A DNA stretch of 44,477 bases, from assembly GCA_025362135.1 (NCBI GenBank), contig JANYHZ010000146.1, positions 1-44,477 of the forward strand, written 5' to 3'. The notes below the pieces were generated by a model that made no database searches, had not been told where the DNA came from, and saw nothing but the letters and a program-made list of their open reading frames with translations. The first letter of the stretch is position 1. The number at the start of each line of letters is the position of its first letter. The translations under genes were made by a program, and so were the position numbers. The DNA is from Betaproteobacteria bacterium. Its GTDB lineage: Bacteria; Pseudomonadota; Gammaproteobacteria; Burkholderiales; Usitatibacteraceae. Below, piece by piece: positions 1 to 44,477 of the stretch.

Positions 1-2361
1 GTCGCGACGGCGCCCCATCTGAACGGTGTGAGTATCGGCTGCACCGTCGAAACGGGCGGCAAGCGCCCATAAGCCGAGGTGTGCTGCGAGCCCCGCACAC
101 ACTTCCATCACCACCAGTCTGCCGCGCCGTGAGTCGAGCTCGTCGGAGATCGCAAGCGATTCGATGAGCATCTTACGTGCGCGCTGGGTGTCGCCATAGG
201 CCACGGCAACCATAGCCAGATTGTTCAGGCCGATCATCGTGCGTAAACGGTCGCCGGTGGCGCGTACGTGGCGCAAGCCTTCTTCGTACAGGGCTTCGGC
301 GGCATCGAGGTGGCCTTCCACGCGCTCCAGCTCGGCCATGTTTGCGACGGCGATATTGACAAGACCAGGCTTGTCACCAATCTGGCGCGCCAGCGCAAGC
401 GCCTCGTCCAGATAAGCGCGAGCTTCCGGCAGCGCATGCAAACTCAGGCGTACAAACCCGAGGTGCGAGAGCGCGCTCGCCACCAGATCGGTGAAACCAC
501 GCTGGCGGCCGATTGATACACATTCCTCGAGCAACGCGGCCGAATCGGCATCGAGACCACGGTAGCCGCACAATCTGCCGGCATGTAACAATGCTTCACA
601 GCGCAGGCGGGCGTACTCTTCAGTGCGCTCACGGTCGACCGCTTGACTTTGCAAGGAGTCGTCGTACTCTGCCCGGGTATACGTTCGCGCCAGCGCTTCA
701 AGGTAGGCGTGGTGGCCTTGCACCATCAACCCGCGGCTTAGCCAAAAACGCGGCAATGCATTCACCAGTCGCAGCCCGCGCACGGCACCATCGTCGGCGT
801 GGTTGCACCAGGCGTGCGCGCTGAGCAAGTTGTCGCGGTCGTGGTTCAGCCTCTTCAGCCATGCGCCCTGTTCGGGGCCTTCGAGTTGCGCTTTTGCATC
901 TTGCGCGAGTGCGAGAAAACAAGCCAGGTGTCGCTCGCGGGTGGCGTGTTGCTCGCCCGATTCCGCCAAGCGCTCCAGCGCGAACTGACGCATCGTTTCG
1001 AGCATGCGGTATCGCACTTCACCATCGGCGTCGGGCAGGGCGTTGATCAGTGATTTCTCGACCAGCGCGCCAAGGTGGTCAAGCACTGCCCAGGTGTCGA
1101 TATTGCCGAGTGCCGCCACCAGCTGCGAAGCATCGAGACCGAAGGATCCCGACATCACTCCCAGCCTGCGGAACACCGCCTGCTGTTCTATTGATAACAG
1201 GGCGTGGCTCCATTCCAGCGCTGCACGCAGCGTACGGTGACGCTGCGGTGCGACGCGTGAACCACCGCCGAGAACGAACAGGCGCTGGCCGAGACGATCC
1301 CGCAAACCTTGCACCCCGAGTAGCTGAACTCTGGCTGCGGCCAGTTCAATGGCCAGTGGAATGCCATCGAGGTTGGCGCAAATATCGACAACTGCAGCGA
1401 CGTTGGATGCGTCCAGCACGAAACGCTGATCGGCCGCGCGCGCGCGGTGCTCGAACAGACGCACGGCACCCGTTCCAGCGGCTTCCGCAAGGGTGACCCC
1501 GACCGGTACGGCCAGCGTTCCAACACGATAGATCTGCTCCACTCCAAGTTTCAACGGCTCCTGACTCGTAGCCAATAGATGCAGCTTTGGTGCACCCTGC
1601 AACAAGGTGGCAGCGAGTAACGCGATCGGCGCAACGAGGTGCTCGCAGTTATCGAATACGATCATCATGTGCCGTTGCTTTACGGCATCGGCCAGCGCGA
1701 CAGCCGCTTCCCCCGAACCTAACGTCACTTGCAAGGCACCGGCCACGACCGGCGCGAGTTGTGAAGCATCCGTCAGCGGCGCCAGATCAACCATGCAGAC
1801 GGCGTGGGTGAATGCCGGAGCCATCGCCTGCGCCACTGCGTGCGCCAGAACGGTCTTGCCGATGCCGCCGGCACCGACCAGCGTGACCAGCCGATGCGCG
1901 TTCACGAGTGCCGTGACTGCTTTGACATCATCGTCGCGTCCGAACAAGGTCAGATCATCATTGCGGCGATCAGTCGATCTGCGCGCAGGGTTTGCAACAA
2001 GCGCGTCGCCGGTTTGGTTGGCAGGCTTGTCGCCCGCACCGACCGCCAATGGCGTAATCGTCGCGGTGAAGCGATAGCCGCGACCGGGAATCGTAGCGAT
2101 CGCCTGCGGCCCCAACAGTCTCCTCAGCGCGGAAACATGCACCTGCAGATTATTTTCTTCGATCACCAGTCCCGGCCAGACAAGTTCGAGTAGTTCGTTT
2201 TTGCTCACGACCCGATCACGGTGCTCGATTAGTACGAGCAAAACGTCGAACGCGCGCGCGCCGAGCCTGGTTGGCTGGCCATCGATGAGCAATTGACGCG
2301 CTTCTCGCCGGACGGCGCAGTGGTCGAATACGAAATCGGCAGCGACGGTCGAATCGGGCAT
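1..2361 (-). CDS. Winged-helix / P-loop ATPase transcriptional regulator with TPR-like region (partial, C-terminus beyond window)
   Basis: The minus strand is open from an ATG at 2361 through base 1 (787 codons, no stop), so the C-terminus lies outside the window. Residues 1-100 read as an OmpR/PhoB-type winged helix: the LGARAFDVLLVL start, VWPG, then VSALRRLLG and IPGRGYRF. An NB-ARC/STAND-like ATPase follows, with Walker A GAGGIGKT (163-170) and Walker B IVFDN (234-238), and DGIPLAIELAAAR downstream as is typical of these ATPases. After about residue 480 the protein is helical and TPR-like. It is probably a cytoplasmic signal-dependent transcription factor; the ligand and target genes are unknown. 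It is divergent from the methyltransferase at 2505. No good Shine-Dalgarno precedes the ATG. Confidence 0.9.
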   Translation of the reverse strand, partial: MPDSTVAADFVFDHCAVRREARQLLIDGQPTRLGARAFDVLLVLIEHRDRVVSKNELLELVWPGLVIEENNLQVHVSALRRLLGPQAIATIPGRGYRFTATITPLAVGAGDKPANQTGDALVANPARRSTDRRNDDLTLFGRDDDVKAVTALVNAHRLVTLVGAGGIGKTVLAHAVAQAMAPAFTHAVCMVDLAPLTDASQLAPVVAGALQVTLGSGEAAVALADAVKQRHMMIVFDNCEHLVAPIALLAATLLQGAPKLHLLATSQEPLKLGVEQIYRVGTLAVPVGVTLAEAAGTGAVRLFEHRARAADQRFVLDASNVAAVVDICANLDGIPLAIELAAARVQLLGVQGLRDRLGQRLFVLGGGSRVAPQRHRTLRAALEWSHALLSIEQQAVFRRLGVMSGSFGLDASQLVAALGNIDTWAVLDHLGALVEKSLINALPDADGEVRYRMLETMRQFALERLAESGEQHATRERHLACFLALAQDAKAQLEGPEQGAWLKRLNHDRDNLLSAHAWCNHADDGAVRGLRLVNALPRFWLSRGLMVQGHHAYLEALARTYTRAEYDDSLQSQAVDRERTEEYARLRCEALLHAGRLCGYRGLDADSAALLEECVSIGRQRGFTDLVASALSHLGFVRLSLHALPEARAYLDEALALARQIGDKPGLVNIAVANMAELERVEGHLDAAEALYEEGLRHVRATGDRLRTMIGLNNLAMVAVAYGDTQRARKMLIESLAISDELDSRRGRLVVMEVCAGLAAHLGLWALAARFDGAADTHTVQMGRRRD

Positions 2362-2504
2362 TGTTTTTTTTTCGGGGACCAGGCGCACATTTTACAACAC
2401 CGGCGTTAACCAATATTCAGAACAATTAAGGCCGCACCCAAAGACCTGAATGGCCAAAGCGCGCAGAGTGCTTGCTTCATCAACGCAGTCGAAATTGTCG
2501 CGCA

Positions 2505-3326
2505 ATGGTCATATCCAAAGGCATTGTCAGTGCCAACCCCCCCAGCACCGGCGCACAACTAATGGCGCACATCAGACAAACGAGCGTCGACTTGTTGGCG
2601 CTGAAGGCTGGGCATCGGGCGCTGGATTTGGGCTGTGGTGCAGGCATGGATGCGATCACAATGGGGCACTTGGTCGGCCCTACAGGCGAAGTACACGGTG
2701 TTGACTACGATGAGGCAATGGTCACCCAGGCGCGGGTGCACGCAGCGGCCGATGGTGTCAGCGCGTGGGTTACACACCACCACGCCAGTGCCAGCGCGCT
2801 GCCCTGGCCAAACGGTTTTTTCGATGCTAGCCGGAGCGAACTGGTTTTCCAGCACCTGCTCGATCCGGAACGCGCCTTCGACGAGTTGATGCGCGTGACC
2901 AAACCGGGCGGCCAATTGGTCGTCCTCGACGGTGACTGGGCCACACTCACCATCGACAGCGACGAGACGGAACTTGAACGCAGGCTGGTGCAGTTTAACG
3001 CCGCACACATGATGAATAATCCGTTTTCCGGGCGACACCTGCGTCGCATGTTTGCCAGTCGTGGATTTACCGATCTCACCATCGATGTACAGCCCGTGAT
3101 CCTGGCCGATGTCGCGGCGGCGCGCCAAATGATGCGGTTGAACGCGCTTACCCGTGAGGCGCTGGCTACCGGTGTGATCGATGCAGGGGAGGCACAGCGC
3201 TGGGATGCCAGCCTTTCGCGCGCATCCGATTCGGGCGCGTTCTTCGCCAGCGTAAATATGGTGCTGGTATCCGGGCGCAAACCGCCGCGAAGGGCATCTG
3301 CAGGTGGCAATCAAAGGCAGACATAG
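2505..3326 (+). CDS. Class I SAM-dependent methyltransferase
   Basis: This is a cytoplasmic methyltransferase of about 273 residues. Motif I is LDLGCGAGMDAI, followed by an acidic residue after the second strand (VHGVDYDEAM) and the motif III/post-motif region RVTKPGGQLVVLDGDW. This is the UbiE/Methyltransf_11 type. The substrate is unknown. I chose ATG 2505 because the upstream in-frame TTG at 2472 adds only low-complexity residues. The gene is divergent from the winged-helix/ATPase gene with about 140 bp between them, so that regulator may control it (inference). Confidence 0.8.
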   Translation: MVISKGIVSANPPSTGAQLMAHIRQTSVDLLALKAGHRALDLGCGAGMDAITMGHLVGPTGEVHGVDYDEAMVTQARVHAAADGVSAWVTHHHASASALPWPNGFFDASRSELVFQHLLDPERAFDELMRVTKPGGQLVVLDGDWATLTIDSDETELERRLVQFNAAHMMNNPFSGRHLRRMFASRGFTDLTIDVQPVILADVAAARQMMRLNALTREALATGVIDAGEAQRWDASLSRASDSGAFFASVNMVLVSGRKPPRRASAGGNQRQT

Positions 3327-3327
3327 C

Positions 3328-3531
3328 ATGGATTCAAGACGGAAGAAAACCAGCTACAACGGCGTAGTTCACACCGGGCAGTGTTTTGGTGCAGCCGGTG
3401 ATTTCAGTCAGAAAATCAATCCGAAATTTAAATCTCAGGCGACCATGATATTCACGCTGCCCCTCATGCCTGTTGGCTTCCCGGCCTTTCTGGAACGGCT
3501 GAACCAGGCAACGCCCAGTGAACTACTTTGA
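3328..3531 (+). CDS. Possible small hypothetical protein
   Basis: A 67-codon frame begins at an ATG two bases after the methyltransferase stop. I recognise no family and see no clear ribosome binding site. The composition (basic N-terminus, a short hydrophobic FTLPLMPVGFPAFL stretch) does not prove that it is coding. It fills most of the 265-bp gap before the protease gene and could be chance. Confidence 0.2.
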   Translation: MDSRRKKTSYNGVVHTGQCFGAAGDFSQKINPKFKSQATMIFTLPLMPVGFPAFLERLNQATPSELL

Positions 3532-3591
3532 GCTCCCGCAGTATTGCGAAAGCTGTTTCCCAGCAATTGAACTTTTAAGGAGATTACATAC

Positions 3592-6324
3592 ATGAACCTC
3601 ACACCTCGCCTGCGGCGTATTCTTCTCGCCAGTACGGCAATAGCCATGATCGCGACAGGGACGCCATCCCTTGCCGCGCAAAAATTTGACGCCAAAATTT
3701 CGAGCGCGATGGCAAAGGCGGGCGTTGAAAAAACGGGAGACGGATCGTACAAATTAATGCGACTTCCAGCGCAAATTGAAGTCATCAAGATTCTGGTTCG
3801 CTTCAACGATGGCAAGGCCCTGGATGGCATCCGCAGCGCGGGTGGTACGGTCAATTCTGTGCTGGGCAACATTGCCTCGGTCGCGATACCTGCTTCGTCA
3901 TTGGGCCAATTAGTGGCGATGAATGAAATTCAATACATGGAATCGGAAAAAATGGTGCCGCAGCGACTCAGTTCAAGTGTCCCGGCGACGCGTGCCAATC
4001 TGATTCGTTCAGGCGTTTCGCCTGATCTGACGGGCGCAACCGGCGCCGGCGTGATCGTTGGAATCGTCGATGACGGGCTGGATTTCCGGCACCTCACTTT
4101 TCGCAATGCGAATGGCTCTACCCGGCTCCTCGGTTTATGGGATCAACGGGCATCAGGCGCAGCGGGCTCGCCGCCTGCGGGCTTTAACTACGGTGGCGAA
4201 TGTACCGTTCAAATGCTTAATGACGCCATCGCCGGTACTGGAGGATGTACCCAGCCTTCGACCGGTAACCACGGCACCCACGTTGGTGACATCGCTGCCG
4301 GCAACGGGCAGCAGACCGGCAATGGTCAAGCCCCATATCGTTTCGTTGGCATGGCGCCAAAGGCAGATATCCTCGCATCCAATTCCATCGTAGGCGGTAC
4401 AGGAGGCAGCAACTCGGTCGTCGATGCAATCGTCTGGATGAAGGCAAAGGCCGCGGCACTCGGCAAGCCACTGGTCGTGAACCTGAGTTTGGGTTCCTAT
4501 TTTGGTGCGCGCGACGGAACGTCGAACTACGAACAGGCACTCTCAAACGCTGGTGCCGCGGGCGTCGTTGTCACATCAGCGGCAGGCAATGAGGGCTCCG
4601 ACAAAATTGTTGCAACAGGGCAGATTTCTGCAGCCCAAACCACGTCCGTGTCGTTCACCTGGGCCAGGAGCGTTACGAAGGACCAGAGGATTGAAATTTG
4701 GTATCCAGGGGTGAATCAATATGCAATCAAGTTGACTGGACCTGCTGGATGCGCCATGCCCGATTTCGTCCTGGCAGGCACCGATCGGACGTTTACGTTG
4801 CCTTGTGGAACCATTGAGGTCAGCTCAACTGCGCCGCAAGCAAATAACGACGATCGCCAGATTCTGGTCGGCTTCACGATCAATTCTGCAAACCCGACCG
4901 GATTTCACGGCGATTGGACCTATGAATTGCGCGGCGATGCGGTCGCGTCGCCAAATACGCCCTTTACGTTAATTTGTGGTGAAGATAGCGGGGGACTACT
5001 GTTCACATCGAATACGCCTGCCGGTTTTACGCTGGGCATTTTGACCGATACGTCTACACCCACACGCACCATCTCTGTCGCTGCTTACAATACCAATTCC
5101 TCCTGGCTGACGGCGGGAGGCGTGCCGAATACGCCGGCGAATTACAATTTTGGCCCAATCAGCGATGTGGCGAATTTTTCCAGCCGCGGGCCACGTCGCA
5201 ATTGTTCGAACCTGAGCAAGTGTCCGCCTGTCATGAAGCCGGAGATTGCAGCGCCCGGGGCCATGATCATGGCCGCGTTAGGTCAGGATGCAAAAACACC
5301 GTCCAATCCTGAGACCGTCGAGGCGGACGGCAAACACGTGGCCTACAACGGTACCAGCATGGCGGCTCCACATTTGGCTGGCGCTATCGCACTCATGTTG
5401 CAAAAAAATCCGAAGCTGACACCAGAGCAAATCAAACAGATTCTTTTCCAGAATGTACAAACCAATGGGTTTACCACGGGGTTGCCAACCTTCAATCCTG
5501 CCTCACCCTTGATGCCGGCAACGACCAATAACAACTGGGGCTACGGCATCCTTGATGCGCAGGCTGCGGTCAACGCCGTTTCCGTTGCAGGCACGCCGAC
5601 CACCAATCCGTATACGGGACTATGGTGGATAGAGCGCGAATCCGGCTGGGGCATGAGTCTCACGCAGCGTGGCGCGATCCTGTTCATGGCCTGGTACACC
5701 TACGATTCGTCGGGCGCACCGGTCTGGTACGTCATCACCAATTGTCCGGTGGTGGGAACCGGTTGCACGGGGGATATTTTCACCGTGTCAGGCGGCGTCT
5801 CGGTAACGGTGCCGTGGAATAATCCGACGCTAAGTGTCTTGCCAGTGGGCCGGGGAACCTTCGCATTCAGTGATGCCAACAATGGCGCATTCACCTACAC
5901 GCTCAATGGCGTTGCAGGCTTGAAGAACATTACGCGCCAGGTATTCGCGACGGGTTCCACGCCGCCAGCCGTCGACTACACCTCACTTTATTGGGCTGCT
6001 CCGGCCAATTCCGAGTCCGGCTGGGGCGTCTCCCTCACCCAGCAGTTCGGGATCATATTTGTCGCGCTGTACACGTACGACGCGAACAAGAAACCGATCT
6101 GGTACGTCGTCACGAATTGTCCCGTTGTCGGCAGTGGCTGCACCGGGCTTTTGTATCAGGTGAACGGGGGCCGAATTCCCACTGACGCATGGGGCGCGCC
6201 AGCGCTCGACGTGAAACCAGTCGGCAACATGACCTTGTCGTTCACCGACGCCAGCAACGGCACGATGAGCTTTACGATCAATAACGTCGCGGGCTCTAAA
6301 GTCATTACGAAGCAGATTTTCTGA
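3592..6324 (+). CDS. Secreted subtilisin-like (S8) serine protease with two C-terminal repeats
   Basis: This is a 910-residue exported peptidase. A signal peptide covers residues 1 to about 29 (ends SLAA). A prodomain-like segment (about 30-140) precedes the S8 catalytic domain. The triad is visible: Asp160 (VGIVDDGLD), His227 (NHGTHVG) and Ser589 (NGTSMAAPH), with oxyanion Asn333 (AAGNEG). A large insertion (about 345-500) between Asn333 and the Ser block resembles the PA/beta-rich inserts of subtilases such as C5a-peptidase relatives. Two related modules of about 110 residues follow (see the repeat entry). The start is fixed by the strong AAGGAG at 3577-3582, nine bases upstream. It is probably released outside the cell or held at the surface. 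Its substrate is unknown. Confidence 0.93.
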   Translation: MNLTPRLRRILLASTAIAMIATGTPSLAAQKFDAKISSAMAKAGVEKTGDGSYKLMRLPAQIEVIKILVRFNDGKALDGIRSAGGTVNSVLGNIASVAIPASSLGQLVAMNEIQYMESEKMVPQRLSSSVPATRANLIRSGVSPDLTGATGAGVIVGIVDDGLDFRHLTFRNANGSTRLLGLWDQRASGAAGSPPAGFNYGGECTVQMLNDAIAGTGGCTQPSTGNHGTHVGDIAAGNGQQTGNGQAPYRFVGMAPKADILASNSIVGGTGGSNSVVDAIVWMKAKAAALGKPLVVNLSLGSYFGARDGTSNYEQALSNAGAAGVVVTSAAGNEGSDKIVATGQISAAQTTSVSFTWARSVTKDQRIEIWYPGVNQYAIKLTGPAGCAMPDFVLAGTDRTFTLPCGTIEVSSTAPQANNDDRQILVGFTINSANPTGFHGDWTYELRGDAVASPNTPFTLICGEDSGGLLFTSNTPAGFTLGILTDTSTPTRTISVAAYNTNSSWLTAGGVPNTPANYNFGPISDVANFSSRGPRRNCSNLSKCPPVMKPEIAAPGAMIMAALGQDAKTPSNPETVEADGKHVAYNGTSMAAPHLAGAIALMLQKNPKLTPEQIKQILFQNVQTNGFTTGLPTFNPASPLMPATTNNNWGYGILDAQAAVNAVSVAGTPTTNPYTGLWWIERESGWGMSLTQRGAILFMAWYTYDSSGAPVWYVITNCPVVGTGCTGDIFTVSGGVSVTVPWNNPTLSVLPVGRGTFAFSDANNGAFTYTLNGVAGLKNITRQVFATGSTPPAVDYTSLYWAAPANSESGWGVSLTQQFGIIFVALYTYDANKKPIWYVVTNCPVVGSGCTGLLYQVNGGRIPTDAWGAPALDVKPVGNMTLSFTDASNGTMSFTINNVAGSKVITKQIF
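5608..6321 (+). repeat. Tandem duplicated C-terminal module of the protease (two copies)
   Basis: Protein residues about 673-785 and 795-910 are two diverged copies of one module. Both contain an aromatic start (GLWW / SLYW), ESGWG-SLTQ, then F-A-YTYD, P-WYV-TNCPVVG-GCTG, and a C-terminal beta-rich half ending in K-IT-Q-F. Two cysteines per copy (in TNC and GCT) could form a disulfide. I recall similar Trp-rich ESGWG modules on secreted betaproteobacterial proteins, but cannot name a Pfam family. A surface-binding or anchoring role is inference. Confidence 0.8.
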
Positions 6325-6469
6325 GTTTGGGAGATGCCCTGAATTCGCAGGTGTATTTGATTTGTAGCGACACGATGGCTGTACTTGGCCACCAGGTTTT
6401 GTAGAGGGCACCTGGCCCAAATCTTTGATGAACCGGTTCAATTAATTCAATATTTTTTTGGAGACAACA

Positions 6470-6805
6470 ATGAAGAAAACAGTCGGTGCCTTTCTGGCGG
6501 GTGTGGTTTTTGTGGTTGGTGCAAGCCCTGCGTTTGCGGATGATTTTCTGCTGCACAACGATACGCATCATGTCTTGAAGATCTTCGTCACGAAAGAAAA
6601 GGGTGGGAAGTGGAGTCCCAACTGGCTTAAGAAAGGCGGCGTCAAACCCGGTGAAACCTGGCATATGGAGTTTGCCAACCCAGGCAAAAATTGTGTTGTG
6701 GCCGTGAACGTCAAGTCGGACGACGGCTACGTGCATGACTACGACGTCAACTTTTGCAAGGCCACTGAAATTTTCATTTTGGACGACTCGATCGAGTACA
6801 AATAA
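6470..6805 (+). CDS. Small secreted protein of unknown function
   Basis: This is a 111-residue protein with a clean signal peptide (residues 1-23, ending SPAFA before DDF). The mature part is about 88 residues, with two cysteines and a beta-rich pattern, including FLLHNDTHHVLKIFVT, PGETWHMEF and a C-terminal DDSIEYK. It resembles the small periplasmic proteins with an N-terminal F-N-T-...-I--L-VS pattern that databases often mislabel as argininosuccinate lyase; this is a memory-based resemblance. I chose ATG 6470, which has GGAG at 6460-6463. It lies 145 bp downstream of the protease and may be cotranscribed. The function is unknown. Confidence 0.75.
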   Translation: MKKTVGAFLAGVVFVVGASPAFADDFLLHNDTHHVLKIFVTKEKGGKWSPNWLKKGGVKPGETWHMEFANPGKNCVVAVNVKSDDGYVHDYDVNFCKATEIFILDDSIEYK

Positions 6806-6856
6806 GCGTCACGATTTTGTCGTTCACCAATATCAGGTGAACAGCGAGAATGAGGT

Positions 6857-6900
6857 GTGGCGCGCCGTCCAGCGCGAAAATGGCTGGAGACGCGCGCCAC
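6857..6900. repeat. 44-bp imperfect palindrome, copy 1 (convergent intergenic)
   Basis: The arms run from GTGGCGCG to CGCGCCAC and pair around a central AAAATGG. It lies between the convergent secreted-protein gene (6470-6805) and cyclase gene (6948-8882). It shares TGGCGCGCCGTCCAG, the AAAATG centre and the GCGCGCCA end with the element at 36172-36215. It may be a dispersed REP-like element or a bidirectional terminator; no long T-run follows. Confidence 0.6.
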
Positions 6901-6947
6901 TGCTTGTGTTTTAAACTCAGTTGGATGGAACGGCGGCGACTCGCGCG

Positions 6948-8882
6948 TTACTTGTCACTCAGTGTGAAGGCACCGTCCCAATCTGCTCCAGGTTCGGTGG
7001 CGATGTATTCGCGCACGTAGCCAAGATAGATTTCGGCGATGCGCGCGTATCGGGCAACTGGGGCAAGTTCGGCGAAAATGGCTTCTGCCGTAGCCCACTT
7101 GCGTGCGCGAAATAGCGCCAAAGCGCGATGGTGGCGATCGACCAGGTTGCGCATCTCAAGATCGAGTTGAGCAGCTGGTCCGAGAGGCTGGAAAATGCGT
7201 ACCGCCCTGGTCTTTCCAGAAACCCGTACTTTGTCCAGTTCGAGATAGACGACGTTGCGCGCATTCGCAGCCGTCGTTTCACCGACGATGATGGAGACCT
7301 GGTAACGCTTGGTAAGGCCCTCGAGTCGGGATGCAAGGTTCACGCCGTCTCCCAGAACCGTGTAATTCAGCCTCGTGGGCGAACCAATATTGCCAGCGAC
7401 GACGCGGGCGGTATTTACGCCGATACCAACGTCGGGATTCGGCAAATGTTCCTCCGCCAATTCCCTGGCCAACTGGCGCATGCGCGCGTCGATGGCAAGT
7501 GCGGCGAGTACCGCGCGCTGCGGGTCATCGGAGCGTCCGATTGGCGCGCCAAAAAGTGCCATCACACCGTCGCCGGTGTATTTGTCGATGACCCCATCGT
7601 GCTCATCAACAATCGTATTGATTGAAGTGAGATAGCGATTGAGCAAACCGATGGTTAGGGCCGGGGGTTGATTTTCGCAGAGCGCCGTGAAATTGCGGAT
7701 GTCAGTGAACAACACCGTGACATCGCGCTCCTCGCCGCCTAGCTCGATATTGTGCTTTAGCAACTGCTCGGCGACTTCGTGTGACGCAACCTTGCCAAGA
7801 ATATCCCGCACTTGATCGCGCTCGGTCAGGCCCTTGGACATATTGTTGAAAGCAGTCGCGAGTTCGCCGATTTCGTCATTCTGATGCAACACGATGGGCT
7901 CGCCGTAATTGCCTGCGGCGACCTGCCGAGCCGCGAGTGCGAGCTTGCGAACGGGACGCGTAATACGGCGCGCAATGCGGATGCTGCCAACGAGCGTAAT
8001 GAGCAAGCTCGCGCCGGACAAAAAAATCAACGCCAGCTTCAGGGTTTCGTACGGTTGCAACCCCTCTCGCACGGACCGCTGCAGCACCGCAAACACGCTG
8101 CTGTCGCCGCCATTGTCCCGGTCGCGATCAATGGTGGTGGCGAGTATTTCAAATTCTTCGCCTCCCAGCCGAATTGCCGCGCTCCTCTCATTGCGGGTCG
8201 AGATGCCGGCCGCCTGCTCCTGCAAATTTGTGCGGCTGTCTTGCGTCAATGTTGTTGCAAGAATTGCCGGCGGCCGCTTGTGGTCGCTACCGAGGAATGA
8301 AACGTCCAGGCCAGTGATGCCCTTGAGATCGCGGGCGGTCGAGTCGTCGATTACAAAACCGATCACCACCCACGCAATTGGCACTGGTGCCAGCACGGGA
8401 ACGATGACCAACTGATAGATCGTGCCATCGATGATGCGTATCGCCGAGACAGTGCTTTTCCCTGCGGCTTCATTGATGAGAGCGGGGAATGCAAACGGCT
8501 TGCCGATCAGAGCTGGCTGCACAGTGTCGGCTGCAACAATGTTTGTCATATCGACAAGCGCCAGACGATTGGCTGAAATTCGTGCCCCATGATTTTGAAG
8601 GACGTCAACGATGGTGTCTTTGTCCCAGGTTGCGATTGCGTCACGGAAAGCAAAATCGCGCGTTAACACTGTCGTCGCGGCGACAAGCTGCTGCTCTTTC
8701 TGGTCCAGCAGGCGTTTGAATACGCGCGCGCCGACATTGAGCTCTTCGCGCAGATTGCGTCGCGCGTTTTGTTCGATCGCGTAGCTGATGGCGAAAAACC
8801 CCGCCAGCTGCACGAACATCAACAGTCCGACAAAAAATACAACAATGCGTTTTTCGAGACGCCCGAAATGAAAAAAATTCAT
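6948..8882 (-). CDS. Membrane adenylate/guanylate cyclase with extracytoplasmic sensor and HAMP domain
   Basis: This is a 644-residue class III nucleotide cyclase. Transmembrane helix 1 is at about 13-35. A periplasmic double-Cache-like sensor spans about 36-280, helix 2 about 281-300 and HAMP about 301-355. The cyclase domain (about 385-565) keeps metal-binding Asp394 (LFTDIRNF) and Asp438 (YTGDGVMALFG), Lys434, and the Asn515/Arg519 pair in GDGVNLASRL, so it should be active. Lys434 favours ATP and hence cAMP (inference). A helical tail of about 70 residues follows. Its ATG overlaps the stop of the cupredoxin gene (ATGA), indicating translational coupling: it is the output arm of the globin-cupredoxin operon. 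Confidence 0.92.
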   Translation of the reverse strand: MNFFHFGRLEKRIVVFFVGLLMFVQLAGFFAISYAIEQNARRNLREELNVGARVFKRLLDQKEQQLVAATTVLTRDFAFRDAIATWDKDTIVDVLQNHGARISANRLALVDMTNIVAADTVQPALIGKPFAFPALINEAAGKSTVSAIRIIDGTIYQLVIVPVLAPVPIAWVVIGFVIDDSTARDLKGITGLDVSFLGSDHKRPPAILATTLTQDSRTNLQEQAAGISTRNERSAAIRLGGEEFEILATTIDRDRDNGGDSSVFAVLQRSVREGLQPYETLKLALIFLSGASLLITLVGSIRIARRITRPVRKLALAARQVAAGNYGEPIVLHQNDEIGELATAFNNMSKGLTERDQVRDILGKVASHEVAEQLLKHNIELGGEERDVTVLFTDIRNFTALCENQPPALTIGLLNRYLTSINTIVDEHDGVIDKYTGDGVMALFGAPIGRSDDPQRAVLAALAIDARMRQLARELAEEHLPNPDVGIGVNTARVVAGNIGSPTRLNYTVLGDGVNLASRLEGLTKRYQVSIIVGETTAANARNVVYLELDKVRVSGKTRAVRIFQPLGPAAQLDLEMRNLVDRHHRALALFRARKWATAEAIFAELAPVARYARIAEIYLGYVREYIATEPGADWDGAFTLSDK

Positions 8883-9574
8883 TTCCCAGTGCTGGGCTTG
8901 GGCACGCCAGGATTTTGCGGCTTCAAGTTGAAGGCGAACGTTATGGCAGTCGATTCAACGGCGGATAACTTCAGCTTTTGTCGGGCGGGGGTAGCGGGTG
9001 GCGTTGTTCCCGGGTACCACGCGTGGACCTCATATTCACCAGCGGAGAGGCTGTCAAGTACGGCGATGCCACGTTTGTCTGTTTTGGCAAAAATCGGCGT
9101 ATCGACGACCAGCATATAGGCGATCATCGAGTCGTGAATGTTGCAGCCCAACACGATCTCGCCGGGCATATCAAACAGGATCGGCTTACCGGGTACACCG
9201 GAATAAAGTTTGATTTCAAATGTCTTCGCGGGAGAAAATGAATAGACGTGGTGGCGCACCTTGTCGCGATTCGGAAAATTCACCATCGTCCCGGTTTGAA
9301 TGACACTAACCGGCGGCACAAATTCCTTGTTGATCTGCTCAACGGAGACTTCCCGTTTCGGTCTGGTTGGCGCCACGCCCGAGACAATGTTTGCATACAC
9401 GACTGCATCGACGAGTGGTTGACCGGTGGCGTCGTTTACTTGCGCCGATATTTGCCCGGCAATGCACTGTGCCGTGAAATTCAAAGCAGCGGCGACGAAT
9501 GCAAAGTTGCGAAAGCTGCGTGAAAGCAAGTATGTTTTGTTAGGCATGAAGTTGGATACGTTTGAGAAACCCAT
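8879..9574 (-). CDS. Exported cupredoxin-like protein (methylamine-utilization-protein type)
   Basis: A protein of 231 residues (222 if translation starts at Met10). A signal-peptide-like hydrophobic segment ends near IAG (40). Residues 41-75 resemble a carboxypeptidase regulatory-like beta domain (GQPLVDAVVYA). Residues 90-160 form a cupredoxin-like domain with candidate type-1 copper ligands: His108/109 (VRHHVY), Cys144, His147 and Met150 (CNIHDSM). This protein type is often annotated as methylamine utilization protein, although no methylamine genes are present. It starts five bases after the globin stop and overlaps the cyclase start by 4 bp. It acts in the periplasm; a redox or copper-sensing role for the cyclase is inference. 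Neither candidate start has a clear ribosome binding site. Confidence 0.85.
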   Translation of the reverse strand: MGFSNVSNFMPNKTYLLSRSFRNFAFVAAALNFTAQCIAGQISAQVNDATGQPLVDAVVYANIVSGVAPTRPKREVSVEQINKEFVPPVSVIQTGTMVNFPNRDKVRHHVYSFSPAKTFEIKLYSGVPGKPILFDMPGEIVLGCNIHDSMIAYMLVVDTPIFAKTDKRGIAVLDSLSAGEYEVHAWYPGTTPPATPARQKLKLSAVESTAITFAFNLKPQNPGVPKPSTGK

Positions 9575-9579
9575 CTGGA

Positions 9580-10005
9580 TTATTTGGACACAACATCGCG
9601 TTTCATCGGGGCCAATATCCGCAACAGTTCATTTTTTGCGCTTTCCGATACCCCGGAGCGATTCAACGTGCCGCGCAGGATTTCCACCATTGCAAAAAAC
9701 TCGGCTTCGGTAATGTCGAGCCCCTGATGAACAATTTTCATCGGGTCGCCCGTATATTTGCACGGCCCATCCGTAAGTGCACAAATATGTTCGGCTATTT
9801 TCAGCTTCAGTTTTTTCAGGTCGACCTTATCGAAACTACGTTTGGTCACAGGATCCGAGGCGGTAAGATCAATTGTCTGCTCGACAAACTGTGTGACGCC
9901 TTTTTCGCCACCCAGCCGCTCGTATAATGTCTCCGCAAAAACCGCCGGGCAAGTTGCGATTGTGCAAAAAACAAACAAGCCGATTCGCGAGTTGATTGAA
10001 ATCAT
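9580..10005 (-). CDS. Exported group 1 truncated-hemoglobin-like protein
   Basis: From Met at 10005 the protein has 141 residues, beginning with a signal peptide (about 1-24, ending AVFA before ETLYERLGG). The mature part has the truncated globin pattern: LYERLGGEKGV, then KIAEHICALTDGPC, YTG and MKIVHQGLDITEAEF. The probable proximal heme ligand is His93. The usual B10 Tyr/Phe is not evident (FVEQTIDLTASDP), so the distal pocket looks atypical. A frame extends upstream to 10119, but Met 10005 gives a sensible leader. It is first in the operon globin-cupredoxin-cyclase. Most characterised trHb1 proteins are cytoplasmic, so a leader is notable. Heme-based gas or redox sensing in the periplasm is inference. 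Confidence 0.85.
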   Translation of the reverse strand: MISINSRIGLFVFCTIATCPAVFAETLYERLGGEKGVTQFVEQTIDLTASDPVTKRSFDKVDLKKLKLKIAEHICALTDGPCKYTGDPMKIVHQGLDITEAEFFAMVEILRGTLNRSGVSESAKNELLRILAPMKRDVVSK

Positions 10006-10211
10006 TAGGAGGAATCTCGAAATTAAGATAAAAGTTAACCGCAGCAGGAATTGTTCGGTGACGATAGCACCCTCGATATCGGTTTTCAAGGCCGCGTGAC
10101 TCCGCCCTCCCGTCTCCAATAAATGGCAAAGCCATAATTTGCGTCAGCTTCCCGAGATCGAGTTGAGCCACTTTCGTCGTACTGGCGTTTTCGAAAAACT
10201 GTTTATAAATC
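10006..10211. promoter_or_regulatory. Divergent intergenic region between globin operon and DUF3034 gene
   Basis: These 206 bp separate two divergent starts, so promoters for both directions must lie here or within the upstream end of the longer globin frame. The part nearest the globin gene is AT-rich. A TATAAA at 10204-10209 abuts the plus-strand ATG too closely to be its -10 with a normal leader. I could not define convincing -35/-10 pairs. Confidence 0.4.
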
Positions 10212-11093
10212 ATGTTTAGCGTTCGACATTACTCTTCATTCCCCCTAGTTTCTGGCGCAGTCTTCTGGTGCCTTTGGATCGGCATGACCGGCACAGCGCT
10301 CGCCGGCGAACGGCTGCTGGCGACGGGCGGCGTGAGCCAGATTGAAGGCGCTGCAGGAGGCGGCCTGGTTCCGTGGGCTGTCATCGCGGGTGACGGTACA
10401 CGTGACCAGATTGGCTTCACTGCGTTTCATACCCGTATTGAGATTGATGATTTTCGCCTGCAAAGCAGCGGTGTAGCGGTGGGCTTGCATGACCGTTTGG
10501 AACTCTCCCTCACGCGGCAATTGTTAAGCCTGGGAACGACTGCACCCGGACAATCGATTCGGCAAGACGTTGTCGGTGCCAAGATCAAGCTCGTGGGTGA
10601 CGCGGTCGTTGATCAGGATAGCTGGGTGCCACAAATTGCGGTTGGCCTTCAGTACAAGAGAAATCGCGATATGGCCGTCCCAACAGCGCTGGGCGCGAGG
10701 CATGACACTGGCACTGACTTTTATGTGTCTGCAACCAAGCTTTACCTGGCAGGCTTCGCGGGTAGAAATTTGCTCTTGAATGCCACAGTGCGCGCAACCA
10801 AGGCCAATCAGTTGGGGTTGCTGGGTTTCGGCGGTGACAAGCGTGACCGCTATCGAGCTGAATTTGAAACCTCTGCGGCAGTTTTTCTGACGGATTCCTT
10901 TGCGCTGGGTGCGGAATACCGGTTCAAGCCGGACAATTTGCGGGTTTTCAGAGAAGATAATTGCTACGATTTTTTTGCGGCCTGGTTTGTGAGCAAGCAC
11001 GCGTCGCTGACGATGGCATACACGCGCCTCGGTCAGTTGGCTGACAAGAAGAATCAGAACGGCGTCTACCTTTCATTGCAACTCAGCCCTTGA
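10212..11093 (+). CDS. DUF3034-family outer-membrane beta-barrel candidate
   Basis: This is a 293-residue protein with a leader at about 1-31 (ends GTALA). The mature N-terminus reads GERLLATGGVSQIEGAAGGG, which I recognise as the DUF3034 signature. The rest alternates polar and hydrophobic residues, with many short strands and an aromatic/Leu C-terminus (YLSLQLSP), as in outer-membrane barrels. Its function is not established. It diverges from the globin-cupredoxin-cyclase operon. From memory, DUF3034 genes sit beside such globin and methylamine-type genes in other betaproteobacteria, which supports a shared role. No clear ribosome binding site is seen. Confidence 0.8.
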   Translation: MFSVRHYSSFPLVSGAVFWCLWIGMTGTALAGERLLATGGVSQIEGAAGGGLVPWAVIAGDGTRDQIGFTAFHTRIEIDDFRLQSSGVAVGLHDRLELSLTRQLLSLGTTAPGQSIRQDVVGAKIKLVGDAVVDQDSWVPQIAVGLQYKRNRDMAVPTALGARHDTGTDFYVSATKLYLAGFAGRNLLLNATVRATKANQLGLLGFGGDKRDRYRAEFETSAAVFLTDSFALGAEYRFKPDNLRVFREDNCYDFFAAWFVSKHASLTMAYTRLGQLADKKNQNGVYLSLQLSP

Positions 11094-11132
11094 GTTTGTG
11101 GATGTCGGGGCACCGCAGATAACGATGTTGCG

Positions 11133-11161
11133 GCGCACAAATCGTGCGCGACTTGTATAAT
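11133..11161 (+). promoter_or_regulatory. Candidate promoter/operator of the leu operon
   Basis: A consensus TATAAT at 11156-11161 would start transcription near 11168, about 25 bases before leuC. Immediately upstream, GCGCAC-AAATC-GTGCGC (11133-11149) is a perfect inverted repeat placed in the spacer/-35 area, which suggests a repressor or activator site. No good -35 hexamer is seen at 17 bp, consistent with activator dependence (inference). Confidence 0.45.
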
Positions 11162-11192
11162 CTGTGACCTGCTGCCGCGAACGATCCTCCAC

Positions 11193-12608
11193 ATGGCCGA
11201 TATGCCGAAAACGCTTTACGACAAACTCTGGGACGCCCACCTCGTCCAGGAAGAGGCCGATGGTACGGCGCTAATTTATATCGACCGTCACCTGGTACAC
11301 GAAGTTACCAGTCCACAAGCATTTGAAGGCCTTGAGATTCATGGCCGCAAGCTATGGCGCTTGAAATCCATTCTCGCCACGGCTGACCACAACGTGCCAA
11401 CCACCGCGCGCAATGAAGGAATTGCGGACCCGGTTTCGCGTCTGCAGGTCGAAACGCTCGACAACAATATTGTCAAGTTCGGTGTCAAGGATTATTTCGG
11501 CATGCACGATTCGCGACAGGGGATCGTCCACGTCATCGGTCCCGAGCAGGGTGCGACGTTACCCGGGATGACCGTCGTTTGCGGCGACTCTCATACTTCC
11601 ACGCACGGCGCATTTGCCGCGTTGGCGTTCGGCATCGGCACATCAGAAGTTGAGCATGTGATGGCAACGCAATGTTTGGTGGCCAAAAAATCGAAGTCGC
11701 TGTTGATTCGCGTCGAGGGAAAAGCAGGACGCGGAGTGACTGCCAAGGACATCGTGCTCGCCATTATTGGCAAGATTGGCACGGCAGGCGGAACCGGTTC
11801 CGCGATCGAGTTTGCAGGTTCAGCCATTCGCGCGCTGTCCATGGAAGGCCGCATGACGGTGTGCAATATGGCTATCGAAGCGGGTGCCCGCGCGGGTATG
11901 GTGGCCGCAGACGAAAAAACCATTGAATACCTGAAGGGCCGCGCGTTTGCGCCAAAGGGAGCAATGTTCGAACAGGCTGCCCGCTATTGGACGACCTTGC
12001 ATTCAGACGTCGGCGCAACGTTCGACCGCATCGTGGATCTGGACGCCGCTGCCATCACGCCGCAAGTAACGTGGGGAACTTCACCCGAGATGGTCACCAG
12101 CATCACCGGGAGCGTCCCTGAGCCGGCAAAGGAGACGGATCCGGTGAAGCGCGAGGCGATGGAGCGTGCCCTGCAATATATGGGCCTCGATCCTGGAACG
12201 CTGATGGCCGACATCCGCATTGACAAGGTATTTATCGGAAGTTGTACCAATTCGAGAATCGAAGATTTACGCGCCGCTGCGGGTATCGTGCGTGGAAGGC
12301 ATATCGCGGACAACATCAAGCTGGCGATGGTGGTTGCGGGCTCAGGACTGGTGAAGCGGCAGGCCGAAGTTGAGGGCCTCGACAAAATTTTTCTAGCAGC
12401 TGGTTTTGAATGGCGCGAGCCAGGTTGTTCGATGTGCCTGGGGATGAACGAGGATCGCCTTTCGCCGGGGGAGCGCTGCGCATCCACGTCAAATCGAAAT
12501 TTTGAGGGTCGTCAGGGCGCCGGTGGACGCACGCATCTGGTCAGCCCGGAAATGGCAGCCGCAGCAGCGATTGCCGGGCGTTTCGCCGACGTTCGTCAAA
12601 TTTTATAA
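11193..12608 (+). CDS. leuC: 3-isopropylmalate dehydratase large subunit
   Basis: LeuC (471 residues) with LeuD converts 2-isopropylmalate to 3-isopropylmalate in leucine synthesis, using a 4Fe-4S cluster. The cluster cysteines are seen: Cys351 (FIGSCTNSR), Cys412 and Cys415 (GCSMCLG). The active-site stretch [12 protein letters not shown] is intact. The length is normal for the bacterial LeuC1 type. ATG 11193 is used; an in-frame ATG at 11202 ([10 protein letters not shown]) is an alternative. It is the first gene of leuCDB. Confidence 0.98.
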
Positions 12609-12616
12609 GGAAACAC

Positions 12617-13255
12617 GTGGATCCTTTTCGTCAACATACCGGGCTGGTTGCGCCGCTTGAACGTGCCAACGTCGATACCGACGCGATCATCCCGAAACAG
12701 TTCCTGAAATCCATCAAACGGACGGGCTTTGGCGAAAACGCGTTCGATGAGTGGCGCTATATGGACCTGGGTGAGCCGGGAATGAACAACAGCAAACGTC
12801 CCTTGAATCCCAATTTCGTGCTGAATCAGTCGCGGTATCTGGGGGCCACAATTCTGCTCACCCGCAAGAATTTCGGCTGCGGGTCTTCACGTGAACATGC
12901 GCCGTGGGCGCTACAGCAATTCGGCTTCCGCGCCATCATCGCGCCCTCGTACGCGGATATTTTTTTCAACAACTGTTTCAAGAACGGCCTGCTACCCATC
13001 GTGTTGACCGAACTCGAAGTGGACCACCTGTTTAATATCGTCAGTGCAACGGCAGGCCTGCAGTTGAGCGTTGATCTCGACCGACAAACCGTGCGAGTGC
13101 CCAGTGCGCAGGTATACATATTTGACGTCGAAGACTCCCGCAAGCAGTCGCTCCTGAACGGCTGGGATGAAATTGGTCGAACATTGCGGCATAGCGATAA
13201 AATTAAGTCGTACGAAACGGCACGCGCTACGCGCGAACCCTGGCTTTTCAATTGA
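12617..13255 (+). CDS. leuD: 3-isopropylmalate dehydratase small subunit
   Basis: LeuD (212 residues) is the swivelling small subunit that completes the LeuCD dehydratase. The N-terminus runs [19 protein letters not shown], and the substrate loop [14 protein letters not shown] is intact. Translation starts at GTG 12617, with AAGGA overlapping the leuC stop eight bases away. It lies eight bases after leuC and ten before leuB. Confidence 0.97.
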
Positions 13256-13265
13256 CGATCAAAAA

Positions 13266-14326
13266 ATGAAAATCGCAATCATGGCCGGCGACGGCATCGG
13301 GCCCGAAATCATGGCAGAAGCGCTCAAGGTGCTGGATGTATTGCGTGGCGATGGCTTGAAAATTGAAACTGAATCGGCATTGGTGGGGGGTGCTGCGTAT
13401 GACGCGCATGGACATCCTCTGCCTGCCGCAACGCTGAAACTGGCGAAAGATGCCGATGCCGTACTCTTTGGCTCCGTCGGCGGGCCGAAGTACGACTCCC
13501 TGCCACGCGAACCTCGGCCGGAAAAAGCGATTCTGGGGCTGTCAAGGAGTGCGATTTTTTTGCGAACCTGCGACCGGCAACTGTTTTCCCCGAGCTGGCC
13601 GACGCATCTTCGCTCAAGCACGAAATAGTCGCCGGGCTGGATCTGATGATCATCCGCGAACTGACGGGCGATATTTATTTTGGTGAGCCGCGCAGCATCT
13701 CTGGTGAAAAAGGCAATCGGGTGGGCATCAATACGATGCACTACACCGAAGCGCAGATCAGGCGCATTCTGCACGTAGGTTTTCGTACTGCACGTCAGCG
13801 CAAAAAACGACTGTGTTCGATCGATAAAATGAATGTGCTCGAGGCGATGCAACTTTGGCGCGACGTTGCAATTGAAATTGCGCCTGAATATCCCGATGTC
13901 GAGCTGACCCACATGCTGGTCGACAACGCCGCGATGCAGTTGGTGAGGAATCCCAAGCAGTTCGACGTGATGGTGGCAGGCAATATGTTCGGCGACATTC
14001 TCTCCGATGAAGCATCGATGCTGACTGGGTCGATCGGTATGCTGCCGTCTGCGTCGCTGGATGACGGTGCCAGAGGCCTGTATGAGCCGATTCATGGCTC
14101 GGCCCCGGACATTGCGGGCAAAGGTATCGCAAATCCGCTCGCGCAAATTCTGTCTCTGGCAATGATGATGCGCTATAGCTTTAACCTTCCCGATGTCGCC
14201 ACTCGGGTAGAGACCGCCGTGCGGAAAGCCCTGGCATCGGGCCTGCGGACGGGTGATATTGCGAAAAAAGGCGAGAAGACTTGTAGCACCGGTGAGATGG
14301 GTGCCGCTGTGCTAGGGAATTTGTAG
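13266..14326 (+). pseudogene. leuB: 3-isopropylmalate dehydrogenase, single-base frameshift
   Basis: LeuB oxidises and decarboxylates 3-isopropylmalate. Two frames together give a full-length enzyme: 13266-13541 ([16 protein letters not shown] ... EKAILGL) and then, one frame over, [20 protein letters not shown] through [22 protein letters not shown] and the C-terminus. The total of 1061 bp is one base short of 354 codons. The lost base is most likely in the codon at 13542-13543, since the next codons restore the expected KE-D--ANLRP. A slip in the T7 run at 13555-13561 is the alternative. Left uncorrected, the product ends after about 120 residues. The downstream part is well conserved, so the lesion is recent or a sequencing error. 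Confidence 0.85.
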
Positions 14327-14432
14327 GTCCGGCAATGGTGGGATTTTCTGTGCACTTTGTGCCTGGAGTCCGCAAGAGTGCTCGATGTTCAATATCGCTT
14401 AAATAGCAGTGAAAAGGCAGTTAAGGGAAATC

Positions 14433-15575
14433 ATGTCATTGTTAAAAGTTGGAATGATCGGTTGGCGCGGAATGGTCGGTTCCGTACTGCTGGATCGCAT
14501 GCGCGAGGAAAAAGATTTTGCGTTGATCGAGCCCGTGTTCTTTTCCACCTCGAACGTCGGTGGTCAGGCCCCGGCAGAAGCGAACGGCGCAGCGCTGTTG
14601 GATGCGAAGGATATTTCGCATCTCAGACTGATGGACGTCATCATCACTTGCCAGGGCGGCGACTACACTACAGAAATCCATCCGCAGTTGCGGGCGGTAG
14701 GGTGGGGCGGCTACTGGATCGATGCGGCGAAGACGTTACGCATGAAAGAGGATGCGGTCATCATCCTCGACCCGGTCAACATGCCCGCAATCAAGAACGC
14801 GCTTGCTGCTGGCGTCAAAGACTTTATCGGAGGCAATTGCACGGTGAGCTGCATGCTGATGGGACTTGCCGGTCTATTCAAGGCCGATTTGATCGAATGG
14901 ATGACTTGCATGACCTACCAGGCAGCGTCCGGCGGCGGCGCAACGCACATGCGCGAATTGCTCCTCCAGTTTGGGTTGCTGCACGCGGAAGTCAGCGTAT
15001 TGCTGGATGATCCTCATGCCGCGATACTGGAAATTGATCGCAAGATTCTGGCGAGGCAGCGCGCACTTTCTGCGGACGAAACGCAATATTTCGGCGTTCC
15101 ACTTGCAGGCAACCTTATCCCGTGGATTGACAAGGACATGACAGCAATGGGACAACCGGGGATGTCTCTCGAGGAGTGGAAGGGCATGGCCGAGACAAAC
15201 AAGATTCTGGGGCGCGGCGATGGTTTCGCAAAACCGGCAACGCCGATCGACAGCTTGTGCGTACGCGTCGGAGCGATGCGTTGCCATAGTCAGGCGCTGA
15301 CCATCAAGTTAACGCGAGATGTGCCGCTGGCAGAAATAGAGGCCATCATCGCAAACGACAATACTTGGGTTCGCGTCATCCCGAATGAGCGCGAACGCAG
15401 CATTCGAGAACTGACCCCTGCCGCAGTTACCGGCAGCATGCAGATTCCGGTGGGACGCTTGCGAAAATTGGCGATGGGTTCGCAATATCTGTCCGCATTT
15501 ACAGTGGGCGACCAATTATTGTGGGGGGCGGCCGAACCGTTGCGGCGGATGCTTCGAATAGTTGTAGAGAAATAG
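14433..15575 (+). CDS. asd: Aspartate-semialdehyde dehydrogenase
   Basis: Asd (380 residues) reduces aspartyl phosphate to the semialdehyde on the way to lysine, threonine, methionine and diaminopimelate. The Rossmann motif [11 protein letters not shown] is near the N-terminus. The catalytic Cys136 lies in [12 protein letters not shown], close to E. coli Cys135. ATG 14433 is preceded by AAGGGAAA; an upstream in-frame GTG at 14409 lacks such a site. The gene sits 106 bp after leuB in the usual betaproteobacterial order. Confidence 0.97.
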
Positions 15576-15685
15576 TTTATTTATCAGATGGTTAGTCTAT
15601 TTTTGCCAGGGAAAATACGTGAAAAGCGCATTCGCATGTTGAAAAATCGTCGAGTTTCGCTTCTAATGCTAGAAAGCGAATAAAG

Positions 15686-15714
15686 TTGCAACAATAACTC
15701 GTTGATGTTATTTT
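15686..15714 (+). promoter_or_regulatory. Candidate sigma-70 promoter before fimV
   Basis: TTGCAA (15686-15691) and TATTTT (15709-15714) are 17 bp apart, within the AT-rich 177-bp gap between asd and fimV. The -35 matches 5 of 6 consensus bases and the -10 matches 4 of 6. The predicted leader is about 30 bases. Confidence 0.4.
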
Positions 15715-15752
15715 AATTTGTCCTCGAAAAATCGAAGGGTTGGGGTTTACGC

Positions 15753-18389
15753 ATGAACCGTCCACCGAAAACAAAATTAGTCGTGGCATTGGGGGGAGCA
15801 TTCTTGGCATTTTCCGCGTTGGCAGCTAACGCGGCGGGCTTAGGCAAACTCTCCGTCAATTCCGCACTGGGCCAACCTCTTGTGGCGGAGATCGAACTCG
15901 TTTCGCTCCAGCCCGGCGAGTTCGATGCGATCATCGGACGCGTCGCGAGCCCGGAATCCTACGGCGATGCCCGTATCGAGTATTCACCGCTACTGCGTCA
16001 ATTGCGCTTTTCCACGGAGCGCCGCGCCAACGGCACGCCTATCCTGAAGATTTTAAGCAGTGCGCCGATCAACGAGCCGTTTCTCGACGTTCTCGTTGAG
16101 ATGAATTGGCCGTCGGGAAGGCTGTTGCGCGAGTACCCGATCCTCCTTGATCCACCGGGATTCAATGAAGCGAGAATCGCGCCGCCGGTTGTCTCTGTTG
16201 CGGCAGTGAGGCCCTCCGCACCCGTGCAGCCTTCGGTGACATCAAACGCGGCCACATCACCGCCCGTCACCGGTTCGCCATCAGCGAAAGCCGAAACCGC
16301 GAGCGACACGTATGGTCCGGTCAAGCGCGGCGATACGCTGAGCAAAATTGCCAAAGAGATGAAGTCGGACACGGTTTCGCTCGAACAAATGCTGGTGGCG
16401 CTATATCGCGAGAACAAGTCGGCATTCATCGACAGCAACATGAATCGCCTGCGGACGGGACAGATTTTGCGGGTGCCCGCCGCGAGCGATGTCGCCGGAC
16501 TATCCGAGAGCGAAGCGCGCAGCGAGATCAAAGTCCAGGTAGCAAACTGGAACGCGTATCGGGAGCAGGTTGCAGGCGCAGCAACCACTGCTCAGCCCAA
16601 GGCGGCGTCCAATGAGGTTACCGGCAAGATAACGGTTGCCAAACCGGAAGTGTCGGTGCCAGCAGCTGCACCTAAAGACCAACTCAAGATCGCCAAAACC
16701 GACGGCGCACCGGGCAAAGTTGGTAGCGCTGGAGCTGCCGGTGGACCGCAGGACCAGATAAACGCGCTTAAAGAAGAGAAGATTGCACGGGAAAATGCGC
16801 TGAAGGAAGCCAACTCGCGTGTTGCCGACTTGGAAAAGCAAATTACGACGATGCGTAAGCTGGCCGAAGTGAAAGGCTTGGGCGCTCCGGTCGACACAAA
16901 ATTAGCCGCAAAGCCGGACGAAAAAACAGCTCCAAAGGCAGACGCCAAGCCCGTTGTGGCTGTGCCGCCGCCGGATTTAAAAGTTGCCCAGGTCGCCGCG
17001 CCACCGGTCGCACCCGTTGTTGCCGCAGTTGATGCCAGCAAAGCGCCTCCCAAAGCAGATATAAAGCCTGCTGATGCAACGCCGACACCGCCCCAAACGG
17101 ATGTGGTTGCTGCGGCGAAACCAGCCGATGCAAAGCCTGTTCCGCCGAAAAAGGCACCGCCGCCCCCGCCGCAGTCCGACTTTATTGACGACTATGGGAT
17201 GATCATTGCCGGTGGTACCGCCGCCGCACTGGGGATTGGTGGACTCCTGCTGTTCATGTCGCGTCGCAAGAAGAAAGGCGCATCCAGCAATACCAGCATG
17301 AGCAGAACCTCATCGATCATGCCGAGCGATTTGAAGCCAAATACAGTCACCGGCAACAAAGGCGGCGGTTTGGTTGATACCGGTAACAGCTCCTTCTTGA
17401 CGGACTTTGACAAGACCGGCCCGGGCAGCATCGATACGGATGAAGTTGATCCTCTTGCCGAAGCGGACGTCTATATCGCTTACGGTCGCGATGCACAGGC
17501 AGAAGAGATTCTGAAAGAGGCTCTAGGTCGTGACAAGGGCCGCCATGAAATAACGCTGAAACTCCTCGAGATTTATCACAATCGCAAGAGCACGCAGGCG
17601 TTTGAGACCGTAGCCCGTGAATTCAAGGAAAGCGTCGGTGAGGCAAGCCCACATTGGGCCAAGGCTGCCGCAATGGGCGCGGCCATAGATCCGCAGAACA
17701 CGCTATACGCGGGTAGTGGTGCCGCGTATGCAACGACCGGGGCATTCGTGGCGGGTGTCGCCGCGGTGGCAGCAGCGCCAGTGGTCGCAGACCATGTGTC
17801 TCCACCGGATCTCGATTTTGATCTGGGATTTTCGGACATGCCAGGAGCACCTGCTTCAGCGATCGATATTTCCGCCCCTAATAGTGACCAACCAGCGCCA
17901 TTGGGTGGAACCGATTTTGATCTCGATCTGGATGCGTCCGCTGGACCAGCTTCGCATGCAGACATTGGTTTGAAACCGGGCGCGCCAGGTGGAGGGCTGG
18001 ATTTTGATTTGACGCTTGATGAGCCGCCGGTCGTTGCGGCACCCGTGGCCGAGACTTCGTCCTTTGATTTTGACCTTTCAGCGTTGTCGCTCGACGAACC
18101 ATCGCATCTGGCGACCCAAAAGATGTCTGCAGTGCCGCAAGAGCAATTTGCCAAGACCGCCTTACCAACTTCGAAAGCGCCATCATTCAGCGATTTGAGT
18201 CTCGATCTCGACGGACCCGCAGCATCCGGCGGTGCGGACAGTGGGGCAGCGGCAACCAAGCTGGAACTGGCCAAGGCCTATGTGGAAATCGGCGATAGCG
18301 AAGGTGCGAAGGAGATTTTGCAGGAAGTAGCGCGCGAAGGATCTGCGGCCCAGCAATCCGAGGCAAAAAAACTACTCGCTGGCCTTTGA
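15753..18389 (+). CDS. fimV: FimV/HubP-type polar hub protein
   Basis: This 878-residue inner-membrane peptidoglycan-binding protein belongs to the FimV/HubP family, which organises the cell pole and supports type IV pilus function. It has a signal peptide (about 1-28), a FimV N-terminal beta domain (29-135, GLGKLSVNSALGQPL), a LysM domain (about 187-242), a coiled coil (about 333-373), a Pro/Ala/Lys-rich linker and a transmembrane helix (about 483-503) followed by RRKKK. The cytoplasmic part contains repeated acidic F/LDLDLD motifs (about 685-830) and a C-terminal FimV TPR-like domain (KLELAKAYVEIGDSEGAKEILQ region). It sits between asd and truA as in related genomes. Confidence 0.95.
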   Translation: MNRPPKTKLVVALGGAFLAFSALAANAAGLGKLSVNSALGQPLVAEIELVSLQPGEFDAIIGRVASPESYGDARIEYSPLLRQLRFSTERRANGTPILKILSSAPINEPFLDVLVEMNWPSGRLLREYPILLDPPGFNEARIAPPVVSVAAVRPSAPVQPSVTSNAATSPPVTGSPSAKAETASDTYGPVKRGDTLSKIAKEMKSDTVSLEQMLVALYRENKSAFIDSNMNRLRTGQILRVPAASDVAGLSESEARSEIKVQVANWNAYREQVAGAATTAQPKAASNEVTGKITVAKPEVSVPAAAPKDQLKIAKTDGAPGKVGSAGAAGGPQDQINALKEEKIARENALKEANSRVADLEKQITTMRKLAEVKGLGAPVDTKLAAKPDEKTAPKADAKPVVAVPPPDLKVAQVAAPPVAPVVAAVDASKAPPKADIKPADATPTPPQTDVVAAAKPADAKPVPPKKAPPPPPQSDFIDDYGMIIAGGTAAALGIGGLLLFMSRRKKKGASSNTSMSRTSSIMPSDLKPNTVTGNKGGGLVDTGNSSFLTDFDKTGPGSIDTDEVDPLAEADVYIAYGRDAQAEEILKEALGRDKGRHEITLKLLEIYHNRKSTQAFETVAREFKESVGEASPHWAKAAAMGAAIDPQNTLYAGSGAAYATTGAFVAGVAAVAAAPVVADHVSPPDLDFDLGFSDMPGAPASAIDISAPNSDQPAPLGGTDFDLDLDASAGPASHADIGLKPGAPGGGLDFDLTLDEPPVVAAPVAETSSFDFDLSALSLDEPSHLATQKMSAVPQEQFAKTALPTSKAPSFSDLSLDLDGPAASGGADSGAAATKLELAKAYVEIGDSEGAKEILQEVAREGSAAQQSEAKKLLAGL

Positions 18390-18410
18390 ACTTTTCGATG
18401 TTTGGGAATT

Positions 18411-18440
18411 AGGGCGCGGCAACGCGCCCTTTGTTTTTTT
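18411..18440 (+). terminator. Rho-independent terminator after fimV
   Basis: A perfect 8-bp GC-rich stem (AGGGCGCG / CGCGCCCT) with a GCAA tetraloop is followed by TTGTTTTTTT. It lies 22 bases after the fimV stop and 11 bases before truA, separating fimV from truA-trpFBA-accD or attenuating readthrough. Confidence 0.92.
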
Positions 18441-18451
18441 GGTGGAGATGT

Positions 18452-19261
18452 ATGCGCGTCGCACTCGGCCTGGAATATCGCGGCACTCAATACTGTGGCT
18501 GGCAGACCCAATTGGCCGGATGTGCAGTACAGGATCACCTTGAACGCGCGCTCGAAAAATTCCTGGGTGAGTCTGTCGGCACAATATGTGCCGGGCGGAC
18601 TGATACCGGCGTGCACGCCCTGCTACAAGTGGTGCATCTGGACACTGACATAAAACGGGAAGATATGTCCTGGGTGCGGGGCACCAACACCGGTCTTCCG
18701 ACCGACATTCGGGTGTTATGGGCGAAACAGGTCGCGCCGGACTTTCATGCGCGATTTTCTGCGGTGTCACGCACCTATCGCTATCTGCTGCTCAACGACC
18801 CGGTCGATTGCGCCACGTTTAACGGCATGGTCGGCTGGTTTCACACGCCTCTGGACATTGAAAAAATGCGGGCTGCCGCCAAAATGTTGTTGGGTGAGCA
18901 CGATTTTTCTGCCTACCGTGCGGCCGATTGCCAAGCTAAGTCTCCTGTCAAAACGATGCTGGAGACGAGCATTGAGCCTCTGGCGCGTGGCGGCTGGGAA
19001 GCGGATAACGAACAATTGATGGTCTTTACACTGCGCGGCAATGCTTTCTTGCACCATATGGTACGCAATATCGTCGGCGAACTCGTTTACGTCGGTTCCG
19101 GTCGGCGAAGCCTTGCCGAATTTCGCGAGATTTTCGATGGGCGCGACCGTACGCGCGCTGCCCCGACGTTTGCGCCCGACGGTCTCTATCTGTGCAGTAT
19201 CGAGTACGATGAACGTTTCGGCCTGCCGGCCGTCCGCATACGCCACCCATTCGGATTGTAA
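18452..19261 (+). CDS. truA: tRNA pseudouridine(38-40) synthase
   Basis: TruA (269 residues; E. coli 270) isomerises uridines 38-40 in the tRNA anticodon stem-loop. The catalytic Asp51 is in AGRTDTGVHA, and the N-terminal ALGLEYRGTQYCGWQ is typical. I chose ATG 18452 because GGTGGAG at 18441-18447 precedes it; the frame extends upstream only into the fimV terminator. It is two bases before trpF and probably cotranscribed. Confidence 0.97.
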   Translation: MRVALGLEYRGTQYCGWQTQLAGCAVQDHLERALEKFLGESVGTICAGRTDTGVHALLQVVHLDTDIKREDMSWVRGTNTGLPTDIRVLWAKQVAPDFHARFSAVSRTYRYLLLNDPVDCATFNGMVGWFHTPLDIEKMRAAAKMLLGEHDFSAYRAADCQAKSPVKTMLETSIEPLARGGWEADNEQLMVFTLRGNAFLHHMVRNIVGELVYVGSGRRSLAEFREIFDGRDRTRAAPTFAPDGLYLCSIEYDERFGLPAVRIRHPFGL

Positions 19262-19263
19262 AG

Positions 19264-19902
19264 ATGACACGCACACGCACCAAAATCTGCGGCATCACGC
19301 GTATTGAAGACGCGCTTTGTGCCGCGAGCGCAGGTGCCGATGCCATTGGACTGATTTTTTATGCAGGCAGTCAGCGAGCTGTGACAATCGAGCAGGCGAT
19401 ACCCATCTCAAATGAGTTGCCGCCGTTCGTGTCGACTGTGGCGCTGTTCGTAAATGCACCGCAAAAAGAGGTCGATGACGTGATTGCCCGCGTGCGACCC
19501 ACAATCCTGCAGTTTCATGGTGATGAAAATCCGGGTTTTTGTTCGCAATTTGGCATGCCATTTCTCAAGGCCATCCGTGTCGGCGGAAAGATGACCGCCG
19601 ACGATTTGTTAGAATACGCAGAGAAATTCAGCGCTGCGCGCGCATTGCTGCTGGACACCATGTCACACGGGTTGTACGGCGGCAGCGGCAAGGTTTTCGA
19701 CTGGCAGGTGATACCCCATGAAATGCGACACCATATCGTTCTTTCAGGCGGATTGCAGGCGGACAATGTGGCTGGCGCGATTCGGATGATCAAGCCTTGG
19801 GCGGTGGATGTTTCGAGCGGCGTTGAGGCGCAAAAAGGTGTGAAAGACCACGCCATCGTACGCAGATTTATCGAGGAAGTAAGAAATGCAGATGCAAGCT
19901 GA
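19264..19902 (+). CDS. trpF: Phosphoribosylanthranilate isomerase
   Basis: TrpF (212 residues) performs the Amadori rearrangement of phosphoribosylanthranilate in tryptophan synthesis. The catalytic pair is Cys9 (KICGIT) and Asp131 (LLLDTMS), and the phosphate-binding GGSGKVFDW is present. It begins two bases after the truA stop and overlaps trpB by 17 bp. Confidence 0.97.
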
Positions 19903-21109
19903 AAACTACAATTTTCCCGATGCCAAGGGGCATTTCGGGCCTTATGGCGGCGTATTCGTGGCCGAGACCCTCCAAGCCGCGCTGCTTGCGCTAACGATCG
20001 AATACGAAAAGGCCAAGGCGGACCCGGCTTTCGCGGCGGAAATTCAATACGAACTCAAACATTACGTCGGTCGCCCAAGTCCGATTTATCACGCGAAGCG
20101 TCTGTCCGAAGAACTAGGTGGTGCGCAGATTTACCTGAAGCGCGAAGACCTGAACCATACCGGCGCGCACAAAGTGAACAACACGGTCGGGCAGGCAATG
20201 CTTGCACGGCGCATGGGCAAGCGGCGCGTGATCGCGGAAACGGGGGCCGGGCAACACGGTGTTGCGACGGCGACCGTTGCGGCGCGTTATGGTATGGAGT
20301 GCGTCGTGTACATGGGTAGCGAAGACATCCGCCGCCAGGCGCAGAACGTGTATCGCATGAAACTGCTCGGCGCGACGGTCGTGCCGGTTGAAAGCGGGTC
20401 AAGAACCCTGAAAGATGCCCTGAACGAAGCCATGCGCGATTGGGTTACCAATGTAGAGACTACGTTTTACATCATCGGTACCGTAGCCGGGCCGCACCCC
20501 TATCCGATGATGGTTCGCGATTTTAATTCCGTTGTCGGCAAGGAATGCCTCACGCAGATGCCCGAGATGATCGGACGCCAGCCCGATGCGGTTTTGGCTT
20601 GTGTTGGCGGCGGCTCCAATGCGATGGGTATTTTCTACGACTACATTCCTGATCGAAACGTGCGTCTGATCGGTGTCGAAGCGGGTGGCGACGGCGTTGC
20701 TACCGGCAGGCATGCGGCATCGTTGACGGCGGGATCGCCGGGAATTCTGCACGGCAACCGCACTTATCTCATTCAGGATGCCAACGGCCAGATTATCGAT
20801 ACGCATTCCGTATCCGCCGGTCTCGACTATCCGGGAGTGGGCCCGGAACACGCATGGCTTAAAGACACCAAGCGCGCCGAATACGTTGCGATCAACGATG
20901 ATGAAGCGCTCGCTGCTTTCCATCGCCTTTGCCGTACCGAAGGCATCATCCCCGCGCTGGAATCGAGCCACGCCGTTGCAGAAGCCATGAAGATCGCACC
21001 CGGCATGGCTAGGGACAAAGTGTTGCTGGTGAATCTTTCCGGACGCGGTGACAAGGATATGGCGACGGTGGCGGAGCGCTCACAAACCGTTAGCGGTGTT
21101 CCCCAGTAA
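19886..21109 (+). CDS. trpB: Tryptophan synthase beta chain
   Basis: TrpB (407 residues) condenses indole with serine using PLP. The Schiff-base Lys96 is in HTGAHKVNN and the phosphate loop is GGGSNAMG. The N-terminus matches the family ([13 protein letters not shown]). ATG 19886 or 19892 can serve as the start; both lie within trpF, implying coupling. The stop overlaps trpA (TAATG). Confidence 0.98.
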
Positions 21110-21918
21110 TGTCGCGCCCAGTGTCGCGAATTGCCAATACGTTTGCACGCCTCGCGAGCGAAAAGAGAAAAGCGCTCATCCCATTCGTCACAGCGGGGGA
21201 CCCGTCCCCGATGATCACCGTACCACTGATGCACGCGATGGTGGACGCCGGTGCCGATATTATCGAACTGGGGGTGCCTTTTTCAGACCCGATGGCCGAC
21301 GGCCCGGTCATACAGCGATCATCCGAGCGTGCCCTCAAGTTTGGCGTCGGCTTGAATGATGTTCTTGCTTATGTCGGTGAATTCCGCAAAACCAACCAGA
21401 TGACTCCCGTTGTTTTAATGGGCTACGCGAATCCAATTGAACGCATGGGGATGAAGGTGTTTGCCGAGCGTGCGTCCACTGCCGGTGTGGATGGCGTGCT
21501 GGTGGTGGATTATCCGCCCGAGGAGAGCCTTGGATTGCTCGAAACCATGGATGCCGCCGGTATAGACGTCATCTATCTGTTGTCGCCGACGTCATCGCCC
21601 GAGCGCATCAAACTGGTGTCGGCGGCCGCACGCGGATACATTTACTACGTCTCGCTCAAAGGGGTTTCCGGGGCTGCCAACATTGACACGAGCGATGTCG
21701 AATTGATGATCGCAAAAATAAAGGCGCAGACGAAATTACCCGTTGGTGTCGGCTTCGGTATTCGCGACGGCGACACCGCCAGGCGCATTTCCCGTTTCGC
21801 TGACGCCGTCGTTATCGGCTCGCGAATCATCCAGGAAATGGAAACGGCAACACCGGACACGGCTGTGGAAAAAGTACGCGAATTGCTCGCAGACATTCGC
21901 AAAAAGATGGATTCATGA
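21109..21918 (+). CDS. trpA: Tryptophan synthase alpha chain
   Basis: TrpA (269 residues) cleaves indole-3-glycerol phosphate and channels indole to TrpB. The catalytic Glu53 and Asp64 lie in [16 protein letters not shown], and PFVTAGDP is conserved. The start overlaps the trpB stop by one base, and the stop overlaps accD by four. Confidence 0.98.
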
Positions 21919-22793
21919 GCTGGTTCAGGAAGCTGCTTCCGCCGAAGATCAAATCCAACAGTACCGCGCCAAAGAAAGCGGTACCGGAAGGATTGTGGAG
22001 CAAGTGCCAATCGTGCCAGGCGACGCTTTATTTCACCGACCTCGAAAACAACCAGCATGTTTGCCCCAAGTGCAATTACCACAACCGGATTTCGGCGCGC
22101 GCGCGACTCGATATGTTTTTCGATCCCGAAGGCCGGGCCGAGATCGGCAGTGAAGTGGTACCCATCGATACCCTAAAATTCAGGGACAGCAAAAAATACG
22201 CCGAGCGTCTCGAAGATGCCGAAAAAGCGACCGGCGAAACCGATGCGCTGGTGGTGATGCAGGGCACCGTTCTCACCGTGCCTTTGATCGCAGCGGCGTT
22301 CGAATTCAATTTCATGGGTGGTTCGATGGGTTCGGTCGTCGGCGAGCGTTTCGCGCGGGCCGTCGAAGCGTGCGCTGACGAGAAGATGCCGTTTGTGTGC
22401 TTCACGGCTTCGGGTGGTGCGCGCATGCAAGAGGGCCTGCTTTCGCTTATGCAGATGGCCAAAACGACCTCCTGTCTGCATCAACTTTCCAAAGCGCGGT
22501 TGCCGTTTATATCCGTGCTGACTGACCCGACGATGGGCGGCGTCTCTGCGAGCTTCGCGATGCTGGGCGATGTCGTCATCGGCGAACCCGGTGCCCTCAT
22601 TGGTTTTGCCGGTCCGCGGGTGATCGAGCAGACGGTTCGCGAAACCCTGCCGGAAGGTTTCCAGCGCGCCGAATTTTTGCTCGAAAAAGGTGCCATCGAC
22701 ATGATCGTTGACCGTCGGCAGATGCGCGCCAAAGTCGCGCAATTGGTGACGCTTTTGCAGAAAGAACCAGCACCGGTGATCGCCGCGATTTAA
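21915..22793 (+). CDS. accD: Acetyl-CoA carboxylase carboxyltransferase beta subunit
   Basis: AccD (292 residues) pairs with AccA to carboxylate acetyl-CoA to malonyl-CoA. The N-terminal zinc ribbon uses Cys31, Cys34, Cys50 and Cys53 (CQSC ... CPKC). The carboxyltransferase core shows [14 protein letters not shown] and SGGARMQEG. Its ATG overlaps the trpA stop (ATGA), so it is the last gene of the truA-trpFBA-accD operon. In many relatives folC follows; here it does not. Confidence 0.98.
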
Positions 22794-22855
22794 CACGAAG
22801 AACCCCTCTGGTATTGCCGTTCGGAGCCTTTTCGGCCTGCTAGGCCCGCCGGTGC

Positions 22856-23164
22856 TTGGGTTTGAATTTTCTGCAATCTCGATGCGCATTTTTCTGCGCA
22901 AGTGTTTTATCGCGGGGTGCAGATTCGGCAAGTTTCGGCCCGATATGCGCCCCAGCCCTGATCCAGTCGCGTTTGAAGAAACTCTGGACGGAACTTACCC
23001 TCGTCGCTAAGGCGGCCAATGGCGCGGAGGCACTCGCGCTGTTCGAAGAATGCGAACCGGATGTGGTACTCGGGCTTCGGGATCAGGCTGACCTCAAGCT
23101 GAAAGGTCGCCCGGAGACGTTGCCGGTCAGTCGCAATTTCACGCATCTGTTCAAGCAGATGTAG
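22856..23164 (+). pseudogene. Remnant of a LytTR-type (AlgR/LytR) response regulator, internally deleted
   Basis: The 102-codon frame joins two ends of a known protein type. The first half contains RLKKLWTELTLVAKAANG and EALALFEECEPDVV, which match a receiver domain up to just before the phosphorylated Asp. The last third (LKGRPETLPVSRNFTHLFKQM region) matches the C-terminal end of a LytTR DNA-binding domain. The segment between (phosphoacceptor, rest of the receiver, most of LytTR, about 130-150 residues) is missing, and the first part of the receiver is not recognisable. It is probably a nonfunctional remnant in the 448-bp gap after accD. No cognate histidine kinase is present in the window. 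Confidence 0.7.
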
Positions 23165-23298
23165 CGCCCTTCGAGCAGACACGCTTCAGTGTCTGATCCG
23201 CTGGAAAACCAGCGTGATTCGCGTTCGCTCAAGGCACCGTATTGCGCGGACCTGTGGCGCGGGCATTGATGTTGCCCTCAACGTACAATGCAATCACC

Positions 23299-25167
23299 AT
23301 GGGCATCCCCCGGAACGCTGGGCAAACTTCCTTACCGGAGTCACCACCGGTCGGGAATGGTGCGTCCGAACACGAGACCCTGCTCAAGTACGAGGCGATT
23401 CTGAACAATGCTTCTGTCGGCATCGCTTTCACGAAAGATCGCGCGTTCCAGCATGCAAATCGCGCGTTTGAGGAGTTGTTTGCCTGGCCCGCTGGTGGAC
23501 TTGTCGGGCAGTCCGGCATGGCCGTTTGGGGCTCAAAGGAAGAATACGCCGAGGTTGGGAGCGTCGTTGGCCCGTTGCTCTCGCAGGGCAGATCGGTCGA
23601 GCTTGAACGCCGGATGAAGCGGCGCGATGGTACGTTGTTCTGGTGTCGACTTCAGGCGAGACCCGTCGACCCTGTCAATCCCGTGACCGGCGGCACCATT
23701 TGGATCATCGAGGATGTGGCTGAGCGCCGCCACGCGGTTGAGCGTCTGCAACAGTTGAATGAGGAACTTGAACGGCGGGTGAAGGAACGCACAGAAGAAT
23801 TGGCGCGCGCAAACGACAAACTCAAGGGGGAAGTAAACGAACGCCTCCACGCCGAGGAGCGCGCGCGCCACCTTTCGCTTCATGATGAATTGACGGGATT
23901 GCCGAACCGGCGCCTCATGCAGGACCGCCTTGCTCACGCGCTTGCACAGGCGCGCCGGGAAGGTTGGCAGGTGGCGGTGATTTTTCTCGATCTTGACCGG
24001 TTCAAGAATGTCAACGACACATTGGGTCACGCGGCAGGGGACGAGGTGTTGCGCGAAATGGCGAGACGACTTACGGCCATCTTGCGCGACAGCGACACGG
24101 TTTCGCGTGTGGGTGGCGATGAGTTCGTGGTCGTGCTGTCACACACGCAGGTCGAAACCGATCTTGCGCCCATCGCGGCAAAACTGATGGCGGAACTGAG
24201 TGCGCCCTGTACCGTCGGGGATCGCGAGCTGCACGTTACGCCGTCCATCGGTGTAAGCGTGTTTCCTGATGACGGCGACGATCCGGCGAAGCTGCTTAGT
24301 TATGCCGATGCAGCGATGTATCACGCGAAGGCTACCGGACGCAGAAACGTGCAGTTCTATGCGGCGACCATGAGTGCCGCGTTGCAAGCGCGGCTCAAGC
24401 TGGAAAACGATTTGCACTTCGCCGTTTTGCGCAATGAGCTGGAACTCTTTTACCAGCCACGCATCGATTTTTCTTCCGGTATGGTGATCGGCTACGAGGC
24501 ATTGCTGCGATGGAATCATCCGCAGGACGGCGTGATTGCGCCCGGCGCATTCATCCCGATCGCAGAGGACAGTGGACTCATCATTCCCATCGGCGAATGG
24601 GTGATTCGCGAAGCGTGCCAGCAGATGAAACGCTGGCGCGAGGCTAATTTTGCGGTGCAATCGATGTCCGTGAATCTCTCTGCGCGGCAGTTTTTCGATA
24701 GCAGCCTGCCGGAACGTGTTCACCAGGCGCTGCTTGAATCGGGGATGCGTCCCGAGCAGCTTGAGCTCGAAATCACCGAGAGTATCCTGATGGCCAATAC
24801 CGAGGAAACGATGAGCCTTTTTGCGCAGTTGAAGCGGCTCGGTGTCAAACTTTCCATCGACGATTTTGGCACCGGTTTCTCAAGTCTTGCCTATCTCAAG
24901 CGCTTCCATGTCGATAATCTGAAGATCGATCATTCCTTCGTTCGTGACATCAGTACCGACCCGGATGATGCCGCAATCGTGCGCGCGATTGTCAATCTGG
25001 CGCAGAGCCTGCAACTGCGTGTGATTGCGGAAGGTGTGGAAACCCGTGAACAGCTTGATTTTCTGGCGGCATGTGGATGCCAGGAGGCACAGGGTTTTTA
25101 TTTTGCTCGTCCACAGCCGGCAGCGGCGGTCGAACTTCGCGCGGCTTCATCGCGTGGCTGGATGTAA
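23299..25167 (+). CDS. PAS-GGDEF-EAL cyclic-di-GMP protein
   Basis: A protein of 622 residues: PAS domain (about 25-141), coiled coil (about 143-190), GGDEF domain with intact GGDEF (272-276) and upstream inhibitory I-site RDSD (263-266), and EAL domain with EALLRW (from 400) and DDFGTGFSS. It could make and degrade c-di-GMP; which activity dominates cannot be read from sequence. It lacks membrane helices, so it is cytoplasmic. The start is uncertain: ATG 23299 has TACAAT at 23284-23289 just upstream, and ATG 23269 is an in-frame alternative. Confidence 0.93.
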   Translation: MGIPRNAGQTSLPESPPVGNGASEHETLLKYEAILNNASVGIAFTKDRAFQHANRAFEELFAWPAGGLVGQSGMAVWGSKEEYAEVGSVVGPLLSQGRSVELERRMKRRDGTLFWCRLQARPVDPVNPVTGGTIWIIEDVAERRHAVERLQQLNEELERRVKERTEELARANDKLKGEVNERLHAEERARHLSLHDELTGLPNRRLMQDRLAHALAQARREGWQVAVIFLDLDRFKNVNDTLGHAAGDEVLREMARRLTAILRDSDTVSRVGGDEFVVVLSHTQVETDLAPIAAKLMAELSAPCTVGDRELHVTPSIGVSVFPDDGDDPAKLLSYADAAMYHAKATGRRNVQFYAATMSAALQARLKLENDLHFAVLRNELELFYQPRIDFSSGMVIGYEALLRWNHPQDGVIAPGAFIPIAEDSGLIIPIGEWVIREACQQMKRWREANFAVQSMSVNLSARQFFDSSLPERVHQALLESGMRPEQLELEITESILMANTEETMSLFAQLKRLGVKLSIDDFGTGFSSLAYLKRFHVDNLKIDHSFVRDISTDPDDAAIVRAIVNLAQSLQLRVIAEGVETREQLDFLAACGCQEAQGFYFARPQPAAAVELRAASSRGWM

Positions 25168-25234
25168 CGTGCAAGGAAATTTTTTATTCCGGATTGGATC
25201 GCGAAACTGCGCCACGACATTTGCCTGGCGCGGT

Positions 25235-27103
25235 ATGTCATTGTGGATTCGTGTCAGCTTGCTCGTTGTCGGCATGGGTGTGCTGCTGATCCCTGCTATT
25301 GGTATTGCCGCCCTCAGCGCCCGCGATCTCGATACGCAGTCGCTCGAGCGAAGGGTCGCCGATGACCCCCACGCGGCGATACGTGAAGGCACAATATGGC
25401 AACAACAGGGATTGACGAGTGGCGATAAGTCCCAGCAGTTGCGTGCGCTGCGCCTTCTGGTGATGGCGACAGCGCAGTTGGAGGAATCCATCCAGCTTGC
25501 GAAACTGGCGCAGCAAGGGTTGGCTCTCGCGCGGGAATTGCGGGAACCGCAGGCGGAAAGTGAGTTTCTCGCCGCCAAAGCAGTGGCGCTCTCGTCGGAG
25601 GGAAAATACCTCGACGCGCAGGTGGAGTTCGATGAGGCGATCAGCGTAGCGGGGAAGGCGGAACTGACGCGCGCCGTGACCGGCGTGATGGTTTCCAAAG
25701 CGTTCGTCTATGGGCTGCTCGGTCGTGACACTGATTCACTCGATCTGCTGTTCAAGGCACATCAGCGGTATGTGGAAATGGGTGATGACGAAAGTGCCCG
25801 CAGCACCATGTCAGCCATCGGCAACGCCTACACCCACGACCGCGCCAGCCGCGAAGATCTTCTGAAAGCATTGAGTTATCACCAGCAATCCATCAAGCCG
25901 GACGCGGAAAAAAACCGGCGGCACGACCTGGGCACAGTCTATTTCAATATGGGCGTGGTGTATCAGCGCCTGAAGGATCTGCCCAAGGCAAAGCTCTTTA
26001 TACAAAAAAGCATCACACTTTCCCGCTCGCTGAATGACCAGATCGGTATGGCATTTGGCAAATATCGGCTGGGCGTGCTGGCGGGAGAATCCGGCAAATG
26101 GGATGAAGCCCTCACGTATCTCGACAACGCGATGCCGGAATTGACCAAGGCCGGCGATGCCACCATGATCTTCAATGTTCATCGCGCTCGCGCCAAGGCG
26201 TTTGCATACCTTGATCGGCGACGTGAAAGCCTGGATGCACTGGCCAAGTCCGATGCAATTCGCAAGGGTATTGAATCGCCCTGGATCGAAGCCACCTACC
26301 TGAACGCGGCGGGCGAGGTATACGCGAGGCTGGGGGATTATGAAAAAGCCTACCGAAGCCAGGTACTCCTGCTCGACGCTGAGCGTCGTAGCGTCACTGA
26401 GGCGCGCGAAAAAGATGCAGCGGAAGTGCAGACGAGATTTGAAGTGAAGCAAAAGGAGGCCGAGAACGCCCTACTGCGTGCCCGGGAGCGTGAATCCGAT
26501 GCGCGCAGCGTAGCGCTGGTGCTGGCGCTGGTCTTGTTGTTGTTCGTGCTCGGCGGGTTGGGGCTTTACTTATTCCGCCAGGGCCAGCAGAACCGGCGAT
26601 TTTCCAACCTCGCCATGCGCGACGACCTGACGGCGTTGCCCAATCGTCGCAGCATCCTCGAGTTCGCACGTGTCCAACTGCGCGCCAGCCGCGTGGGCGA
26701 CATGCGCATGTGCCTGGCGCTAATCGATATCGACCATTTCAAAAGCATCAATGACGAGTGTGGGCACGCGGTGGGCGATGCAGTGCTGGCGGCGTTTGCA
26801 GAGCTCTGTTCCCAGCAGTTGCGCAGCAACGACAAGCTTGGACGCTACGGCGGCGAAGAATTCCTGCTCATCATGCCGGGTTCGGATCTCGCCCAGATAC
26901 CGCAGGTGTTTACCCGCCTTCGCGATAGCATCCAGTTGATGCAGGTCCCCGGCCTGCCACCAGGAAAATCGACGACGTTCAGCATGGGTGCCGTTGAAGT
27001 GACCGGACCCGCGGATGATCTGGACAAGTTGATCAAGCGTGCCGACGACGCCCTGTATCGCGCCAAGCAGGGCGGGCGGGATCGGTTTGAATTAGGGAGG
27101 TGA
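25235..27103 (+). CDS. Membrane TPR-GGDEF diguanylate cyclase
   Basis: A protein of 622 residues. Residues 1 to about 30 form a signal or anchor helix. About 60-390 is a helical TPR-like region, probably periplasmic (repeated A..Y..LG.Y..A patterns such as NAAGEVYARLGDYEKAYR). A coiled coil leads to a transmembrane helix (about 424-446) and a cytoplasmic GGDEF domain with GGEEF (539-543) and an I-site RSND (530-533). It should be an active diguanylate cyclase under feedback control. I chose ATG 25235, as the frame upstream overlaps the preceding gene. It lies 67 bp after the PAS-GGDEF-EAL gene. Confidence 0.92.
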   Translation: MSLWIRVSLLVVGMGVLLIPAIGIAALSARDLDTQSLERRVADDPHAAIREGTIWQQQGLTSGDKSQQLRALRLLVMATAQLEESIQLAKLAQQGLALARELREPQAESEFLAAKAVALSSEGKYLDAQVEFDEAISVAGKAELTRAVTGVMVSKAFVYGLLGRDTDSLDLLFKAHQRYVEMGDDESARSTMSAIGNAYTHDRASREDLLKALSYHQQSIKPDAEKNRRHDLGTVYFNMGVVYQRLKDLPKAKLFIQKSITLSRSLNDQIGMAFGKYRLGVLAGESGKWDEALTYLDNAMPELTKAGDATMIFNVHRARAKAFAYLDRRRESLDALAKSDAIRKGIESPWIEATYLNAAGEVYARLGDYEKAYRSQVLLLDAERRSVTEAREKDAAEVQTRFEVKQKEAENALLRARERESDARSVALVLALVLLLFVLGGLGLYLFRQGQQNRRFSNLAMRDDLTALPNRRSILEFARVQLRASRVGDMRMCLALIDIDHFKSINDECGHAVGDAVLAAFAELCSQQLRSNDKLGRYGGEEFLLIMPGSDLAQIPQVFTRLRDSIQLMQVPGLPPGKSTTFSMGAVEVTGPADDLDKLIKRADDALYRAKQGGRDRFELGR

Positions 27104-27764
27104 CCATCCTTTGTTCCAACTCCTTTGCGAGAGCGTCAGGGAAGGAATTCGCGTCCCGTGGGACGCGCCTGCGGAAAGTTTGGCCTATGCGGTCGGCAAC
27201 TCACCCTACGAGGGGCCGACAGGCCGGGAGAGGGAAGCCATCGTCACAGTGTTATGGAAAGGTCAATACGCCCGGCGACGGCCTGATCAAAATGGAGAGT
27301 CTCGTCGGATTCTGGCGGACCGAATCGTGTCGCTTGAACTCCCCCTGGCTGTTCCTCGGCCCCATGATGCGAGCAAACGCATAGCCTGATTCTCATCCCG
27401 GCAATAATTAGCGTACCAGACATTTTTTACTCTCATCCACCAAATGTTGGATGACACCCTGTCAACGCCAACCGCACAATTTACAGCGCCCCCCGGGACA
27501 AGCATTGCCTGCCAGGCAACGGGCACCACCGTATGGCAGGAGAAAAATGGAGGGATGGCATGCGGGATGCGTAGTCTCTACATCCCACAAATCAAATCCT
27601 ACTTGTGTGGGTAGGGACATGGCAAAAACGCTTTGTTATCGTTCCTTCCATGGAGACGTACCCGATGGGCAGGTGGCCAAGCTCACACGCGTCGGCGTAT
27701 TGCAACTCGCGGATGTTCCGCTGTTCTTTTTCCGTTAGTCGCGTGACCCGTCAGAAAGGCTCGT
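27104..27764 (+). other. 661-bp region with no convincing gene
   Basis: Several short frames exist but none matches a family I recognise. A perfect 18-bp palindrome (CGCGTCCC-GT-GGGACGCG, 27150-27167) lies 47 bases after the diguanylate cyclase stop, without a T-run. A stem-like CCCACAA / TTGTGTGGG pair occurs near 27585-27612. On the minus strand, 27605-27750 is open and reads like a protein tail (TEKEQRNIRELQYADACELG), with no start. The stretch may be decayed. Confidence 0.5.
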
Positions 27765-27911
27765 ATGAATACGATGAAATCGATACTGCTAGTGGCGAGC
27801 GTCAGTTTGGCGGGATTGGCGTTGTCGTTATGCGCTTGTGTCTTCTCAAAGGGTTGCCCGCCGGCAACGGCTGAAACGCCGGGCCAATGTACAGTCATGC
27901 ATCCAGAATAA
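27765..27911 (+). CDS. Tiny Cys-rich lipoprotein or secreted peptide candidate
   Basis: A 48-codon frame, ATG 27765 to TAA 27911. Residues 1-24 form a lipoprotein-type leader (MNTMKSILLVASVSLAGLAL then SLCAC). The likely lipidated cysteine is in LCAC. The mature part is about 24 residues, with two further cysteines (KGCPP and GQCTV). An AAAGG at 27755-27759 gives a suitably placed ribosome binding site. An internal ATG at 27774 is also possible. It precedes the broken rhodanese gene by 68 bp. The function is unknown. Confidence 0.45.
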   Translation: MNTMKSILLVASVSLAGLALSLCACVFSKGCPPATAETPGQCTVMHPE

Positions 27912-27979
27912 AAATGCCCCGATATGCGCCGCGTCGGGATGAGATTTTTTGTTCAATCCACAGCAAGACGAGGCTGACG

Positions 27980-28685
27980 ATGCGTACTAAAATGATCCGC
28001 CGTCGCATTCCTTTGTCGTGGCTGACGGCTCTTTTGCTGGTGCTCCTTGGGGTCGCGATGCCCGCCGCCGCTACACCGCAAACCGTTGTTGACGAAGCCT
28101 GCCCGAAATATGCCGTCGATATTGAAGCCTTCGCCACTTGCCTGGGGGACCGGGTGGTAAAGCCGACCCGCGAAGCGCTGCCGATTGCCCCGCGCGCGCT
28201 GATCGACGACGAGGGAACCCCGCTTCCGTCCTCCGCAGCAGCGATTCCACAAGACCCGCTCGCACAAACCCGTCACGGCCACTATCTCACTGCGCTTGAG
28301 GCGCATCAGGCGAAGAACTGGCTCAGGGAATCGGTACTGTTCATCGATGTACGTGACGATGCCGCCGCAATGGTCGGTGGACTGCCGCAAAACGTGGATT
28401 TCCATTTGCTGGTGATGCGTCCCAGCCGAGGCCGGCAGGTTGCAAATCGCCAATGGATTTGTCGGGGCCGTCAAACGGGCGCTTGTCAGCCGTGGCCTTA
28501 ATCATGACACACCCATCTTTGTGATTTGCACCAACGCACGCCTATCGGCTCTCGCGGCAGATCTCCTCGCCCAGACCGGCGTGCCGCATGTTTTTGTGGT
28601 GCGCGGCGGTATCGATGGCGAAGTGTCCGCCGAAGGAAAGTCAGTCGGTTGGCGCGCCGCGCGGCTGGAATTGAATGGGCGATAA
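27980..28685 (+). pseudogene. Exported rhodanese-domain protein, frameshifted
   Basis: Two overlapping frames form one rhodanese-like protein. The first (from ATG 27980) has a leader (WLTALLLVLLGVAMPAAA) and the rhodanese N-half (VLFIDVRDDAAAMVGGLPQNVD). Between about 28416 and 28445 the frame changes by one base, and the C-half continues NGFVGAVKRAL, TPIFVICTNARLSALAADLL, VFVVRGGIDGE, GWRAARLELNG. The active-site loop is CTNARLS instead of the usual CRSGxRS type, so sulfurtransferase activity is doubtful even when repaired. An upstream in-frame ATG at 27887 is less likely as the start. Confidence 0.75.
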
Positions 28686-28707
28686 ATTTTAGTGGCTTGA
28701 ACTCCCG

Positions 28708-29027
28708 ATGAACAACATCACCCACACATCTGCCTCGGCGGGAATGGCCGCGACGCATAACGGCATTGGCACGCTGGCCATCAGCGGCACACCCACCGCT
28801 ACGGGATCATTTACGGTCACACTCACCGCAACTGACAACGCCGCCGGCACGCTCAAACCGAACGCAACTCGTACCATTATCAATGGTCAAGTGGCGAGCA
28901 ACGCGTCGGCGGTATTGGGGGGCAATCTCACCGTTGCGCGGCGGTCAACGGCGGGGACGTGCGCTGGGGAAATAACCGCGCGGGACAATTGGCCGACGCC
29001 TACAGTAGCCCTGCGCGTCAACCCGTG
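28708..29027 (+). pseudogene. Fragment of an Ig-like / RCC1-repeat surface protein
   Basis: The first part (from 28708) encodes GTLAISGTPTATGSFTVTLT and ATDNAAGT, which resembles a putative-Ig (He_PIG-type) domain of large adhesins. From 28929 a different frame encodes HRCAAVNGGDVRWGNNRAGQ, an RCC1 repeat. The two pieces are in different frames, neither has flanking repeats, and no secretion signal is present. This looks like a leftover of a large multi-domain gene now mostly deleted. Confidence 0.6.
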
Positions 29028-29347
29028 ACCGCCCTTTCTTTTCGCATTTTCAAAACACCGTTGGTACCGATCATATCTTTCTTGTTGGATTGACGATAAA
29101 TCAGCGACTTCAGGCTCGACACCTTTGCAACATTTCCAGCAAACTCTAGCACTGGCGAGCATCTTCAGACACATATGCGCCACGATGCGCGTGGATGCTG
29201 GTGTTTGCACTTAAAATTTGCCACTGCGAGCCGTTGTCAACGGCCCGCCCCACTGTGAAAGATCAGGCGAGCGTTGACGGGCCGTTACTCGCCCTGTCCC
29301 TGTATTACCCCGCTTATAATTGGCGCTTGCCACTGCCGCTGCGCACC
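29028..29347 (+). promoter_or_regulatory. Upstream region of tsaB with candidate -10 box
   Basis: These 320 bp hold no convincing gene. A consensus TATAAT at 29315-29320 lies 27 bases before the tsaB ATG and would start transcription near 29327. No matching -35 at 17 bp is evident. Confidence 0.4.
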
Positions 29348-30079
29348 ATGAACCTGCTCGCTCTCGAGACCTCCACCGAACGCCTCTCCATCGCAATCCT
29401 GCGCGGCGATCAATCGTTCGCGCGCGACGTCGAAGCCGGGCAGCGTCATTCGGAATTGGCTTTGCCGCTGTTGTATGAGTTGCTCGCCGAGGCCGGTCTC
29501 ACGCTGCGTGAGTTCGATGCCATTGCATTTGGGCAGGGTCCGGGCTCGTTCACCGGTGTGCGCATCGCATGCGGACTGGCACAAGGCATGGCGCTGGGTA
29601 TCGGCAAGTCGTTGGTACCGGTTCCCACACAGATGGCGTTGGCTGAACAAACGGCGGCAGAACAGGCAATCGTCGCAATCGATGCGCGCATGGGCGAAAT
29701 TTATTTTGCGGCGTATCGACGCGACATATCGTTGGCCCCCGGATGGCAGGCGGAGGTAGCCCCTATGCTGGTGAAGCCCGACGCATTGCCCGCGATTGCG
29801 GGACCGGGATGGTCGGCGACGGGCAGTGCCTTTGACCTACCCGTGCTGAATGATTATTTGATGGCGCGTTACGGCGGCCAGATCGCGAATGTGCTTTACG
29901 GCGAGTTGCCGCGCGCTTTGGCCGTTTTGCAAATCGCTGCGCGGCAACTCGCCACTGCGGGCCTTGAAAGCGCGATCGCACCGGAGCACGCCGCGCCACT
30001 TTATCTGCGTAACAAAGTCGCGATGACCATCAACGAGCGCCGCGAGCACCATGCGGCCAAGGCGAGCGCAGTCTCCTGA
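29348..30079 (+). CDS. tsaB: tRNA threonylcarbamoyladenosine biosynthesis protein TsaB
   Basis: TsaB (243 residues) is the non-catalytic partner of TsaD in making t6A37 on ANN-decoding tRNAs. The ASKHA-fold N-terminus NLLALETSTERLSIAIL and the motif GQGPGSFTGVRIACGLAQG are typical. ATG 29348 is the family start; the frame continues upstream without family similarity. It is followed after nine bases by rimI, the common pairing. Confidence 0.96.
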   Translation: MNLLALETSTERLSIAILRGDQSFARDVEAGQRHSELALPLLYELLAEAGLTLREFDAIAFGQGPGSFTGVRIACGLAQGMALGIGKSLVPVPTQMALAEQTAAEQAIVAIDARMGEIYFAAYRRDISLAPGWQAEVAPMLVKPDALPAIAGPGWSATGSAFDLPVLNDYLMARYGGQIANVLYGELPRALAVLQIAARQLATAGLESAIAPEHAAPLYLRNKVAMTINERREHHAAKASAVS

Positions 30080-30088
30080 ATTGTCATC

Positions 30089-30577
30089 ATGAGCGCCCTG
30101 CCTTCAACACCACCAGTCCCAGAATTGTCATACCTCGCCATGTGCGAACACGATCTGGCGTCGGTCGCGGCGATTGAAAAGGACGTGTACATATTCCCGT
30201 GGACGATAGGCAATTTCCGGGATTCCCTGTTGAGCGCGTATGACTGCTGGAGCTGCTGGGCGCACGGCGAGCTGATCGGCTATGCGATCGTGATGGCCGC
30301 ACTCGATGAGGCGCACCTGCTCAATTTTGCAGTCGCAAGCCGCTGGCAGCAGCGCGGCGTGGGCGCGCAATTTTTGCAGTTCCTCATCGATCAAGCGCGC
30401 AATACAAAGCGTGACATGCTCTATCTGGAAGTGCGGCCTTCAAACGCGGCCGGTGTGCGGCTGTATGAGCGATTCGGCTTCAAGCAATTGGGCGTCCGCC
30501 GCGATTATTACCCCGCAATGACCGACCGCGAAGACGCTTTGTTTATGGGACTAAATATTGCGAGGAAAATTCTTTGA
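30089..30577 (+). CDS. rimI: Ribosomal-protein-alanine N-acetyltransferase (GNAT)
   Basis: RimI (162 residues) acetylates the N-terminal alanine of ribosomal protein S18. The acetyl-CoA-binding motif is the segment from VASRWQQRGVGAQFLQFL, and LEVRPSNAAGVRLYERFGF is the RimI signature. It lies between tsaB and udg with short spacing; its TGA lies three bases before the udg ATG. Confidence 0.95.
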   Translation: MSALPSTPPVPELSYLAMCEHDLASVAAIEKDVYIFPWTIGNFRDSLLSAYDCWSCWAHGELIGYAIVMAALDEAHLLNFAVASRWQQRGVGAQFLQFLIDQARNTKRDMLYLEVRPSNAAGVRLYERFGFKQLGVRRDYYPAMTDREDALFMGLNIARKIL

Positions 30578-30579
30578 CC

Positions 30580-31380
30580 ATGCGTACCCACGAAGATTAT
30601 CTGCGCGAACTCGAATTGCTGGACACGTTCCAGCAATTGGGGCGAATCCCTACTGAAGCGGTGAAGGCATCTGCTGAAGTGGCAGCCAGCATTGCAGTAA
30701 AAGATGAACGCATAAACACGAGCCGTCCACCGTTGCAGGCAGCAAAAACGGCAGCCGTGACGCCAATAACGATTGACCCGGCGCGTGCCGCGCGCATAGC
30801 GACGATGGACTGGGCGGCGCTAAGGGCTGAGACCGCCTCGTGTAGCGCCTGCGGGCTTTGCAAACAGCGCAAGCAAGCCGTTTTTGGCGTTGGTGCGGAA
30901 TCTGCAGCATGGCTGTTCGTGGGCGAAGGGCCGGGTGCCGAGGAGGATGAGCAGGGCGAGCCGTTTGTCGGCCAGGCCGGCAAGCTCCTCGATGCGATGC
31001 TGGCTGCCGTCAGTTTGCAACGTGGACGCGAGGTGTATATCGCGAATGTCGTCAAATGTCGTCCGCCCGGCAACCGAACGCCGACGCTTGACGAAGCGGC
31101 GGCATGCGCCCCGCTACTGGATCGTCAGATCGATTTGATCCAGCCAAAGTTAATCGTCGGCCTCGGCAAAACGGCCGTCATTCGCCTGACGGGATCCGAT
31201 GCAAGCATGGCCGCGATGCGGGGCGCAGTGCACCGCTATCGCGACATTCCCGTCGTGGCAACCTACCATCCGGCGTATCTTTTACGCAGCCTGACCGAGA
31301 AACTAAAAGGGTGGGAAGACATGTCGTTGGCGAGGCGGGAAATGGCCAAGCAAGTCGCAATACAGAGTGAAAATGGGTGA
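30580..31380 (+). CDS. Family 4/5-type Fe-S uracil-DNA glycosylase
   Basis: This 266-residue enzyme removes uracil from DNA. The glycosylase motifs are GEGPGAEEDEQGEPFVGQAG and the C-terminal TYHPAYLLR. Iron-sulfur cysteines are present: the CSACGLC cluster at 88-94, Cys160 (VKCRPPGNRTP) and Cys176. The N-terminal 70 residues form a variable extension. ATG 30580 is used; an in-frame TTG at 30574 overlaps the rimI stop. Confidence 0.93.
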   Translation: MRTHEDYLRELELLDTFQQLGRIPTEAVKASAEVAASIAVKDERINTSRPPLQAAKTAAVTPITIDPARAARIATMDWAALRAETASCSACGLCKQRKQAVFGVGAESAAWLFVGEGPGAEEDEQGEPFVGQAGKLLDAMLAAVSLQRGREVYIANVVKCRPPGNRTPTLDEAAACAPLLDRQIDLIQPKLIVGLGKTAVIRLTGSDASMAAMRGAVHRYRDIPVVATYHPAYLLRSLTEKLKGWEDMSLARREMAKQVAIQSENG

Positions 31381-31490
31381 GCGTCGAAAAATGGTCTCGC
31401 GCGCACTCTTGCAAAAGGCATAATCAGCCCTATTTATCGGCTGCGGTACCGCAACTTTTTTGGGATCGCACCATTTTTCAGGAGAACTTC

Positions 31491-32141
31491 ATGCGCAAAT
31501 TGGCATTGCTTTTTGGCTTGACCGCGATACTCGCCTTATCCGGCTGCGGCTATAACGACTTCCAGTCGAAAGATGAGGGCGTTAAGAAGGCTTGGGCGGA
31601 AGTGTTGAATCAATATCAGCGGCGTTCCGACCTGATTCCCAACCTGGTTGCCACCGTCCAAGGCTATGCGCAACAAGAGAAGGACGTATTTCTCGGCGTG
31701 GCCACGGCGCGCGCCAAGGTCGGGCAGATGAATATCGGCGCGGATATAGTCAACAATCCACAGGCGTTGCAGAATTTCCAGAAGGCGCAAGGTGAGTTGT
31801 CCAGTGCCTTGTCGCGTTTGCTGGTCGTGGCTGAGGCGTATCCGCAATTGAAATCAGACGCCAACTTCCGCGAGTTGCAGTCGCAGCTCGAAGGCACAGA
31901 AAACCGCATTACCGTGGCAAGGAAGCGCTTTACAGATGCGGTGGAGTCTTACAACATTCTGACGCGTCAATTTCCCACCAACCTGACGGCCATGTTGTTT
32001 AGTTACTCAATCAAGCCGCAGTTTACAGTGGAGAACGAGAAAGCCATATCTACCGCGCCTAAAGTTGATTTCGGTGCCAAGCCTGCACCGACACCGGCGG
32101 TTGAGCCTCCGGCACCGGTCCCGTCCGCGCCCAAGAAGTAA
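31491..32141 (+). CDS. lemA: LemA family lipoprotein-like protein
   Basis: A protein of 216 residues. The leader has a lipobox-like LSGC (Cys19), so it is probably a lipoprotein anchored outward. The LemA domain is clear: WAEVLNQYQRRSDLIPNLV, then VATARAKV, RLLVVAEAYPQLK, and ENRITVARKRFTDAVESYN. The tail is Pro/Ala-rich (about 190-216). ATG 31491 is preceded by AGGAG at 31480-31484. It heads a lemA-TPM-TPM operon that recurs in many bacteria; the molecular function is unsettled. Confidence 0.95.
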   Translation: MRKLALLFGLTAILALSGCGYNDFQSKDEGVKKAWAEVLNQYQRRSDLIPNLVATVQGYAQQEKDVFLGVATARAKVGQMNIGADIVNNPQALQNFQKAQGELSSALSRLLVVAEAYPQLKSDANFRELQSQLEGTENRITVARKRFTDAVESYNILTRQFPTNLTAMLFSYSIKPQFTVENEKAISTAPKVDFGAKPAPTPAVEPPAPVPSAPKK

Positions 32142-32174
32142 GTCGCTCACGACCGACAGTCTGGCAACGTGCAA

Positions 32175-33146
32175 ATGAATTTTGTCGCCCCTGTCAAGGT
32201 GGGGGCGCAATATTTTTCCCGGCGACCACGGTTTGCCAGGCTTTTTCGCGCGGGCACTTCGCGTTTTTTTGCGCTTGCGTTTGCGTCACTGTTTCTTTGC
32301 GTATGTGGGGTCACAGCCGCAACCGCCGCGGAAGGCGACATCATCGCAATTCCGAAACTTGCAAAACGTGTCACCGATCAAACCGCGACACTTTCCGCGG
32401 CAGACGAGGCGCGCATCGAAGCACGGCTGAAAGAATTCGAGGCAAAGAAGGGCGCGCAGATCGCTGTATTAATCGTTGCGACCACACAGCCTGAGACAAT
32501 TTTTGATTATTCTCTGCGCGTGGCCGACGCATGGAAGCTTGGCCGCAAGGATGTCGATGACGGTGTGCTGTTCGTTATCGCCAAGAGTGATCGCAAGCTG
32601 CAAATTCTGACCGGTCGCGGTACGCAGGGCGTGCTCACCGATGCCATGTCCAAGCGCATCATCAGTGAAATTGTCGCGCCGAAATTCCGCTCCAGCGATT
32701 TTGCCGGCGGCATCGACGATGGTGTTGCCAAAATCATCGACGTGCTGCAAGGCGAGGCGTTACCGCCGCCACCGGAAAAAAAGCACGTCTCCGTCTCGCA
32801 AGGTTCCAATATTGAATCATTTCTTGTCCTGGGCGTTATCGCGGCCTTGTTCGTGGGGCCATTGCTGCGGTCGCTGCTGGGTAGATTTCTCGGGGCAGGC
32901 ACCACCGCCGGCGTGACCGGCGCAGCGGCCTGGTGGCTGGCTGGCGGGATGCTGTTTCCGATTGTTGCGGGTGTGATCGTTTTCTTCGTCGTCATGTTCA
33001 TGGGTGCCATGAATTTTTCGCGGGGAGGGCGCGGGGGGTTCTCGCCCGGTGGCTGGTCGAGTGGCGGCTCGTCTGGCGGTTCGTCGGGTGGTTTCAGCGG
33101 CGGGGGCGGCGGCTTCGATGGCGGCGGCGCGTCCGGCGATTGGTAG
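32175..33146 (+). CDS. TPM-domain membrane protein (YgcG type)
   Basis: A protein of 323 residues: an N-terminal helix (about 28-52), a TPM_phosphatase domain (about 58-195, with DQTATLSAADEARIEARLKE and GVLFVIAKSDRKLQI), two transmembrane helices (about 218-240 and 252-280), and a Gly/Ser-rich tail (SSGGSSGGFSGGGGGFDGGG). This is the usual YgcG architecture. ATG 32175 is used, with GTG 32169 as an alternative. It follows lemA by 33 bp. Confidence 0.92.
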   Translation: MNFVAPVKVGAQYFSRRPRFARLFRAGTSRFFALAFASLFLCVCGVTAATAAEGDIIAIPKLAKRVTDQTATLSAADEARIEARLKEFEAKKGAQIAVLIVATTQPETIFDYSLRVADAWKLGRKDVDDGVLFVIAKSDRKLQILTGRGTQGVLTDAMSKRIISEIVAPKFRSSDFAGGIDDGVAKIIDVLQGEALPPPPEKKHVSVSQGSNIESFLVLGVIAALFVGPLLRSLLGRFLGAGTTAGVTGAAAWWLAGGMLFPIVAGVIVFFVVMFMGAMNFSRGGRGGFSPGGWSSGGSSGGSSGGFSGGGGGFDGGGASGDW

Positions 33147-33161
33147 AGGACAACACATCCA

Positions 33162-33662
33162 ATGAACTGGTTAAAACGCTTTATTCGCCACGTATGGATG
33201 TCACCGCTCATCCTGAAACGGCAATTTCCATCCGATACGCTTGCGGTGATTGGTCGCGCGGTAACGGAAAGCGAAAAATCGCATCGCGGTCAAGTGCGGT
33301 TTGTCCTTGAAGCAGAGCTCACGACCGGGCAGTTATGGACAGGCGTTTCAGCCAGGCAGCGTGCGATCGACGTATTTTCGCTGTTGCGGGTATGGGACAC
33401 CGAAGAGAACAACGGCGTGCTCGTCTACCTGCTGCTCGCGGATCGTAAAGTGGAAATTGTTGCGGATCGCGGCATCCATCGGCACGCGGGTGACGAACGC
33501 TGGCGTGCGATCTGTCGTGAGATCGAACACCACTATCGCAAAGGTGATTTTCTCACCGGGAGCGTTACTGGCATCCAGAAAATCAGTGCTGAGCTGGCGT
33601 TCTACTTCCCCGCAAAGGGGGAGCATGCGAATGAACAGTCGGATGCGCCGGTTGTGCTGTAG
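33162..33662 (+). CDS. Second, short TPM-domain protein
   Basis: A 166-residue protein with no signal peptide or transmembrane helix, only a TPM-like domain: HRGQVRFVLEAEL, RAIDVFSLLRVWDTEENNGVL, VYLLLADRKVEIVADRGI. It follows the larger TPM gene by 15 bp. This paired arrangement after lemA is common in betaproteobacteria (memory-based). The function is unknown. Confidence 0.9.
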   Translation: MNWLKRFIRHVWMSPLILKRQFPSDTLAVIGRAVTESEKSHRGQVRFVLEAELTTGQLWTGVSARQRAIDVFSLLRVWDTEENNGVLVYLLLADRKVEIVADRGIHRHAGDERWRAICREIEHHYRKGDFLTGSVTGIQKISAELAFYFPAKGEHANEQSDAPVVL

Positions 33663-33687
33663 AGGGAGCGGTTTAAAGTAAGAATTG

Positions 33688-34449
33688 TTATTGCGACTCG
33701 ATTCGATCTGATTTTCCGAGAACGAGCATCGCGGCTGCAGTACGATTTTCGACACCCAGCTTCACGTAAGAATTCTCCAGATGCTTTTGTACGGTACGCA
33801 CGCTCAGGCCGAGTATTGCTGCGACCTGTGCATCGCTCTTTCCCGCGCCCACCCAAATCAGCACCTCGCGTTCGCGCGGCGTAAGTGAAAGGAGTTGCGA
33901 TTCCTGCGCGCGGTTCATCCGCGCCGTCATCGAGGTCACACGATAAAGGTTGGCCAGCGCGGGCTGCATGCGATTGAGCAAATCGCACTCACTGTCCGCG
34001 AAGTCGTGCCCGGCGCGATTAAGGACGAAGCTCATCACCAGACGCGGGTTCGAAACGATCGGTACGGCCACAACATGATCGATACCGATGCGACGGTAAT
34101 AATCGCCGTAAATTTCCTTGCGCTTGAAGACGTGCATTGGCATAGAGTCGGAGATACGCCAGGCACCGCCATCCGGGTGTTTCGAGTGAAAGCGCACCAG
34201 CGGGTGCTCGTGCATCAGCCGGTTAAAACACTGCTGGTCGTCAATGGAAATTGCGTTTTCCGGAATGCTCACTACGCGCCGCACGCCGCTGGAAAGATCG
34301 CAAATGCTCAACGTGGTGAGTTCAGACGCCACCAGTCGCGGCAGCCCGCCCACCACATACTTCGCAAACGAACCTGCGTCCTGCAACGCACTGAGATCCA
34401 GTACGAAATCGAGTGCATGTTTCAGGTGTTGCGAGGGCAATTCGGCCAT
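33688..34449 (-). CDS. LuxR-family transcriptional regulator with GAF-like sensor
   Basis: A 253-residue protein. The N-terminal about 170 residues look GAF-like (HVVAVPIVSNPRLVMSFVLNR). A LuxR/FixJ-type HTH follows (about 187-245: SLTPREREVLIWVGAGKSD, QVAAILGLSVRTVQKHLENS). There is no receiver Asp pocket, so it likely responds to a ligand or redox state. It is divergent from the methyltransferase at 34579 and probably regulates it through the palindrome between them (inference). Confidence 0.9.
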   Translation of the reverse strand: MAELPSQHLKHALDFVLDLSALQDAGSFAKYVVGGLPRLVASELTTLSICDLSSGVRRVVSIPENAISIDDQQCFNRLMHEHPLVRFHSKHPDGGAWRISDSMPMHVFKRKEIYGDYYRRIGIDHVVAVPIVSNPRLVMSFVLNRAGHDFADSECDLLNRMQPALANLYRVTSMTARMNRAQESQLLSLTPREREVLIWVGAGKSDAQVAAILGLSVRTVQKHLENSYVKLGVENRTAAAMLVLGKSDRIESQ

Positions 34450-34474
34450 GATTCCGCTCCTGCACGCTCCAGCC

Positions 34475-34490
34475 TACGCAATTGTGCGTA
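34475..34490. promoter_or_regulatory. Candidate operator: perfect inverted repeat
   Basis: TACGCA-ATTG-TGCGTA is a 16-bp inverted repeat, 26 bp upstream of the LuxR-type gene start and about 89 bp upstream of the methyltransferase start. It is placed as expected for an autoregulatory site. Confidence 0.45.
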
Positions 34491-34578
34491 TTCCACCGGC
34501 CGCGCATCCCGCGTAATGTGAAAGCGCATCTGCCGAAACTCTTTCCGAATCATTATGCGCGCCGCCAAGGAGGATGTC

Positions 34579-35637
34579 ATGGCCCTCGATCAGGACAAGC
34601 TCAACGAATTTCTTGGCAAGTTTGTCGCCGATTTCGGCGCCACCTTCAATGCCGGCATGGTGGTCATCGGCGACAAGCTGGGACTGTACAAAGCCCTCGC
34701 CGTGAAGCCGATGACATCAAATGAACTCGCTGCAAAAACCGGCACCGACGAGCGCTACGTGCGCGAGTGGCTTAGCTCGCAAGCAGCCGGTGGCTACGTC
34801 AACTACAACCCGTTGACGCGAGCCTTCGCACTCTCTGAAGAGCAGGCGTTCACGCTGGCCGATCCGGCGAGTCCGGCCTATCTACCCGGTGCCTTTGAGC
34901 TGGCTCTTGCGGCGCTGAAAGCGGTGCCCAGGATCACGGATGCGTTCAAGACCGGTGCAGGCGTCGGCTGGCATGAGCATGATCCCGGGCTTTTCAGCGG
35001 CACTGAAAAGTTTTTTCGACCTGGCTATGTCGCCAACCTCGTTACCGCATGGATCCCGGCGCTTGAAGGCGTCGAAGCCAAACTCAAGAAAGGCGCGAAA
35101 GTCGCCGACGTAGGCTGCGGCCACGGTGCTTCGACCATCATCATGGCGCAGGCCTTTCCCAACTCCACATTCATCGGCTTCGATTACCATGGGCCATCCG
35201 TCGAATATGCCCGCACGGCGGCAAAGGCGGCGGGCCTCAACGGAGGCCGTGTGACCTTCGAACAATCCGTCGCCAAGGAATTCCCCGGCACGGATTTTGA
35301 CTTCGTCGCGGTGTTTGATTGCCTGCACGACATGGGTGATCCGATCGGCGCATCGCGCCACGTGCGCGAGGCACTAAAGCCGGACGGCACCTGGATGATC
35401 GTCGAGCCATTCGCCAACGACAAACTTGAAGACAATCTGAATCCTGTCGGTCGTATCTTCTATTCTGCTTCTACACTCATTTGCACGCCGGCCTCACGCG
35501 CGCAAGAGGGCGCCATGTGCCTTGGCGCGCAGGCGGGCGAATGCAATCTGCGCGACGTCGTTGGCAAAGGTGGTTTCACGCATTTTCGTCGCGCCACCGA
35601 AACGCCGTTTAACCTGATTTTCGAGGCACGTCCGTGA
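34579..35637 (+). CDS. HTH-containing class I SAM methyltransferase
   Basis: A 352-residue protein. The N-terminal about 90 residues form a winged-helix-like fold (MTSNELAAKTGTDERYVREW), as in Rv2258c-type methyltransferases. The methyltransferase domain has motif I VADVGCGHG (175-183) and DFVAVFDCLHDMGDP. The substrate is unknown. The start at 34579 is fixed by AAGGAGG at 34567-34573; an in-frame ATG at 34555 lies upstream of that site. It diverges from the LuxR-type gene and is followed by a small secreted protein gene after 28 bp. Confidence 0.92.
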   Translation: MALDQDKLNEFLGKFVADFGATFNAGMVVIGDKLGLYKALAVKPMTSNELAAKTGTDERYVREWLSSQAAGGYVNYNPLTRAFALSEEQAFTLADPASPAYLPGAFELALAALKAVPRITDAFKTGAGVGWHEHDPGLFSGTEKFFRPGYVANLVTAWIPALEGVEAKLKKGAKVADVGCGHGASTIIMAQAFPNSTFIGFDYHGPSVEYARTAAKAAGLNGGRVTFEQSVAKEFPGTDFDFVAVFDCLHDMGDPIGASRHVREALKPDGTWMIVEPFANDKLEDNLNPVGRIFYSASTLICTPASRAQEGAMCLGAQAGECNLRDVVGKGGFTHFRRATETPFNLIFEARP

Positions 35638-35665
35638 TTACCCCTAAACACTTAAGGAGGCAAAC

Positions 35666-36094
35666 ATGTTCATCATCTCTCTATGCAAGCGCTTCATGCT
35701 CGTCGCTGTCACCGCCCTCATCGTTCTGCCTGTCGTGCACCTCGGCGCTCAGAGCACGTCGTTAGATGGCAAAGTGTTTGTTGCGGATGCGGGTGAAAAA
35801 GGCAAGCCCGCCGATGAAAAAGCAGATGTCATCACCTTCAAGGATGGCAAATTTCATTCGAGCAGTTGCGATCAATACGGCTACAACAAGGGCATTTACA
35901 AAACATCGGCAGACGGAGACGCGATCACTTTCGAAGCCGAGACACAAAGTGACAAGGATGGGCGCCTGATATGGAAAGGCAGCGTGCGCGGCGACCAGAT
36001 CGAGGGCAATTTCACGCACTATCGCAAGGGTGGATTCTTCAATTCCAATCCGGCTCCGATAGAGCATTGGTTCAAGGGAAAAATGAAATCATAG
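35666..36094 (+). CDS. Small secreted protein of unknown function
   Basis: A 142-residue protein with a leader at about 1-30 (ALIVLPVVHLGAQS). The mature domain is beta-rich: SLDGKVFVADAGEKGK, KDGKFHSSSCDQYGY, RLIWKGSVRGDQIEGNFTHY. I do not recognise the family. A strong AAGGAGG (35654-35660) precedes the ATG, as in the methyltransferase upstream, which suggests one well-translated operon. Confidence 0.75.
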   Translation: MFIISLCKRFMLVAVTALIVLPVVHLGAQSTSLDGKVFVADAGEKGKPADEKADVITFKDGKFHSSSCDQYGYNKGIYKTSADGDAITFEAETQSDKDGRLIWKGSVRGDQIEGNFTHYRKGGFFNSNPAPIEHWFKGKMKS

Positions 36095-36171
36095 CTCGTC
36101 AGCACGCGAAAACGCTTACTGCGCAGCATTCCCATCACTGCATGCTACAAATCTACGTTGGTGCTTGAGGG

Positions 36172-36215
36172 TTGGCGCGCCGTCCAGGTCAAAATGCCGC
36201 CAGCGTGCGCGCCAA
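36172..36215. repeat. 44-bp imperfect palindrome, copy 2 (convergent intergenic)
   Basis: Same length as the element at 6857-6900, with the same TGGCGCGCCGTCCAG arm and AAAATG centre, closing with GCGCGCCAA. It lies between the convergent secreted-protein gene (35666-36094) and lplT (36242-37573). Confidence 0.6.
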
Positions 36216-36241
36216 TGCCGGAGTTTCTACTCTGCCGTGAA

Positions 36242-37573
36242 TCAATGCGGGCTGTCGGCAAAATGGGATTGCGACTCGCCTTTCTCAATACCGATCATGC
36301 GTTCGGCATCCCCGTATTTTCGCTGGTTTGCCCTGTGCCAGAAAATCACGCAAAGCATTGAAAGTGCCACGAACAGGCCGAACATGATCACGATGGTGCC
36401 GGTCCTTAGCCGCAGCGACAACATGCCGGCGTAGAGGGCAAGCATGAAGAGTATGCATAAATTCTCGTTGAAGTTCTGCACCGCGATGGAGTGTCCCGCC
36501 GACAACAACACGTGGCCGCGATGCTGCAATAACGCGTTCATCGGCACAACAAAAAAACCTGCCATTGCACCGATCGAAATGATCAATGCATATACCAGCG
36601 GCATGTAATGGACGATATCCATCGTAAGCACGACGAGTCCCATCACGACACCCACCGGCAGTATGTGCAATGATTTTTTCAGCGGAACCAGGCGCGCAGC
36701 AGCGACCGCGCCAACGGCGATGCCAAACGCAAAAACGCCCTGCAGCATTGTCGCTTTCTCGAGCGGAAGTCCAAGATGCTTGTCGGCCCAGCGCAAAACG
36801 ATGAACTGCAATGTCGCGCCCGCACCCCAGAAAAGTGTGGTCACGGCCAACGAAATTTGTCCAAGCTTGTCGCTCCACAACAAAGTGAACGCATTGGCAA
36901 ACTGGTTTAGCAGGTGGACGGGATTCGGTTTCTGCTTTTGGTAACGCGCACCGGTATCTGGGATATAAAGATTGAACGCCGCTGCGATGATGTAGAAAAT
37001 CGCGATGACGCAGATTGCCGCTTCAGCGGGGGTATCTACCGATGTCTCGACAATCGGAAAGTCAAATCCCAATAAAATATGTGAAACGCGCGGGCTTAGC
37101 AACATGCCACCGACGACGGTGCCGACGATGATCGAGACGACAGTCAGCCCTTCAATCCACCCGTTTGCGACGACCAGCTTTTCCGGCGGTAACAATTCGG
37201 TAAGGATCCCGTATTTAGCCGGCGAATAGGCCGCCGCGCCCAGACCAACGACGCCATAGGCGAGCATTACCGCCATGTCCGGTGCGATACCCAGGGCGGA
37301 AATATATTCGTAGAACAACATCATCAGACAACCGACCACTTTGATGCTGTTGGTGATCAGCATTACCCGTCCTTTGGGAAATGCATCCGCAAACGGGCCG
37401 ACGAATGGTGCCAGCACGACATACGAAACCGTGAAGAAAAATTTCAACAGCGGTGTCATCCAGACCGGACCATCGAGTTGGATCAATAGTCCGATGGAAG
37501 CGATCAACAGCGCATTGTCGGCAAGCGACGAAAAAAACTGCGCCGCCATGATGGTGTAAAAGCCGCGTTTCAT
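36242..37573 (-). CDS. lplT: Lysophospholipid transporter (MFS)
   Basis: A 443-residue polytopic inner-membrane MFS protein with about 12 helices. The N-terminus FYTIMAAQFFSSLADNALL is the LplT signature. YSPAKYGILTELLPPEKLVVANGW matches the family, as does FFVVPMNALLQHRGH. LplT flips lysophospholipids inward for reacylation. In enterobacteria it pairs with aas; here it stands alone. The length is about 40 residues more than E. coli LplT, mostly at the hydrophilic C-terminus. Confidence 0.93.
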   Translation of the reverse strand: MKRGFYTIMAAQFFSSLADNALLIASIGLLIQLDGPVWMTPLLKFFFTVSYVVLAPFVGPFADAFPKGRVMLITNSIKVVGCLMMLFYEYISALGIAPDMAVMLAYGVVGLGAAAYSPAKYGILTELLPPEKLVVANGWIEGLTVVSIIVGTVVGGMLLSPRVSHILLGFDFPIVETSVDTPAEAAICVIAIFYIIAAAFNLYIPDTGARYQKQKPNPVHLLNQFANAFTLLWSDKLGQISLAVTTLFWGAGATLQFIVLRWADKHLGLPLEKATMLQGVFAFGIAVGAVAAARLVPLKKSLHILPVGVVMGLVVLTMDIVHYMPLVYALIISIGAMAGFFVVPMNALLQHRGHVLLSAGHSIAVQNFNENLCILFMLALYAGMLSLRLRTGTIVIMFGLFVALSMLCVIFWHRANQRKYGDAERMIGIEKGESQSHFADSPH

Positions 37574-37699
37574 TGTCTCGATGAAAAAAGTGAAATGGCA
37601 CCTTTGGGAGGAGTTGTTTCAGGCGCTCGATGGATATCGCATCTTAACCCAAGTATCGGGCACGTCATTGGCGGCGCGCGCGGTCCTGTGGATCAAATC

Positions 37700-38176
37700 C
37701 TACTGCAGTGTTCCGCGAAACTGTGCGTTAAGCTGTGTCGTTGACTGGTTCAAGCGTGCGTCGGCGCGCGCCTCTGGACTGTCGCCCGCCGGGAGACCGT
37801 CCGGCCCGTAAATGCTGCACAGGCCAATGAAGCAGAGTGCCAACTGCACTTTTTTCGCAGGAGACAAGCGCACGTCTTTTTCGAGGCGGGCGCGAAACTG
37901 CATCATGGGAGATGTTTTTTTGCCAACATAGTCCTCGGGTTCGTTGCGGCCATAGACGCGAATCTCCTCCAGCCGGGTGACCAGATCCGGGTGTATTTTC
38001 TCTGCGTTGGCAACGCGCAACGGCCGGGAGTGCGTCTCGGGCGCGGCGAGTTTCTTCATGGCTGTCTGCGCGGGAGAATCGAGCGCTACGTCCGCGACCG
38101 GTTTGGTTGTGGCGCGCGCATGCAGCGGCAATGCCAGCAATGCAAAAACCAAAAGTGCCCGCATCGCCGCTAACAT
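37700..38176 (-). CDS. Exported hypothetical protein after phoH
   Basis: A 158-residue protein with a leader (RALLVFALLALPLHARA). The mature part is hydrophilic, with EEIRVYGRNEPEDYVGKK and a small hydrophobic block ALCFIGLCSIYGPDG. I do not recognise the family. ATG 38176 (or 38164) begins just after the phoH stop (two-base gap), so it is probably cotranscribed with phoH. A longer upstream frame overlaps phoH and is unlikely. Confidence 0.7.
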   Translation of the reverse strand: MLAAMRALLVFALLALPLHARATTKPVADVALDSPAQTAMKKLAAPETHSRPLRVANAEKIHPDLVTRLEEIRVYGRNEPEDYVGKKTSPMMQFRARLEKDVRLSPAKKVQLALCFIGLCSIYGPDGLPAGDSPEARADARLNQSTTQLNAQFRGTLQ

Positions 38177-38178
38177 TG

Positions 38179-39609
38179 TTACAGTATTTCCGCCGCGTGA
38201 TCGGCCAGCCGCGAACGCTCGCCGCGCTGCAAGGTGATATGGCCGGAATGCTCCCAGCCCTTGAATCGATCCACCACATAGGTCAACCCGGACGAACCTT
38301 CGGTGAGGTAAGGCGTGTCGATCTGCGCGATGTTGCCGAGACAAACAACCTTGGTGCCCGGGCCGGCGCGGGTGATAAGGGTTTTCATCTGCTTGGGTGT
38401 GAGATTCTGCGCCTCGTCGATGATCAGGAATTTATTCAGGAACGTGCGACCGCGCATGAAGTTGAGCGACTTCACCTTGATGCGTGAGCGGATCAGGTCG
38501 CGGGTCGCAGCACGGCCCCAATCACCGGCTTCTTCGTCGGTACTATTGAGCACGTCGAGGTTGTCCTCCAGCGCGCCCATCCAGGGGTTCATTTTTTCCT
38601 CCTCGGTGCCCGGCAGGAAGCCGATATCTTCGCCGACCGGCACCGTGACGCGGGTGATGATGATCTCGGAGTAAACCTTGTGTTCCAGCGTCTGCATCAA
38701 CGCCGATGCCAGCGTGAGAAGGGTCTTTCCCGTGCCTGCCTGCCCTAGCAGGGTCACGAAATCGACTTCAGGATCCATCAGCACATTGAGCGCAAAATTC
38801 TGTTCGCGATTGCGCGCGATGATCCCCCAGATATTGTTTTTCTGGTGCGTGTAATCTTTGAGCGTTTTGAGGACGACCGTCTTGCCTTCCTGCGCGGCGA
38901 CCACCGCATAGAACGGTTTGTCTTCGTCCTGATAAACGAATTCATTCACGCTTAGCGTCGCCACTAACGGGCCCCTGACGCGATAGAGTGTCCGTCCATG
39001 TTCCTGCCAGGATTCAATATCCTTGCCGTGCTTGTCCCAAAAATCTTTGGGCAGCTCACGCATGCCGGTGTAAAGGAGGTCGGTGTCTTCGAGCACCTTG
39101 TCGTTGAAATAATCTTCCGCTGCAACGCCGATGGCACGCGCCTTGATGCGCATGTTGATGTCTTTGGACACCAGCACCACACTGCGTTTTGGATTGTGGT
39201 GTTGCAGGTCGAGAGCGACCGCGAGAATCTGGTTGTCGGCCTTGCCGCTATCGGGCAAGGCGCTGGGGAATTCCACGCTCGCCGGTCGCGTTTGCAGCAT
39301 CAGACGGCCCGACGCCTGCTTGGTGCCAAGGTCCTTCAGCGGCACACCGTTCTCGATGTCGCTTTCCTGGCTGGAAACGATTTCGTCCAGAAATCGTGTC
39401 GCTTGCCGGGCGTTGCGCGCAACTTCGGTCATACCCTTCTTGTTGTTATCCAGTTCTTCCAACGTAATCATTGGCAGATAGATATCGTGTTCTTCAAATC
39501 GAAACAGCGATGTCGGATCGTGCATCAGTACATTGGTATCGAGCACGAAAATCTTCGTCGCGCTGGCTTTGGGGGCGGGAGCTTTGCTGTTTGCGGGTCT
39601 GGGGGCCAA
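38179..39609 (-). CDS. PIN-PhoH family ATPase (YlaK/PhoH2 type)
   Basis: A 476-residue protein with an N-terminal PIN nuclease domain (KIFVLDTNVLMHDPTSLFRF, TLEELD, DNQILAVAL, SKDINMRIKA) and a C-terminal PhoH ATPase with Walker A GQAGTGKT and Walker B FLIIDEAQNLT. PhoH2-type proteins are RNA helicase/ribonucleases. I place the start at TTG 39609 because AGAGGA lies six bases upstream; the longer frame (TTG 39684) runs through the hairpin at 39661-39689, so it is probably 5' leader. Confidence 0.93.
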   Translation of the reverse strand: MAPRPANSKAPAPKASATKIFVLDTNVLMHDPTSLFRFEEHDIYLPMITLEELDNNKKGMTEVARNARQATRFLDEIVSSQESDIENGVPLKDLGTKQASGRLMLQTRPASVEFPSALPDSGKADNQILAVALDLQHHNPKRSVVLVSKDINMRIKARAIGVAAEDYFNDKVLEDTDLLYTGMRELPKDFWDKHGKDIESWQEHGRTLYRVRGPLVATLSVNEFVYQDEDKPFYAVVAAQEGKTVVLKTLKDYTHQKNNIWGIIARNREQNFALNVLMDPEVDFVTLLGQAGTGKTLLTLASALMQTLEHKVYSEIIITRVTVPVGEDIGFLPGTEEEKMNPWMGALEDNLDVLNSTDEEAGDWGRAATRDLIRSRIKVKSLNFMRGRTFLNKFLIIDEAQNLTPKQMKTLITRAGPGTKVVCLGNIAQIDTPYLTEGSSGLTYVVDRFKGWEHSGHITLQRGERSRLADHAAEIL

Positions 39610-39655
39610 GTCGTTTTCCTCTAAGGGTAATGACAAAACGTGCACGTCAGAAGTT

Positions 39656-39689
39656 AAAAACCCTCTTGGAGCACTGTGCTCCAAGAGGG
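39656..39689 (-). terminator. Perfect 13-bp hairpin with U-run in the phoH leader
   Basis: The arms CCCTCTTGGAGCA and TGCTCCAAGAGGG pair exactly around a 3-base loop. Read on the minus strand, five T follow the stem (39660-39656), so it is a textbook intrinsic terminator about 47 bases ahead of the phoH start. On the plus strand four T follow, so it may work both ways. Confidence 0.85.
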
Positions 39690-39750
39690 TTTTGTCGAGA
39701 GGTGTGTTCTCAAGTCGTGTGTGCCAGTCGTGGGTGCGTTATGCAACTTC
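39656..39750 (-). ncRNA. Candidate small RNA (or attenuated phoH leader)
   Basis: From the predicted start near 39750 to the U-run at 39656 lies about 95 nt with no evident protein, ending in the strong terminator hairpin. Either a stand-alone small RNA ends here or this is a phoH leader with conditional termination. I assign no known RNA family. Confidence 0.45.
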
Positions 39751-39756
39751 GAAATC

Positions 39757-39784
39757 ATTATGACACGCTTTTTGCGACACTCAA
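39757..39784 (-). promoter_or_regulatory. Candidate promoter for the small RNA / phoH leader
   Basis: On the minus strand TTGAGT (39784-39779) and CATAAT (39762-39757) are spaced 16 bp. The hexamers match 4 of 6 and 5 of 6 consensus bases. The predicted start is near 39750. Confidence 0.45.
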
Positions 39785-39888
39785 TGTGTCAGCGGCGCGC
39801 TGGAAATTTGTGCGTTAGCATGGCGAATCCTCCGCTGCTCGAAGGTCAGAATTCGGCCTGAAAAGTCAACAAACCATTCCGTCCAGCC

Positions 39889-42333
39889 ATGTGCCTACCC
39901 ATTGCCAATAGCCTTTTTCGACACCTGACGTGCCTTTTTATTTTGTCAGGAGTGTCATATGCCGCTGCACAGGAAACCAAACCGCCCGTAGCCGCAGTTT
40001 CAAAGACCACGATGCAGGTCGTCGGCCTCAAGCAGCCCGCCGAAATTCTGATCGATCGCTGGGGTGTGCCGCATATCTATGCTGCAAGTCAGGACGATGT
40101 TTTCTTCGCGCAAGGTTTCAATGCGGCCCGTGACCGGCTATTTCAGATTGACCTTTGGCGCCGGCGTGGTCTTGGTCTGCTGTCTTCGGTATTCGGGCCG
40201 GCATATATTGAGCAGGATCGGGCCACTCGCCTTTTTCTCTTTCGCGGCAACATGAAAAAGGAATGGCTGGCCTACGGCAAGGATGCTGAGCGGATCGCCG
40301 GCAGTTTTGTTGCCGGTATCAATGCCTACATCGACCATGTCAATGGTGACGCGAGGGAATTGCCCTTCGAGTTTCGACATTTCGGCTATGCGCCGGAAAA
40401 ATGGCGGGCGGAAGACGTGGTGCGCATTCGAAGTCACGGGCTTACGCGTAATTTGACCGCCGAGGTGGCGCGTTCCCATGTCGCTTGCAAAGCGGACCTG
40501 AAGGCCGACAACATACGCGCAGGCCTGCTACCCAAATGGGAAACCAAATTACCGGCAGGTTTTGATCCCTGTCTCCCCGTCGATTTATTGCGTGTGTTCC
40601 AGTTGGCGACGCAGGGTGTCGCCATCAGCACACCTGCCAGCCAGAGCGGCCAGTCTGAAACCGCCGATCCAGTTCGGCTCGTCGGCACGGATCCCGGCGA
40701 GGCACCACTGGAGGGCAGCAATGCGTGGGTGATTGCGCCGTCCAAATCTGCCAGCGGGCGCGCGATCATGGCGAGCGATCCGCACCGGGCTCATTCCGCG
40801 CCATCATTGCGCTATATCGCGCATCTGAGCGCGCCTGGGCTCGATGTCATCGGCGCTGGCGAGCCGGCATTGCCAGGTATTTCCATCGGCCACAACGGCA
40901 CCATCGCATTCGGACTCACCATATTCAGTATTGATCAGGAGGATCTCTACACGTACGAACTCAATCCGGCGAACGCGATGGAGTACAAGTACCGGGGCAA
41001 GTGGGAAAAATTTGTCGTGCTGAAAGAACAGGTGCCGGTAAAGGGTGCAGCAGCGGTCGATGTGGAGTTGATGTTCACACGTCATGGCCCGGTCGTTTAT
41101 ATCGAGAAAGAAAAGCATCGCGGATTCGCCGTGCGGTCTGCCTGGTTCGAAACCGGGATGGCACCGTATTTCGGCAGTATTCAATACATGTTTGCCAAAA
41201 ACTTCCAGGAGTTCAAGGGTGCCATGTTGCATTGGGGTGCGCCAACTGAAAATCAGGTGTACGCCGACAGCAAAGGCAATATTGGCTGGGTCTCCGGTGG
41301 ACTCGCACCGATTCGGCCCAATTGGGATGGATTGTTGCCTGTGCCGGGCGACGGGCGGCACGAGTGGTCCGGTTTTCTTGCGGGCACGCAATTGCCCTTC
41401 AGTTACAACCCAAAAGCGGGCTGGTTTGCCAGTGCCAACGAGATGAACCTTCCCGTCGGCTATCCGCATGCGCAACGCAAATTGGGATTTGAGTGGGCGA
41501 GCGATGAACGCTACAGCCGATTGAACGAAGTATTGTCACGCCCCGGCAAGCTGACGATTGAAGATTCCATGCGATTGCAAAACGATCTCCTGTCGATACC
41601 CGCGCGGAGGGTCATCGGATTGCTCAAAACGCTTACGTCGACGGACGCTAGAACGCAGGCCGCCCTGAAGCTGCTGCGCGGCTGGAATTACATCGAAACC
41701 GCGAGTTCGGCGGAAGCGGCGCTATTTGAAGTATGGTGGTCGCGCTACCTTGGCTATGTGTTCAAAGACACCGTGCTGGGTCGGCCCGCCGCAGCAACAA
41801 TGGGCGCGCCGGACACGATGGTGTTGCTCCATGGGCTCGAAAAGCCCGAGAGTATTTTTGGCGCGAACGCGGTCGCCAAAAGAGACTGGGTTTTGCTTAC
41901 CAGTCTGAAGCTGGCCTGGGTTGACGCGGAAAAGCTGTTGGGGCCTGACCCAAAGTTATGGCAATGGGGAAAATTGCACCACAGCTTGTTTGTCCATCCG
42001 TTTTCGTCGGCAGTTGATGACACGACGCGCGCCAAGCTCAATATCGGACCGTTTCCCAAGGATGGGAGCTCGACCACGCTGAATGTGTCGAGTTACAACC
42101 CCAATAATTTTATGCTTGCCGGGGGACCTGCTTTCCGGGTCGTGGTGGATGTAGGCAACTGGGACAATTCGCGCGCGATCAACTCGCCCGGCCAGTCCGG
42201 AAACCCGGATAATCCACACTATCGTGATCTGGCCGTGAAGTGGTTGAAAGGTGAATATTTCCCGCTGCTGTATTCGCGAAAAATGATCGAGGCAGAAACT
42301 ACGGAACGGTTCGAGTTGCAGCCGCGAAAATAA
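39889..42333 (+). CDS. Penicillin acylase family Ntn hydrolase
   Basis: An 814-residue exported protein of the penicillin/acyl-homoserine-lactone acylase family. The leader is at about 1-27 (SGVSYAAA). The alpha-chain region has WGVPHIYAASQDDVFFAQGF and RDRLFQIDLWRR. Autocleavage is expected between Gly276 and the catalytic Ser277 (EGSNAWVI), giving alpha and beta chains in the periplasm. Other family blocks are MASDPHRA and NQVYADSKGNIGW. The substrate is unknown: beta-lactam side chains, acyl-homoserine lactones or other N-acyl amines are all possible. Confidence 0.94.
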   Translation: MCLPIANSLFRHLTCLFILSGVSYAAAQETKPPVAAVSKTTMQVVGLKQPAEILIDRWGVPHIYAASQDDVFFAQGFNAARDRLFQIDLWRRRGLGLLSSVFGPAYIEQDRATRLFLFRGNMKKEWLAYGKDAERIAGSFVAGINAYIDHVNGDARELPFEFRHFGYAPEKWRAEDVVRIRSHGLTRNLTAEVARSHVACKADLKADNIRAGLLPKWETKLPAGFDPCLPVDLLRVFQLATQGVAISTPASQSGQSETADPVRLVGTDPGEAPLEGSNAWVIAPSKSASGRAIMASDPHRAHSAPSLRYIAHLSAPGLDVIGAGEPALPGISIGHNGTIAFGLTIFSIDQEDLYTYELNPANAMEYKYRGKWEKFVVLKEQVPVKGAAAVDVELMFTRHGPVVYIEKEKHRGFAVRSAWFETGMAPYFGSIQYMFAKNFQEFKGAMLHWGAPTENQVYADSKGNIGWVSGGLAPIRPNWDGLLPVPGDGRHEWSGFLAGTQLPFSYNPKAGWFASANEMNLPVGYPHAQRKLGFEWASDERYSRLNEVLSRPGKLTIEDSMRLQNDLLSIPARRVIGLLKTLTSTDARTQAALKLLRGWNYIETASSAEAALFEVWWSRYLGYVFKDTVLGRPAAATMGAPDTMVLLHGLEKPESIFGANAVAKRDWVLLTSLKLAWVDAEKLLGPDPKLWQWGKLHHSLFVHPFSSAVDDTTRAKLNIGPFPKDGSSTTLNVSSYNPNNFMLAGGPAFRVVVDVGNWDNSRAINSPGQSGNPDNPHYRDLAVKWLKGEYFPLLYSRKMIEAETTERFELQPRK

Positions 42334-42357
42334 GATCGCATCGCGCCCCGGCGCCAT

Positions 42358-42816
42358 TTAAGCCGTACTCTTTGCCGCATCCAATACCGCCGCCGCGTGT
42401 CCGTCAACCTTTACGCCGCGCCACTCTTGCAGGATTTCGTTTTTGCGCCCCATCAGAAAGGTGGAACGCTGAATTACGATCACCTTTTTCCCGTACATGT
42501 TCTTCTCCCTGATCACATCGAAGAGTTTGCAGAGTTTTTCGTCGCCGTCCGAAAGCAGATCGAACGGGAATTGCATATTCGCCTTGAATTTTTCGTGACT
42601 CGCAACGGAATCGCGCGACACACCAAAGACCATCACACCCGCATTCCGGAATTGCTGGTGCAGATCCCTGAACTGAGCACCCTCCAACGTGCAGCCCGGG
42701 GTGGCATCCCTGGGATAAAAATAGATGACATACGGATGCCCCCGGAACGCGGCACTCGCAAAGCGCTGGTTGCCGGTGGAAGGGACCTCGAAGTCTGCGA
42801 TGGGGTTTCCGGACAT
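42358..42816 (-). CDS. bcp: Peroxiredoxin, BCP/PrxQ type
   Basis: A 152-residue thiol peroxidase. The peroxidatic Cys42 is in YPRDATPGCTLE. The usual resolving cysteine five residues on is replaced (GCTLEGAQFRD), while Cys96 (DEKLCKLF) is present, so the mechanism may be 1-Cys or use Cys96 (inference). The ATG at 42816 is preceded by AAAGGA; an in-frame TTG at 42831 lies upstream of that site. It ends 24 bases from the convergent acylase gene. Confidence 0.94.
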   Translation of the reverse strand: MSGNPIADFEVPSTGNQRFASAAFRGHPYVIYFYPRDATPGCTLEGAQFRDLHQQFRNAGVMVFGVSRDSVASHEKFKANMQFPFDLLSDGDEKLCKLFDVIREKNMYGKKVIVIQRSTFLMGRKNEILQEWRGVKVDGHAAAVLDAAKSTA

Positions 42817-42837
42817 TTGTATTCCTTTCAAGGTGCT

Positions 42838-43821
42838 TTACGCGGCGTGCTTGAGTTCTACCAAGCGAGGCAAAAATGGTTTTCCCTGCATGAGCAGTGT
42901 GCCACTGCGACCCGGAACGGTGCCGCGCTCGGCAGTGAAATAAGGCAGGTGCGCACGATCCAGATTGCGATAAATTGTTTCGGTCGCGACAAGTTCGTAA
43001 CCCTGTTCGCGCCAGCCTTGCAGCAGCTTTTCAAACGTCGGCAGCAGCCGCATCCCTTCCAGTTCGGCGTGCAAGGTAAATATGTGCGCGGCCATCGGTG
43101 CACGCGAAGCGTTGATCGACACGGGTGCGGCTTGTGTGATGGCGAGCAAACGTTCGTGAACGTTCGCTTCGGTGCAGGTGTCGAGGCCGATCAATTCATC
43201 GAGTGTCGGCAGGGTGGTAGGCAACTGCGGGCAATCGATGATCTCGGCATTGAAAACCGGGAAGTGCGGCGTGGCATGGGGCAGTGTCGCGCGGCCATCG
43301 GAGCAATAATCAAAGCCCATGTCCTGCGTCAGTCGCAGTGCATGGCGTGACATCTGCCAGCCAGCCGCTCCGTGGGTTCGCGCGGGGGCTTTAAAAATCT
43401 CGGTGAATCGGTCCTGCGCAAGCGTCATTTCGTGACGCGTCCAGGCTGCCGTTTCGTGTTCAACGCCGTCCTGCCATTTAACGTGGTCCCAAGTGTGGAT
43501 GCCCACTTCGAAGCCACTGTCACGCGCGTTGCGCAGAATATCGCCGCATCGCATGCCGATGTCCGGTCCCGGCAGCAGCGTGCCGTAAAGGAGTGTTGGG
43601 AAGCCGTAATGCGATATCACCGAAGTGCGCTTGACCTTGCCCAGAAATCCCTTGCGGAAGACGCGCTTGATCGCGCGACCGGTGTGATCCGGGCCCAGAC
43701 TGAACAAAAACGTGGCACCAGCCTGATACCTTTTCAGCAAGGCCATCAACGCCGGAACGCCGACTTGGGTTCCCTTCAGTGTGTCTACATCTATTTTGAG
43801 TGCGAGATACTTTTTCATCAT
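42838..43821 (-). CDS. ArnD-like polysaccharide deacetylase
   Basis: A 327-residue member of the NodB-fold deacetylases, closest to ArnD (4-deoxy-4-formamido-L-arabinose-phosphoundecaprenol deformylase). The blocks are LALKIDVDTLKGTQVGVPAL, GATFLFSLGPDHTGRAI, HYGFPTLLYGTLLPGPDIG and metal-binding GIHTWDHVKWQ. ArnD acts in the L-Ara4N lipid A pathway for cationic peptide resistance, but no other arn gene is in the window. It could be a paralogue acting on another sugar lipid. It sits just upstream of bcp (21 bp). Confidence 0.85.
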   Translation of the reverse strand: MMKKYLALKIDVDTLKGTQVGVPALMALLKRYQAGATFLFSLGPDHTGRAIKRVFRKGFLGKVKRTSVISHYGFPTLLYGTLLPGPDIGMRCGDILRNARDSGFEVGIHTWDHVKWQDGVEHETAAWTRHEMTLAQDRFTEIFKAPARTHGAAGWQMSRHALRLTQDMGFDYCSDGRATLPHATPHFPVFNAEIIDCPQLPTTLPTLDELIGLDTCTEANVHERLLAITQAAPVSINASRAPMAAHIFTLHAELEGMRLLPTFEKLLQGWREQGYELVATETIYRNLDRAHLPYFTAERGTVPGRSGTLLMQGKPFLPRLVELKHAA

Positions 43822-43910
43822 GCTTTTTTTGAATTTTTTATATTATGCCAGTGACCGTGATCACTCATGAAACAGCAGCAACTGAAGTTTTCTCCCAGGG
43901 CCCGCTCGGC

Positions 43911-43916
43911 TACAAT
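43911..43916 (+). promoter_or_regulatory. Candidate -10 box for the trHb gene (possibly leaderless)
   Basis: TACAAT ends six bases before the ATG at 43923, so transcription would begin at or next to the start codon. No clear -35 at 17 bp and no Shine-Dalgarno are seen. Confidence 0.35.
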
Positions 43917-43922
43917 CGCGCC

Positions 43923-44327
43923 ATGCAAATTGATGAACCCCACCATCCACTGACACCGTACGACCTAGCAGGAGGTGAGCCTGCCGTGAGAAAGCTTGTG
44001 AACCGTTTTTACGATCTGATGGATGAAGATCCGGATTATTACGGCATACGCAAATTACATCCGGCCACGCTGGATGGTTCGCGTGAAAAACTATTCAAAT
44101 TTCTCATGGGCTGGTTGGGCGGACCACCGCTTTACGAACAGGAGTTCGGTCATCCGCGTTTGCGGGCGCGGCATCTGCCGTTTGCGATTGCTTCAAACGA
44201 GCGTGACCAGTGGATGACCTGCATGACGCGCGCCATGGCGGACGTGGGGCTGGATGAAAAGCTCAGGAATCGCCTCGTGCAGTCGTTTTTCCAGACGGCG
44301 GACTGGATGCGCAACACCGAAGGCTAA
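43923..44327 (+). CDS. Group II truncated hemoglobin
   Basis: A 134-residue cytoplasmic globin of the trHbII class. Features are B10 Tyr in LVNRFYDLMDED, FLMGWLGGPPLYEQEFGHPRL, proximal His in RARHLPF, and the G8 Trp in DQWMTCM. The family takes part in oxygen/NO chemistry. ATG 43923 matches the family start; an upstream in-frame ATG at 43845 adds 26 residues without similarity. It is divergent from the ArnD-like gene. The following 150 bases to the window end hold no recognisable gene. Confidence 0.93.
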   Translation: MQIDEPHHPLTPYDLAGGEPAVRKLVNRFYDLMDEDPDYYGIRKLHPATLDGSREKLFKFLMGWLGGPPLYEQEFGHPRLRARHLPFAIASNERDQWMTCMTRAMADVGLDEKLRNRLVQSFFQTADWMRNTEG

Positions 44328-44477
44328 AATTCGCAGCGCTTCGCAGATGACGTACTACTGCTACATGTACTGTTCGGGCTAGCGGCAGACGACCATGAAT
44401 TATTGGTGTCGACACCGATTCCGGGATATCAATCGCCAGGCGCGGCCACGAGTGGGGGGATGTCCGGGCGGGTGTAC

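Follow-up and report, generated by a model that had tools for sequence, protein, structure and literature searches.

A candidate envelope haem and copper signalling module of Pseudomonadota, predicted from a gene cluster of DUF3034, an exported globin, a cupredoxin and a Cache sensor enzyme

As listed in Table 1, it was found that positions 6948-11093 of the window (the whole stretch of 44,477 nucleotides analysed here, from a Betaproteobacteria bacterium) carry a minus-strand operon of globin, cupredoxin and cyclase genes, with a DUF3034 gene diverging from it. The globin stop codon lies at 9580, leaving a gap of 5 bp to the cupredoxin start, and the 3′ end of the cupredoxin gene shares ATGA with the start of the cyclase gene. 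The places given to the four genes by a sequence-only reading of this DNA are correct, and its description of the operon, the short gap, the overlap and the divergent gene was confirmed. For the globin, an ATG start at 10005 is likelier than a longer TTG frame reaching 10119.

Table 1. Genes, domains and other features of the cluster, in coordinates of the window.
Feature	Position	Strand	Evidence
Membrane sensor enzyme, 644 aa	6948..8882	-	Pfam, residues, hydropathy, adenylate cyclases as PDB sequence matches
dCache_3 sensor domain, residues 42-225	8208..8759	-	Pfam; genome search finds the same place
HAMP domain, residues 302-353	7824..7979	-	Pfam
Class III cyclase catalytic domain, residues 386-559	7206..7727	-	Pfam; D394, K434, D438, T508, N515, R519
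Exported cupredoxin, 231 aa, with CarboxypepD_reg-like segments and conserved His-Cys-His-Met	8879..9574	-	Profile, model, ligands
Exported group 1 truncated globin, 141 aa; F58 (CD1), C75, C82, H93 (F8)	9580..10005	-	
Probable globin signal peptide, about 24 residues	9934..10005	-	Sequence; hydropathy rule
Divergent intergenic region between globin and DUF3034, 206 bp, without a convincing regulator box	10006..10211	.	
DUF3034 (PF11231), 293 aa, predicted 12-strand outer-membrane barrel with signal peptide	10212..11093	+	

The globin matches Bac_globin (PF01152) with 53.9 bits against a cut-off of 21, and its best PDB match among solved group 1 structures is 8tls (E 4e-16). The F8 His, the CD1 Phe and one Cys are present in all 94 related globins and a second Cys in 93. 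In a residue register taken from equal-length matches to HbN, the distal pocket of these relatives is apolar at B10 (93/94), E7 (93/94) and E11 (94/94), unlike the polar pocket of HbN with Tyr B10 and Gln E11. Such polar residues are typical of group 1 truncated haemoglobins and are not obligatory. The signal peptide claimed in the sequence-only reading was recognised by eye and by a hydropathy rule, and the relatives agree; crude rules, used in place of SignalP, gave an export signal in 93 of 94 globins and a lipobox-like motif in at least 35. Thus, sequence comparison supports an exported, often lipid-anchored, group 1 truncated globin with putative haem ligands.

The cupredoxin is less obvious from its single sequence than had been implied, since its scores fall below the Pfam cut-offs (Cupredoxin_1, 14.5 against 27; CarboxypepD_reg, 26 against 32.3) and a single-sequence search of the PDB gave no match. 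The assignment to the fold stands because a profile matches NirK (E 0.00016), the AlphaFold2 model (mean pLDDT 81) finds cupredoxin domains as its best PDB matches, and the ligands are conserved. In Foldseek, the model matches NirK, amicyanin and pseudoazurin with E values of about 1e-6 to 1e-5 and TM scores of 0.3-0.35 over the whole query. Among 70 relatives, the type 1 copper ligands are kept as His in 70, Cys in 69, His in 69 and Met in 69. Profile, model and ligands support a predicted periplasmic type 1 copper protein; its signal peptide, like that of DUF3034, was judged by eye.

The sensor enzyme has a hydrophobic stretch (residues 9-36), dCache_3, a second hydrophobic stretch (279-304), HAMP and a class III nucleotidyl cyclase domain in this order. 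All domains score above their cut-offs (dCache_3, 45.5 bits against 25.7; HAMP, 60.1; Guanylate_cyc, 78.4). The catalytic residues listed in Table 1 are all found, and I take them to be the two metal Asp, the Asn-Arg and the Lys-Thr pair of the class III adenylate cyclase set. The periplasmic Cache sensor and the intact catalytic site that had been read from the letters are thus borne out. The PDB sequence matches are adenylate cyclases, so that the enzyme resembles the adenylate type more than the guanylate type and the message in this organism is probably cAMP.

The DUF3034 gene had been called a barrel candidate. Its product matches PF11231 with 358.4 bits over all 255 positions (cut-off 25), and its model (12 strands, mean pLDDT 80.9) has outer-membrane barrels as best PDB matches, with TM scores of only 0.25-0.51 relative to the query; the profile found a single meaningless match (E 0.012) among PDB sequences. 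A 12-strand outer-membrane barrel is therefore predicted from the model. No functional paper on DUF3034 was found in the open-access literature; in the accessible part of PMC12548924, "DUF3034" seems to be a slip for DUF3037.

Does this grouping extend beyond one genome? In a sample of 398 Pseudomonadota genomes, DUF3034 is present in 39, and a globin adjoins it in all 39. From the other side, 40 of 43 globin matches of at least 128 bits lie beside a DUF3034 match and one beside a broken DUF3034, while the remaining two are in genomes with no DUF3034 anywhere. Since the globin adjoins DUF3034 in every positive genome and only two of the strong globins are without such a neighbour, the grouping is not a product of chance. 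I then read 109 DUF3034 loci with their flanks (101 non-redundant); as these were selected by DUF3034, the counts tell how often the partners accompany DUF3034, and five places of the divergent DUF3034 group (G596, G623, G650, G677 and G703) stand outside them. A globin lies within 600 bp of DUF3034 in 102 of the 109 loci. Four uncut loci (L166, L168-L170) have no globin, and L092 is missing from the count because its globin gene is broken. A cupredoxin is found within 5 kb in 76 loci and in that range is absent from 33. A GGDEF-EAL protein is present at 64/109 loci (58/101 non-redundant), counts that include L060, where it lies 2.1 kb away on the opposite strand and is probably unrelated. A cyclase, counted only for strict-search matches above 100 bits, is a rare variant at 3/109 loci (3/101 non-redundant). 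Globin, cupredoxin and sensor enzyme occur together at 66/109 loci (60/101 non-redundant). These loci come from Alpha-, Beta- and Gammaproteobacteria and show several arrangements of the genes; L049 of Haliea salexigens DSM 19537, for example, carries a cupredoxin, a GGDEF-EAL protein, DUF3034 and a globin. A sensor enzyme is present at 61 non-redundant loci, and 60 of these have the cupredoxin. The gene-neighbourhood counts clearly contradict the refuting condition set in the sequence-only reading, a lack of conserved linkage in other genomes, and support a common grouping of these genes.

Two pairs, each also found without the other, make up the cluster, namely DUF3034 with the globin and the cupredoxin with the sensor. 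A second copy in the source genome and five genus relatives have DUF3034 and the globin with no cupredoxin or sensor within 5 kb. Conversely, loci found through a sensor search have the cupredoxin and sensor without DUF3034; the cupredoxin is directly upstream of the sensor in 12 of 19 such unlinked loci, and at two unlinked loci a different barrel, Alginate_exp, diverges from the pair. Thus, of the single sensor unit proposed earlier, the linkage holds, but the two pairs can occur separately. dCache_3 was found in the window enzyme, in seven sensors at other DUF3034 loci and in one unlinked cyclase. The EAL motif is kept in 58/58 GGDEF-EAL proteins. In two sensor trees with no outgroup and many weak forks, the cyclase sensors are placed among the GGDEF-EAL sensors; the first tree gave the L060 protein a branch far longer than any other, and the second was built without it. 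By domain content, the usual output of the sensor is GGDEF-EAL (c-di-GMP), and the cyclase appears as a rare variant on a related sensor part. The cAMP or cGMP output first suggested therefore keeps its class III cyclase here, with the adenylate type looking likelier, but is not the usual output elsewhere.

The gene grouping, here and in many bacteria, points to an undescribed route reporting outside conditions into the cell. With a probability of roughly 0.55, I consider the cluster a member of a widespread Pseudomonadota envelope haem and copper signalling module, in which two pairs would drive a second messenger. The outer pair would be the DUF3034 barrel in the outer membrane and the exported, often lipid-anchored globin, and the inner pair the periplasmic type 1 cupredoxin and the inner-membrane dCache_3-HAMP sensor enzyme. 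The globin haem may meet a small ligand or a redox signal close to the barrel; the cupredoxin would change its state accordingly and would act on the Cache domain, which would switch the cytoplasmic enzyme via HAMP. I infer that globin and cupredoxin control the enzyme, and likewise what the signal is, which proteins touch, which way information flows and whether the control is positive or negative. If true, envelope haem and copper proteins would be connected with c-di-GMP (with cAMP in a few genomes), and outputs would have been naturally exchanged on one kind of sensor. A testable role is offered for DUF3034 and for the exported truncated globins that almost always adjoin it, and since DUF3034 is present in 39 of the 398 sampled genomes, the question reaches beyond one organism.

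Rather unlikely, though the best surviving alternative, is that two separate functions lie side by side: DUF3034 and the globin would serve envelope transport, gas handling or detoxification, the cupredoxin and sensor would detect copper or redox state independently and would regulate the first pair or merely be co-regulated with it, and the globin would be a target and not an input. That each pair is found without the other, and that Alginate_exp takes the place beside the cupredoxin and sensor at two unlinked loci, would fit; however, a meeting of the pairs at 60 of 101 non-redundant loci, in three proteobacterial classes and several gene orders, is much for mere neighbourhood.

A doubtful version of the signalling module is a porin-globin-cupredoxin redox relay, in which DUF3034 and the globin would read a ligand such as NO, or the redox state, at the cell surface and hand the electron or ligand state to the type 1 copper protein, so that the Cache enzyme makes c-di-GMP or cAMP. 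If true, this would be an electron-reading sensor across both membranes with interchangeable second-messenger outputs. Like the module as a whole, the Cyc2-rusticyanin electron path of iron oxidisers joins an outer-membrane barrel, haem and a periplasmic cupredoxin. It may serve as an analogy only; here there are a globin, 12 predicted strands and a signalling enzyme as partner.

About as doubtful is copper handling, in which the cupredoxin would bind or deliver copper, the Cache domain would read its metal state, and the globin and barrel would take part in metal or haem traffic. The conserved type 1 ligand set and the constant pairing with the sensor (60/61 non-redundant loci; upstream in 12/19 unlinked ones) would agree with this, but a complete His-Cys-His-Met set suits electron transfer better than delivery, and the few flanking genes scanned included neither a copper transporter nor a gene for haem uptake. 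Chance neighbourhood in the source genome has a negligible probability; the full set with a cyclase was indeed not found in the other five DUF3034-bearing genomes of the genus, several of them fragmented, but the linkage counts (39/39 genomes; 60/101 loci) refute it.

No paper on the signalling module was found in the open-access literature; the accessible parts of PMC1592074, PMC11404848 and PMC6189053 held nothing useful on it, and a search with a Pseudoalteromonas globin locus tag gave nothing. YfiBNR of Pseudomonas aeruginosa resembles it in that an outer-membrane part, a periplasmic regulator and an inner-membrane second-messenger enzyme span the envelope; the accessible text of PMC3375315 describes partial operons and an exchange of output domains for GGDEF-EAL, HPT or histidine kinases. 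Unlike YfiBNR as described there, the present cluster has haem and copper proteins, with a barrel in place of the lipoprotein, dCache_3 where YfiN has a PAS domain, and a cyclase among the outputs, and a Pfam scan of the four window proteins found neither YfiR nor a PAL/OmpA-type YfiB. In globin-coupled sensors such as DgcO (accessible part of PMC8846402), a globin is also tied to second-messenger enzymes, but as a domain of the enzyme, whereas here an exported truncated globin is encoded by a separate gene. Known dCache sensor cyclases and GGDEF-EAL proteins, as far as that part covers them, share the periplasmic Cache and the cytoplasmic enzyme; the constant cupredoxin partner and the DUF3034 and exported globin partners set the present enzymes apart, and the same text has no mention of copper, cupredoxin or truncated.

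Patterns for FNR, CRP, NsrR-like, NorR, Fur and Cue-like boxes were searched in 263 upstream stretches with mononucleotide shuffles as the control. CRP, NsrR-like, Fur and Cue-like boxes stayed near the shuffle level, and NorR at one mismatch was slightly above it (28 versus 18.3). FNR-like boxes with at most one mismatch showed a weak excess (9/263 versus 1.3) and lie near a gene start at only 8 of 101 loci, three of which belong to the divergent DUF3034 group; none of these boxes was retained as a candidate for control of the genes. The FNR-like match of the window overlaps the start codon of the globin gene.

The sequence-only reading had described a four-gene cluster in the window, and it was confirmed at the positions listed in the table. 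The globin and cupredoxin genes are separated by 5 bp, and the cupredoxin and cyclase genes overlap in an ATGA. Downstream of the cyclase gene, on the opposite strand (6458-6805, plus), a small protein with a signal peptide is encoded, in which no Pfam family was found above the cut-off.

Genes of the cluster in the window
Feature	Position	Strand	Remark
Exported globin	9580-10005	minus	
Cupredoxin	8879-9574	minus	
dCache_3-HAMP class III cyclase	6948-8882	minus	
DUF3034 gene	10212-11093	plus	divergent from the minus-strand genes across 206 bp

Is this linkage conserved in other genomes? DUF3034 is present in 39 of 398 genomes of the phylum. A search with the globin profile, in a comparable sample of 398 genomes bearing the same handles, gave 43 matches of at least 128 bits, the next lower match being at 97 bits. 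Forty of these adjoin a DUF3034 match and one adjoins a broken DUF3034 (G078:C3), while two lie in genomes lacking DUF3034 (G328 and G154). The 41 adjacent cases include every DUF3034-positive genome (39/39), two genomes having two copies each. Thus, the linkage on which the sequence-only reading depended exists elsewhere.

The flanks were read at 109 DUF3034 loci (21 named contigs, 87 stretches from other genomes and the window). A globin lies within 600 bp of DUF3034 at 102 loci; within 5 kb, a cupredoxin was found at 76 and a GGDEF-EAL protein at 64. Globin, cupredoxin and sensor enzyme are all present at 66 loci, and a class III cyclase is near DUF3034 at three. After eight loci were dropped at 90% DUF3034 identity, the 101 remaining loci gave 94 with globin, 70 with cupredoxin, 58 with GGDEF-EAL, three with cyclase and 60 with globin, cupredoxin and sensor. 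Three of 13 DUF3034-bearing plasmid records were examined (two Caballeronia, one Novosphingobium). Each carries, adjoining DUF3034, a gene annotated as group 1 truncated hemoglobin, and each encodes a protein named 'methylamine utilization' or 'carboxypeptidase regulatory-like'; an EAL protein is encoded in two, and the third has a short 'cache domain' frame after the copper protein. The grouping is not due to chance: these genes make up a genuine module conserved across genomes. The interpretation as an envelope-to-cyclase sensor is partly supported; the cyclase, seen at 3/109 loci, is a rare output of the module.

A globin is missing at seven loci: L033 and L139 lie at contig ends, L092 is a broken copy, L166 is intact, and L168, L169 and L170 belong to a divergent DUF3034 group (157-165 bits) that is accompanied in each case by a long frame near by (968-987 aa). 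In the broken copy (G078:C3:72191-73313), the fragmented DUF3034 adjoins a globin with an internal stop; they seem to have decayed as a pair.

Gene order varies between lineages, while DUF3034 stays paired with the globin and the cupredoxin with the sensor. The window genome has a second DUF3034 locus (L053) consisting of DUF3034 and globin, with neither cupredoxin nor sensor within 5 kb, and the same lone pair was found in five genus relatives (L102-L106; some contigs are short). One relative encodes a carotenoid-oxygenase-like (RPE65) protein near the pair (L102:4656-6164, minus), and the start of a frame in another (L105) resembles it. Conversely, at 19 loci found via the sensor part, neither DUF3034 nor globin was seen within about 4.5 kb. 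The cupredoxin lies directly upstream of the sensor in 12 of them and near by in two more; none was seen in the other five, some of which are on short contigs. Two of these 19 loci have an Alginate_exp outer-membrane protein encoded divergently from the pair (L250:7803-9197, L261:7440-8759, plus). In two DUF3034-free loci, a small exported protein immediately precedes the cupredoxin (L262:5096-5596, SnoaL-like, and L264:5060-5548, plus).

The DUF3034 model has 12 strands (mean pLDDT 80.9, pTM 0.79), preceded by a conserved segment of low model confidence. In the PDB it matches best the FapF channel (E 7e-8), together with other outer-membrane barrels. Since their TM scores relative to the query are only 0.25-0.51, DUF3034 is predicted to be a barrel without clear kin. 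The cupredoxin AlphaFold2 model (mean pLDDT 81) matches the cupredoxin domains of NirK, amicyanin and pseudoazurin. The four copper ligands are conserved in 70, 69, 69 and 69 of 70 relatives, and the segments flanking the domain resemble CarboxypepD_reg, mostly under its cut-off.

Among 94 aligned globins, the proximal His and the CD1 Phe are invariant, as is one Cys (C75 in the window). A second Cys (C82) is kept in 93, and the two could be joined by a disulfide. A crude rule found a hydrophobic export segment in 93 and, in at least 35 of these, a lipobox-like end. When residues are numbered by matches of equal length to HbN structures, position B10 is occupied by Leu, Val, Ile or Met in 93 globins, and an apolar residue stands at E7 in 93 and at E11 in all 94. 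HbN holds O2 via Tyr B10 and Gln E11. The apolar pocket suggests that the module globins hold O2 weakly; NO, CO or a redox change are candidate signals. Stretches without DUF3034 (L206, L207 and L209) also encode truncated globins that are exported and have a Cys pair (about 81-83 bits against the module profile in a local search); they form a separate group, so that neither feature is exclusive to the module. At one DUF3034 locus, a CHASE3 methyl-accepting chemotaxis protein adjoins the globin (L056:4004-5965, minus). Another globin of the window (43845-44327, plus) lacks a signal peptide and matches the module profile weakly (73 bits); judged by eye from its motif, it is probably a group 2 truncated globin unrelated to the cluster.

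The window cyclase retains D394, D438, K434, T508, N515 and R519, the set expected of an adenylate cyclase, and the solved structures closest in sequence are adenylate cyclases. The window genome (assembly 86% complete) has 11 class III cyclase matches and a single dCache_3 match, the one in this cyclase. dCache_3 was found in the window enzyme, in seven sensors scanned from other DUF3034 loci (L036, L051, L055, L057, L074, L100 and L143) and in an unlinked cyclase (L249); HAMP was reported in all of these sensors except L057. At L040 the sensor is of another kind, a histidine kinase containing HAMP and a 4HB_MCP_1 match below threshold; its domain scan gave no Cache. In a motif check of the 58 GGDEF-EAL proteins, E-x-L is kept in all, whereas the exact GGDEF is kept in 21; thus, the shared output is more likely to be the breakdown of c-di-GMP. 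In a tree of the sensor parts, the window and L100 sensors group together (100/100) inside a GGDEF-EAL sensor set that also contains L143. In a quick tree with unlinked sensors added, L249 joins the window and L100 sensors (92), and L143 lies elsewhere. Both trees used the sensor part alone, with no outgroup of unrelated Cache proteins. This grouping fits a common sensor whose output domain has been swapped once or twice.

No paper describing the module was found among the open-access titles and abstract starts in the matches listed, most subscription journals being outside their scope. DUF3034 is mentioned in PMC4255298, and in one further paper the name seems to be a slip for DUF3037. The accessible text of a review on c-di-GMP sensing (PMC8846402) has no match to copper, cupredoxin or truncated.

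The sequences and models show the linkage, export signals, ligand conservation, folds and shared sensor domain. In the proposed mode of action, the barrel and the globin would form the outer part and the cupredoxin and the Cache enzyme the inner part. The haem state close to the outer membrane may reach the copper protein as a redox or ligand signal, and the copper protein may act on the Cache domain and hence on the enzyme; I infer the nature of the signal, the protein contacts and the sign of control. The nearest principle is that of YfiBNR (PMC3375315), likewise a modular system of the envelope with an exchanged output domain, but its partner proteins are absent from the window cluster.
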